Assembly (NCBI RefSeq): GCF_001442805.1
Contig: NZ_CP011131.1
Location: forward strand, 1 to 64,000
Direction: 5' to 3'
DNA length: 64,000 nucleotides
From: Lysobacter gummosus
GTDB taxonomy: Bacteria > Pseudomonadota > Gammaproteobacteria > Xanthomonadales > Xanthomonadaceae
Shown: positions 1-64,000 of the stretch, piece by piece
Position numbering within the stretch: position 1 is the stretch's first letter
Layout of the letters: every line of letters begins with the position of its first letter
Translations under genes and position numbers: made by a program
The notes under the pieces: model-generated
The model's input: the letters and a program-made list of their open reading frames with translations, nothing else
Databases searched by the model: none
What the model was told of the DNA's origin: nothing

Positions 1-1335
1 ATGGAAGCCTGGCCCCGCTGCCTTGAACGCCTCGAAGCCGAATTCCCGGTCGAGGACGTCCACACCTGGTTGAAACCGCTGCAGGCGACGCAGCGCGACA
101 CCAAGACCGTGCTCTACGCGCCGAACGCATTCGTGGTCGAACACGTGCGCGAACGCTACCTGGGCCGGATCCGCGAACTGCTGTCGTATTTCGCCGGCAG
201 CGACGACGTCAGCCTGGAAATCGGCTCGCTGCCGCGCATCGCGCCGTTGCCCGCGCGCGAGCCGGACATCGCCGTGAGCGCGCCGCGCCCGGTGGCGCCG
301 CCGGAGCCGTTCCAGGGCAATCTGGACAATCACTACACCTTCGACAACTTCGTCGAAGGCCGCAGCAACCAGCTCGGCCGCGCCGCGGCCTGGCAGGCGG
401 CGCAGAAACCCGGCGAACGCGCGCACAACCCGCTGCTGTTGTACGGGGGCACCGGCCTGGGCAAGACCCATCTGATGTTCGCCGCCGGCAACGCCATGCG
501 CGAGGCCAATCCGGCCATGCGGGTGATGTACCTGCGTTCGGAGCAGTTCTTCAGCGCAATGATGAAGGCGCTGCAGGACAAGACGATGGATCAGTTCAAG
601 CGCCAGTTCCAACGCGTGGACGCGCTGCTGATCGACGACATCCAGTTCTTCGCCGGCAAGGACCGCACCCAGGAAGAGTTCTTCCATACCTTTAATGCGC
701 TGTTCGACGGCAAGCAGCAGATCATCCTGACCTGCGACCGCTATCCGCGCGAGGTCGAGGGCCTGGAGCCGCGACTGAAGTCGCGCCTGGCCTGGGGCCT
801 GTCGGTGGCGATCGAGCCGCCGGACTTCGAGACCCGCGCCCAGATCGTGATTTCCAAGGCCAAGGAACGCGGCGCCGCGGTGCCGGAGGAAGTCGCCTTC
901 CTGCTGGCCAAGAAGATGCGCAGCAACGTGCGCGACCTGGAAGGCGCGCTCAACACCCTGACCGCGCGGGCCAACTTCACCGGCCGCGCCATCACCGTCG
1001 AGTTCGCGCAGGAAACCCTGCGCGACCTGTTGCGGGCGCAGCAGCACGCGATCGGCATCCCCAACATCCAGAAGACCGTGGCAGACTACTACGGCCTCCA
1101 GATCAAGGACTTGTTGTCGAAGCGGCGTACCCGTTCGCTCGCCCGTCCTCGCCAGGTCGCCATGGCGTTGACCAAGGAATTGACCGAACACTCGTTGCCG
1201 GAAATCGGCGACGCGTTCGCCGGCCGCGACCACACGACCGTTCTGCACGCCTGCCGTCAGATCCGCACGTTGATGGAAACCGACGGCAAGCTGCGGGAAG
1301 ACTGGGACAAGCTGATTCGTAAACTCAGCGAGTAA
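1..1335 (+). CDS. dnaA: Chromosomal replication initiator protein DnaA
   Basis: DnaA binds DnaA boxes at oriC, melts the origin and helps load DnaB. The 444-residue protein is of usual length. Domain I covers about residues 1-75, a proline-rich linker runs to about 105, and the AAA+ domain follows with Walker A GGTGLGKT at 149-156 and Walker B LLIDDIQ at 209-215. The C-terminal DNA-binding domain carries the DnaA signature (AGRDHTTV) near 407-414. The ATG is base 1 of the window, so any promoter lies outside. The order dnaA-dnaN-recF-gyrB is the classical origin-proximal order. Confidence 0.98.
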
Positions 1336-2019
1336 GTCGTTCCGGCGGCGGCGGCAACGCCTAGCCGGAAGGAACGAAAGAACCGCTGTGTCGTACAAGC
1401 CGGGTGCGCGGTCGGTTGCACGGGCCATTGCATCGGCGGAAAGAAACGAAGTGCGCGTCGTAAGGCGGGTGTTGCGGTGGCTTCGAACCTGGAGCGCCAC
1501 GTTCGCCGATCACGCTTCGACGTATGGGCTCGACCGCGTTGCCGGCCGCGCTCATCGTCTGAGATCGCAGGACCGCTGCTGCAGGACTGTTGCCGGTACG
1601 TCGTAGGTCGTGTCGGGAAGCGTCGGGACCGTGAGGCGCGAAGGTTTGCGCGGAAGGAACGGGAACGCTGGAGGTGTCGCCAGCACGTACCGCGATTTCA
1701 GCCACCGCAGGGGCCGTGTCACCGAGGCGAGACACAAGGTAATTCGTAAACCACTGATGCGAAAGGCATAAGTTGGGGGACGAAAGACGCACAAGCTGTG
1801 GACAAGTTAGAGGCCGCCCAGAGGCGCCGAATTTATCCACAGGTTCTACCCGGTCCCCAAGGCCGGTTCTACCCGCTTTTGAAGTACCGAAAAACGTATG
1901 GATATCAAAGCGTTACATACGTTCTCCAACGTTTTTCGCCGCTCCACCTCCACCATGCTTTTGATTTATACATCTCTTTAGTAATTGGGCTTGCGCCCAC
2001 AGACGGCCAAGGGGTCCGC
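1336..2019. other. Probable oriC region between dnaA and dnaN
   Basis: This 684-bp gap holds no convincing gene; short open frames on both strands look like high-GC shadows. It contains two DnaA-box-like 9-mers (1797-1805 and 1833-1841), then an AT-richer tract at about 1885-1989, including TTGATTTATACATC at 1961-1974, that could be the unwinding element. The dnaA-dnaN gap is a common oriC location. Only two good boxes are visible by eye, so the assignment rests on position plus these elements. Confidence 0.7.
1797..1841. promoter_or_regulatory. Two DnaA boxes
   Basis: A perfect consensus box TTATCCACA lies on the + strand at 1833-1841. An inverted near-consensus box lies at 1797-1805, reading TTGTCCACA on the - strand (one mismatch). 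Their inverted arrangement next to an AT-rich tract fits an origin core. Confidence 0.75.
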
Positions 2020-3120
2020 ATGCGTTTCAGTCTGCAACGCGAAGTCTTTCTCAAGCCGTTGGCCCAAGTGGTCAATGTCGTCGAACGCCGGCAGACCTTG
2101 CCGGTCCTCGCCAACCTGCTCGTACAGGTCAAGGACGGACAGCTGTCGCTGACCGGTACCGATCTGGAAGTCGAGATGATTTCCCGCGTTGCGGTCGAGG
2201 ATGCGAAGGACGGCGAAACCACGATTCCAGCGCGCAAGCTGTTCGAAATCATTCGCGCCCTGCCCGACGGCAGCAAAGTCACGGTCAGCCAGACGGCGGA
2301 GAAGATCACTGTCCAGGCCGGCCGTTCGCGCTTCACTCTGGCCAGCCTGCCGGCTAACGACTTCCCGTCGATCGACGAAGTCGAAGCCACCGAGCGCGTG
2401 CGGGTGCCGGAAGCGGCGCTGAAGGAACTGATCGAACGCACCGCGTTCGCGATGGCCCAGCAGGACGTGCGCTATTACCTCAACGGTCTGCTGTTCGACC
2501 TGCGCGAGACCAGCCTGCGCTGCGTCGCTACCGACGGTCATCGCCTGGCCCTGTGCGAGGCGCCGTTCGAAGGCAACGCCCAGGCCAAGCGCCAGATCAT
2601 CGTGCCGCGCAAGGGCGTGCAGGAACTGCAGCGTCTGCTCGAAGGCGGCGATCGTGAGGTCGAGCTCGAAATGGGCCGCGGCCACATCCGCATCAAGCGC
2701 GACGATGTCACCTTCACCAGCAAGCTTATCGACGGCCGCTTCCCCGATTACGAGGCGGTGATTCCGATCGGCGCCGACAAGGAAGTGCGGATCGAGCGCG
2801 AAGTGCTGCGCGCCTCGCTGCAGCGCGCGGCGATTCTGTCGAACGAGAAGTACCGCGGGGTTCGCATCGAAGTCACCCCGGGCCAGCTCAAGATCAGCGC
2901 GCACAACCCCGAGCAGGAAGAAGCGCAGGAAGAAGTCGAAGCCGACACCAAGGTCGATGATCTGGCCGTGGGTTTCAACGTCAACTACCTGCTCGACGCC
3001 CTGACCGCCCTGCGCGACGAATACGTGGTCATCGCCTTGCGCGACGCCAACTCGTCGGCACTGGTGCGCGAGGCCTCGAACGAGCGTTGCCGCCATGTGG
3101 TGATGCCGCTGCGGCTCTGA
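2020..3120 (+). CDS. dnaN: DNA polymerase III beta sliding clamp
   Basis: DnaN forms the ring-shaped dimer that tethers replicative polymerases to DNA. The 366-residue product begins MRFSLQREVFLKPLAQVV, the usual beta-clamp N-terminus, and ends VVMPLRL, a typical clamp C-terminus. The frame is open upstream to 1798, but that extension runs through the DnaA boxes and AT-rich tract and adds unrelated sequence, so the ATG at 2020 is chosen. It is followed by a parS-like site and a strong terminator, so recF probably has its own promoter or is read by leakage. Confidence 0.97.
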   Translation: MRFSLQREVFLKPLAQVVNVVERRQTLPVLANLLVQVKDGQLSLTGTDLEVEMISRVAVEDAKDGETTIPARKLFEIIRALPDGSKVTVSQTAEKITVQAGRSRFTLASLPANDFPSIDEVEATERVRVPEAALKELIERTAFAMAQQDVRYYLNGLLFDLRETSLRCVATDGHRLALCEAPFEGNAQAKRQIIVPRKGVQELQRLLEGGDREVELEMGRGHIRIKRDDVTFTSKLIDGRFPDYEAVIPIGADKEVRIEREVLRASLQRAAILSNEKYRGVRIEVTPGQLKISAHNPEQEEAQEEVEADTKVDDLAVGFNVNYLLDALTALRDEYVVIALRDANSSALVREASNERCRHVVMPLRL

Positions 3121-3138
3121 TTTCGGATTATCGAGTCA

Positions 3139-3154
3139 GGTTCCACGTGGAACA
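3139..3154. promoter_or_regulatory. parS-like centromere site 1
   Basis: The 16-mer GGTTCCACGTGGAACA differs by one outer base from the palindrome TGTTCCACGTGGAACA, a variant of the bacterial parS consensus TGTTTCACGTGAAACA bound by ParB. It sits 18 bp after the dnaN stop and is the first of four copies within 1.6 kb. No parA or parB gene is in the window. Confidence 0.8.
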
Positions 3155-3156
3155 CG

Positions 3157-3186
3157 AAAACGCCCGGTTCTGAACCGGGCGTTTTT
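3157..3186. terminator. Rho-independent terminator after dnaN
   Basis: A 9-bp GC-rich stem (CGCCCGGTT at 3161-3169, AACCGGGCG at 3173-3181) with a 3-base loop is followed by a T run on + and preceded by AAAA, so it may work in both directions. The 260 bp between it and recF show nothing I can assign. Confidence 0.85.
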
Positions 3187-3446
3187 CGTTGGCGGGTCCG
3201 GATCTATGCGGGGCTCGGACCTGGCCGTAGCAGCCACGGCAGTCCATGGGTTCGGGGTCGCTCCGCTCCCGCCGCAGAGATTTCTCCGCAAAGCCTGTCC
3301 CGGCGGGTCTCCTGCTCGGTCCAATTGCCCGTGTAATCCGATGCTGGGTTTCGTGGCCCGTGCCATTTCCGCTGCGGTCGAGGCAACTCGCGCCCGAAAC
3401 CCCGCCCCGCCCGCCGCCCGTCAATCCAATCTGCGATCATTTCCCC

Positions 3447-4532
3447 ATGCATGTAACCCGCCTGGACGCCCGCGGTCTCCGCCGGTTCGCCGAAGTGAGC
3501 TTGTTGCCGGCGCCCGGGATCAACCTGATCACGGGCGAGAACGGCGCGGGCAAGACCAGTCTGCTCGAAGCCCTGCACCTGATGGCCTACGGCCGCAGTT
3601 TCCGTGGCCGCGTGCGCGACGGCCTGATCCGTTCCGGCGATCCGGCGCTGGAAATCTTCGTCGAATGGCAGGAGGTCCGCCGCGAACAGCGGCGCAAGGC
3701 CGGCCTGCGCCATAGCGGCCAGGATTGGGTCGGGCGGCTCGACGGTGCGGCCGTGTCCCAACTCGGCGAACTCTGCGCTGCCCTGGCCGTGGTCAGTTTC
3801 GAGCCCGGCAGCCATGCCCTGATCACCGGCGCCGCGGAAATCCGCCGGCGTTACCTCGATTGGGGCTTGTTCCACGTGGAACATGACTTCACTCCGCTGT
3901 GGCGCCGCTATACCCGGGCGCTGAAGCAGCGCAACGCCCTGCTCAAGGCCCGCGCCCGCGATGGGCAGTTGGATGCCTGGGATTGGGAGTTGGCCGAGTC
4001 CGGCGAGCCGTTGACCCGTCGGCGCCAGCAATACCTGGATGAGCTGCAGCCGCGATTCGCCGCCTTGGCCGCCGAACTCGCGCCGTCCCTGGGCGCCGTG
4101 CGCCTGGATTACCTGCCGGGCTGGCGTCGCGAGGAGTTTCCGCTGGCCGATGCCCTGCTCCTGGCCCGGGATCGCGATCAGCTGGCCGGCTATACCTCGG
4201 TCGGCCCGCACCGGGCCGACTGGCGGATCGGCTACGGTGCGATTCCCGGGCGCGAGGCTCTGTCGCGCGGCCAGGCCAAGCTGACTGCGTTGTCGGCCTT
4301 GCTGGCCCAGGCCGAACACCACGCGGCGATCCGCGGAGAATGGCCGGTGGTGGCGCTGGACGATCTTGCCTCTGAGCTGGATCGCAACCACCAGCAGCGG
4401 GTGTTGGAACGGTTGCTGGCGTCGAAAGCGCAGGTCTTCATCACCGGGACCGAGGCACCGCCGGCCTTGGCCGGGATGCAGGTCGAACTGACCAGGTTCC
4501 ACGTGGAACATGGTCAGCTGGTGGGCGGGTAA
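3447..4532 (+). CDS. recF: DNA replication and repair protein RecF
   Basis: RecF is an SMC-like ATPase that acts with RecO and RecR to load RecA on gapped DNA. The 361-residue protein begins MHVTRLDARGLRRF and has Walker A GENGAGKT at 30-37. The C-terminal part has the SMC-like signature (LSRGQAKL) and a Walker B region (VVALDDLASELD). The open frame extends upstream to 3246, but family alignment favours the ATG at 3447. Two parS-like palindromes are embedded in the coding sequence at 3868-3883 and 4495-4510, each encoding FHVEH. Confidence 0.95.
   Translation: MHVTRLDARGLRRFAEVSLLPAPGINLITGENGAGKTSLLEALHLMAYGRSFRGRVRDGLIRSGDPALEIFVEWQEVRREQRRKAGLRHSGQDWVGRLDGAAVSQLGELCAALAVVSFEPGSHALITGAAEIRRRYLDWGLFHVEHDFTPLWRRYTRALKQRNALLKARARDGQLDAWDWELAESGEPLTRRRQQYLDELQPRFAALAAELAPSLGAVRLDYLPGWRREEFPLADALLLARDRDQLAGYTSVGPHRADWRIGYGAIPGREALSRGQAKLTALSALLAQAEHHAAIRGEWPVVALDDLASELDRNHQQRVLERLLASKAQVFITGTEAPPALAGMQVELTRFHVEHGQLVGG
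3868..3883. promoter_or_regulatory. parS site 2 inside recF
   Basis: A perfect 16-bp palindrome TGTTCCACGTGGAACA within the recF coding sequence. It is a ParB-binding site type. Confidence 0.87.
4495..4510. promoter_or_regulatory. parS-like site 3 at the 3' end of recF
   Basis: GGTTCCACGTGGAACA, the same 16-mer as at 3139-3154, lies within the last ten codons of recF. Confidence 0.8.
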
Positions 4533-7451
<2,919 letters not shown>

Positions 7452-7459
7452 CCCGCAAG

Positions 7460-7495
7460 CGCCCGATCCGGCCGTAACGGCCGGACCATCGGGCG
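7460..7495. other. Hairpin just after gyrB
   Basis: Nested inverted repeats CGCCCGAT...ATCGGGCG (7460-7467, 7488-7495) and CCGGCCG...CGGCCGG (7468-7474, 7478-7484) form a strong stem-loop 8 bp after the gyrB stop. No T run follows, so it may be a Rho-type or mRNA-stabilising structure rather than an intrinsic terminator. The next 120 bp before the following gene show nothing else. Confidence 0.6.
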
Positions 7496-7617
7496 ACCCA
7501 CGCGACGGCGCGCGCGAGCGCGCCCTCGCCGCGTCGCCGGCGTCGCCGCCGGCCGCGTTCGACGATGCGATCGCGCCAACCGCGTCGCACGCACACGCAG
7601 GCTCATCGCCAGCGTCC

Positions 7618-8337
7618 TTGTTCGCCGCTGTTGGCGGATTCTTCCTCGACCTGTCGCTGGCGATCGCATTGCTCGCCGGTCTGTCGCTGCTTGGCGTGGC
7701 CGCGGTCGGCTTCGCGCAGGGATTGCGCGGCATCGATTCTGCGCAAATCGCGCTCGATCCCCTGCTTTTGGTCGTCGTCAGCCTGGTCGCGACCGCGATC
7801 AGCGCCTTGTTCGTCTACTACTTTCGTCGAAATGCGAACCCGGTCGAACGGGCCGAATCGTGGCGCGCGTTGTGGCATCGATCGAGCTGGGGATGGATCG
7901 CTTTCGCGTTGATCGCATGCAGCGGCTACAGCGCCGTTGTCAGCGCGTTCGCGCAAGAAATGGGGATCGACATCACCCCGACCAATCAGGTGCTCGGCGA
8001 AATCATCCGCACGCATCCGCGCTCGCTGCTGATCTTCGCGGTGCTGATCGCGCCGGCCTACGAAGAACTCTTGTTCCGTCGTGTGCTGTTCGGCCGTCTG
8101 TGGGCCGCCGGACGGCCGTGGCTGGGCGTGGCGCTGAGTTCGGCCGCCTTCGCGCTGGTCCACGAACCGCCGGGCCTGGGCGTCAGCAGCGGCTGGGGCA
8201 TGTTGCTGCTGTGGTCGGTGTACGCGCTGATGGGCGCGTTGTTCGCCTGGATCTACCGCCGCACCGGCAGCTTGTGGACGGCGTATCTGGCCCACGCCGG
8301 CAACAATCTGATCGCCTGTCTGGCCCTGCTCGCCTGA
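7618..8337 (+). CDS. CPBP family intramembrane metalloprotease
   Basis: A 239-residue integral membrane protein with about six hydrophobic segments. It carries the CPBP (Abi, CAAX-protease-like) motifs: EExxxR as EELLFR at 149-154, a His at 182 (VHEPP) and HAGNN at 226-230. Family members cleave membrane-embedded peptides or act in bacteriocin self-immunity; the substrate here is unknown. The only possible start in the frame is TTG at 7618: the frame is open back to 7429 but contains no ATG or GTG. It stands alone between gyrB and an M48 protease gene. Confidence 0.82.
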   Translation: MFAAVGGFFLDLSLAIALLAGLSLLGVAAVGFAQGLRGIDSAQIALDPLLLVVVSLVATAISALFVYYFRRNANPVERAESWRALWHRSSWGWIAFALIACSGYSAVVSAFAQEMGIDITPTNQVLGEIIRTHPRSLLIFAVLIAPAYEELLFRRVLFGRLWAAGRPWLGVALSSAAFALVHEPPGLGVSSGWGMLLLWSVYALMGALFAWIYRRTGSLWTAYLAHAGNNLIACLALLA

Positions 8338-8420
8338 GCCGCAGCGTCCGCGTTCGGCTATTGACGATTTGTTAATCCAGGCCGGGCTACAACGGTCGAA
8401 TCGCTTTGGGGAACGCTGGT

Positions 8421-9224
8421 ATGAAACGTCTTGTGCTGGGGCTGTCGATCGCATCCCTGGTCGCCGCCTGCGCCACCACCACCTCGCCCACCGGGCGCAC
8501 TCAGCATGTCGGCGCGATCTCGAAAGCGCAGCTCGACCAGATGGGCGCGCAGGCGTTCGAGGAGACCAAGAGCAAAGAGCGGCTGAGCACCGACGCTCGC
8601 CAGAACGCCTATGTGCGCTGCGTGGTCAATTCGATCACAGGGCAGCTGCCGCCGGGCTGGCAATCCAACTGGGAAGTGGCGGTTTTCGTCGATTCTTCGC
8701 CCAACGCCTTTGCCCTGCCGGGCGGGAAGGTTGGCGTAAACACGGGAATTTTCACGGTCGCGAAGAATCAGGACCAACTTGCGGCGGTGATTTCGCATGA
8801 AATCGGCCACGTGGTTTCGCGTCATCACGATGAGCGCATCACCCGCCAGATGGGCAGTCAGGCCGCGTTGAACATCCTGGGCACCTTGATGGGCGCGCGC
8901 TACGGCGACGGCGCCGCCAGCGCGACCAGTCAGCTCGGCGGAGCGGCGCTGCAGACCGCGTTCCTGCTGCCGGGCTCGCGCACCCAGGAAAGCGAGGCCG
9001 ACGTGGTCGGCCAGCGCCTGATGGCGCAGGCCGGCTACGACCCGCGGCAGGCGGTGAACCTGTGGCAGAACATGATTTCCGCCAGCAGTTCGCGGCCGCC
9101 GCAATGGCTGTCCACCCACCCCGATCCGCAGTCGCGCATCCACGAGTTGAACGCCCGCGCCGGGTCGCTGATTCCGGTTTACGAACAGGCCCGTGCGGCC
9201 GGCCGTACGCCCAAGTGTGGATGA
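8421..9224 (+). CDS. M48 family metalloprotease lipoprotein
   Basis: A 267-residue zinc protease of the Oma1/HtpX-like M48C group, resembling E. coli LoiP and YcaL, probably anchored to a membrane facing the periplasm and involved in envelope quality control. A lipoprotein signal ends in LVAAC with Cys17 as the lipidation site. Zinc motif HEIGH is at 126-130, and the downstream glutamate lies in ESEAD. The ATG at 8421 gives a proper signal peptide; the ATG five codons upstream adds nothing. A TTGACG at 8361-8366 may be the -35 element of its promoter. Confidence 0.88.
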   Translation: MKRLVLGLSIASLVAACATTTSPTGRTQHVGAISKAQLDQMGAQAFEETKSKERLSTDARQNAYVRCVVNSITGQLPPGWQSNWEVAVFVDSSPNAFALPGGKVGVNTGIFTVAKNQDQLAAVISHEIGHVVSRHHDERITRQMGSQAALNILGTLMGARYGDGAASATSQLGGAALQTAFLLPGSRTQESEADVVGQRLMAQAGYDPRQAVNLWQNMISASSSRPPQWLSTHPDPQSRIHELNARAGSLIPVYEQARAAGRTPKCG

Positions 9225-9361
9225 AGTCGAGTGTGAAAAGGATGTGCAGACCCGTATCGCGCCGCCCCAGGTTTCTGTTAGGTTGGCGGCCCCTTGGCCT
9301 TGCGCCGTCCCGCCGCGAGGCCCTACGGTCTGCGGCCGCTGAGCTCTTTTGAGGTGAGTCC

Positions 9362-10615
9362 ATGAACAAGCAACCCACCCGCCGTAGCACCCTGCTCGCC
9401 GCCGCCATCGGCGCGGTGGTGCTGTTCGGCGCTGTTCCCCAGGCCGCCGCTCAGCAGGACACCGAGCGTCAGACCGAGAAGCGCGAGAACGCCAGCAACC
9501 TTCGCGACAACGGCCGCGCCAACTCGCGCCGGAACAAGAGCGACGACGGCAAGAAGGTCGAGAACCAGTACCCGAACGCGACCCGCGTCGCGCCGGACGC
9601 CAAGGCCTCGTCGAAGGGCGGCACCAAGCTGCAGAAGATGATGGACGCGTTCAACAAGGAAAAGCCCGCCGACGCGCGCGCCCAGGCCGATGCGATCATC
9701 GCCGACACCGGGCTGAACCCGTACGAGCGTTCCTTCGCCGCCCAGATCGGCTTCCAGGTCGCCTACGACGCCGACGACAACAAGGCCGCGATGGAGTACC
9801 TGAAGAAGGCCATCGACATCAACGGCCTGGACAACAACAGCCATTTCGACCGCATGTTCGTCCTGGCCCAGCTGCAGTTGCAGGAAGAGCAGTACACCGA
9901 GTCGCTGGCGACGATGGACCGCTTCCTGACCGAATCCAAGAGCACCAAGCCCGAGCACCTGATCGTCAAGGGCAACGCCCTGTACCGTCTGGAGCGCCAC
10001 GCGGAGGCCGCCAAGGTCATCAAGGCCGCGATCGACGCCTCGCCCGAGCCCAAGGCCGAGTGGCAGCAGTTGCTGATGGCCACCTACGTGGAAAGCAATC
10101 AGGGCGCCGAAGCGGCCAAGGTCGCCGAAGCCATCGCCGCCAAGTCGCCCAACGACAAGCGCGCGCAGATGAACGTCGCCGCGGTCTACTCGCAGTCGGA
10201 CATGCTCGACAAGGCCGCCGTGGTGCTCGAGAAGATGCGCGCCGCCGGCCAGTTCACCGAAGACAAGGACTACCGCCAGCTCTACTCCACCTATCTGAAT
10301 CTGGATGGCAAGGAGAAGGAAGCGGCGGGCGTCATCAACGAGGGCCTGGAAAAGGGCATCCTCAAGCCGGACTACCAGGCCTACGTGGCGCTGGCGCAGT
10401 CCTATTACTTCTCCGATCAGGCTGGCAAGTCGATCGATGCGTACAAGAAAGCGGCTCCGCTCGCACCAGACGGTGAGACGTACCTGAATCTCGCCCGTGT
10501 ACTGTGGCAGGAAGACCGCATCCCCGAGGCCAAGGAAGCTGCCCAGCAGGCGATCTCAAAGGGCGTTAAGAAGCCCGATGACGCCAAGAAGATTCTCGCG
10601 CTGAAAGGCAAGTAA
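9362..10615 (+). CDS. Exported TPR-repeat protein upstream of tonB
   Basis: A 417-residue protein with a signal peptide (about 1-29, ending AAAQQ) and a charged low-complexity segment to about 80. The rest is alpha-helical and made of tetratricopeptide-like repeats (for example KAAMEYLKKAIDINGLD, EQYTESLATMDRFLTES, QAGKSIDAYKKAAPLAPDG). TPR domains mediate protein-protein contacts. It is predicted to be periplasmic and lies directly upstream of tonB, so a scaffolding role for the Ton machinery is possible but is inference only. An AGGTGAGTC ribosome binding site precedes the ATG. Confidence 0.8.
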   Translation: MNKQPTRRSTLLAAAIGAVVLFGAVPQAAAQQDTERQTEKRENASNLRDNGRANSRRNKSDDGKKVENQYPNATRVAPDAKASSKGGTKLQKMMDAFNKEKPADARAQADAIIADTGLNPYERSFAAQIGFQVAYDADDNKAAMEYLKKAIDINGLDNNSHFDRMFVLAQLQLQEEQYTESLATMDRFLTESKSTKPEHLIVKGNALYRLERHAEAAKVIKAAIDASPEPKAEWQQLLMATYVESNQGAEAAKVAEAIAAKSPNDKRAQMNVAAVYSQSDMLDKAAVVLEKMRAAGQFTEDKDYRQLYSTYLNLDGKEKEAAGVINEGLEKGILKPDYQAYVALAQSYYFSDQAGKSIDAYKKAAPLAPDGETYLNLARVLWQEDRIPEAKEAAQQAISKGVKKPDDAKKILALKGK

Positions 10616-10641
10616 TTTCAGTGTGTAGAGGCCAACCGCGC

Positions 10642-10670
10642 TTGGAACCTGTGACGCGGTTTGGTATATG
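10642..10670 (+). promoter_or_regulatory. Candidate sigma-70 promoter for tonB
   Basis: TTGGAA at 10642-10647 and TATATG at 10665-10670 are separated by exactly 17 bases, a good housekeeping promoter arrangement about 90 bp ahead of the chosen tonB start. I see no obvious Fur box. Confidence 0.55.
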
Positions 10671-10761
10671 CTAGGAGGTTCCCGCGACTGGAAACGGTTG
10701 CAGGAACCGAACGATGGCCCGCGGCGCCCCGGCGTCCGGAAACACCTCCCGAGCTGACGGC

Positions 10762-11439
10762 ATGACGCAAGACCTCGAACTCCAAGTTAGGAATGATGAC
10801 GACCGCGAAGGTTTGAACTGGGCACGTATTGCCGGTATCTCCTGCGCGATCGCCGTGCATGCCGCGGCGCTCCTGCTGTTGCTGGCCCCGATGACACCGC
10901 CCGCGCAGCAGCAGGAAAAAGAGGAGGTGACGATGGTCAACATCATCAAGCCGCCGCCGCCGCCCCCGCCGCCGCCGCCGCCGCCGCCGGAACCGCCCAA
11001 GGAGCTCAAGCAGCCTCCGAAGGAACTGTCCCCGCCGCGACCGACCCCGACCCCTCCGCCGCCGGAACAACCGCCGGTCGAGAACCTGGATCCGAGCCCG
11101 ATCGATCCGCCCGCGCCGCCGCCGGCTCCGCCCGCGCCGCCGACGGCCGCCAGCGATATCGGCTCGAGCGTGGACCCGTCCTCGCGTCGTCTGAATCCGC
11201 CGAAGTACCCGCCGACCGAAGCCCGTCAGGGCGTGGGCGGTACCGTAGTCCTCGTGATCAGCATCGACGGCCAGGGCAACGTGCTGGACGTGCAGGTCGA
11301 GAAGTCCAGCCGTAACCGTAATCTGGACCGAGCGGCCATGGATGCCGCACGCAAGTGGCGCTTCAATCCTGAAATGCGCAACGGTCAGCCGGTCGCAAGT
11401 CGCGTCCGCGTGCCCGTGGATTTCGTCCCGCCGACCTGA
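10762..11439 (+). CDS. tonB: Energy transducer TonB
   Basis: TonB couples the inner-membrane proton motive force, through ExbB-ExbD, to outer-membrane TonB-dependent receptors. The 225-residue product has one N-terminal membrane helix (about 22-44) with a His at 33, a proline-rich periplasmic spacer (about 64-125, including a run of 13 prolines), and a C-terminal TonB domain (PPKYPPTEARQGVGGTVVL... to ... VPVDFVPPT). The ATG at 10762 matches the expected cytoplasmic tail; an in-frame ATG at 10714 would add 16 residues. exbB follows after 84 bp. Confidence 0.93.
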   Translation: MTQDLELQVRNDDDREGLNWARIAGISCAIAVHAAALLLLLAPMTPPAQQQEKEEVTMVNIIKPPPPPPPPPPPPPEPPKELKQPPKELSPPRPTPTPPPPEQPPVENLDPSPIDPPAPPPAPPAPPTAASDIGSSVDPSSRRLNPPKYPPTEARQGVGGTVVLVISIDGQGNVLDVQVEKSSRNRNLDRAAMDAARKWRFNPEMRNGQPVASRVRVPVDFVPPT

Positions 11440-11523
11440 TCGGGGTCCAGGGACTGTCGTAAGTCACTTTACGTAATACGTACTACCTTCTTTCCTTTCC
11501 ACGACATTACAAAGGTAAGCGTC

Positions 11524-12273
11524 ATGCTGCAGCAAACCACTACCGCCGCCGCTGGAGGCTCCAACGCAGAAGCGCTCCAGCAGATGAGCTTCATGCATCT
11601 GGCGCAGAACTTCGATTTCGTGGGCTGGGTCGTGTTCATCACGCTCCTGCTGATGTCGGTTCTGTCGGTGTACTGGATCGTCATCAATTTCGTTAAGAAC
11701 CTGCGCCTGCGCGGCTCTTCGGACCGCGTCGTCAGCACGTTCTGGGAAACCCCGAACGCCCAGGACGCCATCCGTTACATGGAAGAGCAGTCGCGCAGCG
11801 AGCCGTTCTCGAAGATCGCGCTCGATGCCGCTCAGGCCGCCGCTCACCACCAGCGCCACGAAGGTTCGCGCCTGGTCGAGTCGCTGAACCGCTCGGAGTT
11901 CGTTGATCGCGCCCTGCGTCAGGCCGTGACCCGCGAAAGCTCGCGTCTGGAAGCCGGTCTGACCGTGCTCGCCACCGTCGGTTCGACCGCTCCGTTCGTC
12001 GGTCTGCTCGGCACCGTGTGGGGCATCTACCACGCCCTGCTGCGCCTGGGCGCCAGCGGCGAGTCCTCGATTCAGGCCGTGGCCGGCCCGGTCGGTGAAG
12101 CGCTGATCATGACCGCCATCGGTCTGTTCGTCGCCATCCCGGCGGTGCTCGCATACAACTTCTTCGTGCGCCTGAACCGCGTCACGAACAACAAGTTCGA
12201 CACCTTCGCGCACGACCTGCACGACTTCTTCGCTACCGGCTCGCGCGTCGGCGAAGTCGGCGGCAAGCGTTAA
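11524..12273 (+). CDS. exbB: MotA/TolQ/ExbB proton channel family protein
   Basis: ExbB forms the pentameric scaffold of the Ton motor in the inner membrane. The 249-residue protein has a first membrane helix at about 36-58, a large cytoplasmic loop, and two further helices (TVGSTAPFVGLLGTVWGIYHAL and EALIMTAIGLFVAIPAVLAYN), which are the conserved ExbB/TolQ segments. It sits between tonB and exbD. Confidence 0.94.
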   Translation: MLQQTTTAAAGGSNAEALQQMSFMHLAQNFDFVGWVVFITLLLMSVLSVYWIVINFVKNLRLRGSSDRVVSTFWETPNAQDAIRYMEEQSRSEPFSKIALDAAQAAAHHQRHEGSRLVESLNRSEFVDRALRQAVTRESSRLEAGLTVLATVGSTAPFVGLLGTVWGIYHALLRLGASGESSIQAVAGPVGEALIMTAIGLFVAIPAVLAYNFFVRLNRVTNNKFDTFAHDLHDFFATGSRVGEVGGKR

Positions 12274-12314
12274 GCAACAAGCCTCCTCATTTAGCGTAGT
12301 TCTGGAGTTCGGAC

Positions 12315-12731
12315 ATGGCCTTTAGTTCAGGCGGCGACACCGGCGGCCCCATGGCCACAATCAACGTCACGCCCCTCGTGGACGTGATGCTGGTGCTGTT
12401 GATCATCTTCATGATCACGGCGCCGTTGATGACGCATAAGGTCGAGATCAAACTGCCCGATGCCACGCTGAAGAAGATCGAGGAAGCGCCGAAGACGCCG
12501 CCGATCACCTTGGCGATCCAGGAAGATGGCCACATCTACTGGAACGACGAGCCCGTGTCGGCGGAGCAGCTGGAAAGCCGGTTGTCGGTCGAAGCGCAGA
12601 AGACCCCGCAGCCGCAGCTCAATGTTCGCGGCGACAAGACCACGAAGTACCGCACCATCAACAACGTGGTGACCGTCGCGCAGAAGCAAGGCATGCGCAA
12701 GGTCGGTTTCGTCGCGATCAAAGAACGTTAA
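12315..12731 (+). CDS. exbD: Biopolymer transporter ExbD (first copy)
   Basis: ExbD is the peptidoglycan-side, proton-carrying subunit of the Ton motor. The 138-residue protein has the hallmark [18 protein letters not shown] helix with the essential aspartate at residue 23, followed by a periplasmic domain. It lies 41 bp after exbB and 15 bp before a second exbD, so the three are surely one transcript. Confidence 0.94.
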   Translation: MAFSSGGDTGGPMATINVTPLVDVMLVLLIIFMITAPLMTHKVEIKLPDATLKKIEEAPKTPPITLAIQEDGHIYWNDEPVSAEQLESRLSVEAQKTPQPQLNVRGDKTTKYRTINNVVTVAQKQGMRKVGFVAIKER

Positions 12732-12746
12732 TCGGAGACTAGTCAG

Positions 12747-13160
<414 letters not shown>

Positions 13161-13192
13161 TTCCGTCCGGAACCGACGCTTACCGTCGTGAG

Positions 13193-13221
13193 AACGCCGC
13201 CCAACCGGGCGGCGTTTTTTT
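13193..13221 (+). terminator. Terminator after the second exbD
   Basis: A 10-bp stem (AACGCCGCCC at 13193-13202, GGGCGGCGTT at 13207-13216) with a four-base loop runs into seven Ts. It should end the tonB-exbB-exbD-exbD2 transcript and so uncouples the third exbD. Confidence 0.9.
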
Positions 13222-13252
13222 ATGCGTGGGACGGACTCGATGCGATCTGGCG

Positions 13253-13313
13253 CCATGCCATGCCATGCCATGCCGATGCCGATGCCGATGCCGATATCGG
13301 CATCAGCATCGGT
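13253..13313. repeat. Microsatellite: CATGC and CGATGC repeats
   Basis: About four CATGC units (from 13253) grade into about four CGATGC units (to about 13297), followed by a partly inverted tract (ATCGGCATCAGCATCGG) that could fold back on it. It lies in the gap between the terminator and the third exbD, in the space where that gene's promoter would be. Confidence 0.8.
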
Positions 13314-13426
13314 GCCCGTGTCGGTACCGCGGCGGTGCCGCGACTGCGCCTTTGGTCGCACTTGCATTGCGGACTGTGACGGGATTAGCGTAAAGGCGGG
13401 CATCCCGCCCAAGGATGGAGGTGCAT

Positions 13427-13831
13427 ATGGCCGGCTCCGCGTTCTCCGCATCCACCTATTCGGGCAACGCGCCCGTCGCCGAAATCAACGTCACGCCGCT
13501 GGTCGATGTGATGCTGGTCTTGCTGATCATCTTCATGGTCACCGCGCCCGCGTTGACCGGCAATCTCAACCTGTCCCTGCCCTACCCCAATCCGGACGTG
13601 ATCCGGACACCGCCCAAGGTCGTGTTGATGGTGCAGCAGGACGGCAGCTTCGATCTCGACGGCCAGCGCCTGACCACGACGCAACTGCCGGCCGCGCTCG
13701 CCGCCGTCGTCCATGCGAACCCGGACACGGTCGTGGAAGTCGGCGCCAACGCCGATGCCGATTACCAGGGGTTCACTCACGCCCTGTCGGCGGCGAAGGA
13801 AAGCGGCGTGCGGAATATTTCTACGCGTTGA
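13427..13831 (+). CDS. Biopolymer transporter ExbD (third copy)
   Basis: A 134-residue ExbD/TolR family protein with the [18 protein letters not shown] helix (Asp27) and a periplasmic domain. It is separated from the other Ton genes by 266 bp containing a terminator and a microsatellite, so it is probably expressed separately. The ATG at 13427 follows a good GGAGG ribosome binding site; the frame also has an ATG at 13415. It may serve a different TonB or a different ExbB-type motor. Confidence 0.9.
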   Translation: MAGSAFSASTYSGNAPVAEINVTPLVDVMLVLLIIFMVTAPALTGNLNLSLPYPNPDVIRTPPKVVLMVQQDGSFDLDGQRLTTTQLPAALAAVVHANPDTVVEVGANADADYQGFTHALSAAKESGVRNISTR

Positions 13832-13871
13832 TGGTCTGCGCAGCTGAACTGTCGGCGATGTATCTGCCGAT

Positions 13872-13903
13872 GCAAAAAGGCCGCTTTTTAGCGGCCTTTT
13901 TGC
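13872..13903. terminator. Terminator after the third exbD
   Basis: A stem of GCAAAAAGGCCGC and GCGGCCTTTTTGC around a TTTTTA loop, with A and T tracts on both sides, acts as an intrinsic terminator on + and could work on - as well. Confidence 0.85.
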
Positions 13904-14001
13904 CTATTGCGAGACATTTCGGCATTGCAGGACAAGACGCTGAGCTGCCATCGGCGAGACGCGAATCAACGAGGCAGCGTGTTGCATCACCAAACCTTTG
14001 C

Positions 14002-14166
14002 TCGTCATTCCCGCGAACGCGGGAATCCAGTGTCTTTCGAGCCAGAACTATCGAAGTCGGCAGAGCGCCCCGCGCCAATGTTCTTCGCGAAACGCCATCG
14101 ATGATGACGTACCTCAGTGTCTTTCGCGCGAAAGACACTGGATTCCCGCGTTCGCGGGAATGACGA
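14002..14166. repeat. Inverted pair of ATTCCCGCG-type intergenic repeats
   Basis: A 38-bp element at 14002-14039, containing the palindromic core ATTCCCGCGAACGCGGGAAT and then CCAGTGTCTTTCG, recurs inverted at 14129-14166. A 26-bp perfect palindrome, from CAGTGTCTTTCGC to its complement, lies at 14115-14140, and a fragment GGAATGACGAGCAAA occurs near 14195. The 516-bp gap between exbD3 and pdxJ (13832-14347) otherwise holds only the terminator. The same core recurs near 46.3 kb. Confidence 0.88.
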
Positions 14167-14347
14167 GCAAAGGGGATGTCGGTCAGTCGTACGTCGGAAT
14201 GACGAGCAAAAAACGCCGGCTCGCACATGACGCCGACGATTGAATTCCGGTCGCAATACGACATGGCCTTACTCGACCTCGACCTCGACGCGATCCCGAT
14301 CAAGCTCGATATGATTTAGAAAGCCGAGCGGGGCGCAACCGACCGAA

Positions 14348-15103
14348 TCAACGCGCCTTGGCGATCACCTCGACATACGCCCGCACCGTCGCATCCAGGC
14401 CCGCGTACAAAGCCTCGCTGATCAACGCGTGCCCGATCGACACCTCAAGCACCTGCGGCACACCGCGCAGAAACGCACCGAGATTGGCCTGGCTCAAATC
14501 GTGTCCGGCATTGACGCCCAGACCCACCGCCTGCGCACGACGCGCCGCACCAGCGAACAATGCCAGCGCGTCGTCCGTCCGGCCTGCGGCGAAAGCTTCC
14601 GCGTACGGCCCGGTATAAAGCTCGACGCGTTGTGCGCCAAGCTCAGCGGCGCGTTCGATGCCGTCGCGATCGGCATCGGCGAACACGCTGACGCGGCAGC
14701 CCAGTTCGCGCAGTTCGGCGATGCGCGGACGCAGCCGTTCGGCGTCGCGTTCGAAATCGAAACCATGATCCGAGGTGAGCTGATCGTCGCCGTCCGGCAC
14801 CAAGGTGGCTTGCGCCGGCGAAGTGCGTCGACACAGTTCGAACAAGCCCGGATAACCCGGCCGCGGTGGCGCGAACGGATTGCCTTCGATGTTGAACTCG
14901 ACTCCGCGCGCGTGTGCGAGTTCGGCCAGGGCGAACACGTCGTAATCGCGGATATGCCGCGCGTCGGGCCGCGGATGCACGGTGATGCCGTGCGCGCCGG
15001 CGTCCAGGCAAGTGCGCGCGGCGCGCAGCACATCGGGTTCGCCGCCGCCGCGCGAGTTGCGCAGCACCGCGATCTTGTTGACGTTGACACTCAGGGCGGT
15101 CAT
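14348..15103 (-). CDS. pdxJ: Pyridoxine 5'-phosphate synthase
   Basis: PdxJ condenses 1-deoxy-D-xylulose 5-phosphate with 3-amino-2-oxopropyl phosphate to make pyridoxine 5'-phosphate, the last ring-forming step of the DXP-dependent vitamin B6 pathway. The 251-residue TIM-barrel protein begins [20 protein letters not shown] and contains [16 protein letters not shown] and the VEFNIEGNP segment typical of PdxJ; a GVNAGHDL motif lies near the C-terminus. It is convergent with exbD3. Proximity of pdxJ to exbD genes is also known in Xanthomonas. Confidence 0.95.
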
Positions 15104-15194
15104 GACGAAAGCCTAACGCGCCGCGTCGCCGGCGGCGAGTGCGCAATGTGGCTGGGTGGGAGCGAAGACGGCCGCGGCGAGCGCGCGGCGGCAA

Positions 15195-15455
15195 TCAGCG
15201 CTGCGGCGGCTCGGACTGGCTGGCGGCGAGCTTGCGCGCCTCGGCCTGTTCGCGCAGACGGCGCAGCTCGACCGGATCGATGATCACCGAGACGTCGCGG
15301 CTGGTGTTGTCCAGGCGCCGGGCCAGCAGGCTCATCACGCCGGCGATCAGCAGGCCCAGCGCGGCCAGCAGGCTCACCGCCATCAGCGCGGGCGAGGTGG
15401 TCTTCAGCGCCACCACGAAGGCGGCGATGGCCAGCAGCAGGTAAACCCAAGGCAT
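15195..15455 (-). CDS. Small two-helix membrane protein, unknown
   Basis: An 86-residue protein, MPWVYLLLAIAAFVVALKT..., with two hydrophobic helices (about 3-19 and 24-45) and a charged C-terminal tail containing a predicted helix (LRRLREQAEARKL). I do not recognise a family. Hydrophobicity pattern and codon bias support it as a real gene. It lies 91 bp upstream of pdxJ on the same strand and could be co-transcribed with it. The 298 bp between it and the cls stop (15456-15753) show nothing assignable. Confidence 0.65.
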   Translation of the reverse strand: MPWVYLLLAIAAFVVALKTTSPALMAVSLLAALGLLIAGVMSLLARRLDNTSRDVSVIIDPVELRRLREQAEARKLAASQSEPPQR

Positions 15456-15753
15456 TGCGGCGTGCTCCCTGACGAATTCGACATCCCCGCGTCCGGCCCG
15501 GATCGCGGCCGGACGGCGGTGGACCGTGGGCCTCGGCGGGCCCGGGTCGAGTGTAGCGCGGGCCGGCGACGGCGACAGCTGGGTCGGTCCCTGGCTGCGA
15601 CCGCCGGCACATGCGCGTGGGTCGGGCGGAGTTGCCTGAACGCCCCGGATGCCAGGGGCCGCATCATGGGAGGGGCGCGAGCGGCGACCGTCCCCGCCGA
15701 TTACGCCGCGATTGCGAATTCGCGGTCGCGGCGGCCCCCTCAGAAGCCCCCGA

Positions 15754-17190
15754 TCAAAGCACCGGCGACACCAGCCGCGCCAGCGCCTCGGGCAGGCGGG
15801 TGCGCCACAGCGAACGCTCGCGATCGATGCGTACGCGCGGCGCCCACGAGCATTCCTGTTCGATCAGCGCCGCCAACTCGCCGGCCAGCGTCGTGTTGTA
15901 GAACATCACCGAGATCTCGAAGTTCAGGCGGAAGCTGCGGTGATCGAAATTGGCCGTGCCGATGATCGCCATCTCGTCGTCGCACAGCAGCGCCTTGGTA
16001 TGCAGCATGCGTGGGCCGTATTCGTGGATCTTGACCCCGGCTTCCAGCAATTCGTCGAAGTACGAACGCGCCGCGTAGGTGACCAGGCGGCTGTCGCTGA
16101 GCTTGGGCACCAGCAGGCGCACGTCCAGGCCGCCGAGCGCGGCCGAGGTCAGCGCCATGCGCGCGGCCTCGCCCGGCACGAAGTACGGCGTGACCAGCCA
16201 TACGCGCTGGCGCGCGGCGTGGATGGCGCCGACGTGCACGCGATGGATCGCTTCCCAGCCCGAATCCGGTCCGGAGCTGACCACCTGCGCGGCGATCGTG
16301 CCTTGCTGCGGCGCCGGATGAATCTGCCGGATCGGAGGCTGGCCGGTGGCGTAGCACCAGTCTTCGATGAAGACGAGTTCCAGCTCGCGCACCACGTCGC
16401 CCTCCAGGCGCAGATGCAGATCGCGGTAAGCGTCCTTGCGCAGGCGTTCGTCTTCCTCGTCGGTGATGTTGATGCCGCCGGTGTAGCCGACCTTGCCGTC
16501 GATCACCACGATCTTGCGGTGCGTGCGCAGGTTCAACCACGGCCGCCGCCAGAACCAGCGCAGCTTCATCGGATGGAACCAAGACACTTCCGCGCCGGCT
16601 TCGATCAGCGGCCGCAGGAACGCGCTTGAGGTCGAGCCCGAACCGACCGCGTCGAGCAGCATCAGCACCTTGACCCCGGCGCGGGCGCGCTCGATCAGCG
16701 CATCGCGCAGCGCGGTGCCGGTGCGATCGGGCTGGTAGATGTAGTACTCCAGGTGGATGTACTCGCGGGCCAGGGCGATGTCGGCCAGCAGCGACGCGTA
16801 CTTGGCGCCGCCGTCGATCAGCAGGCGCGCCTGGGTAGCGGTGGTCGGCGGCAGGCCGGTGGTGGCCTGGCCGAGCCGGGCCAGTTCGATGGCTTCCGGC
16901 GACGGCGTCAGTCCCGGCGGCGGCGCCGGCAGCGCGGCGCGCGCGCGCACCCGGCGCAGGCGCTGGCGGTGGATGCGCTGCGGGCCGAAGAAGTAATAGA
17001 TGAAGAAGCCGATGTACGGCAGCGCCGCCAGGCTCACCAGCCAACTGATGGTCGCCACCGGTTCGCGCTTCTGCAGGACGATCCACAGGCCCAGCCAGAC
17101 CAGATAGACCGCCCAGCCCACGGTCAGATACAGGCTGAGGTGGGGAATGCGGATCAGGTCCTGCCACAGCTGGGACAGCGCTTCGGGCAC
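15754..17190 (-). CDS. cls: Cardiolipin synthase (phospholipase D family)
   Basis: Joins two phosphatidylglycerol molecules to cardiolipin at the inner membrane. The 478-residue protein has two N-terminal membrane helices (about 17-39 and 46-68) and two PLD domains. The first HKD motif is HRKIVVID at 224-231; the second is LHTKALLCDD followed by GTANFDHRS near 400-420. The GTG at 17190, with a GGAG ribosome binding site 6-9 bases upstream, gives MPEALSQLWQDL; a longer open frame to 17274 adds a poor N-terminus. Length matches ClsA (about 486). Confidence 0.92.
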   Translation of the reverse strand: MPEALSQLWQDLIRIPHLSLYLTVGWAVYLVWLGLWIVLQKREPVATISWLVSLAALPYIGFFIYYFFGPQRIHRQRLRRVRARAALPAPPPGLTPSPEAIELARLGQATTGLPPTTATQARLLIDGGAKYASLLADIALAREYIHLEYYIYQPDRTGTALRDALIERARAGVKVLMLLDAVGSGSTSSAFLRPLIEAGAEVSWFHPMKLRWFWRRPWLNLRTHRKIVVIDGKVGYTGGINITDEEDERLRKDAYRDLHLRLEGDVVRELELVFIEDWCYATGQPPIRQIHPAPQQGTIAAQVVSSGPDSGWEAIHRVHVGAIHAARQRVWLVTPYFVPGEAARMALTSAALGGLDVRLLVPKLSDSRLVTYAARSYFDELLEAGVKIHEYGPRMLHTKALLCDDEMAIIGTANFDHRSFRLNFEISVMFYNTTLAGELAALIEQECSWAPRVRIDRERSLWRTRLPEALARLVSPVL

Positions 17191-17351
17191 GGGAAACTCC
17201 AATGGGCGACCGCCGCGGCCGCAGCCGGTGCGGGCTAAGGCTAGCCCGCCGGAGCATGCGCGCAAAGTGTGCAATCGGTCGGCAAGGCGAGCATAAGCCG
17301 CTACCGCTGCCTGCGTTTAGGATAGCCGCTGTCGCAGCGAGGACGGACCCG

Positions 17352-17891
17352 ATGGCATCGGCATTGTTGGTGATCGACGTGCAGCGCGGCCTGTTCGACA
17401 CCCGGCCGCCGCCGGCCGAGGCCGACGCGGTGATCGCGCGCATCAACGCCCTGGCCGAACGCGCCCGCGCCGCCGGCGCCGCGGTGATCTTCGTGCAGCA
17501 CGAAGCCGCGGGCACGCCGTTGCAGCACGGCGGCGAACGCTGGGCGCTGGACCCGCGCCTGCAGGTCCGCGACGGCGACCGCTACGTGCGCAAGACCACG
17601 CCCGACTCGTTCCTGCGCACCGATCTGCAGGCGCAGTTGCAGGCCCTGGGCGTGGATCGCCTGGTGGTGGCCGGCTACGCCAGCGAATTCTGCGTCGACA
17701 CCAGCGTGCGCCGCGCCGCCGCGTTGGGCTATCCGGTGACCGTGGCGGCCGACGCGCACACCACCCACGACAAGCCGCACGCCGATGCGGCCTTCATCCG
17801 CGCCCATCACAATCTGACCTTGGCCGATGTCACCAGCTTCGGCCCGGCCATTCGCGCGCAGGCGGCCGAGGCGATCGATTTCGCCCGCTGA
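17352..17891 (+). CDS. Isochorismatase family cysteine hydrolase
   Basis: A 179-residue alpha/beta hydrolase of the isochorismatase-like group (nicotinamidase, N-carbamoylsarcosine amidase relatives). The catalytic triad is visible: Asp9 in LLVIDVQ, Lys81 in RKTTPDSF and Cys114 in SEFCVDTS. The cis-peptide region precedes the cysteine (VVAGYASEFC). The substrate cannot be told from sequence. Start is the ATG at 17352, since the longer frame adds a low-quality N-terminus. It is divergent from cls. Confidence 0.87.
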   Translation: MASALLVIDVQRGLFDTRPPPAEADAVIARINALAERARAAGAAVIFVQHEAAGTPLQHGGERWALDPRLQVRDGDRYVRKTTPDSFLRTDLQAQLQALGVDRLVVAGYASEFCVDTSVRRAAALGYPVTVAADAHTTHDKPHADAAFIRAHHNLTLADVTSFGPAIRAQAAEAIDFAR

Positions 17892-17978
17892 AACCCGCGC
17901 CGGTTCCTGTCCCGCGCATCGCCGCCACGCCTGTCCCGACCGCCGCAGACCGGCGGCCCAATCCAAGGAAGTGATGAC

Positions 17979-18740
17979 ATGAAATACCGCCTGCTGTTCG
18001 CGCTCGCTCTGGCCGCCTTGCCCGCCCTGCCCGCGTTCGCGGAGAAAGCCAGCCGCAGCATCAGCGTATCGGGCTCGGCCGAAATCAAGGTCGCGCCGGA
18101 CGAAATCCTGCTCAACGTCGGAGTCGAATCGCGTCATCCCAAACTCGATCAGGCCAAGCGGCTCAACGACGAAAGCGTCGCCGCCGCGCTGGCCTTCCTC
18201 AAGCGCAGCGGCGTGCCCGACAAGGACGTGCAGACCGATTTCATCAGCATCGAGCCCGATTACCAGCGCGACAACAGCAACCGCACCGCGCTGGAACGAT
18301 CGACGCTGGTGCCGCTGGTGTACATCGTGCGCAAGAGCATCGGCATCAAGGTGACCCGCGTCGCCGGCTTCGACGATCTGCTGACGGGCCTGCTGGAAAA
18401 CGGCGTGCAATACATCCACGGCATCGAATTTCGCACCTCGCAGCTGCGCAAGCATCGCGATGCCGCGCGCGCGCTGGCGATCCGCGCGGCGAAGGAAAAA
18501 GCCGACGCCCTGACCTCCGAGCTCGGCGTGCGTCGCGGCCCGGCGCAATCGATTTCCGAATCGTATTCGGGCGGCTGGTGGCGCAGCGCCGCCGGCTGGG
18601 GCCACAGCGGCGGCCAGCAACTGATGCAGAACGTCATGCAGAACGCGGGTGGCGGCGATGGCGGCGAGGACGGGGCGACCTCGGCGGTCGGCCAGATCAG
18701 CGTGAACGCGTCGGTGAGTGTGACCTTCGAAATAGAGTGA
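17979..18740 (+). CDS. SIMPL domain-containing exported protein (YggE-like)
   Basis: A 253-residue periplasmic protein with a clear signal peptide (MKYRLLFALALAALPALPAFA) and a SIMPL (DUF541) domain starting SRSISVSGSAEIKVAPDEILLNVGVE, the typical first strands of YggE. E. coli YggE is linked to oxidative stress protection; the biochemical role is unknown. A GGSWWRS-like glycine-rich insert precedes the last strand (SVNASVSVTFEIE). An AAGGAAG ribosome binding site sits 7 bases before the ATG. Confidence 0.88.
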   Translation: MKYRLLFALALAALPALPAFAEKASRSISVSGSAEIKVAPDEILLNVGVESRHPKLDQAKRLNDESVAAALAFLKRSGVPDKDVQTDFISIEPDYQRDNSNRTALERSTLVPLVYIVRKSIGIKVTRVAGFDDLLTGLLENGVQYIHGIEFRTSQLRKHRDAARALAIRAAKEKADALTSELGVRRGPAQSISESYSGGWWRSAAGWGHSGGQQLMQNVMQNAGGGDGGEDGATSAVGQISVNASVSVTFEIE

Positions 18741-18864
18741 TCGCCGGCGCTATCGGCCGTGCGCCGCGCCGGCGCCGAAATCGTCGCTGACCCGTTCAGG
18801 CGCGGCGCGCGACGGGCCGCGTGCGTCGCGCCCGCTGCGACGGCGCGGGGGTAATCTGGGGCGC

Positions 18865-19968
18865 ATGGATTCGGCGCACAAAACCCGGCTTTCGCTCGAT
18901 CCCGCCGCGATCAAGGGCCGCGGCTCGGCGTCCTACGTCGCCGGCCGTTACGCGGTCACCACCGCGCAGGCGCAGGACGACGGCTGGGGCTCGGTGTATG
19001 AGGACGCCGACGCGCAGTCGCGGCCCGACACCGTGGTCACGGAGGAAAGCGCGCGCAGCATCATCAGCCGCAACGATTCGCCGGACATCGCCTTCGGCCA
19101 GTCGGTCAATCCGTATCGCGGCTGCGAGCACGGCTGCGTCTACTGCTTCGCCCGGCCCTCGCATGCGTATCTGGAGCTGTCGCCGGGCCTGGATTTCGAG
19201 ACCCGGCTGTTCGCCAAGACCAACGCCGCCGAGCGCCTGCAGAACGAACTCGCGCGTCCGGGCTACCGCTGCGCGCCGATCGCGCTGGGCATCAACACCG
19301 ATTCCTATCAGCCTATCGAACGCCGCTACCGCATCACCCGCGGCGTCATCGAAGTGCTGGACGCGTGTTCGCATCCTTTCAGCCTGATCACCAAGAACGC
19401 CTCGGTGGTGCGCGATGTCGAAGTGCTGGCCTCGATGGCGCGGCGCGGGCTGGTGTCGGTGTACTTCTCGGTCACCACGCTCGACAACCATCTGTCGGCG
19501 AAGATGGAACCGCGCGCCTCCGCGCCGCATTCGCGGCTCAAGGCGATGCGCACGCTGGCCGATGCCGGCGTGCCGGTCGGGGTCATGGTCGCGCCGGTGA
19601 TTCCGATGATCAACGACAGCGAAATGGAGCGCATCCTCGCCGCCGCCTATGAAGCCGGCGCGCGCTCGGCCGGCTACGTCACCCTGCGCCTGCCGCACGA
19701 GCTCAAGCAGGTGTGGCGCGAGTGGTTGCAGCTGCACTATCCCGATCGCGCCGCGCATGTGATGAGCCTGATCCAGCAGATGCAGGGCGGCAAGGATTAC
19801 AACGCCGGCTTCGGCAAGCGCATGCGCGGCGAAGGGCCGTTCGCGCAGCTGATACAACAGCGTTTCCAGAAGGCTTGGCGCAAGCACGGTTTCGGACGCT
19901 TGCCGCCGCTGGATACCGGCCGTTTCGTCGCGCCGCGCAAGCCTACGCCGCAGTTGGAATTGTTCTGA
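18865..19968 (+). CDS. PA0069-family radical SAM protein
   Basis: A 367-residue radical S-adenosylmethionine enzyme. The cluster-binding motif CxxxCxxC is at Cys87, Cys91 and Cys94 (YRGCEHGCVYCFAR), and the N-terminus (IKGRGSASYVAGRY) matches the PA0069/SplB-like family found widely in proteobacteria. The reaction is unknown; distant similarity to spore photoproduct lyase suggests nucleic-acid chemistry, but that is inference. It is convergent with the TPR gene that follows. Confidence 0.9.
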   Translation: MDSAHKTRLSLDPAAIKGRGSASYVAGRYAVTTAQAQDDGWGSVYEDADAQSRPDTVVTEESARSIISRNDSPDIAFGQSVNPYRGCEHGCVYCFARPSHAYLELSPGLDFETRLFAKTNAAERLQNELARPGYRCAPIALGINTDSYQPIERRYRITRGVIEVLDACSHPFSLITKNASVVRDVEVLASMARRGLVSVYFSVTTLDNHLSAKMEPRASAPHSRLKAMRTLADAGVPVGVMVAPVIPMINDSEMERILAAAYEAGARSAGYVTLRLPHELKQVWREWLQLHYPDRAAHVMSLIQQMQGGKDYNAGFGKRMRGEGPFAQLIQQRFQKAWRKHGFGRLPPLDTGRFVAPRKPTPQLELF

Positions 19969-20030
19969 GCGCTGCGGCGCGGGCGCGACGCGGTGCACCG
20001 CTGTGATCGCGCGCAACGTGAAAAACGCGA

Positions 20031-21947
20031 TCAGCGCTTGGCCAACAGGCCGCGCGAGCAATCGAGCGAAAGCCTTGAGGCCTGGAAATACAACTTCGCA
20101 TCGGCTCCGTCCAGGCGCTTGTCCGCGACCTGCTTCCGGCCGAAGTGTTCGCTCAACACGCCGTGACGCTCGATTTCGCCGAGATAATCCTGCGCCTGAC
20201 GCGCGTATATGCGCGCCTGGGACAGATGCTCGCGATCGCTCTTGAGGGCCTTGCGCAAGGCGGTCAACGCATCCTCGCGGCGGCAGGTGGACATGGCGTA
20301 CAGGGCCCGGTACATCAATGCTTCGTGGATCAAGGTGCGCGTCGGCAGCGGCAGCGACTGCTCGCCGTCTCTGGCCTGGACGAACCGGGCGAATTGCTCG
20401 TCGGCCTGGACTTGGCGGCCGTCGCGGTACATCACCGACGCCAGGGTGAAATCCACGTAGGAACGCGCCGCCGCGCGCGCCGGCAGATACTGGTGAATAT
20501 CGACTTGCACTTCGCGCAGGATGCGTTCGGCGCGCGGCAGTTCGTGCTCCGGCGCGCGCATGGCCAGGGCGATGCCCACCGTCATTTTTTCGTAGGGCAT
20601 GGGGATATCGGTTTCGCTGCCGGTCTGGACCAAGTCCTCCAGCATGCCCAGGCCTTCGCGATAGTCTGGCGAATCCCAGCGGCTGTCCAAGCCGAAGGTG
20701 AGCTTGGTCGCGAGGTTGAATCGCACTCGCAAGGTTTGCTCGTGGGTCGGGCCGAACGCCTGCTCGCAGATCTTCACCGCCTCGCGCGCCTTGCCCACGC
20801 TGCTGTCGTAGCGCATGTGCATGTAGTCGTGCAGCGATTCCAGGCGCAGCACTTCGGCGTACTCGGGATGGCGCGCGCCGTAGCTGGCCAGGACGATGGC
20901 CTTGCCGTGCTGCAAGGCGCCGATGCTGTCGCTGATGTGGCCGGCGTTGTATTGGGCGTCGGACTGCGCGATCCAGGCGCGGCCGGTATCGGGATGCTGC
21001 GCGCCCAGATGCGCTTGCCGGTCGGCGACCAGTTGTCCGGCCTCGGCGGTCGCGCGCTCGGGCTGTTCGCTGTAACTGAGCATCCGCACCAGTTGGTAGC
21101 GCGCGTTGTCGGCCTGGGTCGTGCCCTGGCTCATCGCGATGGCCTGGGTGAGATCGTGTTCGGCGCCGCTGAAATCGAAGCGCCGTCCGCGCCATTCGCC
21201 GCGCTGGCTGAGCAGTTCGGCGATCAGCCCGGCATTGGGCGGAACCAGGACGCGGGCCTGGGCCAGCGCGTCTTCCAGCGAACTCATCGCGCCGTCGTCG
21301 TCGGCCAGGCCCCATTGCGCGCGACTGAGCTCGAGCTGCAGGCGCAGCTGATCCAGGCGCGTGGCCATGTCGATGCCGTCGTGGCCGCGGCGCAGTTCGG
21401 CCTTGGCGATTTTTTCCGCCGGCGCGTAACGCGCTTGCAGATTCATCAGCGACACGGTGGTCGCGGTGACGGAGAGATTCTCCAGGCCGTGTCGGTCGAG
21501 CAGGCCGTTGGCTTCGCCGGACAGGCGCTCGGCCTGGGCGTAGCGGCCGATCAGGGCGTGGCTGCGCGCCAGCACCGACAGTCCGCAGGCCAGGGTCAGC
21601 GCCTGCTCGGACGAAGCCAGGCGACGCAGTTGCACCTCGGTGTCGATCAGCCAAGCGATCGAAGCGAACGGCGCGCGTTCCAGATGGCAGATGGCATCGA
21701 CGCCGAGCCGGGATTCGAACAAGGCCGCAACCTGGGCGTGGATCCGCGCCGAGCGTTCGAGGTCGCGATGTTGCCTGGCGGAATGAACGGCGGCGCCGGC
21801 CAGGCCGGCCAGCAGCGCCAACGCGCCGAGCGCCAGCCAGAGGCGGACGCGGGTCTTCGGGCGCGGCCGGTCCGCGCGGGCGACAGCGTCGCCGGCAGGA
21901 GTGGAGGAGGTGGCCATCGGTCGGTGGTCTCTCGACATATGCAGCAC
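20031..21947 (-). CDS. Membrane-anchored TPR protein
   Basis: A protein of up to 638 residues with a short cytoplasmic tail, one membrane helix at about 36-54 (LWLALGALALLAGLAGAAVHS) and a long helical region of tetratricopeptide-like repeats to the C-terminus. The arrangement resembles the extracytoplasmic half of Xanthomonadaceae serine/threonine kinases that end in a TM plus TPR segment, but no kinase domain is present here. Starts at 21947, 21938 and 21917 are all possible and none has a strong ribosome binding site. Function unknown. Confidence 0.7.
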   Translation of the reverse strand: MLHMSRDHRPMATSSTPAGDAVARADRPRPKTRVRLWLALGALALLAGLAGAAVHSARQHRDLERSARIHAQVAALFESRLGVDAICHLERAPFASIAWLIDTEVQLRRLASSEQALTLACGLSVLARSHALIGRYAQAERLSGEANGLLDRHGLENLSVTATTVSLMNLQARYAPAEKIAKAELRRGHDGIDMATRLDQLRLQLELSRAQWGLADDDGAMSSLEDALAQARVLVPPNAGLIAELLSQRGEWRGRRFDFSGAEHDLTQAIAMSQGTTQADNARYQLVRMLSYSEQPERATAEAGQLVADRQAHLGAQHPDTGRAWIAQSDAQYNAGHISDSIGALQHGKAIVLASYGARHPEYAEVLRLESLHDYMHMRYDSSVGKAREAVKICEQAFGPTHEQTLRVRFNLATKLTFGLDSRWDSPDYREGLGMLEDLVQTGSETDIPMPYEKMTVGIALAMRAPEHELPRAERILREVQVDIHQYLPARAAARSYVDFTLASVMYRDGRQVQADEQFARFVQARDGEQSLPLPTRTLIHEALMYRALYAMSTCRREDALTALRKALKSDREHLSQARIYARQAQDYLGEIERHGVLSEHFGRKQVADKRLDGADAKLYFQASRLSLDCSRGLLAKR

Positions 21948-22163
21948 TGACGGAGCGGCCGATCTGCGCTTGGACCACGCCTCGAAGACATCTTTACGGT
22001 GCCTTCGAGGTGAGAACTTGCGCCTGATCGGTGGGGGTCAGTGGTTGAATCGAGGTAAGGCCGCGAGGCCGGACATGCGCCGGATACGTGTTGGCTCGCT
22101 CAAAAATGCTGGATGGGGCGGGGCGGCGGCCGCCCGGGCCGGCACCGCCCCGCGCGGGTTGCC

Positions 22164-23759
22164 TCAGCAGGCCGGCTCATCGGCCAGTTCGATGCGATCG
22201 TCCCGCGCCGGCTCGGCCAGGGCGGCCGGCTCGTGCGCCGAAGCGTCGCCGAGCAGGGCGAACACCACCCCGGCGATCGCCGCGGTCAGTCCGGCCAATC
22301 CATACATCAACCACGCGAACGCGGCGTCGTAGCTGTGCACCAGCGCGGCGGCGTCTAGTTGCGGCAGCAAGGCCTGGGCACGTGCCGCATCGCCCGTGGC
22401 CAGCCGCTGAGCGGCCTGCGTCAGCGTCGCGCCGTCCACGCCGATCGCCGAGGACAGACGCAGTTGCAGCAACCCGGCCAGGGCCGCGGCGGTGATCGCC
22501 AGGGCGATGCCTTCGCCGGAGACGCGGCTGGCGCCGAACACGCCCGCGGCCATGCCGGCGCGTTCCTTGGGCACCACGCTGATCGCCAGCCCGTCCATCA
22601 GGCCCCACGGCACCGCCGAGCCGGCGCCGATCAGCAGCATCGGCGCGATCAGGCCGTGCACCGAACCGGCCGCGGCCTCCACGCCCAGCCACACCAGGCC
22701 CGCCGCGGCCAGCAACAACGCTGCCGCGCACAAGGTGCCGGCGGCGATGCGGTGACTGAGCACCGCGGCCAGGAACGGCACCACCAGCATCGGCGCCGAC
22801 AACGCGATCATCATCAGGCCGGCGTTGAGCGCGCTCAGGCCGTGGATGCCGATCAACCGCACCGGCAGCACGATGATCAGCGCCAGATAGCAAAACCCGG
22901 TGCCGATCGGCAGCAACTGCGCGCCGACGAAACGCGGGTACTTGAGCAGGCTGAGGTCCAGCATCGGCCGCGCGGCGCGGGTTTCCACCCGCACGAACAA
23001 GGCCAGCAGCGCCGCCGAACCGATCAATGCCGCGATCACCCAGCCGTCGCTCCAGCCGCGCTCGGGCGCTTCCAGCACGCCGATGGTCAGCAGCGCCAGC
23101 ATCGCGGTGGAGCTCAGGCTGCCGCGCCAGTCCAGGCCGGCGGCGTCGGGATCGCGCGACTCGCGCATGCGCGGCACGCCGAACACCGTGGCCAGCAGCG
23201 CGATCGCCAGACTCGACAGGAACACCGAGCGCCAGCCCTGGGTCTGCACCAGCCAGCCGGCCAGGCTCGGTCCGAACGCCAGCCCCAGCCCGAACGCGGT
23301 GCCCAGCAGGCTGAAGGCGCGGATCCGCGCCGGCCCGTGAAATTCCTGCGACAAGGCGGCGTTGCCGCCGGCCAGGGCGAGCGCGGCGGCGACGCCCTGG
23401 GCGATGCGCAGGCCGTTGAGCACGGCCAGGCTGGGCGCCAGCGCCAGCAGCAGCGAGACGATCGCGTAGGCGACGATGCCGATCGAGAACACGCGCTTGC
23501 GGCCGTAAGTGTCGGCCAGGGTGCCGGCCGCCATCAGGCAACTGCCGAAGGCGAGCATGAAGGCGTTGGTCATCCAGTTCAGCGCCACCGGGCTGCCACC
23601 GAGTTCGGCGGCGATGGCCGGGATCGCCACCGGCGGGGCGGTGAAGCTCAGCGGAAGTACCAGCCCGGCCAGGCACACCGCGCCGAGGATCAGGAAACGG
23701 TCGTAACGGCCGGGTACGGGGCCGGCGGCGGAAGCCCGCGAGGGCAGGGGGGAGGGCAT
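22164..23759 (-). CDS. MFS transporter, DHA2-like drug exporter
   Basis: A 531-residue inner-membrane transporter with about 14 hydrophobic helices. It has the MFS motif A-like segment (GTLADTYGRKRVF) between helices 2 and 3 and a long first half typical of the EmrB/QacA group. Such proteins export drugs or toxic metabolites by proton antiport. A LysR-type regulator is divergently transcribed 136 bp away and probably controls it. Confidence 0.87.
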   Translation of the reverse strand: MPSPLPSRASAAGPVPGRYDRFLILGAVCLAGLVLPLSFTAPPVAIPAIAAELGGSPVALNWMTNAFMLAFGSCLMAAGTLADTYGRKRVFSIGIVAYAIVSLLLALAPSLAVLNGLRIAQGVAAALALAGGNAALSQEFHGPARIRAFSLLGTAFGLGLAFGPSLAGWLVQTQGWRSVFLSSLAIALLATVFGVPRMRESRDPDAAGLDWRGSLSSTAMLALLTIGVLEAPERGWSDGWVIAALIGSAALLALFVRVETRAARPMLDLSLLKYPRFVGAQLLPIGTGFCYLALIIVLPVRLIGIHGLSALNAGLMMIALSAPMLVVPFLAAVLSHRIAAGTLCAAALLLAAAGLVWLGVEAAAGSVHGLIAPMLLIGAGSAVPWGLMDGLAISVVPKERAGMAAGVFGASRVSGEGIALAITAAALAGLLQLRLSSAIGVDGATLTQAAQRLATGDAARAQALLPQLDAAALVHSYDAAFAWLMYGLAGLTAAIAGVVFALLGDASAHEPAALAEPARDDRIELADEPAC

Positions 23760-23895
23760 CGGGATCGCCGTGGGGACGGGCGGACCAGCTTAGATGGGAC
23801 GCAATCGGGGAAAAATGCCGATCTGGTTCATGCTTTATGGAGCGATACGACATAATCGGGGCCGCAATCTATGCGCCCGCCGCTGGAGACCCCGC

Positions 23896-24798
23896 ATGGA
23901 CAAGCTCGGCAGCCTGTTCGCCTTCGTCCGCACCGCGCAGCTGCGCAGCTTCGTCGCCGCCGGCCGCCAGATCGGGATTTCATCCTCGGCCGTGGGCAAG
24001 AGCGTGGCCAAGCTGGAGCAGCAGCTGGGCGTGCGCCTGCTCCAGCGCAACACCCGCAACGTGCGCCTGACCGAGGAAGGCCGGCAGTTCTACGAGCGCT
24101 GCAAACCGCTGCTGGACGAACTGGAAGAAGCCGAGGCGATGCTGACCCACTCCATGCAGGCGCCGCGCGGCCGCCTGCGGGTCAGCCTGCCGACCAACGG
24201 CTACAAGTTCCTGGTGCCGGTGCTCGGCGAGTTCCGCCGGCGTTATCCCGAGGTCGAGCTGGATCTGGATTTCAACGACCAGATGGTCGATGTGATCGAA
24301 GGCGGTTTCGACGCGGTGATCCGCAGCGGCGACATGCCCGACTCGCGCCTGCGCGCGCGCCGGCTGGGGCCGTTCTGTTTCATGTTGTGCGCCTCGCCCG
24401 ACTACCTGGCGCGGCGCGGCGAACCGCGCGCGCCGGCCGACCTGGAAGCGCACGAGTGCATCCATTTCCGCTTCGCCAACAGCGGCAAATTGCAGGAATG
24501 GTCGCTGCGGCTGGAGCCCGGCGAGAACCCGCCGCATCTGCCGGCGGCGCTGGTGTGCAACAACAGCGAAGCGGCGGTGCAGGCCGCGGTGCACGGGCTG
24601 GGCATCGTGTATTCGGTGGATTTTCTGGTGCGCGATCACTTGGCTTCGGATCGGTTGCGCCGCGTGTTGCCGGGGTTCGAGACCCAGCGCGGGCAGTTCT
24701 GGGCGCTGTGGCCGGCGCACAAGCACGTCTCGCCGAAGCTGCGCGTGTTTCTGGATTTCGTCGATGAGCACTTGTTCGTGCACAAGCCTCTGGCTTGA
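23896..24798 (+). CDS. LysR family transcriptional regulator
   Basis: A 300-residue regulator with an N-terminal winged helix-turn-helix (about 1-60, SFVAAGRQIGISSSAVGKSVAKLEQQLGVRLLQR) and a periplasmic-binding-protein-like effector domain (about 90-295). The ATG at 23896 gives the standard LysR start (MDKLGSLFAFVRTAQLRSF). Divergence from the MFS exporter gene suggests it activates that gene in response to a small molecule. Confidence 0.92.
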   Translation: MDKLGSLFAFVRTAQLRSFVAAGRQIGISSSAVGKSVAKLEQQLGVRLLQRNTRNVRLTEEGRQFYERCKPLLDELEEAEAMLTHSMQAPRGRLRVSLPTNGYKFLVPVLGEFRRRYPEVELDLDFNDQMVDVIEGGFDAVIRSGDMPDSRLRARRLGPFCFMLCASPDYLARRGEPRAPADLEAHECIHFRFANSGKLQEWSLRLEPGENPPHLPAALVCNNSEAAVQAAVHGLGIVYSVDFLVRDHLASDRLRRVLPGFETQRGQFWALWPAHKHVSPKLRVFLDFVDEHLFVHKPLA

Positions 24799-24825
24799 GC
24801 GCGATGCGTCGTCGCCTGCGTGGGA

Positions 24826-25785
24826 TCAGCGCGCGCGCTTCATCTGGCGGCCTTCGCTGAAACCGCGTCGGTACGCGGTCGGGTTGGTGCCGACCGAACG
24901 CGAGAAGCGGTCGCGGAAGGTCGTCGCCGAGGCGAAGCCGACCTGCAGCGCGATCTGCTCCACGGACAAGTCGGTGGTTTCCAGGAACTGCTGGGCGCGG
25001 CGGATGCGGGTGATCAGCAGCCACTGCAGCGGCGTGGTGCCGGTCTGCTCGCGGAAACGGCGGTTGAGCGTGCGCGTGCTGATCGAGGCGTGGCGGGCGA
25101 GTTCGTCGACCAGCAGCGGCCGGTCCAGATGCTCCTCCATCCAGCGCAGCAGCGGCGCCAGCGAGGCGTCGGACTGCGGCGGCGCGTGCTGCAGCAGCGG
25201 CGAATGATCGGCGCCGCGTTCCATCGGCACCACCGCCCAGCGCGCGGCGGCCGCTGCGGCCGCTGCGCCGTAGTCGCGGCGGATCAGGTGCAGGCACAGG
25301 TCGATGCCGGCGGCCGAACCGGCCGAGCTGAGTATCTGGCCCTCATCGACGAACAACACGTCCGGATCGACCTGGATATTCGGATAACGCTCGGCCAGTT
25401 CGACCGAGGTGGACCAATGCGTGGTCGCGCGGCGGCCGCCGAGCAGGCCGGCCTGGGCCAGCACGAATACGCCGGTGCAGATCGAGGCGATGCGCGCGCC
25501 GCGCGCGGAGGCGGCGCGCAGCGCGTCCAGGATCGCGACGGGAACCGGCGCGCGCGGCGGCGACATGCCCGGCACGATGACGGTGTCGGCATGTTCGAGT
25601 TCGGCCAGGCCCCACGGCACCACCAGTTCCATCGAACCTGTGCGCACGCGCTCGCGTTCGGCGCAGATGCGCACCTCATAGGCGGTCTCGCCGTCGGCCA
25701 GCCGCACCCACGGAAACACCAGTCCGGGAATGGACAGCTCGAAGGGCAGAACGTCGTCCATCGCGACGACAGCGACCTGATGCAT
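24826..25785 (-). CDS. GlxA/FtrA-type regulator (GATase1-AraC fusion)
   Basis: A 319-residue protein with an N-terminal DJ-1/PfpI (class I glutamine amidotransferase-like) domain (about 5-170) containing the nucleophile-elbow segment ASICTGVFVLA, and a C-terminal AraC DNA-binding domain (about 215-310) with two helix-turn-helix motifs (VDELARHASISTRTLNRRF and VEQIALQVGFASATTFRDRF). Relatives sense small metabolites. Its 3' end lies 27 bp from the LysR gene end. The region 25786-26098 downstream holds only a terminator. Confidence 0.92.
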   Translation of the reverse strand: MHQVAVVAMDDVLPFELSIPGLVFPWVRLADGETAYEVRICAERERVRTGSMELVVPWGLAELEHADTVIVPGMSPPRAPVPVAILDALRAASARGARIASICTGVFVLAQAGLLGGRRATTHWSTSVELAERYPNIQVDPDVLFVDEGQILSSAGSAAGIDLCLHLIRRDYGAAAAAAAARWAVVPMERGADHSPLLQHAPPQSDASLAPLLRWMEEHLDRPLLVDELARHASISTRTLNRRFREQTGTTPLQWLLITRIRRAQQFLETTDLSVEQIALQVGFASATTFRDRFSRSVGTNPTAYRRGFSEGRQMKRAR

Positions 25786-26012
25786 GGGGACCGGCTGTGC
25801 TGGGGGTTGGACAAAGTGTAGCCAGCGACCTCGCGGCCCGCGCGCACGGATACGGGCGTGTCGGCGATGGCCGGAACCCGGCGGAATCTGGCGGGTTCAC
25901 CGCTCAGGCGCGCGCCGCGCCACTCATCTCATGCGCATCGCATCGTCGCCACCGCCGTCGTTGCGAGGGCAGGGCAAGCACGACCGGTGCATCGACACGG
26001 CCGGATAAAGAA

Positions 26013-26044
26013 CGGCCCCCGCCGCGCGAACGCAACGGGGGCCG
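26013..26044 (-). terminator. Terminator downstream of the M4 protease gene
   Basis: A stem of CGGCCCCC (26013-26020) and GGGGGCCG (26037-26044), read on -, is followed by a short TTCTTTAT tract. It lies 54 bp past the stop of the protease gene. Confidence 0.6.
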
Positions 26045-26098
26045 CAAAGACCGCAAACACTTACCAATTCGAGCCCGGGTACGGCTCAGAGCGATTCC

Positions 26099-28015
26099 TC
26101 AGTTCTTGCAGCGCGCCGCCGTGGAGCCTTCCGGCAGCGTCACGTTGACCGCTTCCCAGGCGCAGGCCACGGTCTTGACCGCGCTGGCCTTGAGCAGGCC
26201 GCGATCGACCAGATCCTGCGCCGCCGTCTGCGTCGCCACGCGCGCATCCGGATAGGTGGCCTGCGAGGTCAGGTACAGGGTGTTGGCGCGGTACCAGATC
26301 TGTCCGGCGACGGTCGCAGTCAGGCCCTTCAGGCCGGTCGCGCCGTTGCAGACCAGATCCGACGGCAACACGGTCTTGCGATGCGACTTCGGCACCTTCT
26401 GGCCTTCGGCCAGCAGGTAGAAGAAGTGGTTGCCGATGCCGGAGGTGTAGTGCGGATCGTGCGCCTGGTTCTCCGGGTCGAAACCGCCGGCGGGGTAGCA
26501 GTCGAACGAACCCACGCCGTCGGCGTCCTGGTCCAGGCTGGGCTTGAACATGAAACGCAGCGGCACGCCGCTGAGCATCACGTTCTCGCCGATCAGGTAA
26601 TCCGGCGGGTCCTTCGGGCTGTTGTCGTAGAACTCGACCAGGGTGCCGTGGATGTCGGAGTTGGCTTCGTTCAAGCCGCCGGCGTCGCCCGAGTACAGCA
26701 GGCCCGAGGTGGCCTGGGTCACGCCGTGCGACATCTCGTGGCCGGCCACGTCGAGCGCGACCACCGGGTTGGACACGCCGTAGTCGCCGTTGCCGTAGAC
26801 CATGCGCTTGGCGTCGCCGTCCCAGAACGCGTTGGTGCCGCCCACGTCGATGAAGAAGAAATACGTGAAGGTGACATTGACGAAGCTCTGCACGCCCAGG
26901 CCGTCGCCGAAGATGCCGAGGCGGTCGTAGTACTTCTTGTAGTAGTCCCAGGTCTTCGACACACCGTAATGCGCTTCCACGCCGGTGCGCTCGATGTTGG
27001 TCATCTGCTCGTTGCCCCAGAGGTTGTCGGCATCGAACATCGGCGGCGCGGTGAAGTCGCCGCCGCCGAACACCAGGTCGACGACCGTGCCGCCGGTGTT
27101 GTGCACGGTGCCGCCGCCGCGCTTGTCGTCGCGCAGCAGGAAGCCCGCGCCGCGGCCGTCGCTTTCCTCCGCGCTGACCTTGCTGGTGGAGATCGGCACC
27201 TTGCCGCGGGTGATGGTGAAGCCCTGGCCTTCGGCCGCTTCGGCGGTGTAGATGCGGCTGTCGCGGCCGAGGAAGCTGCCGTTGTCGGCATCGACGTAAA
27301 TCAGATCATGGACCGGGCGTTCGGCCTTGTTGAGGCCGCGGAAGCTGACTTCATACGCCAGCTTGGGCTGGTTGTTCTGGGCGAAATACACCGTGCGCGA
27401 TTTCGGCGCCTCGATGAAGCGGCCGGCGAAATGCACGCCGGCGTCGGCGATCGCCTGGTTCTGCGAAAGCTTGGGCGTGACCGAGCCGCCGTCGCCGAGC
27501 TTGAGGTCCAGGGTCTTGCTGATCGAGGTCAGCAGGCCGCCCTTGGCGTGGGTGACCAGATCGCCGCCGATCACCGGCAGGCCCTGGTATTCGCGCTGGA
27601 AACGCACGTGCTCGCTGCCGTCGGCTTCGACCACCACATCGCGCGGCTTGTAGCTTTCCGCCGCCATCGCGTTGGCGCCGGCGTTGGCCAGGCCTTGCGC
27701 GCCGGCGCTGCCGGCCTTGCTCGCCTGCAGCAGTTCGCGCGCGCGCTGCACCGCCGGATGGCGTTCCAGTTGCGCGGCCGGGGTGGCGCCTGAGACGGCG
27801 CTGGCATCGGCGAAGGTGTTTTCCGCGGTGGCGCGGACGCTGGCGTTGGAACGCGCGGCCGCATCCGGCGCGCGCGCGGCCGCATTCGCCGCGGCGGCGG
27901 TCTGGGCGGCGCCGCTGGCGGCGTCGTCGCGATGCGCGGTGATCAGCGCGGTCGCGGTGGTGCCGGTGATCGCAAGCAGGATCGATGCGGTCAGCACTCG
28001 TTGTTTCATGGACAT
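26099..28015 (-). CDS. Secreted M4 family (thermolysin-like) metalloprotease
   Basis: A 638-residue pre-pro-enzyme: signal peptide (about 1-26), an FTP/PepSY-type propeptide (about 85-250; ERHPAVQRARELLQ, HVRFQREYQGLPVIGGDLV), then the catalytic domain. Zinc motif HEMSH is at 426-430, with the third ligand Glu450 in GLNEANSD, and the catalytic-histidine segment GNHFFYLLAEG follows later. No C-terminal PPC or P domain is present. It likely contributes to the extracellular proteolytic activity typical of Lysobacter. A palindrome lies upstream at 28065-28097. Confidence 0.92.
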   Translation of the reverse strand: MSMKQRVLTASILLAITGTTATALITAHRDDAASGAAQTAAAANAAARAPDAAARSNASVRATAENTFADASAVSGATPAAQLERHPAVQRARELLQASKAGSAGAQGLANAGANAMAAESYKPRDVVVEADGSEHVRFQREYQGLPVIGGDLVTHAKGGLLTSISKTLDLKLGDGGSVTPKLSQNQAIADAGVHFAGRFIEAPKSRTVYFAQNNQPKLAYEVSFRGLNKAERPVHDLIYVDADNGSFLGRDSRIYTAEAAEGQGFTITRGKVPISTSKVSAEESDGRGAGFLLRDDKRGGGTVHNTGGTVVDLVFGGGDFTAPPMFDADNLWGNEQMTNIERTGVEAHYGVSKTWDYYKKYYDRLGIFGDGLGVQSFVNVTFTYFFFIDVGGTNAFWDGDAKRMVYGNGDYGVSNPVVALDVAGHEMSHGVTQATSGLLYSGDAGGLNEANSDIHGTLVEFYDNSPKDPPDYLIGENVMLSGVPLRFMFKPSLDQDADGVGSFDCYPAGGFDPENQAHDPHYTSGIGNHFFYLLAEGQKVPKSHRKTVLPSDLVCNGATGLKGLTATVAGQIWYRANTLYLTSQATYPDARVATQTAAQDLVDRGLLKASAVKTVACAWEAVNVTLPEGSTAARCKN

Positions 28016-28064
28016 GCGAAGTTCTCCGAGTCATGCAAAGCAAAAATAGGAAAGAACGCAAAAT

Positions 28065-28097
28065 CGCCGTTTCGCGATCGATGTCGCGAAATCGGCG
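28065..28097. promoter_or_regulatory. Inverted repeat upstream of the M4 protease gene
   Basis: Arms CGCCG-TTTCGCGA (28065-28077) and TCGCGAAA-T-CGGCG (28084-28097) pair over 13 bp with a single bulge around a six-base loop. It lies about 50-80 bp ahead of the protease start, where an operator or a leader hairpin would be. No known consensus was recognised. The rest of 28016-28406 shows nothing further. Confidence 0.5.
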
Positions 28098-28406
28098 TTA
28101 CTGCACAACGGCAGGGAGCTTGTAATGCCTGGAAAGACGCGCCTACGACGAGGAAGGACGCGTGTTATCCATCGTTTCCCCACCAATTCGAACGCTCCCG
28201 GACACTTCTCACCCCACCTTGCGGGCGCGCGGGTGACGTATTTCCTTCACGAAATGCGATGTGCGTCTAACAGGCGCCTATGGCTGAAGACACGAAACAA
28301 ACGCCGAAAGGCCGCGAGCGCGGCCGATGGGCTTGTGTCGTGGCGATGGCGGCAGGCGCGTGGCGCCTGCGGATTACATCTGCATGCGGCGCGTTGGCCG
28401 CATGCC

Positions 28407-28640
28407 TCAGCGCTGCGGCGCCGGCATGATGTGCGACAGGAAAATTCGCCGGTCTTCGAAAATGCGGATCGCCACGGCGACGCCGAGCTGCACCGACAAA
28501 TGGAAGGCCTCGTTCTTGGCCGCGGCCGAAGCGGCGGCGACATTGTCGAAACGCTCCTCGGCCACGTCGCACGACAAGGTGCGGCCGAGGTAGGTGGATT
28601 CGTTGAGTTGCACCGTGTAGGGCATGGGGTCGTCGACCAT
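28407..28640 (-). CDS. Small hypothetical protein
   Basis: A frame of 77 residues from the ATG at 28640 (72 from 28625), with product MPYTVQLNESTYLGRTLSC followed by an amphipathic region (AAKNEAFHLSVQLGVAVAIRIFEDRRIFLSHIM). The composition looks protein-like, while the opposite-strand and alternative frames look like arginine/serine/proline shadows. No family recognised and no strong ribosome binding site. The frame is open further up to 28754. Confidence 0.45.
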   Translation of the reverse strand: MVDDPMPYTVQLNESTYLGRTLSCDVAEERFDNVAAASAAAKNEAFHLSVQLGVAVAIRIFEDRRIFLSHIMPAPQR

Positions 28641-29265
28641 CGAATGAAACGGGATGCCCCGACCCAGCTTGACCGCTTGCTCAAGGCGGCGACTTATTCC
28701 CTTGCTGAGCGGCGTCCGTTGCCGGCGCATAAGTCGTGCTGTCGGGGCGTGCATAAGGTGACTTAGCGACTAAGCATTTACCCTCAGGGGACCCCAGGGC
28801 GTGCTGTAGGGAATTCCTTACAACCACGTGACCGCTGTCACGTCCGCAAACCTTCGCAGGATGGCCCTTCGCAGGAGACCGCTTTGTGGGAAGCCCCTCT
28901 TGGTGGGAGGGCCTTTCAGATCCGACGCTTTCGGCTCCGGTCGCATCGCAGCTTCACGGCGGCCCCTGCAAGCGATGCGATTTCGCCGCCCGCCTTGCCA
29001 CTGCATGAGCGAACCCCGCAAACCCCGCGCGCCCCTCGACCTTAGGCGGATTCACCGCACCGGCAATGCCTCTAGCGTGTCTTCGCCGCAGCGCTGTGGC
29101 CCGACAGGACCGTCCATGTTCGCGAACGCCACGACCACGGCCATGCGACCCGCGCCGCGCGCGCGGCACAGGGCGTCCCGTCCGCGCCATCTGCTCGCGA
29201 CGCTGTGCCTGCTGACGCTCTGCGCAGGCGCCGCGGCCGTTTCTGCTGCACGCCGCGGCGCCGGC
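28641..29265. other. Gene-poor interval
   Basis: 625 bp without a gene I can support. A + strand frame from ATG 29116 begins with a signal-peptide-like stretch (HLLATLCLLTLCAGAAA) but then runs antisense through the 3' end of the SLC13 gene in a low-quality composition; it is treated as unsupported. Confidence 0.5.
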
Positions 29266-31065
29266 TCAGGACGCGCCCGGCAGCAACGGCCCGCCCAACC
29301 ACAGCCAGCGCGCCATCCAGGCGCTGACCCAGGCGATGAGCATGGTCAAGGGCAGGCCGATACGCAGGAAATCGCTGAAGCGGTACTGGCCCGGGCCGAG
29401 GATGAGAAGGTTGCCGTGGTGACCGATCGGAGTCAGGAACGCGGCCACCGCGCCCAGCGCCGTGCATACCACGAACGGCGTCGGCGGCAGGCCCAGCGAT
29501 TGCGCCAGTGAAATCGCGATCGGCCCCAACAGCACCGTGGTCGCCGCATCGGACAGGATCTGGGTCAGCAGCGCGGCGACGGTGAACATCACCAGCAAGA
29601 TCGCCAGCGGCGACCAGCCCGCGATCACCTGCAGCATGCCCTGCGCCAGCAACTGCGCGGTGCCGGTCTGCTCCATCGCCACGCCCAGTGGAATTACGCC
29701 TGCGATCATCACGAAGATGCGCACGTCGATTTCGCGATAGGCCTGTTCGACATCGACGCAGCGCGTGGCCACCATCGCCACCGCGCCCAGCAGGAACGCC
29801 AGCGACGCCGGCAGCCATTCGGTCGCCGCCGCGACGATGGTCATCAGCAAGATGCCCAGCGCCAGCGGCGCGCGCACCCGCCGCCGCGCTTCGCCGGCGA
29901 ACGGCACCAGCATCAGGAAGCCGTGGTGCGCGGCCAGTTCGGCGAAACGCGCCGGCCGGCCCCACAGCACCAGCAGGTCGCCTTCGCGCAGGCGCGCGTC
30001 GGACAAGCGCGGCGCGACCGCGCCGTGGCGCCGCCACAGGCCGGCGATGACGGCGTGGAACTGGCGCGCGAAATCCAGCTCGCGCACGCTGCGGCCGACG
30101 AATTCCGAACCCGGCGCGACCAGCGCCTGCACCAGCTGCGGCTCGCCGTCGCCGTCGGCGTGCTCGCCGAAGCGCTTGATCGCGTTGAGGTCCAGGCCGG
30201 GGTCGTCGTGCAGCGAGGCGAGTGCGTCGGCCGACGCCTCCACCAGCAGGATGTCGCCGCTGATCAAGGCGCTGCCCGGGCCGAGGTCCTGGCGGCGCTG
30301 GCCGTCGCGCAGCCAGCCGGTCAGCACGAAGCGGTCGCCAAGCGCTTTTTGCAATTCCGACAGCGGACGCGTGCTCCAGCGCGAGCCTTCGACGATCACG
30401 AGCTCAGTGCGGTAACGGTCCAGGCGCAGATAGCCGTCGTCGCCGTGTTCGCCGCCGCGCTTGGGCAGCACCCAGCGCGCGGCCAGCATGTACAGCACGC
30501 CGACCACCACCAGGGCCAGGCCGATCGGGGTGATCGAGAAAATCCCCAGGCCGGGTGCGCCGGTGCGCTCGATCAGGTTGTCGGCGAGCAGGAACGCCGG
30601 CGCGCTGACCAGGGTCAGGGTCGTGCCCAGCGAGGCGGCGAAGGACATCGGCATCAGCAGGCGCGAGGCCGACAGCCCGCGCGATTTGGCGAACCGGGTC
30701 AGGATCGGCAGCATCATCGCGGTGACCATGACGTGGTGGGTGAACGAGGACAGCGCCGCCACCGCCGGCATGGTCACCGCGATCGCGCGGCTCTCGCTGC
30801 GGCCGGCGGCGCGGCCGATCCCCTGGCCCAGGCGCTCGGTGATGCCGGTCGCGGCCAGGCCGCCAGAAATCACGAACACCGCCGCGACGATGATCGCAGG
30901 TTCGCTGGCGAAGCCGGACAAGGCCTGTTTCGCGTCCAGCACGCCGCTGAGCACCAGCGCCAGCAGGGTGATCATGGCCGTCACATCGACCCGCAGGCGC
31001 TCGCTGACGAACAGGTACAGGGCGGCTGCCAGGATCAGCAGGAAGGCGATCTGAGAAAAGTCCAT
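29266..31065 (-). CDS. SLC13 family permease with RCK-C domains
   Basis: A 599-residue transporter of the DASS/CitMHS-like group with about ten membrane helices in two blocks (about 5-190 and 400-597) flanking a cytoplasmic part with two TrkA-C (RCK-C) domains (for example RWSTRPLSELQKALGDRFVLTGWLRDG and GSEFVGRSVRELDFARQFHAVIAGLWR). Relatives carry dicarboxylates or sulfate together with sodium; the substrate cannot be deduced. Divergent from the histidine kinase gene. Confidence 0.9.
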   Translation of the reverse strand: MDFSQIAFLLILAAALYLFVSERLRVDVTAMITLLALVLSGVLDAKQALSGFASEPAIIVAAVFVISGGLAATGITERLGQGIGRAAGRSESRAIAVTMPAVAALSSFTHHVMVTAMMLPILTRFAKSRGLSASRLLMPMSFAASLGTTLTLVSAPAFLLADNLIERTGAPGLGIFSITPIGLALVVVGVLYMLAARWVLPKRGGEHGDDGYLRLDRYRTELVIVEGSRWSTRPLSELQKALGDRFVLTGWLRDGQRRQDLGPGSALISGDILLVEASADALASLHDDPGLDLNAIKRFGEHADGDGEPQLVQALVAPGSEFVGRSVRELDFARQFHAVIAGLWRRHGAVAPRLSDARLREGDLLVLWGRPARFAELAAHHGFLMLVPFAGEARRRVRAPLALGILLMTIVAAATEWLPASLAFLLGAVAMVATRCVDVEQAYREIDVRIFVMIAGVIPLGVAMEQTGTAQLLAQGMLQVIAGWSPLAILLVMFTVAALLTQILSDAATTVLLGPIAISLAQSLGLPPTPFVVCTALGAVAAFLTPIGHHGNLLILGPGQYRFSDFLRIGLPLTMLIAWVSAWMARWLWLGGPLLPGAS

Positions 31066-31188
31066 TGCGCGATTGTGCTTGAGCCGGCTGTGTCCGAGCC
31101 GTGTGCGCCGTCCACCGCACCATCACGGCGGCATTGGATACACTCCCCGGTCACTTCGGACCCCCTGTGCGACCACAGCGTTACCGCG

Positions 31189-32370
31189 ATGACCTTGCCG
31201 CACCCCACGATGCCGGCCAGCAAAGCCGCCGACGACCGTTTCCGCCTGGCGATGGCGGCGTCGAACATCGGCATGGCGATCGTCTCGATCGACGGCATCT
31301 GGCTGGAGGTCAATCCGGCGTTGTGCGCACTGCTGGGCTACCGCATCGAAGAATTGCGCGGTCATCACTACAGCGAAGTCACCCATCCCGACGATCTGGC
31401 GATCAGCAACAACCTGGTCGCCGCGCTGGTCAGCGGCGCGCTGGCCTCGGTCGATGAGCACAAGCGTTATGTGCATCGCGACGGCAGCGACGTGTGGGTG
31501 CAGCTCAACATCGCGGTGATGCGCGACGAAGACGGCAAGCCGCAGTATTTCATCTCGCACATGCGCGACATCGGCGACGAGCGCGAGGCCGATCTGGCGC
31601 GCAGCGCGCGCATGGCCGAGCACGGCGCCGCGCTGGACGCGTCCAATCGCCAGCTGCAGTTGTTCGCCGACGCGGTCGCGCACGACCTGCGCGCGCCGCT
31701 GCGTTCGATCGAAAGTTTCTCGGCCCTGCTCGGCGAGCGCGCGGCCGAGCGCTTGAACGAAACCGATCGCGATTACCTGACCCGGATCCGCGCCGCGGCC
31801 TCGCGCATGACCGGCCTGCTGGCGGCGCTGACCGAGCTGTCGCACGTGACCCGCGCCGAGATGCGCATCGCCCCGGTGGACCTGAGCCTGCTCGCCGACT
31901 GGGTCGGCGCCGAGCTGCAGGACGCCGATCCCAGGCATCGCGGCGAAGTCAGCGTGCAGCCCGGCCTGCAGGTCGAGGGCGACGAGCGCCTGCTCAAGCT
32001 GATGCTCAACCAACTCATGCATAACGCGTGGAAATTCTCGTGCGAGCGGGCCGCCGGCGAACCCGGCGGCGAGCTGGCCCCGGTGCGCATTCAGGTGCGC
32101 GGCGAGGTGGTCGGATCGCGCCTGCAGTTGTCGATTCAGGACCACGGAGCCGGTTTCGACATGCGTTATGCTCACAAGCTGTTCGAGCCGTTCCAGCGCC
32201 TGCACGGGCCGGATCAGGGCGGCGGTCACGGCCTCGGGCTGGCGATCGCGCGGCGGGTCGCCGAGCGTCATCGCGGCCAGTTGCGCGCGCACTCCCAGCC
32301 CGGCGCGGGCAGCACGTTTACAGTCGAACTGCCCTTGCGGTTCAAGGGCGAGGAAAGCGCAGATGCATAA
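31189..32370 (+). CDS. PAS-domain sensor histidine kinase
   Basis: A 393-residue soluble kinase: PAS domain with PAC motif (about 13-135; GYRIEELRGHHYSEVTHPDD), HisKA domain with phosphoacceptor His165 (VAHDLRAPLRSIESF), and HATPase_c domain (NQLMHNAWKFS, GGHGLGLAIARRVAERH). No membrane helix is seen, so it senses a cytoplasmic signal, perhaps light or redox as in related phytochrome-like kinases (inference). The ATG at 31189 starts the PAS-containing protein; the much longer open frame upstream is antisense to the permease gene. It overlaps the next gene by 8 bp. Confidence 0.9.
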   Translation: MTLPHPTMPASKAADDRFRLAMAASNIGMAIVSIDGIWLEVNPALCALLGYRIEELRGHHYSEVTHPDDLAISNNLVAALVSGALASVDEHKRYVHRDGSDVWVQLNIAVMRDEDGKPQYFISHMRDIGDEREADLARSARMAEHGAALDASNRQLQLFADAVAHDLRAPLRSIESFSALLGERAAERLNETDRDYLTRIRAAASRMTGLLAALTELSHVTRAEMRIAPVDLSLLADWVGAELQDADPRHRGEVSVQPGLQVEGDERLLKLMLNQLMHNAWKFSCERAAGEPGGELAPVRIQVRGEVVGSRLQLSIQDHGAGFDMRYAHKLFEPFQRLHGPDQGGGHGLGLAIARRVAERHRGQLRAHSQPGAGSTFTVELPLRFKGEESADA

Positions 32371-32797
32371 GGAAATCCTGCTGGTCGAGGACAACCCCGA
32401 CGACGTCGAGCTGACCCGGCTCGCCTTCGACGAGGCCAAGATCGCCAACAGGCTGGTGGTGATGGGCGACGGCGCCGAGGCGCTGGATTACCTGTTCGCC
32501 CGCGGCCGTTACTCCGATCGCGATCCGGCCGATCTGCCGTCGATCGTGCTGCTGGACCTCAATCTGCCCAAGGTCGATGGCCGCGAAGTACTGCAGGCGA
32601 TCCGCGCCCACGAACCCACCCGCACGCTGCCGGTGGTGGTGCTGACCACCAGCACCGAGCCGTTCGACGTCGAGGCCAGCTATGCGCTCGGGGTCAACAG
32701 CTATATCCAGAAGCCGGTGGATTTCGAGCAGTTCGTGTGGGCGGTGAAGCAGGTCGGGTTGTATTGGCTGGTTTTGAATCATCCGCGTAATCCCTGA
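32363..32797 (+). CDS. Single-domain response regulator (Rcp1-like)
   Basis: A 144-residue receiver-only protein. The acidic pocket (EDN at 9-11), phosphoacceptor Asp65 (VLLDLNLPK), the conserved Thr in VVLTTS and the Lys in YIQKPVD are all present. The loop DYLFARGRYSDRDPADLPSI is typical of the Rcp1-like group that partners with bacteriophytochrome-type kinases. It overlaps the kinase gene and is almost certainly its partner. The output is unknown, because there is no effector domain. Confidence 0.92.
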   Translation: MHKEILLVEDNPDDVELTRLAFDEAKIANRLVVMGDGAEALDYLFARGRYSDRDPADLPSIVLLDLNLPKVDGREVLQAIRAHEPTRTLPVVVLTTSTEPFDVEASYALGVNSYIQKPVDFEQFVWAVKQVGLYWLVLNHPRNP

Positions 32798-32818
32798 TTG
32801 CTTCGGGGATAGAGGCAG

Positions 32819-33024
32819 AAGCAAATCCCCCCTGGCCCCCCTTTTTCAAAGGGGGGAACCCCGTCGGATACGGCAGCGCGATTTGGCGCTGCGCGGAATC
32901 TCCAGACGCTGGCCATAGCCGCGTCCTCTTCGCGAGCGCGTCAATTCGCCCCCTTTGAAAAAGGGGGCAGGGCGCCTGCGAGAAATCGTGAACTGATCGT
33001 CGCGTCAGCGCCGGGGGATTTGCT
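32819..33024. repeat. Composite inverted repeat, GCAAATCCCCC...GGGGGATTTGC type
   Basis: An element starting GCAAATCCCCCC with an internal hairpin (CCCCCCTTTTTCAAAGGGGGG) is followed by about 70 bp and an inverted counterpart (CCCCCTTTGAAAAAGGGGG, ending GGGGGATTTGC at 33013-33023). The same modules form a tandem array at 52.5-53.0 kb. It lies between two genes and has no coding potential. Confidence 0.85.
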
Positions 33025-33059
33025 CTACGCCTCAGCGTGCCGCACCGCACACCCAGCGC

Positions 33060-33791
33060 TTACCCTCCGCCGTACAACCGCTCCGCGCGCTGAAACAAAA
33101 TCCAGCTGGTGGCGATGTACTTGTCCCCACCCTTGGGCCGGTTGCCGCGATGGGTGTGGGTGAACGCCGCCGGCGCGATCAGCAGATCGCCCGCGCGCGG
33201 CGCGATCTTGCGGCGCTGGTAGAGAAACTCGGTCTCGCCCTCGCTGAAACCGTCGTTGAGATAGATCGTCCACAGCACATGCCGGTGCAGGGTTTCCGCG
33301 GTCTGATCGCGCGGATACAACTCGCAATGCCAGTACGGGTAACCGCCGCGATCGGCGGTGTAACGCTGCAGGTTGATCGCGCCCGGACGGAACACGGTCT
33401 GCGCGATCGGCGCCAAGGCGCCGTCGTCCATTTCGGCCATGCGCTCGGGCGTGAGGCGATGGCGCTTGCCGTCGGCGGCCGGCGCTTCGAGCATCAACGG
33501 CGCGATCATGGTGTGCGGATAACGCCGCAGATACTTCAGCAAGCCGCGGAACACCGCCAGATTCAACGCGACCTCCACATCCTTCCAACCCTCGCGGCCG
33601 GTGATGGTGAGATCGCGGCTGTCCTTCAGATCCGGCATCACGCCGCCGCCGACCCGGCCCGGTTCGCTGTCGCCGCTGGCGTCGAAGCGGCGCACGAGCT
33701 GCGCGCATTCCTCGCGCGTCAACGCCTGCGGATAGACCTCGATGAAATCGTCTGAGCCGGTGGGTGCAACGGAATCGGGCGTTGAGGACAT
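33060..33791 (-). CDS. Fe(II)/2-oxoglutarate-dependent oxygenase
   Basis: A 243-residue double-stranded beta-helix protein of the prolyl 4-hydroxylase-like group. Likely metal ligands are His155 and Glu157 (WHCELYPRD, an HxE variant of the usual HxD) and His214 (THTHRGN), with Lys224 ten residues later as the 2-oxoglutarate-binding residue (GGDKYIATSW). Substrate unknown. The ATG at 33791 is chosen; the frame is open further upstream without matching sequence. It is divergent from the fap-like operon. Confidence 0.8.
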   Translation of the reverse strand: MSSTPDSVAPTGSDDFIEVYPQALTREECAQLVRRFDASGDSEPGRVGGGVMPDLKDSRDLTITGREGWKDVEVALNLAVFRGLLKYLRRYPHTMIAPLMLEAPAADGKRHRLTPERMAEMDDGALAPIAQTVFRPGAINLQRYTADRGGYPYWHCELYPRDQTAETLHRHVLWTIYLNDGFSEGETEFLYQRRKIAPRAGDLLIAPAAFTHTHRGNRPKGGDKYIATSWILFQRAERLYGGG

Positions 33792-34095
33792 GGCAGGCGC
33801 TGGGCTGTGAGAGAACGCGCGAACGGCAAGCGCGTGGAAAGCGGCCATCCTCGCACGGGGGGCCGAGGTTGCAAAAAGGCAACGTCGGATCGACACGACG
33901 GCGGCCACGCCGTACAGGCGTCTCAAAGGTCCGCTGGACGGGCCTGAACGCATTCACCGAGCCAAAGCTGAGCAGGCGAATGCTGCGAGTGCGAATTTCA
34001 TCGGGCGTTGCGACAGCGCAACGTTTAGCGGCGGCCGCGCCGGCCACGCGCCGCTGTACTTCCTGAAATCTCTTTGAATTCATGGCCTTGCGAAC

Positions 34096-34112
34096 TTGGC
34101 ACGGCTTTCGCG
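34096..34112 (+). promoter_or_regulatory. Sigma-54 promoter of the fap-like operon
   Basis: TTGGCACGGCTTTCGCG has GG at 34098-34099 and GC at 34110-34111 with exactly ten bases between, matching the -24/-12 consensus TTGGCACG-N4-TTGC with one mismatch. It lies about 75 bp ahead of the first operon gene. The rest of 33792-34185 shows nothing else I can name. Confidence 0.8.
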
Positions 34113-34185
34113 TTAGCCCTGCTCGTCCGCCTCGATTGCCCCGATGCGGGCCCCGCGAGAGTCCCCTGCCCCGGAGTTCGCCGTC

Positions 34186-34716
34186 ATGCCTCTGTTCGCC
34201 CCTGGTATTCCACACCGCCCCTGGTTGCGGGCCCTGAGTGTCGCCGCGGTCTGCATGGCGGCCGGACTCGCCCCCGTGGCGGCGGCGCAGGACCGCGATT
34301 CCGGCGAGCAGGACACCAACATCGTCATCGCTCGCACCGTCCACCCGCGCATCGCCTACCGCGCGCTGCCGGCGCAGGACAATCCGGTGCACACCCAGGC
34401 CACGGCGTTTCCCGGGCAGGTCTTCCACGGCACGCTGGAGCGTTCGCTGTCGCCGTTGCTGGGCGATGCCGAACTCGATCAGCACGGTTCCACCGGCCTG
34501 AGCCCGCTGCTCGCCGGCAACACCCTCAACGGATTGTTGGTGCCGGTCAGCGGCGCGGCCAATCCCATGCTCGGCCCGTCCGCGTCGACGGCGCCGATGG
34601 GCCCGACCGCCAGCGTCGGCGGCGCGGTCACCGCCGCGACCGCCGGCCTCGGCGATCGCATCACCGGCAGCGTAATGCAGGCGCTGGCGCCGCAACTGCA
34701 GGGGAGCGGGCGATGA
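34186..34716 (+). CDS. Exported protein, first gene of fap-like operon (possible FapA counterpart)
   Basis: A 176-residue protein with a signal peptide (about 1-35, ending VAAAQD) and a low-complexity mature part rich in Gly, Ala, Leu and Pro, with segments LSPLLGDAELDQHGSTGLSPLLAGNTLNGLL. No family is recognised from sequence. By position it corresponds to FapA, the small periplasmic protein encoded first in the Pseudomonas fap operon, but similarity is not evident by eye. It overlaps the next gene by 4 bp (ATGA). Start chosen for the signal peptide; the frame is open to 34144. Confidence 0.65.
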   Translation: MPLFAPGIPHRPWLRALSVAAVCMAAGLAPVAAAQDRDSGEQDTNIVIARTVHPRIAYRALPAQDNPVHTQATAFPGQVFHGTLERSLSPLLGDAELDQHGSTGLSPLLAGNTLNGLLVPVSGAANPMLGPSASTAPMGPTASVGGAVTAATAGLGDRITGSVMQALAPQLQGSGR

Positions 34717-35348
34717 ACGCACGCCTGCGCTCGCTGCGCCTCACGCCGCTGTGGCTGGCCGCGTGCCTGCTCGCCACCGCGATCTCCACCGACAGCAACG
34801 CCCAATCGCCGAGCGGCCGCGATCGCGCCCACATCGGCGCGGCCGGCCGCGGCATCGACGGCCGCGTCGCGATCAACCAAAGCGCGGGCACCGGCAACAC
34901 ACAAGCCAATCTGGCCGCGATCGCGATCGCCCCCGACGGCCTGGCCCTCATCGAACAGCACGCGCGGCAACGCAGCGCGATCGGCGCGCAAGACCGGCGG
35001 CGCGAGGCGAGCGCGCGTATCGACGCGCAGGCCTTCGCCGGCCACGACGGATTGCTTTCGCTCAACCAGAGCGCAGGCGCCGGCAACGCGCAACTCAATT
35101 CCTTCGTGCTGGCGCAGGACGCGCAAACCGGCATCGCGCACATCGCCGGCGTCGACGACAACGCCCTGGCCGACGTGGCCGGCGCGCCGAGCATCGAAAC
35201 CCAAAGCGCGCCCAGCCTGCGCGATGCGGCCATCGCCGACGACGCCTTCCGCGGCGGCCGGGGCGTGCTGCAACTCAATCAGACGGCGGGGACCGGCAAC
35301 GCGTCGGTCAACGCCATCGTGCTCCAACTGCCCGGGGGCGTTCCATAA
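34713..35348 (+). CDS. Repeat-containing exported protein (possible FapB counterpart)
   Basis: A 211-residue protein with a signal peptide (about 1-30, SNAQ). The motif NQSAGxGNxQxN occurs three times: at about 54-66, 117-129 and 188-200, each preceded by a hydrophobic strand and separated by linkers. Such Gln/Asn-rich strand-turn repeats are the signature of amyloid subunits (curli, Fap). By position and repeat type it may be the nucleator FapB. It lies 52 bp ahead of the first FapC-like gene. Confidence 0.7.
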   Translation: MNARLRSLRLTPLWLAACLLATAISTDSNAQSPSGRDRAHIGAAGRGIDGRVAINQSAGTGNTQANLAAIAIAPDGLALIEQHARQRSAIGAQDRRREASARIDAQAFAGHDGLLSLNQSAGAGNAQLNSFVLAQDAQTGIAHIAGVDDNALADVAGAPSIETQSAPSLRDAAIADDAFRGGRGVLQLNQTAGTGNASVNAIVLQLPGGVP

Positions 35349-35400
35349 AAAAAGACGGCAGAACCCAAGCACTACTCAACCACCACCAGGAGAGAGAACC

Positions 35401-36168
35401 ATGAAAGCGCAACTGACTCTGCTTGCCCTCGCGCTCGGCCTCGTCATCGCCGCGCCCGCCTACGCCGAAGGCGACGACGCCCAGATTCACAGCACCACCA
35501 GCATCGGCAACAACATCGATGTATCCGGCAAGGTGCGGGTGAAAGGCAAGATCCGCGTGGCGTCCGAATCGGCCGCGACCGTCGATCAGGACCAGACCAC
35601 CGAAGGCAATGCCTCGCTCGGCGACGGCGACCACAGCGCCCGCCTCGGCGGCAACGCGTTGTCGGATGCGCAAGGCAACATCGGCGCCAACGTCGCCGCC
35701 GGCGTCGGCAACGTCCAGGCCAACGACACCGCGCTGTCGGCCGTGGACGGCGAGAAAGTCTTCGCCTCGGCCATGACCTTCAACAGCCAGAGCTCGGGCT
35801 TCAACTACGCCTACTCCAGCCAGCAGGACACCTACTACGACGCCACCCTCAACGGCGATGCGCTGTCGAACGCGAAGGGCAACATCGGCGTCAACGTCGC
35901 CGCCGGCGTCGGCAACGCGCAGAGCAATGCGATGGCCGCTTCGGTCAACAGCTCCGGCACGATCGCCAAGGCCGCCTCCGACAGCGAGCAGGACGCGTGG
36001 ATGAACGAGCTGGCCGCGGCCTGCGACCTCGATACCTTCGCCACCCTGGCCGGCAACGCGCTGTCCGGCGCGCAGGGCAACATCGGCGCCAACGTCGCCG
36101 CCGGTGTCGGCAACCTGCAGCACAACGGCCTGTCGATCGCGACCGCGTCCTGCGGCAGCTGCCAGTAA
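35401..36168 (+). CDS. FapC-like functional amyloid subunit, copy 1
   Basis: A 255-residue exported protein (signal peptide 1-22, AYAEG). Three imperfect 30-residue repeats lie at about 84-113, 152-181 and 218-247, with core GNIGxNVAAGVGNxQxN, separated by variable linkers. It ends in CGSC at 251-254. Three repeats with linkers and a C-terminal CxxC is the architecture described for Pseudomonas FapC, the main amyloid fibre subunit. A good AGGAGAG ribosome binding site precedes the ATG at 35401. It is about 75% alike to the next gene in the first 120 residues, so the two are tandem duplicates. Confidence 0.8.
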   Translation: MKAQLTLLALALGLVIAAPAYAEGDDAQIHSTTSIGNNIDVSGKVRVKGKIRVASESAATVDQDQTTEGNASLGDGDHSARLGGNALSDAQGNIGANVAAGVGNVQANDTALSAVDGEKVFASAMTFNSQSSGFNYAYSSQQDTYYDATLNGDALSNAKGNIGVNVAAGVGNAQSNAMAASVNSSGTIAKAASDSEQDAWMNELAAACDLDTFATLAGNALSGAQGNIGANVAAGVGNLQHNGLSIATASCGSCQ

Positions 36169-36226
36169 TGCGCACGCGGCCGCGGCGCAGGCCGCGGCCG
36201 TTCCGCGCTTCTAACGGAGAACGACC

Positions 36227-37042
36227 ATGAAACTCCAATACACCGTGCTGGCGATCGCGCTGGCCGGCATCGTGGCCTTGCCGGCCTTCGCCGAAGGCGA
36301 CGCCGCCGACATCCACAGCAACACCTACGTCGGCAATCACATCGACGTATCGGGCCGGGTCAAGGTTCGCGGCAAGATCAAGGTCGCGTCCGAATCGGCG
36401 GCGACGGTCGATCAGGACCAGACCACGCTGCTCAATCAATCGCTCGGCGACGGCGACCACGACGCCCATCTGGGCGGCGATGCGCTGTCGGACGCGCAGG
36501 GCAACATCGGCGCCAACGTCGCCGCCGGCGTCGGCAACGCCCAGGCCAACGACACCGCGCTGTCGGCGGTGGACGGCGAGAAAGTGTTCGCCTCGGCGAT
36601 GGTGTTCGGCAGCCAGGCCTCGCTCGGCAACTTCGCCACCACCAACACCGACGACACGTACTACGACGCAACGCTCGACGGCAACGCGCTGTCGAACGCC
36701 AAGGGCAACATCGGCGTCAACGTCGCCGCCGGCGTCGGCAACGCGCAGGGCAACGGCATGGCCGCCTCGGTCAACAGCTCCGGCACCGTGGCGATCGCCA
36801 CCTCCGACAGCGAACAGCTCTCGGTCGGCAATCTGCTCGACAGCGAAGGCCGGCGCATGAGCCTGGACCTGTACGCCTCGCTCGACGGCAATGCGCTGTC
36901 CGGCGCGCAAGGCAACATCGGCGTCAACGTCGCCTCGGGCATCGGCAACCTGCAGCACAACGGTCTGTCGATCGCGACCGCGTCCTGCGGCGCCTGCGCA
37001 CCGCCGCCGCCGCCTCCGCCCTGCACCAGTTGCGGCGACTGA
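36227..37042 (+). CDS. FapC-like functional amyloid subunit, copy 2
   Basis: A 271-residue paralog of the preceding gene product with signal peptide 1-22 (AFAEG) and repeats at about 84-113, 152-181 and 221-250. It differs at the end: after CGAC (254-257) comes a proline run and a second CxxC, CTSC at 266-269. The second cysteine pair is unusual and could allow cross-linking or anchoring. The tandem copies suggest two co-assembling or differently expressed fibre subunits. Confidence 0.8.
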   Translation: MKLQYTVLAIALAGIVALPAFAEGDAADIHSNTYVGNHIDVSGRVKVRGKIKVASESAATVDQDQTTLLNQSLGDGDHDAHLGGDALSDAQGNIGANVAAGVGNAQANDTALSAVDGEKVFASAMVFGSQASLGNFATTNTDDTYYDATLDGNALSNAKGNIGVNVAAGVGNAQGNGMAASVNSSGTVAIATSDSEQLSVGNLLDSEGRRMSLDLYASLDGNALSGAQGNIGVNVASGIGNLQHNGLSIATASCGACAPPPPPPPCTSCGD

Positions 37043-37131
37043 GTGTCCCCAGTCCCGCCTCCGCGATGACCGCGCGTCGGTCATCGCGGAGTTCGATCCA
37101 TCCGCCCTGTTCCAACCCGAGCCCCGCCGCC

Positions 37132-37860
37132 ATGTCGCCGATCCGCACCGCATTGCTCGCTGCCCTGACCGTCGCCGCCTTGTCCGGCGGCGCGCGCGCG
37201 CAGTCGGCTGAGGAACGCCGCACCGCGGTCGATGTCACCCGCCTCACCGGCAACGGCACTTCGCCGATCGTCAAGCCGATGCGCACGCTGCGCGATCTGC
37301 GTTATCGCGATCTGCTGCATCAGCGCTACGACTTCAGCTGCGGCTCGGCGGCGCTGGCCAGCCTGCTGCACTACGGCTACGGCCTTGAGGTCAGCGAGCC
37401 CGAGCTGATCAAGAAGATGATGATCGGCGTGGACCCGAACGAAGTCGTGCGCAACGGCTTCTCGATGCTGGACATGAAGCGCTACGTCGAAAGCATCGGC
37501 CTGCGCGCGCACGGCTTCCGCATAGACGCCGACGCCTTGTACCGCCTGCAGATGCCGGTGATCGCGCTGCTGGACCTGAAGGGCTATCGCCACTTCGTCG
37601 TGGTCAAGGGCGCGGCCGGCGGCCGCGTATTCGTCGCCGATCCCGCGCTGGGCCATCGGGTGATGCAGGAAGCCGACTTCGTGCGCGGCTGGAACGGCAT
37701 CGTCCTGGCCGTGGTCTCCGATCAGCCGATGCGCACCGATTCCTACCTGGTCAACAACCGCAGCTCGCCGGCCTTGCAACGCCGTGTGGACGCGCTCGAC
37801 CGCGCGACCGCGCCGCCGCGCGTGGTCGAGTTCGGTCTGGTGATCGCCGATCTGTTCTGA
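37132..37860 (+). CDS. C39-like peptidase, FapD-like
   Basis: A 242-residue exported protein (signal peptide about 1-24) with a papain-like C39 peptidase domain. Visible catalytic elements are Cys in DFSCGSAALASLLHYGYG, His in GYRHFVVVKG and Asp in VFVADPALGH. C39 enzymes cleave double-glycine-type leaders. FapD of Pseudomonas is a C39-like protease required for fibre export, and its position after the FapC-like genes agrees. The ATG at 37132 is chosen because it opens a signal peptide. Confidence 0.85.
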   Translation: MSPIRTALLAALTVAALSGGARAQSAEERRTAVDVTRLTGNGTSPIVKPMRTLRDLRYRDLLHQRYDFSCGSAALASLLHYGYGLEVSEPELIKKMMIGVDPNEVVRNGFSMLDMKRYVESIGLRAHGFRIDADALYRLQMPVIALLDLKGYRHFVVVKGAAGGRVFVADPALGHRVMQEADFVRGWNGIVLAVVSDQPMRTDSYLVNNRSSPALQRRVDALDRATAPPRVVEFGLVIADLF

Positions 37861-37908
37861 CTTTCCGCGTCGCGAGCCGCGACGCATGCACTCGTTCCGA
37901 GGTGTCCG

Positions 37909-38664
37909 ATGAACCGCCCATCACTCCCCCGTGCCCTGTTCTCGGCCCTCCTGGCAGCGGCGGCCGCGGCGCAACCCGCGGTCGCCCTGCCCCCTTTGCG
38001 CGCGGATCTGGTCGATGAAGCCACTCTGGCCAAGATCAGCGGCAAATACTTCGGCGCACAGATGCTGGTCGGTCTGCGCGTGGACGTCGTCTCCAGCTTG
38101 AACACGCCGCAGCAAGGCGCGGCAATGGCGAGCGGCTCGCTGCTGGTGCAACGCGACGGCGCCGGCTTCGCGGTGTCGGTCGATGCGCGCAGCCACGCCG
38201 AAGCCGGCAGCGGCGGCGCATTGCCGACCAACAGCAGCGCGAGCGGCGCGGATGCGGTGCAGGTGCGCGGCATCGGCCAGATCGCGCAGATCGCCGGCGA
38301 CGGCAATCGCCTGTCCAATCTGACCTCGATCGGTTTCGTCGATCAGGCCCAGGCCAACACCGACGCCAGCGGTTTCAACGGCCAAAGCCGGAGCGCCGCG
38401 AGCGCCGGCACGATGCAGGCGCGAGTGACTTTCCTCGACGGCGGCGTGCAGGTGGGCATCGAAGGGCCGGGCGCGTCGATACAGCAGCGCCTGGCTGCCG
38501 GCGCGCAAGGCGGCATCGCCCAGCTTGGCCGCATCGCCGGCAACGGCATGGATGCCGGCAACCGATTGCAGCTGCAGATCGTCACCGCGGCGATGACGCC
38601 GCAACTGAGCCGGCAACTCGGCCTGCAGCAGGCGCTCGACAGCCTGCGCGCGCTGCCTCGCTGA
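37909..38664 (+). CDS. Exported protein, FapE-like by position
   Basis: A 251-residue protein with a signal peptide (about 1-26, AVALP). The mature part holds Gly/Asn-rich segments IGQIAQIAGDGNRLSNLTS and IAQLGRIAGNGMDAGNRLQ that resemble diverged amyloid repeats. It ends in a helix (LSRQLGLQQALDSLRAL). FapE in Pseudomonas is a minor fibre component or extracellular assembly factor; assignment here is mainly by synteny. It lies 48 bp after the peptidase gene. Confidence 0.68.
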   Translation: MNRPSLPRALFSALLAAAAAAQPAVALPPLRADLVDEATLAKISGKYFGAQMLVGLRVDVVSSLNTPQQGAAMASGSLLVQRDGAGFAVSVDARSHAEAGSGGALPTNSSASGADAVQVRGIGQIAQIAGDGNRLSNLTSIGFVDQAQANTDASGFNGQSRSAASAGTMQARVTFLDGGVQVGIEGPGASIQQRLAAGAQGGIAQLGRIAGNGMDAGNRLQLQIVTAAMTPQLSRQLGLQQALDSLRALPR

Positions 38665-38682
38665 ATTCACCTTCCTCTTGTC

Positions 38683-40047
38683 ATGGACGCCAGGATCATG
38701 CGCGCCGCTCACGCACCGCTTTACCTCGCCCTCGCCCTCGCGCTGGCCCTGAGCGCGCCCGCGCGCGCGGCCGACGACGGCGGCGAGGCCATCGAACAAC
38801 AGCGCGCGCAGTTCAAATCGCTGCACCAGCGCATGCTCGACATGAGCCGCGAGCTGGACGCGCAGAAGGCCGAAATCCAGCAACTGCGCGATCAGCTCGG
38901 CGACCTGCAACTGACCCAGCGTGGCCGCGGCCTGTCCGCGCCGGACGGTCCGCAGCAGGAACTGGTCGGCCAGGACGCGCGCGACGTCGCCGAACAGGCC
39001 AAGCGCAAGGCCGCCGCCACCGCGGCCAGCGACCAGGATCGCGACGCGCCGGTGCAGGTCGGCCAGACCCAGCGCGCCGAGGACGCGCAACGCCGCGAGC
39101 AGGAAAAAGCCCTGGTGGTGCGCGAACACGCGCCCTTGTTCGAGCGCAAGTTCACCCTCGATACCGGCCTGAGCTACAGCTACTACGACCGCCGCCAACT
39201 CGCGCTCAGCGGCTTTCTGGCCCTGGACGCGATCTTCCTGGGCAGCATCAACCTCGATCAGACCAAGGCCAGCGTCGCCACCTTCGAACTCAGCGGCCGC
39301 TACGGCCTCACCGACCGCATCAGCGTCGAAGCCAGCCTGCCGTACGTGTACCGCGACTCGCGCTTCGTCAGCGGCGGCGCCGGCGGCGCGTCCAGCGTGG
39401 TCAGCGAAGTGCGCATGCGTTCGCAGGGCGTGGGCGACGCCAGCGTCGCGGCGTACTACCAGTGGGTGAAGGAATCGCAGCGCTGGCCCGACATCGTCAC
39501 CAGCCTGCGCGTGCGCGCGCCTACCGGACGCGATCCGTTCGGCCTGAAGCTGATCCAGCCCGACGGCGACAACAACAACCTCAACATCCCCGAGAACCTG
39601 CCGACCGGCTCGGGCGTGTGGGCGGCGACGGTCAACGTCTCGGCGCTGCGCACCTACGATCCGGTGATCCTGTTCGGCAACGTCGGCTACACCTACAACC
39701 AGCCGACGAACTTCGGCGACATCTCGCCAGTGGCCGAGCAGATCTCGCCGGCGCGGGTCGAACTGGGCAACGCGATCCAGCTCAGCGGCGGCCTGGCCAT
39801 CGCGCTGAACGATCGCTCGGCGGTGAGCTTCTCGGTCGCCACGTCGGTGACCGGCGCGACCCACATCACCGCGCCGGGCGGCAGCAAGCGCCGCGTCCCG
39901 GGCAGCTCCAGCAATTCGACCACCCTGAACATCGGCGCGAGCTACGTGCTGCCCTCGGGCTGGACCATCAACGGCCAACTGGCCGCCGGCCTCACTCCGG
40001 ACGCGCCGAATTTCGTGTTTTCGATGCGCGGTTCGAAGTCCTTCTGA
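38683..40047 (+). CDS. Outer-membrane beta-barrel channel, FapF-like
   Basis: A 454-residue protein with signal peptide (about 1-29), a coiled coil (about 35-72; SLHQRMLDMSRELDAQKAEI), a charged Ala/Glu/Arg linker to about 145, and a beta-barrel domain starting KFTLDTGLSYSYYDRRQL and ending in a C-terminal Phe (MRGSKSF), the BAM recognition signal. Coiled coil plus C-terminal barrel matches FapF, the trimeric secretion pore for Fap subunits. An alternative ATG lies at 38698. It is the last operon gene; a terminator follows at 40101. Confidence 0.82.
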   Translation: MDARIMRAAHAPLYLALALALALSAPARAADDGGEAIEQQRAQFKSLHQRMLDMSRELDAQKAEIQQLRDQLGDLQLTQRGRGLSAPDGPQQELVGQDARDVAEQAKRKAAATAASDQDRDAPVQVGQTQRAEDAQRREQEKALVVREHAPLFERKFTLDTGLSYSYYDRRQLALSGFLALDAIFLGSINLDQTKASVATFELSGRYGLTDRISVEASLPYVYRDSRFVSGGAGGASSVVSEVRMRSQGVGDASVAAYYQWVKESQRWPDIVTSLRVRAPTGRDPFGLKLIQPDGDNNNLNIPENLPTGSGVWAATVNVSALRTYDPVILFGNVGYTYNQPTNFGDISPVAEQISPARVELGNAIQLSGGLAIALNDRSAVSFSVATSVTGATHITAPGGSKRRVPGSSSNSTTLNIGASYVLPSGWTINGQLAAGLTPDAPNFVFSMRGSKSF

Positions 40048-40100
40048 GCCGCGCGGCGATTCAAGCTTTCAGCGCAACGGCGTCGCACGACGCCCCACGC

Positions 40101-40133
40101 CGGGGCGGAGGCCCGATCTCCGCCCCGTTTTTT
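40101..40133 (+). terminator. Terminator of the fap-like operon
   Basis: A 10-bp stem, CGGGGCGGAG (40101-40110) and CTCCGCCCCG (40118-40127), with a seven-base loop and six Ts. Confidence 0.92.
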
Positions 40134-40279
40134 ATGTGACGCGCGCTTGCAGCGATTTCAATTGCAATTGCGTGGCGCTTCGCCGCGGCGCCAGAATCGC
40201 GCCACTCACGATCGCGATATCGGGAAGCACCGCCGATGAACCATTGGTTTGTTCCTGCATCGGCAGCGTGGGCGCGGTC

Positions 40280-40657
40280 ATGAACCTGCATTGGCGTTTG
40301 TTCGTTCCGACCAAGACCGAACCGGCGGCGCGCAAGCTCGCGGCGAGGCATTTCCGCCGCGCCCAGGTCGAAGTGTCTGCGTTGACGGTCGCGCCGTACG
40401 AAAAGGGCGGCTACAAGATCCAGGCGCGCAGAGAGCACGCGACCGCATCGTGGTCCGACAGCGTGGTGGCGGCGATCGCCCTGGCCCAGCGCACCGGTCT
40501 TGGCTGGAGCCTCAATGGCCTGATCATCGATGAGCTGGCGCTGTGGAGCACACAGGCTTCGACCCCGGGCATCGATGCGATCGAAGTGGTCGTGCACCGG
40601 ATCGAACCGGCGAGGACGGAGGCCGCGGACGAACCGGGCGACCCGGCGACGGCTTAA
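40280..40657 (+). CDS. Hypothetical protein
   Basis: A 125-residue soluble protein, MNLHWRLFVPTKTEPAARKLAARHFRRAQVEVSAL..., with no signal peptide or recognised domain; alternating strands and one helix (SDSVVAAIALAQRTG) suggest a small alpha/beta fold. The frame is open back to 40136 but the upstream part has poor composition. It lies between the fap-like operon terminator and the activator gene, and its end overlaps the activator's end by 4 bp. Confidence 0.65.
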   Translation: MNLHWRLFVPTKTEPAARKLAARHFRRAQVEVSALTVAPYEKGGYKIQARREHATASWSDSVVAAIALAQRTGLGWSLNGLIIDELALWSTQASTPGIDAIEVVVHRIEPARTEAADEPGDPATA

Positions 40658-42120
40658 GCCGTGCGCACGGCGTCGTCGTCGATCTCTTCTTCGCCGCCGC
40701 GCATGCCCAGCCGCTGCATCAACCGATACAAGGTCACCCGCGACACGCCCAGCTCGCGCGCCGATTCGCCCAGGCGCCGGCGATTGCGGTGCAAGGCGCG
40801 TTCGATGGCTTCGCGCGTGGCCAGATCGCGGGCTTCTTCCAGGGTCATCGGCACGCCGTCGGCGGCATCGTCGATGTGCAGGTCGGCGGCGGTGATGTAG
40901 CGGCCTTCGGCCATGACCACGGCCTGGCGCACGCGGTTGATCAGTTCGCGCACGTTGCCCGGCCACGGATGCCGGTGCATGGCCTGGCGCGCGCACGGCG
41001 AGAAACCCTTGATGCCGCGCGAGGTTTCCTGCGCATAACGTTGCAGGGCGTGGTCGGCGATCAGGTCGATGTCGCCGCCGCGTTCGCGCAGCGGCGGCTG
41101 TTGCAGGCGCAGCACGCACAGGCGGTGGAACAGGTCGGCGCGGAAGCGGCCGTCGGCGATGGCCTGATCGAGATCGTGATGGGTGGCCGAGACGATGCGC
41201 ACATCCACCGGGATCTGTTCGTGCCCGCCCAGGCGCTCGATCGAGCCTTGCTGCAGGAACCGCAGCAGCGAGGCCTGGCTCTCCATCGGCAGGTCGCCGA
41301 TTTCGTCCAGGAACAAGGTGCCGCCGTTGGCCATCTCGATCCGGCCGAGCTTGCGTTGCTGCGCGCCGGTGAAGGCGCCGCGCTCGTAGCCGAACAATTC
41401 CGACTGCACCAGGTTGTGCGGGATCGCGCCGCAGTTGATGGCGATGAACGGATTGCGGCTGCGATGCGACTGCCGGTGCACGGCCATCGCCGCCAGTTCC
41501 TTGCCGGTGCCGGTCTCGCCGGCGATGAACACCGGCGCGTCGGTGGAGGCGGCCTTGTGCAGGCCGCGGCACAGCGCGCGGATGGCTTCGCTTTCGCCGA
41601 TCATGCCGTCCACGCCGCCGCTGCACAGCACGTCGGCGCTGCCGGCGCCGCAGGCCAGCGCGGCCATGCCGTAGGCGTGGCCGATCACCGTGTGCAGCAC
41701 CGCTTCCGGGCAGGGCAGGGTGACGTAGTCGTAGCAGTAGTCGCGGATCAGCCGGCGCGCGGGTTCGTCGTCGAGCTGGGCCGAGGCGACGCCGGCGATC
41801 CAGCCGGCGTTCTGCGCGGCCAGGGCGGGGCCGAGTTCTTCCAGGTCGCGCGCGTCGAAGCCTTCGCGCAGATCGATCAGCACCGCATGCGGCAGGCGCG
41901 GGCTGGACTGCAGTTGCCGCAGCGCGGCGCGCGCGTCGGGCGCGCGGCGCAGGGTCCAGCCCAGGTTCTGCAGCGGGGCGAGCGCATGCATGCGTCCGGC
42001 GCCGCCGGGACTGAGGTAGATGAGTTCGCGCGCACCGTCGCCGCGCGCGGCAACGACCCGCGCGGACGCAGGATGCGTTGCGGAGCGACTCCCCAAGTCG
42101 CCACGGATGCCGTTGGCCAT
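40654..42120 (-). CDS. Sigma-54-dependent activator, VpsR-like
   Basis: A 488-residue bacterial enhancer-binding protein. The N-terminal receiver-like domain (about 32-150, LIYLSPGG...AVLIDLREG) resembles VpsR-type regulators and lacks a clear full acidic pocket. The AAA+ domain has Walker A GETGTGKE at 201-208, the sigma-54 contact loop GAFTGA at 248-253 and Walker B TLFLDEI at 268-274. A Fis-type helix-turn-helix is at 451-472 (ESARELGVSRVTLYRLMQR). It is convergent with the fap-like operon, which has a sigma-54 promoter, so it is a strong candidate for its activator (inference). Confidence 0.92.
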   Translation of the reverse strand: MANGIRGDLGSRSATHPASARVVAARGDGARELIYLSPGGAGRMHALAPLQNLGWTLRRAPDARAALRQLQSSPRLPHAVLIDLREGFDARDLEELGPALAAQNAGWIAGVASAQLDDEPARRLIRDYCYDYVTLPCPEAVLHTVIGHAYGMAALACGAGSADVLCSGGVDGMIGESEAIRALCRGLHKAASTDAPVFIAGETGTGKELAAMAVHRQSHRSRNPFIAINCGAIPHNLVQSELFGYERGAFTGAQQRKLGRIEMANGGTLFLDEIGDLPMESQASLLRFLQQGSIERLGGHEQIPVDVRIVSATHHDLDQAIADGRFRADLFHRLCVLRLQQPPLRERGGDIDLIADHALQRYAQETSRGIKGFSPCARQAMHRHPWPGNVRELINRVRQAVVMAEGRYITAADLHIDDAADGVPMTLEEARDLATREAIERALHRNRRRLGESARELGVSRVTLYRLMQRLGMRGGEEEIDDDAVRTA

Positions 42121-42152
42121 AGCTGTATTCCCCGCCGGCGCAAGGCGCCTGC

Positions 42153-42169
42153 AATTACCGCAAGTAATT
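42153..42169. promoter_or_regulatory. Palindrome upstream of the activator gene
   Basis: AATTAC-N5-GTAATT, an AT-rich inverted repeat in a GC-rich setting, lies 33-49 bp ahead of the activator's start codon. It could be an operator or part of its promoter. The remaining intergenic stretch to 42523 holds no gene. Confidence 0.45.
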
Positions 42170-42523
42170 ACTCCAACGCAGAGTCCGGCGAAAGGCGGTC
42201 ACCGACGGCCGGTAGGCCGGGCTTGCTGCGTTTATGCGGGCGGCTTGGCGGGGTGCAAGAAACGAGCCACGGAATTGTTTCGATCTAACCGCGGTCACAC
42301 ACAGCATACGGCGAAGAATGTTGGCGAAGACGGGACGCGCGAAAGCACGCGCTGCGACGACATCTTCACCGCAGCGCACGAAGCCCACGGCGCTGCGCGG
42401 CGCTCAGAGCCATGCCCGCGCCGTCCTCGTCGCTGGAACCATGTCGGATATTTACTTCGCGCCCGTCGCGGACATCACCCACGCACCCTCACCGCCGCGC
42501 GAACCACGTCCCAGGCCGGCGGG

Positions 42524-42558
42524 AAAAAAGGCGGCGGAACCGGCCCGGTCCCGCCGCC
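42524..42558 (-). terminator. Terminator of fbp
   Basis: Read on -, a 12-bp stem (GGCGGCGGGACC and GGTTCCGCCGCC, one G-T pair) with a five-base loop is followed by six Ts, directly after the fbp stop. Confidence 0.9.
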
Positions 42559-42564
42559 CGTGGA

Positions 42565-43620
42565 TCACGCCTGCTCGGCGTCGAACTCATGGTGATAGCG
42601 CACCGCGGTCTCGACCTCGGCCTTGCTGCCCAGGAACACCGGCACGCGCATGTGCAGGCCGGTGGGCTGCACTTCCAGCAGGCGCTGGCGGCCGGTGCTG
42701 GCGGCGCCGCCGGCCTGTTCCACCAGGAAACTCATCGGGTTGGCTTCGTACATCAGCCGCAGCTTGCCGCCCTGCGCCTCGCACTTGGCGTCGAGCGGAT
42801 AGCTGAAGATGCCGCCGCGGGTCAGGATGCGGTGCACGTCGGCGACCATCGAGGCCACCCAGCGCATGTTGAAGTCCTTGCCGCGCGGGCCTTCCTTGCC
42901 GGCCAGCAGATCGGTCACGTAGGCCTGCATCGGCGGCTGCCAGTGGCGCTGGTTGGACATGTTGACCGCGAATTCCTTCGTGTCGTCCGGGATCTGCATG
43001 CCGCGCGTGGTCAGCACGAAACTGCCGACTTCGCGATCGAGCGTGAACGCGTGGGTGCCGTTGCCGATGGTCAGCACCAGCATGGTGCTGGGGCCGTAGG
43101 TGGTGTAGCCGGCGCAGACCTGCTCGGTGCCGGGCTGCAGGAAGTCCTTGTCCTGCGCCTGGGTCACGCCTTCGGGCGCGCGCAGCACCGAGAAGATGGT
43201 GCCGACCGAGATGTTGACGTCGATGTTGGACGAACCGTCGAGGGGATCGAACAGCAGCAGGTAGTTGCCGCGCGGGTAGACGTCGGGGATGGGATGCGAG
43301 GTGTCCATTTCCTCCGAGGCCAGGCCGGCGAGGTGGCCGCCCCAGGCGTTGGCTTCCAGCAGGATTTCGTTGCTGAGCACGTCGAGCTTCTTCTGCGCCT
43401 CGCCCTGGATGTTCATGCTGGCCGCGCCGGGCGTGCCGGCATCGCCGAGCACACCGCCCAGGGCGCCCTTGCCGACCGCGATGGAGATCGTCTTGCAGGC
43501 GCGGGCGACGACTTCGATCAGCAGGCGCAGGTCGGGATTGATGCGCCCGGCGCGCTGTTCCTCGATCAGGTAGCGGGTCAGGGAGATGGAGGTGTTGCTG
43601 GGGCTCAGGACGGAGGACAT
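42565..43620 (-). CDS. fbp: Class 1 fructose-1,6-bisphosphatase
   Basis: Hydrolyses fructose 1,6-bisphosphate to fructose 6-phosphate, the committed step of gluconeogenesis. The 351-residue protein has the N-terminal [10 protein letters not shown] segment, the metal site [15 protein letters not shown], the sugar-phosphate region ([15 protein letters not shown]) and the active-site loop [21 protein letters not shown]. Its length is typical for the proteobacterial enzyme. Single gene with its own terminator. Confidence 0.96.
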
Positions 43621-43774
43621 GGGCTCGGGGCAGTGGCGGCGAGGGGCGCCATTGTCGCCGATGCGGGTGACCGGACGCAGACCGCCGGCGCGTGCGCATT
43701 CAGTTTTTGCGCGCTGGATCGGGGTTCGGCGACGGGCAGGGCGGGGCCGGAGCCCGGGTGGCGCGCGGGTTCGC

Positions 43775-44293
43775 TCAGTTCTCCGCCGCCCGCGCGCGTT
43801 CGCTCAGATGGATCGAATCGGCCTCGCGGCGCAGATGCCGCTCGGTCACGCCGAAGGCCTGCGCGACCTCGCGCTGGCTGCGCCCGGCGCGCACCGCGGC
43901 GCGGATGGCGACCCGGCGCAGGCCGACGAACACGCCCCAGGCCGAGGGGATCTCGATGGTGCCGGCGGCGCTGGCGCGGTCGAGCAGGCGCCGGTGGGTG
44001 GCCGGGTCCAGCGGCACTTCGAGCCGGTCCGAACAGGCGAGGCGGTCGCGCGGCAGATACAGCCGGCGCCCGCCGTGGCGCAGCACCAGCCGCAGCATCG
44101 CATCGAACCCGCTCAGGCCGGCGACCTCGGCCGCGACCCAGGGCAGCGAGGCCAGCACGGCCACGCGATGGTCTTCGCAGAACCGGCACAGCGAGTCGAA
44201 GTCGTCCGTGTCCGGCGGCGGCAGTCCGGTGAAGCACGGATGCGCGGCGATGGCGGCGGCGGCGGGGGGCTGCAGACGAAGTTCGGAAGTCAT
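43775..44293 (-). CDS. Mor transcription activator family-like protein
   Basis: A 172-residue protein whose central segment [11 protein letters not shown] and following region ([32 protein letters not shown]) resemble the Mor/C activators of phage Mu: a strand-forming dimer motif plus a helix-turn-helix. No phage genes are nearby, so it is likely a domesticated regulator. The ATG at 44293 gives the best N-terminus; the frame is open to 44479. The target is unknown. Confidence 0.65.
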
Positions 44294-44519
44294 GCCCGGC
44301 AGAACGCGGCGCTGCGAGGAACGTGAATGGCGCGACCGCATCCAAGCTTGCATGCACGGACCGACCCGCGCCGGATGCGCGCAAGCAAACGCGCAAGCCG
44401 CGGCAAAGCGCGAGCGAACCGGCATCGGCGCCTGCGCGCGCGGTCCCCATGGCGAAAACGCGGAACCAAGGCGTTTCATCGTCGCGACGCGGCATTCCGC
44501 CGTGCACAGGAGCGCAGCG

Positions 44520-44957
44520 ATGCCTTACACCCTTACTCCGGCCGGCAATGCGCTGGCGATCGCCGAACGCCAATGGGCCGCGGCCGCCAACGTCGCAAGC
44601 GCAGGCGACGACACCCAGCCCACCATCCAGTTCACCGGTTTCTCCTCGTGCATCGGCATCGCCGCGCGCAACAACGACGGCACCGATGTGATCGGCATCC
44701 ATCTGGCGATCGACGCCGCCGACGGCACCCGATTCAGCGGTGGCGACGTCGCCACCGTCATCAACGTGCTGCAAGCCTGGGACTACGATCCGCTGACAAC
44801 GATGGTGATCGGCCAGATCTCGACCTGGCAGGGCACGATTCCGGCGGCCTTCGACCAACTCATCGCCGCGCTCGGCAATCCGCGCCAGTTCGCCTACGGC
44901 GACGGCGTTTACGGCGCCGGCTTGAACGATGCCAATGTGTTGATGCCGACGTTCTGA
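44520..44957 (+). CDS. Hypothetical protein
   Basis: A 145-residue protein, MPYTLTPAGNALAIAERQWAAAANV..., without signal peptide. It has segments TIQFTGFSSCIGIAARNNDG and VIGIHLAIDAADGTRFSGGDV, suggesting a compact beta-rich fold resembling the CheD-like or macro-type pattern of small enzymes, but I do not recognise a family with confidence. An AGGAG ribosome binding site lies 7 bases upstream of the ATG at 44520. It is followed by dinB after 140 bp. Confidence 0.65.
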   Translation: MPYTLTPAGNALAIAERQWAAAANVASAGDDTQPTIQFTGFSSCIGIAARNNDGTDVIGIHLAIDAADGTRFSGGDVATVINVLQAWDYDPLTTMVIGQISTWQGTIPAAFDQLIAALGNPRQFAYGDGVYGAGLNDANVLMPTF

Positions 44958-45097
44958 AGATCGCCCGCGGGTCGCGCTTGTGCGAGTGGATGCCCGCCTG
45001 CGTGCGGTGGCGCGCGCAGAGCATCCGCGGCGCACGTCACTGCAGGCCGACGGCGCGTCCGGGCTACTATGCGCCGTCGCCCCGCCACCAGCGTACC

Positions 45098-46219
45098 GTG
45101 TCCGTTTCCAGCCGCAAGATCCTGCATGTCGATATGGACGCGTTCTACGCGTCGGTCGAACAGCGCGACGATCCGGCGCTGCGCGGGCAACCGGTGGTGG
45201 TGGCCTGGCGCGGCTCGCGGTCGGTGGTGTGCGCGGCCAGTTACGAGGCGCGCAAGTTCGGCGTGCGCTCGGCGATGCCGGCGGTACGCGCCGAGCGCCT
45301 GTGCCCGCATGCGGTGTTCGTGCCGCCGGATTTCGTGCGCTACAAGGCAGCGTCGCGACAGGTGCGTGAGATCTTCGAGCGGCATACCGATCTGATCGAA
45401 CCGCTGTCGCTGGACGAAGCCTATCTGGACGTCACCGCGACCAAGACCGGCCTGCCTTCGGCGACCGCGACCGCGCAAGCCATCCGCGACGCGATCCGCG
45501 AGGAAACCCGGCTGACCGCGTCGGCCGGTGTGGCGCCGAACAAATTCGTGGCCAAGATCGCGTCGGACTGGAACAAGCCCGACGGCCTGTTCGTGGTCAA
45601 GCCGCATCAGGTCGAAGCGTTCCTGGCGCCGTTGCCGGTCGGGCGCCTGCCCGGCGTGGGCAAGGTGATGGAAGCCAAGCTGGCCGAACTGGGCGTGCAG
45701 CGCGTCACCGATCTGCGCGCGCTGGGCGCGTTGGCGCTGGAGCAGCGCTTCGGCCGCTGGGGCCGGCGTCTGCACGAACTGGCCTACGGCATCGACGACC
45801 ACCCGGTCGAGCCGTCGCGACCGACGCTGCAGATTTCCTCCGAAGACACCTTCGAACGCGACCTGCCGTTGAGCGAGGTGGAAGCCGACCTACGCGCGCT
45901 GGCCGCCAAGACCTGGGCCGGTTATCAGCGCGAACTGCAGCGCAATCCCGGGCGGATCGCGCGCACCGTGGTGCTCAAGCTCAAGACCGCGGATTTCCGC
46001 ATTCTCACCCGCAGCCTGACGCCGCCGCACCCGCCGGCCAGCGAAGCCGAACTCGCCGACCTGGCCTGCGGCCTGCGCGCGCGGGTGGAGTTGCCGGCAT
46101 CGACCTTGTATCGGCTGGTCGGCGTGGGCGTATCGGGTTTCGTCGAGGAAGACGAAGCGATCGCGCAGTCGGATCTGTTCGACGGCGGGGCGGTGGATGA
46201 GGTGTTGGAGGGGAGGTGA
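45098..46219 (+). CDS. dinB: DNA polymerase IV
   Basis: A Y-family translesion polymerase. The 373-residue protein has catalytic acidic motifs KILHVDMDAFYASVEQ and LSLDEAYLDVT, the SYEARKFGVRSAMP finger region, helix-hairpin-helix GRLPGVGKVMEAKL and the little-finger domain. The frame is open far upstream, but the GTG at 45098 gives the normal start just before the first catalytic strand. The C-terminus QSDLFDGG resembles a beta-clamp binding motif (QxDLF), which fits polymerase IV and links it to DnaN. Confidence 0.95.
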   Translation: MSVSSRKILHVDMDAFYASVEQRDDPALRGQPVVVAWRGSRSVVCAASYEARKFGVRSAMPAVRAERLCPHAVFVPPDFVRYKAASRQVREIFERHTDLIEPLSLDEAYLDVTATKTGLPSATATAQAIRDAIREETRLTASAGVAPNKFVAKIASDWNKPDGLFVVKPHQVEAFLAPLPVGRLPGVGKVMEAKLAELGVQRVTDLRALGALALEQRFGRWGRRLHELAYGIDDHPVEPSRPTLQISSEDTFERDLPLSEVEADLRALAAKTWAGYQRELQRNPGRIARTVVLKLKTADFRILTRSLTPPHPPASEAELADLACGLRARVELPASTLYRLVGVGVSGFVEEDEAIAQSDLFDGGAVDEVLEGR

Positions 46220-46243
46220 GGGGATGCGGTGCGAGACTTTTGC

Positions 46244-46303
46244 GCCATCGCCATCGCCATCGCCATCGCCATCGCCATCGCCATCGCCATCGCCATCGCC
46301 ATC
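46244..46303. repeat. Hexanucleotide microsatellite, ten copies of GCCATC
   Basis: Ten uninterrupted GCCATC units (60 bp) lie 24 bp after the dinB stop. All frames read as dipeptide repeats, so the open frames here are artefacts. Confidence 0.97.
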
Positions 46304-46310
46304 GCCCAGA

Positions 46311-46503
46311 CCGTCATTCCCGCGAAGGCCGGAATCCAGAGCCTTAAGCGCCATCTCCCCAGACCGTCATTCCCGCGAAGCAGGGAATCCAGAGCCTTTA
46401 GCGCCATCCTTCCAATCCGTCATTCCCGCGAACGCGGGAATCCAGCGACTTTCGTGCAGGTCACGGCAAAGACACTGGATTCCCGCGTTCGCGGGAATGA
46501 CGG
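46311..46503. repeat. Four ATTCCCGCG-type repeats
   Basis: Elements beginning CCGTCATTCCCGCGAA occur at about 46311, 46364 and 46417 in the same orientation, and an inverted copy ends at 46503 (GGGAATGACGG). The third and fourth share the core ATTCCCGCGAACGCGGGAAT with the pair at 14.0 kb; the first two have altered cores (AAGGCCGG, AAGCAGGG). They fill the dinB-GNAT gap together with two tandem arrays. Confidence 0.9.
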
Positions 46504-46535
46504 TAGGTAAGAATGCGTAGCGCTGAGTAAACGGC

Positions 46536-46591
46536 GCGAAATACGAAGTGCGAAATACGAAGTGCGAAATACGAAGTGCGAAATACGAAGT
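46536..46591. repeat. 14-bp tandem repeat, four copies
   Basis: Four exact copies of GCGAAATACGAAGT, followed by degenerate GCGAAGTG units and about three GGATTGC units to about 46622. The base composition is more AT-rich than the surroundings. No gene is seen up to 46727. Confidence 0.93.
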
Positions 46592-46727
46592 GCGAAGTGT
46601 GGATTGCGGATTGCGGATTGCGAAGTGAGAATACGAAGCGTGAAGTGAGGAGCGAGGAATACGAGCTACGCAATACATCCTGAAAAAAATCCAACTCCAC
46701 CTTCCCACTCCATTACGCACCCCAACA

Positions 46728-47261
46728 TCACCCAGCCACCACCTCACTCTCCGTCCGCACCACATACTTGACCGCCTCCACCCGCACCGCGCGCAGCGGC
46801 GCATCCAACTCGCGCGCCGCCTCGCTCCAGGCCGGCGACTGGCATTGCAGATTCAAACAACCAAAACGCTGCGCCGCGTCCAAGGCATGCCGCAGCAACT
46901 CGGTCTCCACGCCACGCCCGCGCCAGGCCGAGCGCAGGTAGGGATCGTCCAACTGCAGGCAATACGCGCGCTCCAACATCGAAAACCCGGCGGTCGCGCT
47001 GGCGTAGCCGATCACCTCGCCATCGACCTCGGCCAGCCAGGCCCAGGCGCCGAACGGCGGCTCGAACAGGACTTCCATCAACTCCAGCGCATCCGTGCGC
47101 GGCGGGCCGTAGGGACGGCGCTCCAGCGCGCGGCTGTCGGCATGCTCATCGCACAGCGCGATCAGCGTGGGCGCATCGGCGGGCAGCACCGGGCGCACGG
47201 TCAGGACGACGGATCCGCGCTCGGCGGGAGCGCTTGGGGTCGCGGCAAGCTGGGATTTCAT
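46728..47261 (-). CDS. GNAT family N-acetyltransferase
   Basis: A 177-residue protein with the GNAT fold: acceptor-side region (LTVRPVLPADAPTLIALCDEHA), core strand (AWLAEVDGEVIGYASA), and the acetyl-CoA loop in YLRSAWRGRGVETELLRHALDAAQ. Start ATG at 47261 (MKSQLAATPS) is chosen; the longer frame adds an arginine-rich shadow. The substrate is unknown. It is divergent from the response regulator gene. Confidence 0.85.
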   Translation of the reverse strand: MKSQLAATPSAPAERGSVVLTVRPVLPADAPTLIALCDEHADSRALERRPYGPPRTDALELMEVLFEPPFGAWAWLAEVDGEVIGYASATAGFSMLERAYCLQLDDPYLRSAWRGRGVETELLRHALDAAQRFGCLNLQCQSPAWSEAARELDAPLRAVRVEAVKYVVRTESEVVAG

Positions 47262-47446
47262 CGCGGGGTTCCGGTTTAGGGGGACGGAGGGGACATCGCG
47301 GCCGGGTGCGGCCATTGCCTGAACCGCCGCGCGCCGTGGCGGCCGCGACGGGCGTAGCATCCTCGCCAACGGTGTCTGCAACAAAGCGCGGGCAGCGGAC
47401 ATGACGGGGCGCCACGGGAAGTCAGAGCGGATCGTGCGCGCCGGCG

Positions 47447-47463
47447 TTTAAGAAGTTTTTAAT
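47447..47463 (+). promoter_or_regulatory. PmrA-like direct-repeat box
   Basis: TTTAAG-N5-TTTAAT matches the PmrA/BasR consensus YTTAAK-N5-YTTAAK at every fixed position. It lies 54 bp ahead of the response regulator start, where an autoregulatory site is expected. It also contains a weaker match to the PhoP box. Confidence 0.6.
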
Positions 47464-47517
47464 CGTGCCGGCGCAGCCTGAGTCCTGGCGATGCGGCCAA
47501 ATGACGCAAGACGAGGC

Positions 47518-48183
47518 ATGAAAATCCTGCTGGTGGAAGACGACGTGATGCTGGCCGAGGCCGTGCGCGCGGGACTGACGGACGACGGCTGGCGCGTGGA
47601 ATGGGTCGGCGACGCGCCGCAGGCCAAGACCGCGCTGGTCGATCACGACTTCGACGCGGTCGTGCTCGACGTCGGCCTGCCCGGCGGCTCCGGCCTGGGC
47701 GTGCTGAGCACCCTGCGTAACCGCTACGACGCCACCCCGGTGCTGATCGTGACCGCGCGCGACAAGCTCAGCGAACGCATCGCCGGCCTGGATGCCGGCG
47801 CCGACGACTACATCGTCAAACCCTTCCAGTTCGACGAACTGTGCGCGCGCCTGCGCGCGGTGATGCGGCGCAGCCAGGGCCGGGTTTCGCCGGTGCTCAG
47901 CTGCGGCACGGTGGTGCTGGACCCGGCGCGGCGTCTGGTCACCCGCGACGGCGAGCCGGTCGCGCTGAGCGGGCATGAATTCCGCACCCTGATGCTGTTG
48001 CTCGAACGCCAGGGCCGCGCGGTCACCCGCGAGCAGCTCGAAGAAGCGGTGTACGGCAGCTCCGGCACCATCGAAAGCAACACCATCGCGGTGTACGTGC
48101 ACCAGCTGCGGCGCAAGCTCGGCGAGCAACTGATCGTGACCGTGCACGGCTACGGCTACCGCATCGGCGGCGGTCCGGCATGA
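47518..48183 (+). CDS. OmpR/PmrA-family response regulator (QseB-like)
   Basis: A 221-residue regulator: receiver domain (1-115) with acidic pair ED at 7-8, phosphoacceptor Asp51 (VVLDVGLPGGSG) and Lys in IVKPFQFDEL; then an OmpR-type winged helix (about 125-218, LSGHEFRTLMLLLERQGRAVTREQLEEAVYG). Closest by pattern to QseB/PmrA/TctD. The ATG at 47518 is chosen over an upstream one at 47491. It overlaps the kinase gene by 4 bp. Confidence 0.92.
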   Translation: MKILLVEDDVMLAEAVRAGLTDDGWRVEWVGDAPQAKTALVDHDFDAVVLDVGLPGGSGLGVLSTLRNRYDATPVLIVTARDKLSERIAGLDAGADDYIVKPFQFDELCARLRAVMRRSQGRVSPVLSCGTVVLDPARRLVTRDGEPVALSGHEFRTLMLLLERQGRAVTREQLEEAVYGSSGTIESNTIAVYVHQLRRKLGEQLIVTVHGYGYRIGGGPA

Positions 48184-49727
48184 GCGCCCTCGACGGCCGC
48201 AACGGCGCCTCGCCGGCGCACGCCGCGCAGGACGAATCCGCCGGCGGTCGCAACGGCCGCGACCACGACGAACGCCGCCAGCGCTGGCACGATCACGAAC
48301 AGCGCCGGCGCGAATGGCAGCAGCGCTGCGGCCATCGCGAATCCTTCGCCGGCGGCCGTTCGCTGCGCTGGAAGCTGACCTGGGTGCTGATCAAGACCGT
48401 GCTGCTGGCGTGGTTCGTGTGGTTGGCGTGCCAGGTCTGGCAACTCAGCCGCGAACACTCCGGCATGCTCGACAACTCGCTGCGCGAGATCGCCGAACAA
48501 GTGCTGGCGTCGATGCCCGAAGGCCTGGAGCGGCTGCCCTCGCGCGATCCCAAGCGCGCCACCGAACCGGTCGCGGCCGATCGCAAGATGAGCTTCCAGG
48601 TCTGGGCGCAGGGCCGCAACGTGGTGTATTCCGCGGCCGCGCCGCTGCAACCGCTCAATCCCACCTTCAAGGACGGTTTCGCCCGCCGCCTCATCGGCGG
48701 CGAGCCGTGGCAGGTGTATACGCTCACCGATCACCGCCGCGGCCTGATCGTGCAGGTCGGGCGCAGCAAGCAGATGGCGATCCAGGAGCTGCAGGGCTGG
48801 ATCGCCGGCAGCCTGCTCGCGGCCGGCCTGATCCTGATGTTGTTCGGCCTGGCGACGTGGAAGGTCATCGGCCGTTCGCTGCGTCCGATCACGGCCCTGC
48901 GCGAAATCCTGCAGCAACGCCCGCCGCTGGATCTCACCCCGCTGCCGACCCAGGCGCTGCCGTCGGAATTCCGGCCGCTGGTGGACGCCTTCAACAATCA
49001 GCTCGAACGCGTCGATGCCGCGGTCCAGCACGAGCGCCGCTTCATCTCCGACGCCGCGCACGAACTGCGCACGCCGCTGGCGGTGTTGAGCACGCACGCC
49101 GAACTGGCCTTGCGCGCGACCACCCTGGAAGAGAAGAACGCCGCGCTGGTGCGCCTCAACGCCGGCGTGCAGCGCAGCGCGCGCTTGTCCGAGCAATTGC
49201 TGGATCTGGCGCGGCTGGATGCGGGCGAGGAATCGGTGCGGCTCAAGCCGCTGGATCTGTCGGACCTGATCGTGCTGGTGATCCGCGATTTCGAAACCCT
49301 CGCGCGCGAGCGCCGCCAGCGCATCAGCCTGCGCGCCGAGCCCGCGCGCCTGCTCGGCGATGTCGATCAGCTCGGCATCCTGCTGCGCAATCTGATCGAC
49401 AACGCGGTGCGCCACGCCGGCGCCGAGGGCCAGGTCGCGGTGACCTGCGCGGTGCACAGCAGCGGCGCGGTGGTGCTCAGCGTCGCCGACAGCGGCTGCG
49501 GCGTTTCGCCGGAGGATTGCGACCGCATCTTCGACCGCTTCTACCGCGCGCCGGGCAGCCCCGACGGCGGCAGCGGCATCGGCCTGTCGCTGGTCGCGCG
49601 CATCGCCCAGACCCACGGCGCCCGCATCGAATGCGGCCCGGGCCTGGAGCGCGCGAGCGACGATCCGCGCGGGCCCGGCCGCGGGTTCGAGGTGCGGGTG
49701 CAGTTCCCGCTCGCGCCGGCGGGCTGA
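48180..49727 (+). CDS. Sensor histidine kinase (QseC/TctE-like)
   Basis: A 515-residue membrane kinase: unusual 60-residue charged cytoplasmic N-terminus rich in His, Arg and Gln, TM1 (about 66-86), a periplasmic sensor of the two-component-sensor-kinase N-terminal type (about 87-205), TM2 (about 206-228), HisKA with His294 (DAAHELRTPLAVL), and HATPase_c (NLIDNAVRHAG, GGSGIGLSLVARIAQTHG). It is translationally coupled to its response regulator. Confidence 0.92.
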   Translation: MSALDGRNGASPAHAAQDESAGGRNGRDHDERRQRWHDHEQRRREWQQRCGHRESFAGGRSLRWKLTWVLIKTVLLAWFVWLACQVWQLSREHSGMLDNSLREIAEQVLASMPEGLERLPSRDPKRATEPVAADRKMSFQVWAQGRNVVYSAAAPLQPLNPTFKDGFARRLIGGEPWQVYTLTDHRRGLIVQVGRSKQMAIQELQGWIAGSLLAAGLILMLFGLATWKVIGRSLRPITALREILQQRPPLDLTPLPTQALPSEFRPLVDAFNNQLERVDAAVQHERRFISDAAHELRTPLAVLSTHAELALRATTLEEKNAALVRLNAGVQRSARLSEQLLDLARLDAGEESVRLKPLDLSDLIVLVIRDFETLARERRQRISLRAEPARLLGDVDQLGILLRNLIDNAVRHAGAEGQVAVTCAVHSSGAVVLSVADSGCGVSPEDCDRIFDRFYRAPGSPDGGSGIGLSLVARIAQTHGARIECGPGLERASDDPRGPGRGFEVRVQFPLAPAG

Positions 49728-49855
49728 GGGCGCGCCAAACCCGGGTATCCCGCGATTGCGCTTTCGTCCCGCGCCGTCGCCCTGCTGACAGCAGGCTGGC
49801 AGCAGCCCGGGCCCATCGTGTCGGTGTGCGATCGGCACGGTGACGGGAGCGGGCA

Positions 49856-50461
49856 TTGGATACCACGGACGTGGACAAGCAACGGCGGACGATGCTGCGC
49901 CTGGGCGCCGCCGCGCCACTGGCGGCGCTGGCCGGCGCGCTGCCGGCGGAACCTGCGCCGCCGCGCGCCGCGCTCAAGGCGCCCGAATCCGCCGTGGCCG
50001 ACGGCCGCCACGATTTCGACTTCTATCACGGCCGTTGGCAGGTCAAGAACCGTCGCCTGGCCAAGCGCCTGGCCGGCAGCCGCGACTGGATCGAATTCGA
50101 CGCCACCGACGAATGCCACCCCGTGCTCGGCGGCCTGGGCAGCGTCGATCATTACCTCACCGACTGGAACGGCGGCATCGAAGGCTTCGCCCTGCGCCTG
50201 TACCGGCCGCAGACCGGGCAATGGCATGTGTACTGGGCCAGCGACCGCGACGGCGTGCTCGAAGCGCCGCTGATCGGTGGCTTCCGCGACGGCGTGGGCG
50301 TGTTCGAAGGCCAGGAACTGCACGAAGGCGCGATGCTGCCCTCGCGCGCGCTGTGGACCGACATCCGCGCCGACAGCGTGCGCTGGGAGCAGGCGCTGTC
50401 GCCCGACGGCGGCAAGAGCTGGGAAACCAACTGGGTCATGCACATGACCCGTCTGCCATGA
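49856..50461 (+). CDS. Unknown protein with HDFDF-HGRW domain and Tat-like leader
   Basis: A 201-residue protein. The N-terminus KQRRTMLRLGAAAPLAALAGAL resembles a twin-arginine signal. The mature part starts DGRHDFDFYHGRWQV and contains WETNWVMHMTRLP at the end; both motifs recur in the next gene. The family looks like DUF1579-type lipocalin-like proteins, but I am not certain. TTG at 49856 has a GGGAG ribosome binding site 7 bases upstream; GTG at 49871 is an alternative that keeps the Tat motif. It is coupled to the next gene (ATGA overlap). Confidence 0.72.
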   Translation: MDTTDVDKQRRTMLRLGAAAPLAALAGALPAEPAPPRAALKAPESAVADGRHDFDFYHGRWQVKNRRLAKRLAGSRDWIEFDATDECHPVLGGLGSVDHYLTDWNGGIEGFALRLYRPQTGQWHVYWASDRDGVLEAPLIGGFRDGVGVFEGQELHEGAMLPSRALWTDIRADSVRWEQALSPDGGKSWETNWVMHMTRLP

Positions 50462-51723
50462 ACACGCCGGTGACGCCCATGAACGCTACCCCCGCGGCCG
50501 CCGACGGCCGCCACGACTTCGACTTCCTGCACGGCCGCTGGCAGGTGCACAACGAACGCCTGCGCCAGCGCCTGAGCGGCAGCGACGACTGGGAGATTTT
50601 TCGCGCCCGGCAGACCTGCGAGCCGGTGCTCGGCGGGCTCGGCAACGTCGATGCATTTCTCAGCGATTGGCATCGGCCGGGCATGGCCGACACCTTCCAG
50701 GGCATGACCTTGCGCCTGTTCAATCTCGAACATCGCCACTGGAGCATCTGGTGGGCCGGCAGCCACGACGGCGTGCTGGAGCCGCCGGTGGTCGGCGTCT
50801 TCGAACAGGGCGTGGGCAGCTTCAACGGCGAACTCGAACACGAAGGCCGGCCGGTGCAGGCGCGTTTCATCTGGAGCGACATCAGCGCCAACACCGCGCA
50901 TTGGCACCAGGAATTCTCCGCCGACGGCGGCCGGACCTGGGAAACCAACTGGCATATGTGGATGCATCGCAGCGACGAGCACGGCCGCCTGCTGCACGAG
51001 GACACGACGATCGAACTGCGCCAGTACCGCATGAATCCCGGGCGCCGAGACGACATGATCGACTTGTTCGAGCGCGAATTCATCGAATCGCAGGAAGCCG
51101 TGGGCATGCACTTGATCGGCCAGTTCCGCGATCTCGACGATGCCGACCGCTACACCTGGATGCGTGGCTTCCCCGGTCACGCCCTGCGCGCGGCTTCGCT
51201 CGCCGCCTTCTATTCCGGCCCGACCTGGCGGCGCCATCGCGACGCGGCCAACGCCACCTTGCTCGACAACGACGACGTGTTGATGCTCAAGCCGGCGCGG
51301 CCGGGCTCGGGCTTCGCGCCGGCCGCGCGCGCGCGCGAACCGGTGGGCAGCCGCGAACAGTCGGGCGAGGTGGTGATCGCCGGCATCTGCGCCTTGAACG
51401 CGCCGGCGCAGGACGGATTCCTGGCGCGCTTCGAACGCGAGTTCGCGCCCTTGCTCGGCGAAGGCGGCGCGCAGTGGCTCGCGACCTACGTCGGCGACCC
51501 CTCGCCGAACGGCTACCCGCGCCTGCCGGTGCGCGAGGGCGAACACGTGCTGGTGTGGTTCGTGCGTTATCCCGACGAAGCGGCGCAGCGCGAACACGCG
51601 GCGCGTCTGGACACCGATCCGCGCTGGCGCGCGGCGCTGGCCGAGGCGTTGCTCGGCGAGCTCAAGCAGGCGCCGCAGCGCTTGCGGCTGTCGCCGACGG
51701 CGCGTTCGGAACTGCGGGCGTGA
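50458..51723 (+). CDS. Fusion of the same HDFDF-HGRW domain with NIPSNAP
   Basis: A 421-residue cytoplasmic protein. Residues about 15-180 are a paralog of the preceding protein (DGRHDFDFLHGRWQVHNERL ... WETNWHMWMH). From about 185 a NIPSNAP domain follows (IELRQYRMNPGRRDDMIDLFEREF, GMHLIGQFRDLDDADRYTWMRGF), a ferredoxin-like fold found in putative small-molecule enzymes; a second, degenerate copy may occupy the C-terminal third (EHVLVWFVRYPDEAAQREHAARL). The pair may act on a shared small substrate, one copy exported and one cytoplasmic (inference). Confidence 0.75.
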   Translation: MNTPVTPMNATPAAADGRHDFDFLHGRWQVHNERLRQRLSGSDDWEIFRARQTCEPVLGGLGNVDAFLSDWHRPGMADTFQGMTLRLFNLEHRHWSIWWAGSHDGVLEPPVVGVFEQGVGSFNGELEHEGRPVQARFIWSDISANTAHWHQEFSADGGRTWETNWHMWMHRSDEHGRLLHEDTTIELRQYRMNPGRRDDMIDLFEREFIESQEAVGMHLIGQFRDLDDADRYTWMRGFPGHALRAASLAAFYSGPTWRRHRDAANATLLDNDDVLMLKPARPGSGFAPAARAREPVGSREQSGEVVIAGICALNAPAQDGFLARFEREFAPLLGEGGAQWLATYVGDPSPNGYPRLPVREGEHVLVWFVRYPDEAAQREHAARLDTDPRWRAALAEALLGELKQAPQRLRLSPTARSELRA

Positions 51724-51817
51724 TAACGCCGGGCCGGGCCCGCCGCGACCTGTGGCGGCCGTCGCGCGCCGGCCCGCGCGCGCTTGAGCGCGAAGGCGCG
51801 GCGCGGGATCATGCCGC

Positions 51818-52513
51818 ATGCGCCGCGCCGACCGACTGTTCCTGCTGATCCATGCCCTGCGCGGCCGCCGCCAAGCGATCACCGCCCAGCAGTTGGCGCA
51901 GACGCTGGAAGTGTCGCTGCGCACGGTCTACCGCGATGTCGCCGACCTGCAGCGTTCCGGCGTGCCGATCGAGGGCGAGGCCGGGGTCGGCTATCTGCTG
52001 CGCAAGGGCGCGGACATCCCGCCGCTGATGTTCAATCCCGACGAGCTCGAAGCCCTGGTGGTCGGCAGCCGTTTCGTGCGCGCTTTCGGCGGCGAGCGCC
52101 TGGGGCGCAGCGCCACCGCGGCGCTGTTGAAGATCGAGGCGGTGCTGCCGCCGGAATTGCGCGATCGCAGCGCGCGCACGCGCATCTTCGCGCCGGAGCT
52201 GGAAAATCGCATCGAGGCCAGTGGGCTGATCGATGTGCTGTACGGCGCGGTCCAGGGGCGGCAACTGCTGAAGTTGACCTATCGCGACGGCGAGGCGCGC
52301 GCGAGCGAACGCGAGATCGAGCCGCTGTGTTTGTCGTTCTGGGGCGGCAGCTGGACTTTGGGCGCGTGGTGCCGGCTGCGAGAGGACTACCGCAGCTTCC
52401 GGCCGGATCGGATCGTCGCGCATGTGGTGACGGGGGAGACGTTCGCCGACAGTCGTGAGCGTGGGTTGGATGGGTATCTGCGTTCGGTGGGGGCGCAGGG
52501 GTTGGAGCGATAG
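51818..52513 (+). CDS. YafY-type WYL-domain transcriptional regulator
   Basis: A 231-residue regulator: N-terminal HTH_11 winged helix (MRRADRLFLLIHALRGRRQAITAQQLAQTLEVSLRTVYRDVADL) and a C-terminal WYL domain (LLKLTYRDGEARASEREIEPLCLSFWGGSWTLGAWCRLREDYRSFRPDRI). WYL domains bind nucleic acid or small ligands. It lies 94 bp after the NIPSNAP fusion gene and may regulate it. Confidence 0.9.
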   Translation: MRRADRLFLLIHALRGRRQAITAQQLAQTLEVSLRTVYRDVADLQRSGVPIEGEAGVGYLLRKGADIPPLMFNPDELEALVVGSRFVRAFGGERLGRSATAALLKIEAVLPPELRDRSARTRIFAPELENRIEASGLIDVLYGAVQGRQLLKLTYRDGEARASEREIEPLCLSFWGGSWTLGAWCRLREDYRSFRPDRIVAHVVTGETFADSRERGLDGYLRSVGAQGLER

Positions 52514-52519
52514 CGTCAA

Positions 52520-52970
52520 TTCGCGCCCCTTTGGAAAACGGGCTGCGCGTTGCGTTGGTATGAAGTCGGGAGGAAGCGGCTCGCGCGGGGGATTTGCGCG
52601 GCGCGCGGTGGAAAGCAAATCCCCCCTAGCCCCCCTTTTTCAAAGGGGGGAACAGCTTTGCGGCGCGATAGTTGGCCCCCTTTGAAAAAGGGGGCGGCGC
52701 GTTGCGTTGGTACGAAGTCGGGAAGATGTGGCTCGCGCGGGGGATTTGCGTGGTGCGCGGTGAAAAGCAAATCCCCCCCTAGCCCCCCTTTTTCAAAGGG
52801 GGGAACAGCTTTGCGGCGCGATAGTTTGCCCCTTTGAAAAAGGGGGCGGCGCGTTGCGTTGGTATGAAGTCGGGAGGATGCGGCTCGCGCGGGGGATTTG
52901 CGCGGCGCGCGGTGAAAAGCGAATCCCCCTAACCCCCCTTTTTCAAAGGGGGGAACAGCTTGGGGGCGCG
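52520..52970. repeat. Tandem array of a 152-bp composite repeat
   Basis: A unit of about 152 bp is repeated about three times (GCAAAT anchor at 52615 and 52767, with a diverged copy at about 52919). Each unit contains two facing modules: GCAAATCCCCC-type ending in a CCCCCCTTTTTCAAAGGGGGG hairpin, and an inverted CCCCCTTTGAAAAAGGGGG ... GGGGGATTTGC module. The first copy is degenerate. The single element at 32819-33024 is built from the same modules. No gene in this interval. Confidence 0.92.
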
Positions 52971-52980
52971 TCGATCGCCC

Positions 52981-53868
52981 TCAACGAATCTTCACCGCCT
53001 CCAACCGAGCCAGCTTGTCCGGATTGCGCATGATGTAGATATCGCGCAATCGATCGTCCTCGTCGTAGCCGAAGCTCATTGCCGCTTCGATGCGGCCCTC
53101 GCGCTCCAGGATCACGCCGCGCGAGCCGTTGAGATCGACGAACATCCAGCGATCTTCGCGACAGGCCGGATGCAGCACCGATTCGATGAAGCCCAGCACC
53201 GCGTCGCGCCCATGCAACGCGCGCGCCACCGCGCTGACCTTGCCGCCGCCGTCGGCGTGCAGGGCGATCTGTTCCGACAGCAATGCCGCCAGCGGCGCGG
53301 TGCGGCCTTCGACCAGCGCGGTCTCGAACGCGCTCAGCAGGCGGTCCTGCTGTTCGGCCGGGGTGACGTGACGCACCTTGGCCTGCTCGACGTTGCTGCG
53401 CGCGCGCTGCACCAGCTTGCGGCAGGCGGCTTCCTCGATGTCGAGAATGCGCGCCACGTCGGCGTACGGTTGATCGAAGATTTCATGCAGCAGATACGCC
53501 GCGCGCTCCTTCGGCGTGAGCCGCTCCAGCAACAGCAGGAACGCGGTCGATAGCGAGGAAGCCAGCGACAGTTGCTCCTCCGGTTGGCCGGTGGTTTCGG
53601 CGTGGATGGGCTCGGGCAACCAGTCGCCGACGTAATCCACGCGGGTGCGATGGGCCGAGCGCAGCAGGTCGATGCAACGGCGCGTGCACGCGGTGGTCAG
53701 CCACGCGCCCGGGTTGTCGATGCCGGCGCGATCGGCGGCCTGCCATTTCAGGAACGTGTCCTGCACCGCGTCTTCGGCGTCGGCGCGCGAGCCGAGAATG
53801 CGATAGGCCAGGCCGGTCAGCATCGGCGCGGTCTGGGCGAACAAACGGTTGTCTTCGGCGGCGGTCAT
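52981..53868 (-). CDS. ECF41-family RNA polymerase sigma factor (SigJ-like)
   Basis: A 295-residue sigma factor: region 2 (about 5-75, YRILGSRADAEDAVQDTFLKWQ), region 4 (about 110-165, LTPKERAAYLLHEIFDQPYADVARIL) and a SnoaL-like C-terminal extension that regulates the sigma activity in place of an anti-sigma factor. Both ECF41 signature motifs are present: DGGGK in the extension and NPDKL near the C-terminus. The ATG at 53868 is chosen over an open frame to 53982. The neighbour is the typical ECF41 partner, a carboxymuconolactone decarboxylase. Confidence 0.92.
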   Translation of the reverse strand: MTAAEDNRLFAQTAPMLTGLAYRILGSRADAEDAVQDTFLKWQAADRAGIDNPGAWLTTACTRRCIDLLRSAHRTRVDYVGDWLPEPIHAETTGQPEEQLSLASSLSTAFLLLLERLTPKERAAYLLHEIFDQPYADVARILDIEEAACRKLVQRARSNVEQAKVRHVTPAEQQDRLLSAFETALVEGRTAPLAALLSEQIALHADGGGKVSAVARALHGRDAVLGFIESVLHPACREDRWMFVDLNGSRGVILEREGRIEAAMSFGYDEDDRLRDIYIMRNPDKLARLEAVKIR

Positions 53869-54009
53869 GGCGATGGGATTGCGAGGGGGCAAAAATGCGA
53901 GGCAGATGATAGCCGGGCGCGCGGCGCTGCCGGTCACCAGAACCTTGCGATGACGCAGTGTTCCGGCGGGCGATGGCGGCACGCGCGCGCGCCGCCATCC
54001 GCGCGCGAC

Positions 54010-54453
54010 TCAGTGTTTGGACACCTGCAGCCGGTTCCACAGATTGATCATCGCGATCGCCGCGGTCATCGTCGCGATCTGCCGCTCTTGGTAATGCGCG
54101 CGCAACTCGGCGCGCAGCGGCGCGTAGTCGGCGGCGGCGTCGAGCGTGGTCAGCGCTTCGGTCCAGGCCAGCGCGGCGCGTTCGGCGGCGCTGAAGTCGC
54201 CGGCGTGGCGCCACACCACCAGCCGGTCCAGGCGGTCGTTGGTTTCGCCGTCGGCGCGCGCTTCGCGCGTATGCATCTTCACGCAGTACGCGCAGCCGTT
54301 GATCTGCGAGGCGCGCAGCTTGATCAGGTGATAGATCGCCGGCGGCAGCTTTTCTTCGTCGGCCAGGTTCTTGATCGCCGATTCCACGCCGCCCAGCTGG
54401 GTCAGCAGTTGGGGGAGTTCGCGTTCGTACTTGACCGGGGCGGTGTCGCTCAT
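54010..54453 (-). CDS. Carboxymuconolactone decarboxylase / AhpD-family protein
   Basis: A 147-residue all-helical protein with the CMD signature: SQINGCAYCVKMHTREAR contains the CxxC redox pair and the conserved His. Such proteins are alkylhydroperoxidase-like. Its promoter (54497-54523) fits the ECF41 consensus, so it is probably the direct target of the sigma factor encoded just downstream on the same strand. Confidence 0.93.
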   Translation of the reverse strand: MSDTAPVKYERELPQLLTQLGGVESAIKNLADEEKLPPAIYHLIKLRASQINGCAYCVKMHTREARADGETNDRLDRLVVWRHAGDFSAAERAALAWTEALTTLDAAADYAPLRAELRAHYQERQIATMTAAIAMINLWNRLQVSKH

Positions 54454-54496
54454 GGGGGCATCCTCTCAGAGGGTGAAGTGTCTATACCCTGTTCGA

Positions 54497-54523
54497 CGAT
54501 CCAGGCCTGCGAGCCGTGACATG
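54497..54523 (-). promoter_or_regulatory. ECF41-type promoter of the CMD gene
   Basis: On the - strand TGTCACG (54523-54517) and CGTC (54500-54497) are separated by exactly 16 bases, agreeing with the published ECF41 promoter TGTCACA-N16/17-CGTC except for the last base of the first box. It lies 44 bp ahead of the CMD start. Confidence 0.78.
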
Positions 54524-54532
54524 TCCTGCGAA

Positions 54533-54590
54533 AAAAGTCCCCGCGGCCGGCGTCGGACCGCCGCAAACCTAGGCGGGGCGGGGATTGCGG
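54533..54590 (-). terminator. Possible terminator of the DesR-like gene
   Basis: TCCCCGC (54540-54546) and GCGGGGA (54580-54586) form the outer stem of a GC-rich structure followed, on -, by six Ts. The loop is long, so confidence is limited. Confidence 0.4.
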
Positions 54591-54609
54591 AGCAACCGTT
54601 CCGGTTGTC

Positions 54610-55257
54610 TCAGATGACCCGCAAGGTAATCGCCTTGAGCACCGCCCGGGTGCGATCGCGCGTATCGAGCTTTTCCAGGATCACCGAGACATAGTTCTTG
54701 ACCGTGCCCTCGGCCAGGAACATCGCCCGCGCGATTTCCTTGTTCGAATAACCGCCGGCCATCAGCCGCAGCACCGACACCTCGCGTTCGGTGAACAGCG
54801 CGCGCGGCGCGTCGTCGGCGTGATAGCGGTAGCGCGCGCGCACCGGCTCGGTGCTGACCGGCTGCAGCAGGGTTTCGCCGGCGGCGACGCGCACGATCGC
54901 CTCGCGCAGGTCTTCCGGCGCCGCGTCCTTGAGCAGGAACCCCTGCGCGCCGGCTTCGGCCGCGCGCAGCAGCAGATCGCTGTCGTCGAAGGTGGTCAGC
55001 AGCAGCACCGGCGTGCGGTCGCCGCGCTCGCGCAGTTTCGTCAACGCGTCGATGCCGTCCAGGCCGGGCATGCGGATATCGCTGAGCACCACATCGACCG
55101 GGCTCTGCGCCAGGCCGTCGAGCAGCGCTTGGCCGTCGTCGGCCTCGAAGACGATGTGCAGGCCCAGGCGTTCGAGCAGGGCGCGCAGACCGGCGCGCAC
55201 CAGCATCTGATCGTCGGCCAGGGCCAGCCGCAGCGGCGCCTTGGGCTGCGCGCTCAT
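54610..55257 (-). CDS. NarL/LuxR-family response regulator (DesR-like)
   Basis: A 215-residue regulator: receiver domain (about 10-125) with acidic pair DD at 15-16, phosphoacceptor Asp60 (VVLSDIRMPGLDGID) and Lys in FLLKDAAPEDL; C-terminal LuxR-type HTH (about 150-212, FTEREVSVLRLMAGGYSNKEIARAMFLAEGTVKNYVSVILEK). Its start overlaps the kinase stop by 4 bp. Membrane fluidity genes are the target of DesR in Bacillus; here the target is unknown. Confidence 0.92.
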   Translation of the reverse strand: MSAQPKAPLRLALADDQMLVRAGLRALLERLGLHIVFEADDGQALLDGLAQSPVDVVLSDIRMPGLDGIDALTKLRERGDRTPVLLLTTFDDSDLLLRAAEAGAQGFLLKDAAPEDLREAIVRVAAGETLLQPVSTEPVRARYRYHADDAPRALFTEREVSVLRLMAGGYSNKEIARAMFLAEGTVKNYVSVILEKLDTRDRTRAVLKAITLRVI

Positions 55258-56390
55258 GCCGGCCTCGCAGGGTTCAGGGGAAAGCTCGCGTCGATGCGCA
55301 TCGCGCCGTGCCGGTTGCGGGAAAGCGCCAGGGTACCGCCGGCGGCGTCGATGCGTTCGCGCATCCCGGCCAGGCCGTTGCCCTCGCGCAGCGGGCCGCG
55401 CGCCTGGCCGTCGTCTTCGATCCGCATCCGCAATGTCGCGCCGTCGCGGCGAATGTCCACGGCGACGCGCTCGGCCTCGGCATGGCGCGCGCTGTTGGTC
55501 AGCGCTTCCTGGACCACGCGCAGCAAGGTTTCGGCCAGCGCCGGGTCGGTCAGATGGATGTCGGCGTCGATGGTCAGATCCAGCGCCGGCTTGGGCATCG
55601 GCGCGGCCAGCGCGCGCAAGGCGGTGGCCAGATCGAGACCCCGCGCATCCCGCAGCGCCTGGACCACGCCGCGGATGTCGCCGAGCAATTCGCCGGCCAG
55701 TTGCTGAGCCAATTGCACTTCGCGGCGCTCGGCGAGGTCGGGCTCGGCCGCCAGCGCGCGCAGGTTCAACATCATCGCGGTGAGCTTGTGCCCGGCCACG
55801 TCGTGCAGCTCGCGCGCCATGCGCAGGCGCTCGGCGTCGCGCGCGCTGTCGGCGAGCAGGGCGCGCGTGGCGAGCAGGTCGGCGTTGACCAGGGCGAGGC
55901 GGTCGCGGGTCTGCTCGGCGTTGCGCGCGTAGTGGGCGATCAGCGCGGCGAAGGATTCGAAGCCGGCGAAGATCACCGTGATCACCAGCGGCGCGGGGCT
56001 GCCGCCGTAGAGCAGGATCAGGTACAGGGCGAGGTTGATCGCCAACGCCAGCGCGATCAGCACGCGCGGCGGATACGCCGTGGTCATGTGCGCGATCAGC
56101 ACCACCAGCAGCGCCGGCGCGGCGCCGCCGCGCGAGGCGAACCAGCACACCGTCAGCGCGCTGGCGGTTTCCAGCGCGAACAGCGCCGCGCGCCAGGACC
56201 GGTGGCGCTCGGGCAGCAGATCGTGAGCGAGGAAACTCGCCGCGAAGGTCAACATCGACAGCCACAGGATCGGCGCGTCGCGGTCGCCGGCGTAGCGCAG
56301 CGACAGCGCGACCGCCAGCCAGGTCAGCAGGGCCGGCAGGTTCATCGGTTGCAGCACGGTCCTGCGCAGCAGCGTGGTCATGACCGGCAT
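55254..56390 (-). CDS. Sensor histidine kinase, HisKA_3 type (DesK-like)
   Basis: A 378-residue membrane kinase with five or six N-terminal helices (about 18-155) and no large periplasmic domain, then a HisKA_3 dimerisation domain with His196 (RELHDVAGHKLTAMM) and HATPase_c (QEALTNSARHAEAERV, GNGLAGMRERIDAAGG). The helix-only sensor suggests it senses membrane state, as DesK does. The ATG at 56390 is chosen; the frame is open to 56585 with a low-quality extension. Confidence 0.9.
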   Translation of the reverse strand: MPVMTTLLRRTVLQPMNLPALLTWLAVALSLRYAGDRDAPILWLSMLTFAASFLAHDLLPERHRSWRAALFALETASALTVCWFASRGGAAPALLVVLIAHMTTAYPPRVLIALALAINLALYLILLYGGSPAPLVITVIFAGFESFAALIAHYARNAEQTRDRLALVNADLLATRALLADSARDAERLRMARELHDVAGHKLTAMMLNLRALAAEPDLAERREVQLAQQLAGELLGDIRGVVQALRDARGLDLATALRALAAPMPKPALDLTIDADIHLTDPALAETLLRVVQEALTNSARHAEAERVAVDIRRDGATLRMRIEDDGQARGPLREGNGLAGMRERIDAAGGTLALSRNRHGAMRIDASFPLNPARPA

Positions 56391-56608
56391 GCTGCGGCGC
56401 GGCCGCGGCGCTGGCAATGCTTGCGCGGCAGAAAGTGACTTCCGGCAGGTGCCGGCGAGGCGATGCAGGGCCCGTGTCCTGCGGCGCGGAAGCACATCGG
56501 CGGATAAAACGAAAGTGTCTACAGTTGCCGCATCCGCGCCGCGCGCGGATGCAACCGTCGCGGCGCTGCTCGCATCACAAGCCATGAACTTCCTCCACGG
56601 CCTTGCTG

Positions 56609-57967
56609 ATGAATACTTCCGTCTTGCGCACCACCGCTTTGTTGACTGCGTTGCTGGCCAGCGCCGCCGCTGTCGCCGCCGAACCGGCCGCCGCCGCCAA
56701 AGCGCCCGACGCGCGCTGCCATGCCGGGGCCTATCGTCTCGACGACGACAGCGTGGTCTCGGTGGGCACCATAGACAAACCCGAGCAGCTGCGCTGGCGC
56801 CTGATCGACGGCCGCACCGGCAAGCTGACGCCGAAGGACGGCGCCTGGGTCAGCACCCGCGGCTGGAGCGATCGGTCCGACGGCGTGCGGGTGTCGTTCG
56901 GCGCCTGCGACGAAGGCCGCATCCAGTACGAAGGGCACGCCGGCAAGAAGATCAAGTTCGACATCGTCGATACCAAGTTCGAAGGCAAGGGCGTGAGCCT
57001 GCGCGGCCGGCTGGTGCTGCCGCAGGGTTCGGGCCCGGTGCCGGTGATCGTGATGGTGCACGGCTCGGAGAATTACTCCGGCGTCGACAGCTATTACCAG
57101 CAGCATCTGTTCCCGGCCGAAGGCGTGGGCGTGTTCGTCTACGACAAGCGCGGCACCGGCGGATCGAGCGGCAAGTACTCGCAGAACTTCCACGACCTGT
57201 CCGACGACGCCTCGGCGGCGCTGCGCGAAGCGCAACGCCTGGGCGGTGCGCGCATCGGCCGCATCGGCTTCCATGGCGGCAGCCAGGGCGGTTGGGTCGC
57301 GCCGCTGGCGGCGAGCAAGACGCCGCAGGCGCAGTTCGTGTTCGTCGGTTTCGGCCTGGCCGACAGCGTGCTGGCCGAGGATCGCGATCAAGTCGTGCTG
57401 GACCTGCGCGCGGCCGGCTTCGGCGATGCGCAGACCTTGCGCAAGGCGCGCGAGGTCAGCGACGTGACCGGCCTGATCGCGTCCACCAACGGCAAGCGCG
57501 GTTGGGAAGCGCTCGACGCGCTGCGCGAGAAATACCAGGGCGAGCCGTGGTGGAAGTCGCTCAAGGGCGAGTACAGCGGCCTGATCGCCCTGCACACGCG
57601 CGAGGAATCGATGGCGGAGATGGCGAAGTACGATTACGAAGTCAGCTGGGACTACGACCCGATGCCGGTGCTCAAGACCTTGAACACGCCGCAGCTGTGG
57701 GTGCTGGGCGGCGACGACGTCGAGGCGCCGCCGCAGGAGACCCAGAAGCGTTTGATCGCGCTGGGCCAGGCCGGCCGGCCGATCACCAGCGTGGTGTTCC
57801 CGCAGGCCGATCACGGCATCCTGGAATTCGAGAAGGACGCCAAGGGCGAGCGCCAGCACACGCGCACCGCCGACGGGTATGTGCGCATGCAGTTGGATTG
57901 GGTGAAGGACGGGACCTTGAAGCATTGGCCGTATGGGACGGCGAAGCGGTTGGCGGGGCCGAAGTAA
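56609..57967 (+). CDS. Exported alpha/beta hydrolase
   Basis: A 452-residue protein with a signal peptide (about 1-25), an N-terminal beta-rich segment (about 30-125) and an alpha/beta hydrolase domain. The oxyanion-hole region is VIVMVHGSENYSG, the nucleophile elbow is GFHGGSQGGW (Gly-x-Ser-x-Gly), and the likely catalytic His lies in PQADHGILEFE. It may be an esterase or peptidase of the dienelactone-hydrolase or S9-like group. TTG at 56603 is an alternative start. Divergent from the DesK-like gene. Confidence 0.85.
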   Translation: MNTSVLRTTALLTALLASAAAVAAEPAAAAKAPDARCHAGAYRLDDDSVVSVGTIDKPEQLRWRLIDGRTGKLTPKDGAWVSTRGWSDRSDGVRVSFGACDEGRIQYEGHAGKKIKFDIVDTKFEGKGVSLRGRLVLPQGSGPVPVIVMVHGSENYSGVDSYYQQHLFPAEGVGVFVYDKRGTGGSSGKYSQNFHDLSDDASAALREAQRLGGARIGRIGFHGGSQGGWVAPLAASKTPQAQFVFVGFGLADSVLAEDRDQVVLDLRAAGFGDAQTLRKAREVSDVTGLIASTNGKRGWEALDALREKYQGEPWWKSLKGEYSGLIALHTREESMAEMAKYDYEVSWDYDPMPVLKTLNTPQLWVLGGDDVEAPPQETQKRLIALGQAGRPITSVVFPQADHGILEFEKDAKGERQHTRTADGYVRMQLDWVKDGTLKHWPYGTAKRLAGPK

Positions 57968-58056
57968 GGGCTCGAACGCGAAGCGCTAGCCAGGGGTACT
58001 CGCTCGCGAGAGTACCTGCGTAACGTCCTCTCCCGATTGCGAAAAACCCGATTACT

Positions 58057-58253
58057 CCCTCTCCCGCTTGCCACCCAAGGTGACTTCCTTCGGGGCGCGG
58101 GAGAGGGCTGGGGTGAGGGGATGAGCGCCGAAGGCGTGAATGCTTTTGCTGTTGTCTGGCAAGCAAAAGCAAAAGCAAAAAGCGCCCTCACCCTAACCCT
58201 CTCCCGCGCCCCGAAGGAAGTCACCTTGGGTGGCAAGCGGGAGAGGGAGAGGG
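58057..58253. repeat. Long inverted repeat, CCCTCTCCCGC type
   Basis: Two arms of about 60 bp, 58057-58118 and 58185-58253, are near-perfect inverted copies, containing CTCCCGC...GCCACCCAAGGTGACTTCCTTCGG on one side and its complement on the other. The 66-bp loop between them contains AAGCAAAAGC repeats. It lies in the 490-bp gap between the hydrolase and the FAD-binding protein genes, which otherwise holds no gene. Confidence 0.88.
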
Positions 58254-58457
58254 AATCGCTGGACCCTTCACATCGGTGGGTCGCGGATGCGGCGCAGCGC
58301 ACCGTCTTGCAATTCCGCGACACCCGTAATTCCCGTTAGTCATGACGAAGTTCCGCATCGTTCGCGCCGCTTTACGAAGCGGTAACCCGCGCTTTACACG
58401 CACCGCGGCGCGATCCTCTAGAACGTGGGCTCCCCATCGCGTCGCAGGAGCCGCGTC

Positions 58458-59843
58458 ATGCGTATCACGATCGTCGGAGCAGGGTTCAGCGGCAGTGCGC
58501 TGGCCAGCGAGTTGGCACGCCAGGCCGGGCCGGGCGTGGAGTTGTGTCTGGTCGGCCAGACGGAAAGTTACGGCCGCGGCGTGGCCTACGGCGAGGCGCG
58601 GCCGGAGCATCTGCTCAACGTGCGCGCCAGCGATCTGGGCGCGACGCCCGATCGCCCCGGCGGTTTCGCCGACTGGCTCAACCTCACCGACCGCGCCCGC
58701 GGCAGTTACCTGCCACGCCTGCTCTACGGCGAATACCTGCACGCGCAATTGCAGACCGCCGTCGCCGGCAGCACCGCCGGTTTCAGCCAGATCCGTCATG
58801 AAGCCATCGCGGTCGAACGCGCGTCGGCGGGCTTTCGCGTGCATCTGGCCGACGGCAGCGATTTCGTCAGCGACCGCGTCGTGCTCGCGCTCGGCGCGTT
58901 GCCGCCGCAGCCCTTGCCCGGCGTCGGCCCACGCCTGGCGATCCATCCCAGCTACCTGGGATGGCCGTGGCAGGATGGCGCCATCGACGCGATCGCGCCC
59001 GATGCGCGGCTGTTGATCGTCGGCACCGGCCTGACCATGGCCGACGTGGTGGTGACCTTGCAGCGGCGCGGTCATCGCGGACAAATCGTCGCGCTGTCGC
59101 GCCACGGCCTGTTGCCGCGTGCGCACGGCGAGCAACCGCCGGAAGCGATCGCCCTGCCGCCGGCGGTGCTGCACGCGCTCGACCGCCATGCGCCGCGCGA
59201 ACTGCTGCGCGCGCTGCGCACGCTGACGCCGGTGATCGCCGACTGGCGCAGTCTGGTCGATGCCTTGCGCCTGCACCTGCAGAAGTTCTGGCAGGGCATT
59301 CCCACGCCGCAGCGGGCGAGTTTCCTGCGCCATCTGCGCTCGTACTGGGAGATCGCGCGCCATCGCATCGCGCCGCAATTGCACGATGAGCTGCAGGCCT
59401 TGCGCGAAAGCGGGCAGCTGCAGATCCGCGCCGGCCGCCTGTTGCGCGCGCGGCGCGGCGACGACGCGGTCGAAGCGCTGATCCGCGAACGCGGCGGCCA
59501 GCGCCTGCACACCGAGCGTTTCGACGTGTTGATCCGCGCCACCGGCCTGGATACCGATGTCGAACGCAGCACCCATCCGTTGATCGCGCATCTGCGCGAG
59601 TCGGGGCTGGTCGCGGCCGATCCGCTCGGCCTGGGGCTGCGCAGTTCGGCGCAGTTCGAAGTGCTCGATCACAAGGGCGTGGCGGTGCGCGGCCTGTATG
59701 CGATCGGGCCGCTGCTGCGCGCGCAGTTGTGGGAGATCACCGCGGTGCCGGAGCTGCGCGTGGCGGCGCGCGATCTGGCCGGGCGGTTGCTGTCGAATTC
59801 GGCGGCGTCGCGGCAGGCGGCCGAGCGCGTGGCGATCGCTTAG
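58458..59843 (+). CDS. FAD/NAD(P)-binding protein
   Basis: A 461-residue flavoprotein-like enzyme. The N-terminal Rossmann motif GAGFSG lies in MRITIVGAGFSGSALASELA, and a second nucleotide-binding region is LLIVGTGLTMADVVVTLQRRG. The motif GRGVAYG and the HLLNVRASDLG segment match the FAD-NAD(P)-binding (HI0933/Lys-Orn-like) group often annotated as hydroxyacylglutathione-like oxidoreductases; the substrate is unknown. A CAGGAG ribosome binding site precedes the ATG. Confidence 0.85.
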   Translation: MRITIVGAGFSGSALASELARQAGPGVELCLVGQTESYGRGVAYGEARPEHLLNVRASDLGATPDRPGGFADWLNLTDRARGSYLPRLLYGEYLHAQLQTAVAGSTAGFSQIRHEAIAVERASAGFRVHLADGSDFVSDRVVLALGALPPQPLPGVGPRLAIHPSYLGWPWQDGAIDAIAPDARLLIVGTGLTMADVVVTLQRRGHRGQIVALSRHGLLPRAHGEQPPEAIALPPAVLHALDRHAPRELLRALRTLTPVIADWRSLVDALRLHLQKFWQGIPTPQRASFLRHLRSYWEIARHRIAPQLHDELQALRESGQLQIRAGRLLRARRGDDAVEALIRERGGQRLHTERFDVLIRATGLDTDVERSTHPLIAHLRESGLVAADPLGLGLRSSAQFEVLDHKGVAVRGLYAIGPLLRAQLWEITAVPELRVAARDLAGRLLSNSAASRQAAERVAIA

Positions 59844-59879
59844 CTCGGCGCCGCGAACCAGGACAGGCGAAGCCGCGCC

Positions 59880-61901
59880 TCAGCGCGGCCGCGTCGCGCC
59901 GATATCGATGCGGCGGGTATCGCGAACGTTCACCGTCACCGGCAGCGCGCCGTCGGCCACCGACCATGGCAGCGGCAGGTTGTCGGCGATCACCTGCAAC
60001 CGATGCGAGCCGACCGACACCCGCGCGAACGCGAACTGGCCGTTGCTGTCGGTGCGCACCGAATAGCGCCCGTCCAGCACCACGGTCACGTTGACCGCGG
60101 CCAGCTCTGAAGCGGCGCGCACGCCGTCGCCGTTGTCGTCGAGGAAGATCGAGCCGGCGACCTCGCCGGTCGCCGCGCCCGGCGCGCCGCCGATCACCGC
60201 CAGCGGCCGGCCGGCCTGATAGTCGTAACGCAGGCTCAGGAAGCCCGAGCGTTCGCGCGGCAGCGACTGGAACGGCGAATCCACCGCCAGCGGATCCAGC
60301 GCGAACGGCGAGCGTTGCGAGCCGCGGCTTTGATACAGCGACGCGCTCAAGCCCCAGCCCGGGGCGATGCGCCAGTTCAGGCCCAGATTCAGATCGACGC
60401 CGCGCAGCGCCGACGGGCCGTCGCCGCGGGTCCAGCGCGCGTTGCCGTCCAGCGACCAGCGCTGGCCCAGTTCGATGCCGCCGTACAGCGACACGCTGGC
60501 GGTGCGCGTCGGGTTTTGATCGGGATAGCTCAATTCGCCGTAGCCCAGCGACACCGACAGGCGCCGGCCTTCGCGCAGCGGCAGGGCCTGATCGACGCTG
60601 GCCTGCCAGCTGCGGCCGATGCCGCGGCCGCCGTCGGCCTGATCGAGTTGCAGCCGGGTCAGGCCCCAGTCGCTGCGCCGGTCGAGGAAGCCCTGCAGCG
60701 AATAACTATCGCGGCCGTCGACATGGCGCAGGCTGGCGCTGGCGCCGTAACCGAGCGAACTGCTGGCTTGATAGCGGGCGAAGCCGGTCGCGTACTGGCC
60801 GTCGAAACCGTGGCCGCTGATCGAGTGGATGTCATCGACGCCGGCGTTCCAGATCCAGCGGCCGTATTGATAGGCGATGCGGTAGTAGCCGCCGCGCACG
60901 TCCTGGTTGATCGGCAACGCGCCCCAGACCAGGCCCGGATCGAGCGAGAACAGGCCGTAGTTGTGGCGATAGCGGCCGCGCCGGGAACTGGCGTCGATCC
61001 AGCCGCCGGTGGCGTCGCCGCGATCGCCGCGCGCATCAATACCGCCAGAACTACGGCTGTTGAGCAGATTGATCTGCATCGAATCGCGCGCCGAGCTCCA
61101 GGTCGCGGCCCAGTGCGCAGCCTGCGATGAACCGGCGGCGAGCGCGGCTTCGCCGAGCGAGTCGGGCACGATCCGGCCGTCGGTGCTCAGCAACGCCGCC
61201 GATGCGGTCCAGCCCGGCGCCGGCCGCCATTGCGCGCCGACCGCGCCGACCTGGCCGTCGGCGATATCGAAGCCGGTCACGCGGGTGCCGTTGTAGATGC
61301 CGGCGCGGCCGAACGCGGCGTACGCGCTCAGGCCGTCGGCATCGCGATTCCATTGCGTGCTCAGACCGGCCAGCGCCACCGTCGGCAGGAAGAACCGGTA
61401 CTGATTGCGCTGCAGATCCAGCGACGGCGTATTGACCACGCCCAGGCCGTTGTCGAGCCGCCAGCCGCCGTCGAGGAACAGGCCGCGTTGCCACAGCGTG
61501 GCCGCGCCGCCCCAACCGCCGCCGTCGCCGTAACGCGCGCGGTCGCTGTGGAAGGCCGCCGCGTCCAGCGACCAGCTGCCCCAGTCCGCGGTTTCCCAGT
61601 AACCGCCGGCCGACAGGCCTTGTTCGCCGTAGCCTTCATCGCCGCGTTCGGTGCGGGCCAGATCGAGCTGCACGCGCAGCGAACGCGGCAGGCCGCTGGC
61701 GTCGGCGACTTCGTCGGAATCCGGCGGCAGCGGCGCCAGCGCTTGCGCGGCAATGATGCGGTCGCGGTATTCGCCCTCGGCCGATGCGGTCGCGCCCACG
61801 GCCTCGCCGGCGAGCGCTGGTGCGCTCACGCACCCGCACACGATCGCGACGGCGAGGCAGGCGGCGAGCCTGCTTCGCACCGGGGCGCGAGGTGGACTCA
61901 A
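59880..61901 (-). CDS. Usher-like outer-membrane protein with C-terminal SdrD_B-like domain
   Basis: A 673-residue exported protein (signal peptide about 1-31) whose body is a series of amphipathic beta strands with many aromatic residues, ending with a carboxypeptidase-regulatory or SdrD_B-like Ig domain (about 585-660; GSIFLDDNGDGVRAASE, TDSNGQFAFARVSVGSHRLQV). This is seen in CS1/alternative-type ushers (TcfC-like). It is shorter than most ushers. It is the last gene of a coupled cluster with a chaperone and subunits, supporting a role as the outer-membrane assembly pore. Confidence 0.68.
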   Translation of the reverse strand: MSPPRAPVRSRLAACLAVAIVCGCVSAPALAGEAVGATASAEGEYRDRIIAAQALAPLPPDSDEVADASGLPRSLRVQLDLARTERGDEGYGEQGLSAGGYWETADWGSWSLDAAAFHSDRARYGDGGGWGGAATLWQRGLFLDGGWRLDNGLGVVNTPSLDLQRNQYRFFLPTVALAGLSTQWNRDADGLSAYAAFGRAGIYNGTRVTGFDIADGQVGAVGAQWRPAPGWTASAALLSTDGRIVPDSLGEAALAAGSSQAAHWAATWSSARDSMQINLLNSRSSGGIDARGDRGDATGGWIDASSRRGRYRHNYGLFSLDPGLVWGALPINQDVRGGYYRIAYQYGRWIWNAGVDDIHSISGHGFDGQYATGFARYQASSSLGYGASASLRHVDGRDSYSLQGFLDRRSDWGLTRLQLDQADGGRGIGRSWQASVDQALPLREGRRLSVSLGYGELSYPDQNPTRTASVSLYGGIELGQRWSLDGNARWTRGDGPSALRGVDLNLGLNWRIAPGWGLSASLYQSRGSQRSPFALDPLAVDSPFQSLPRERSGFLSLRYDYQAGRPLAVIGGAPGAATGEVAGSIFLDDNGDGVRAASELAAVNVTVVLDGRYSVRTDSNGQFAFARVSVGSHRLQVIADNLPLPWSVADGALPVTVNVRDTRRIDIGATRPR

Positions 61902-61911
61902 CGGCGCGCGC

Positions 61912-62715
61912 TCACGGGCTTAGCCGGGCGTCGAGTTCGAGCCGCTGCTTGCCCCAGTCCAGCGCGCCCTTGAGCTGCAGCGGATAGGCGATGACCGGCG
62001 GCGCCGAGGCGGTGTCGTCGGCTTGCGGCGTCAGCGCGATGGTGCGGGTTTCGCCCGGCATCAGCGGCAGGCTGCTGGGCAGGAAGCTGAGCTTGCGGCC
62101 GTTGGCGTCGGTGCCATCGACCAGGCCTTCCAGGCGGCTGTGCGCGTTGCCGTCGTTGCGCACGCGCAGCACCGGCAGCTTGTGGCCTTCCACTTGCGCT
62201 ACGCCAGTGTCGAGCAGGTGCAGTCGCGCGGCGGCCTCGCCGACGCCCAGGTAGACGATGATGCCGATCCGGCCCGATACCGGCAGCGCGAGCGCGCCGC
62301 CGACGTTCTCCGGATCGCCTTCGAGCAGGATCGCGAAGCGGCATTCGCCGACCGGCGCATCGGCCGGCACCGCGACTTCGAAGCGATAGCGGCGCTTGCC
62401 GTTGGCGGCGACGTGGATATCGGCCGCTTCCAGCCCGACCCACGGCCGGCAACTGCCCGGCGCCAGCGCGGTGTCGAACACCGCCGAGCCCTGCGCGTCC
62501 AGATGCCAGTCGGCGGTCTTGAGGGTGTAGTGCGCGGCGGCGCCGGAGACGTTGGAGATCTCCACCACGTTGCGATAGACCGTGCCGGGTTTGACCTGAT
62601 CTTCGAAGCGCGGCGGCGAGACCAGGGCGGAGAAGCCCTGCGCGCCCGCGCCCGCCGAGGCCAGAGCGCCGGCCGCCAGCAGCAGGCCGGCGATATCGAG
62701 ACGGAACTTGCGCAT
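61912..62715 (-). CDS. Periplasmic pilus-assembly chaperone-like protein
   Basis: A 267-residue exported protein (signal peptide about 1-26) with two Ig-like domains. The N-terminal one has LVSPPRFEDQVKPGTVYRNVVEISN and ends in SGRIGIIVYLGVG, the region equivalent to the G1 strand of PapD-type chaperones. It overlaps the upstream subunit gene as TGATG (stop-start). It lies 10 bp from the usher-like gene. Confidence 0.78.
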   Translation of the reverse strand: MRKFRLDIAGLLLAAGALASAGAGAQGFSALVSPPRFEDQVKPGTVYRNVVEISNVSGAAAHYTLKTADWHLDAQGSAVFDTALAPGSCRPWVGLEAADIHVAANGKRRYRFEVAVPADAPVGECRFAILLEGDPENVGGALALPVSGRIGIIVYLGVGEAAARLHLLDTGVAQVEGHKLPVLRVRNDGNAHSRLEGLVDGTDANGRKLSFLPSSLPLMPGETRTIALTPQADDTASAPPVIAYPLQLKGALDWGKQRLELDARLSP

Positions 62716-63185
62716 CACGGATCGTCCAAGTCGATTTCGAAAGAGAAGTTGAGCGCCTCGGCGCGCACCAGGCGCTGGCCGTCGGCTTGCAGGGTGAGGC
62801 GCAAGGTGTCTTCCAGCGCGCTGTCAGAAATCAGCCCGCTGTAGACCAGCGTGCGTTCGCCGGCGCGCAAGCTGCCGGGCAACAGCCGGCCCTGGGTGCT
62901 CCAGGTCGCGCTGAGCGGACCCGACGGCGAGGCCGGCAGGGTCATGTAGATGCGGCCGACGCGGCCGCGCCAGGCGGCCACGTTCAAGCGCAGCGCGACG
63001 TTGAGCGCGCCGGTCACGCCCGAGCGCGCGGCGCCGCCGGGGAGCGGTGAATCCCAGCGCATCTGCACGCTGTTGTTCGATACCTGGGTGCCGCTGTCGT
63101 CGACGCGATAGGTCGCCGCCGGCAGCATCGCCGGCGCGGCCAGCAGCGCGGCGGCGGCGACGGCGATGTGCAGGGACCGGCGCAT
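62715..63185 (-). CDS. Putative fimbrial subunit or minor pilin
   Basis: A 156-residue protein with signal peptide (about 1-24) and a beta-rich mature part (ATYRVDDSGTQVSNNSVQMRW ... ALNFSFEIDLDDP). The C-terminal hydrophobic alternating strand resembles pilin interaction strands. Its start overlaps the previous gene's stop (TGATG), as does its own stop with the chaperone start. No family recognised. Confidence 0.68.
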   Translation of the reverse strand: MRRSLHIAVAAAALLAAPAMLPAATYRVDDSGTQVSNNSVQMRWDSPLPGGAARSGVTGALNVALRLNVAAWRGRVGRIYMTLPASPSGPLSATWSTQGRLLPGSLRAGERTLVYSGLISDSALEDTLRLTLQADGQRLVRAEALNFSFEIDLDDP

Positions 63186-63808
63186 CACGGCGCGCTCAGG
63201 GTGTAGGTCACCCGGCCGGTGTAGACGCCGGCGGCGACCAGCGCATCGTTGGAATAACTGAAGGTATGGCAGCTCTCGCGCCAGCTGTTGACCGGGAAAC
63301 TGGCCAGGACCTGGGTGCCGCCGGTGAACTGTCCGGCCGCGATCGGCTGCGCGCCGGTGTCGTTGTTGCCGCTGCTGGTCCACTTGATCTGCGAAAACGC
63401 GATCGCCTCGCCCTGGGCGTTGGTCAGGCCGGTCGGCGCGGTCGCGCTCAAGGTCGCGGTGCCGTTGACGCCGGGCAGGCGGTAGAAGCCGCCGACGTAG
63501 ATCTGCGCGGGCACGTTGCAGAACGCGAAGCCGTCGTAGTTGCTGTTGGCCTGGGTGGCGTTGGTGGTCATGACCTGGTCGGCGCCGTTGCCCAGGACCG
63601 CGGCCGGCACCGTCACCGACACCACGTTGAGCGCGCCGCCCGAGCCGGGCGTGCCGCCGCTGCGGTAGTTGCCGGTGAACACGCCGTTGCCGACGCGCAG
63701 ATACACCGCGCGGGTGCCGGGCAGGATGGTCGCGGTGAACGCGCCGGCCGCCTGCGACCATGCGCAGGCGAGCAGCAGCAGCGCCCCGCCGCGGGAACGT
63801 GCGGTCAT
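63185..63808 (-). CDS. Putative fimbrial subunit / adhesin
   Basis: A 207-residue exported protein (signal peptide about 1-23) with a beta-rich, glycine- and asparagine-rich body, two cysteines (FAFCNVPAQI and RESCHTFSYS) that may form a disulfide, and a C-terminal strand VYTGRVTYTLSAP. The end is similar to that of the partial gene at the window edge (VYGGTNTNNSRVTYTASMP). Together with chaperone and usher genes it is likely a surface structure subunit. Confidence 0.7.
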   Translation of the reverse strand: MTARSRGGALLLLACAWSQAAGAFTATILPGTRAVYLRVGNGVFTGNYRSGGTPGSGGALNVVSVTVPAAVLGNGADQVMTTNATQANSNYDGFAFCNVPAQIYVGGFYRLPGVNGTATLSATAPTGLTNAQGEAIAFSQIKWTSSGNNDTGAQPIAAGQFTGGTQVLASFPVNSWRESCHTFSYSNDALVAAGVYTGRVTYTLSAP

Positions 63809-63876
63809 GGCGGACCTCGGAAAGAGAAGCGCCGCCGCCGGATCGGCGGCGGTGCATGACGCGCGTGCGCTGCCGC

Positions 63877-64000
63877 TTACGGCATCGACGCGGTGTAGGT
63901 GACGCGGCTGTTGTTGGTGTTGGTGCCGCCGTAGACGCCCGGCGCGACCACGTTGCCGTTGAGGTAGGCGAAGGTCCAGCGCGCGTCGCGGTTGATGACC
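63877..64000 (-). CDS. 3' part of a further fimbrial subunit gene (cut by window edge)
   Basis: The last 40 codons of a gene on the - strand: WTFAYLNGNVVAPGVYGG then NSRVTYTASMP and stop TAA at 63877. It is a paralog of the subunit encoded next (GVYTGRVTYTLSAP). The 5' end is outside the window. Confidence 0.75.
   Translation of the reverse strand, partial: VINRDARWTFAYLNGNVVAPGVYGGTNTNNSRVTYTASMP

Follow-up and report, generated by a model that had tools for sequence, protein, structure and literature searches.

A complete fap operon with tandem fapC genes in Lysobacter gummosus

The window analysed here is a 64,000-nucleotide stretch of Lysobacter gummosus (NZ_CP011131.1, positions 1 to 64,000, forward strand). 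Positions 34186–40047 contain a complete fap operon with the order fapA-B-C1-C2-D-E-F, as the preliminary description had proposed. The seven genes lie back to back on the forward strand (frames were read from the sequence and starts picked by hand), and each encodes a protein with an apparent N-terminal signal peptide, likewise read from the sequence. The operon and its surroundings are organized as follows.

33060..33791, reverse strand: divergent 2OG-Fe(II) oxygenase gene, flanking the cassette on the left and not assigned to fap (PF13640, E 6.5e-8)
33868..33883, no strand: palindrome GTTGC-N6-GCAAC, copy 1, candidate activator site (exact in 14/14 Lysobacter operons)
34007..34022, no strand: palindrome GTTGC-N6-GCAAC, copy 2 (exact in 6/14 Lysobacter operons, inexact in the other 8)
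34096..34113, forward strand: sigma-54 type -24/-12 element, TTGGCACG-N4-TCGCG
34186..34716, forward strand: fapA, predicted chaperone (NF058617, E 0.017 for this protein alone)
34713..35348, forward strand: fapB, minor three-repeat subunit, putative nucleator (NF058557, E 4e-30)
35401..36168, forward strand: fapC1, predicted major fibre subunit with three repeats, ending CGSCQ (NF058558, E 4.1e-28; PDB FapC 9nqd, E 2.9e-15)
36170..36208, forward strand: hairpin in the fapC1–fapC2 spacer, 11-bp inner stem (36176–36186/36191–36201) and outer 4 bp
36227..37042, forward strand: fapC2, second FapC with three repeats and a tail (NF058558, E 2e-28)
36986..37039, forward strand: FapC2 tail, CGACAPPPPPPPCTSCGD, with the first CxxC, seven Pro and a second Cys pair
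37057..37093, forward strand: hairpin in the fapC2–fapD spacer, 15 pairs
37132..37860, forward strand: fapD, C39-type peptidase (NF058616, E 1.6e-59; Peptidase_C39, PF03412, E 4.7e-23)
37909..38664, forward strand: fapE, fibre-associated protein (NF058559, E 7.5e-11, residues 17–249)
38683..40047, forward strand: fapF, predicted outer-membrane secretion channel (NF058560, E 1.6e-99; PDB 5o65 FapF, E 1.9e-76)
40101..40127, forward strand: intrinsic-terminator-like site after fapF, 11-bp stem and T run
40654..42120, reverse strand: convergent sigma-54 activator gene with a VpsR domain, positional counterpart of BrfA (Pfam: Sigma54_activat, E 6.9e-69; VpsR, E 5.4e-19)
42565..43620, reverse strand: fructose-1,6-bisphosphatase gene, right flank of the cassette, not fap (PF00316, E 1.2e-53)

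The profile search suggested in the preliminary description matches all seven proteins to NCBIfam models in the canonical order, FapA only weakly. All seven fall below the curated cut-offs (score/cut-off: FapA 15.4/110, FapB 104.9/190, FapC1 99/195, FapC2 100.1/195, FapD 200.9/330, FapE 41.7/250 and FapF 333.6/700), which are equivalog thresholds and thus a naming rule rather than a biological definition; the FapC cut-off is passed in just 3 of 297 genomes of the family. Most of the named homologue entries listed carry the label hypothetical or cell surface protein, and the name Fap is absent among them. The first two products had been described simply as small proteins. The first is probably FapA, whose model is matched at E 0.05 or better by 28 of 46 aligned relatives (of 49 FapA found), with a best value of 3.1e-12; FapA is often absent from known fap operons. 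The second is not merely a small protein but the FapB subunit, in which three repeats can be read from the sequence.

The C39-like peptidase, the FapE-like protein and the coiled-coil/beta-barrel protein recognized earlier correspond to FapD, FapE and FapF. By reading of its sequence, FapD retains Gln64, Cys70, His154 and Asp170, which we take to be its catalytic positions. A relationship of FapE to FapB has an hhalign probability of only 39% and is kept as a lead. FapF has a coiled-coil-like N-terminal part, as read from its sequence, and its barrel aligns with the solved FapF structure across residues 150–449. The peptidase is strongly similar to FapD and the barrel to FapF; a lack of such similarity was to count against the earlier proposal. 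The scores also bear on a Fil-type pilus system (FilB/FilC) in place of Fap: FapD matches pilus_FilB (3.9e-32) and FapF matches pilus_FilC (1.3e-10), but both proteins have far better scores with their Fap models, and FapB, FapC and FapE models match as well, leaving this reading exceedingly improbable. It is also very unlikely that the subunits are non-amyloid repeat adhesins and FapF a porin. Public names do include cell surface protein and, once among the entries listed, trimeric autotransporter adhesin, and FapF additionally matches PF13557 (above cut-off) and Porin_4 (below cut-off); against this stand the six Fap families, complete and in order, a fold match of FapC2 to FapC, and the sequence match of FapF to a solved structure. 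The locus is very probably a Fap operon that makes Fap fibres.

FapC was found in 14 of 20 genomes of the genus, and the order A-B-C-C-D-E-F on one strand is kept in 14/14 of these operons, so the arrangement is not due to chance. The window contains a single operon with the A-B-C-D-E-F order retained and fapC doubled, giving three amyloid-repeat genes (fapB, fapC1 and fapC2).

Both FapC proteins contain three GNIGxNVAAGxGNxQxN-type repeats and a C-terminal CxxC, in agreement with the preliminary description, although FapC2 has two Cys pairs rather than the single one noted there. A fold model of FapC2 (pLDDT 73.7) matches only FapC entries in Foldseek at E 0.001 or better, the fibril 9u4u (E 1.5e-8) and 9nqd (E 4.1e-4), with modest TM-scores of 0.37 and 0.25 by query. 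Among 24 tandem arrays read, which have 2–4 fapC copies each (53 in all), a tail that is rich in Pro and holds a second Cys pair is present in 22/24 last copies, adjacent to fapD, and in 0/29 upstream copies; it is also absent from short single-copy FapC (0/7). The tailed last copies span five genus codes and arrays of two, three and four copies, with 14 of the 22 from a single genus. Two arrays break the rule, L062, whose copies both lack Cys, and L064 with three copies and no tail. At least four Cys and at least three Pro occur at the C-terminal end of 30 among the 120 homologues listed, including that of the window. All 22 tails have four cysteines; the first pair is always spaced by 2 and the second by 2 (11 cases), 3 (8 cases) or 4, 5 and 6 (one each), spacings that would fit disulfides better than a metal site.

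The last copies do not appear to represent one ancient FapC2 gene, as grouping of their cores into one clade is rejected (AU p 1.65e-5), and unbroken descent from a single old gene is therefore not supported. A simple alternative is that fapC copies are interchangeable and only raise the amount of subunit, the Pro/Cys tail being tolerated but having no separate function. Copy number does vary (2, 3 and 4), FapC cores outside Lysobacter cluster by genus, and C1 and C2 are partly homogenised in their first part (C1–C2 identity of 0.80 within a genome vs 0.75 across genomes). However, this dosage explanation is rather unlikely given that, in five genus codes, the tail occurs solely at the last position and has four Cys in each of the 22 cases, and given linker 2 of the Lysobacter proteins, which has diverged between C1 and C2 (0.67) while being conserved within each (0.88 and 0.83). 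FapC2 is somewhat favoured as a distinct co-subunit, and its tail could act through disulfide cross-linking or anchoring, a role we suggest with some hesitation. Hydroxylation of the polyproline tail by the neighbouring oxygenase was considered and rejected: the oxygenase, matched in 28/41 loci (two of them, L061 and L067, doubtful in the tree), also lies beside tail-less long-FapC operons, and it was not found in the stretch examined of four tail-bearing g32 arrays.

The fapC1–fapC2 hairpin is very stable (dG -34.1, z -3.8) and has no U-tract. A stem of at least nine pairs lies directly 3′ of 51/53 array fapC copies, and a hairpin is present in 28/29 fapC–fapC spacers (mean z -3.0), as compared to control spacers with mean z of +0.74 (24 fapB–fapC) and +0.32 (20 fapD–fapE). 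Arms pair with their own partners at 140/144 positions and with swapped arms at 50%; the stems thus differ between genera but stay paired, arguing for selection on pairing. The window stem is not a dispersed repeat: a single perfect copy was found in the genome, and when up to 3 mismatches are allowed there are 227 matches vs 412 in the reversed control. Rfam contains no relevant match for the hairpin; mir-375 on the other strand is below the gathering score (E 0.0085) and is taken as chance. For a hairpin after fapC, the 10 papers listed of 1,958 matches do not contain the word fapC.

These hairpins could be partial transcription terminators or by-products of duplication instead of message stabilisers. 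The stability of the stems is compatible with termination, and duplication of a gene-plus-hairpin unit would give one hairpin per fapC, but the missing U-tract in the window, the retained pairing of different sequences and the single occurrence of the perfect stem argue against these readings. We give both together a lesser, though not small, chance of being right. The terminator-like site after fapF has the longest stem of seven such sites in the 64-kb stretch (5.1 expected in shuffles). As a message stabiliser, the strong spacer hairpin before fapC2 should favour the upstream message and so influence dose. However, in single-copy operons stems of at least nine pairs also follow the sole fapC in 10/10 of the long type, 5/7 of the short type, 6/9 of family f12 and 7/7 others (two FapB, L109 and L118, were misfiled as upstream FapC outside arrays under a looser rule). 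The hairpin is therefore a general fap feature that may favour all FapC over FapD–F, not FapC1 over FapC2.

The region upstream of fapA contains the sigma-54 type element, whose -24 octamer is exact in 13/14 Lysobacter operons (L049 has one mismatch) and whose -12 GC is kept in 14/14; the consensus of the sigma-54 -12 box is TTGC, whereas the window operon has TCGC. One copy of rpoN was found in the genome. Two GTTGC-N6-GCAAC palindromes inside 155 bp are not expected by chance, although the motif does not define a genome-wide regulon (19 sites in the 6.06 Mb genome vs 18 in the reversed control). The convergent sigma-54 activator gene adjoins fapF, and a relative is present in 38/41 loci read. 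PMC9207406 and PMC13101488 provide a precedent for control of fap by BrfA. In Pseudomonas fluorescens PF07, fap has an RpoN promoter, and the activator gene brfA lies next to the operon, after fapF and in reverse orientation (PMC9207406). By this analogy BrfA-type control of the Lysobacter operon is likely, the resemblance being one of position and VpsR domain rather than of sequence compared with BrfA itself.

Trees of FapD plus FapF and of the neighbouring regulator each separate these loci, as a deep clade, from all other fap operons in the comparison, so that by sequence the operon and its regulator are a deeply divergent lineage; the suggestion that a tandem-FapC version would be a distinct lineage is thereby upheld in this sample. 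Ten long-FapC operons of the family (in 4/10 of these loci a FapB labelled C by profile score was removed by score) and nine of family f12 each encode a single FapC, and their FapD/FapF fall into a different deep clade. No tandem fapC is present outside the family in 17 FapC-bearing operons (nine f12 and eight other, with a partial FapC in L111), within a sample of 20 regions picked from search matches rather than a survey; the other three regions are one ambiguous case, one with FapB alone at a contig end and one without a fap gene. Both fap lineages occupy the same site in one genus, pointing to replacement of the fap cassette in place.

Overall, we think with good confidence that the locus is best explained as a complete operon for a Fap functional amyloid, belonging to a divergent lineage within the Lysobacteraceae, with the following proposed roles. 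By analogy with Pseudomonas, FapA–F would enter the periplasm via Sec, FapA would keep the subunits unfolded, and FapD would work together with the FapF channel, through which FapB, FapC1, FapC2 and FapE would leave and assemble into amyloid fibres on the cell surface, giving the biofilm more strength. The convergent VpsR-domain activator, together with RpoN, most likely turns on expression from the conserved -24/-12 element, as in the BrfA pathway of PF07. FapC1 would supply most of the fibre, with FapC2 as a co-subunit at lower dose; the Pro-rich stalk of FapC2 may keep its second Cys pair at a distance from the core, where disulfides could cross-link or anchor the fibres. The fullest version of this proposal, which we advance as a speculative one, is a two-component fibre with a plain FapC shaft and a position-locked tailed last copy as cross-linker or anchor, its dose set by the hairpins behind each fapC, cores partly homogenised between copies, and a fap-plus-activator cassette (about 8–9 kb) that is swapped at a fixed site flanked by a response-regulator/oxygenase pair and fbp.

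The Lysobacter operon has the same genes in the same order as Pseudomonas fapABCDEF (UK4, PAO1 and PF07), including FapB and FapC with three repeats, a C39 FapD and a FapF channel, but differs in having two fapC genes, a Pro/Cys tail on the last copy, and proteins that all score under the NCBIfam cut-offs. Stenotrophomonas and Rhodanobacter, of the same bacterial order (Xanthomonadales), were described in 2013 as having fapABCDEF (PMC3792158), so the Fap system itself is not new; the tandem-fapC variant is, and no description of tandem fapC was found among the literature matches listed, PMC6920965 included, or in the excerpts of the fap literature. Two fapBC genes are present in 94.5% of 1172 fap clusters (PMC12392863). 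Curli (csgBAC/csgDEFG) works alike, with a secreted amyloid, nucleator, chaperone and outer-membrane channel (PMC12822426), but its repeat, channel and protease families differ, no Csg family is among the profile matches of the window proteins, and the fap operon is not a member. The C39 peptidase and barrel of the Fil pilus system are related at lower score than the Fap models.

Lysobacter is used in biocontrol. A role in polymerisation and in stabilising contacts between fibres has been suggested for the FapC CxxC (PMC6173800), an idea that the naturally occurring, stalk-borne second Cys pair makes directly testable. Fap has been termed a 'fixed' system (PMC12822426). Subunit arrays of two to four genes, with a specialised last member and stems after 51/53 copies, contrast with this view of Fap as evolutionarily fixed, as does the presence, within one genus, of two fap cassettes of ancient separation at the same locus; if the cassette-exchange reading is true, it would counter the notion of Fap as fixed and vertically inherited.

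The host genome of the window comprises 6.06 Mb in one contig, and the seven-gene operon follows the Fap plan, as the preliminary description had proposed: the models for FapB through FapF match, and that for FapA does so weakly.

Features of the locus, with matches to NCBIfam models
33060–33791, minus strand: 2OG-Fe(II)-type oxygenase, divergent from fapA
34186–40047, one strand: fap operon (fapA-B-C1-C2-D-E-F), seven genes filling the span
FapA: E 0.017
FapB: E 4e-30
FapC, two copies: E 4.1e-28 (first) and 2e-28 (second)
FapD: E 1.6e-59
FapE: E 7.5e-11
FapF: E 1.6e-99
40654–42120, minus strand: convergent activator gene with sigma-54 activator and VpsR domains

Every Fap protein of the window scores lower than the curated NCBI cut-offs, and a FapC match above that cut-off occurs in only 3 of 297 family genomes. 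The peptidase and barrel proteins, on whose likeness to FapD and FapF the assignment had been made to depend, do resemble them (E 1.6e-59 and 1.6e-99). PDB sequence searches match FapF to 5o65 (E 1.9e-76), FapC1 to FapC 9nqd (E 2.9e-15), and the FapD peptidase to C39 domains of peptidase-transporters (best E 2.2e-7); elsewhere in the genome there are two weak FapD matches only (E 2.5e-7 and 2.6e-7), both inside larger frames. An AlphaFold2 model of FapC2 (60-row alignment; mean pLDDT 73.7, below 50 for residues 1–49) matches the FapC fibril structure 9u4u (E 1.5e-8) and 9nqd (E 4.1e-4) with modest TM-scores by query (0.37 and 0.25), and no other structure at E ≤0.001. The closest named relatives are from Lysobacter for most proteins, with FapF 89% identical to that of L. 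capsici. By sequence similarity the operon is thus Fap, with FapA weak and fibre formation putative. Within FapE (37909–38664), GIGQIAQIAGDGNRLSN and GIAQLGRIAGNGMDAGN resemble degenerate FapB repeats, and comparison with the FapB profile is suggestive only (hhalign probability 39%).

FapC is present in 14 of the 20 genomes of the window's genus, and all 14 operons (the window and L044–L056, read with profiles built for this analysis) have the order A-B-C-C-D-E-F on a single strand. Family-wide, 80 of 297 genomes have a FapC match; among the matches listed, 49 genomes have one long FapC each (strong rows) and the remaining 31 a short or broken FapC. The 41 loci compared, including the window, are the short- or broken-FapC operons minus those of two genomes (G137, with matches split over two contigs, and G295, 57% complete with fragmentary matches), ten of the 49 long-FapC operons, and two Lysobacter operons from outside the family sample. 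They comprise 24 tandem arrays, seven operons with a single short FapC and ten with a single long FapC; arrays contain two copies (20 cases), three (3) or four (1). The fapA gene of L061 and fapF of L069 each appear split into two frames, reflecting either degraded genes or sequence errors, and two operons of other families (L101, L102) have repeat genes ordered fapC then fapB.

The last fapC, beside fapD, ends in a tail (CxxC, a Pro-rich stretch with 4–13 Pro and a second Cys pair) in 22 of the 24 arrays. These cases fall in only five genus codes (14, 4, 2, 1 and 1 genomes) and are therefore not 22 independent events. The first Cys pair has a spacing of 2 in every case; the second has 2 in 11 cases, 3 in eight, and 4, 5 and 6 in one each. 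The tail is absent from all 29 upstream copies and all seven single short copies; the exceptional arrays are L062, with two copies that both lack Cys, and L064, with three tailless copies. Among the best 120 of 704 FapC2 homologues, 30 have at least four Cys and three or more Pro at the end, 64 stop plainly after CxxC, and 26 are of neither type, several being Cys-free. Most of the listed homologues carry the name hypothetical protein; cell surface protein occurs for some, and trimeric autotransporter adhesin once. Three proteins labelled Pseudomonas sp. CGJS7 (P0003, P0011, P0123) are 89, 76 and 85% identical to window FapC2 (the first two) and FapF, and this record looks mislabelled. The CxxC motif has been suggested to act in polymerisation and inter-fibre stabilisation (PMC6173800).

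In trees of FapC cores (signal and tail cut away), C1 and C2 are largely separate inside Lysobacter and copies from other genera cluster by genus; the label 'last' needs eight changes on the 60-row tree. A single group of all last copies is rejected (p-AU 1.65e-5; 23 rows, cores). When the C1–C2 pairs of the 14 Lysobacter operons are aligned by codon, same-genome C1–C2 identity over columns 61–180 is 0.804, versus 0.746 for cross-genome C1–C2 and similar to 0.787 for C1–C1; over columns 541–660 (linker 2) C1–C2 is 0.674, far below the values within C1 (0.876) and within C2 (0.825). These column-wise identities suggest that the front part of fapC has undergone partial gene conversion, with linker 2 and the tail staying distinct. 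In other genera, fapC may have duplicated independently.

A strong stem is present in 28 of 29 fapC–fapC spacers (dG −22 to −47; z −1.4 to −4.5, from 60 shuffles per spacer), the exception being the 32-base spacer of L062; means for all 29 are dG −33.4 and z −3.0. Control spacers have no strong fold (fapB–fapC, n=24, mean z +0.74; fapD–fapE, n=20 of 24, +0.32), and fapC–fapD spacers have a mean z of −1.77, with only nine falling within 20–200 bases by chosen starts. When a fixed 90 bases past each stop are searched, stems of at least nine pairs follow 28/29 upstream fapC copies (letter shuffles 13/145) and 23/24 last copies (19/120), and are rare after fapB (1/24) and fapE (5/24). The nine-pair threshold is loose in the GC-rich DNA of these operons, because fapD (14/24), fapA (15/25) and fapF (16/24) also pass, as do their shuffles (21, 42 and 35%). 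Such stems are also present after fapC outside arrays (long 10/10, short 5/7, another family, f12, 6/9, other operons 7/7), so the hairpin accompanies fapC in general. Arms pair at 140/144 positions in 16 distinct upstream stems (swapped arms 50%) and 147/153 in 17 distinct last stems (swapped 49%), a high own-arm pairing that is built in, as hairpins were chosen for pairing; the informative part is that sequence differs among genera and pairing is kept.

The tandem-FapC version had been expected to be a distinct lineage, and FapD+FapF trees (quick, midpoint-rooted, with a long-branch warning) agree: this family's short or tandem FapC operons form one deep group and all others compared form the second, within which the long-FapC operons of the family lie close to f12. 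The activator tree has the same split. The oxygenase gene neighbours fap at 28 of the 41 loci (two doubtful) and does so in both lineages. One genus (g4) contains both types: tandem L057 and L058, and long L074, L075, L079, L080, L082 and L083. In the oxygenase tree the two tandem loci group with five of the six long loci (support 84), the right-flank fructose-bisphosphatase (identified in L057 and L080) is 81–90% identical between types for all six long loci, and the left-flank response regulator (identified in L057) is 74–92% identical in the three loci whose stretch reaches that gene. Between those flanks, the activators are 43–53% identical across types. The simplest reading is that the fap and activator cassette was replaced in place; alternatively, two cassettes coexisted of old and losses followed. 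Horizontal transfer is described as infrequent in Fap evolution (PMC3792158). In genus g32, the oxygenase was not found in the fetched stretches of arrays L060, L063, L065 and L066, nor an activator relative in the last three, and these operons may therefore be at a different chromosomal site; activator relatives are present in 38 of 41 loci.

Upstream of fapA, 13 of the 14 Lysobacter operons share an aligned TTGGCACG together with GC at the −12 position, and the fourteenth (L049) has one change relative to TTGGCACG. The −12 box (within 34096–34113 in the window) is TCGC, TGGC or TAGC in the tandem/short lineage and TTGC in 8/9 f12 operons. Of two copies of the palindrome GTTGC-N6-GCAAC, the first is exact in 14/14 Lysobacter operons and the second in 6/14. 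One copy of rpoN was found in the genome, and no sigma-70 type site was found within 33500–42300. The fapA promoter of P. fluorescens PF07 depends on RpoN, and fap expression there requires BrfA, encoded by an adjacent reverse gene 3′ of fapF (PMC9207406); Burkholderia BerB is an RpoN-dependent activator that binds c-di-GMP and acts on biofilm genes (PMC5552954).

Fap in Xanthomonadales is already known (PMC3792158), and PMC12822426 terms Fap 'fixed'. Two fapBC genes are reported in 94.5% of 1172 clusters, to which that FapC analysis is limited (PMC12392863); its text sections examined do not describe clusters with more than two, and PMC12520557, as consulted, adds nothing further on this subject. 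Among the papers listed by searches of a largely open-access literature, the running text consulted describes neither tandem fapC nor the tail nor the hairpin. As judged from sequence, the window operon belongs to the known Fap system, and its variant with tandem fapC would be new.
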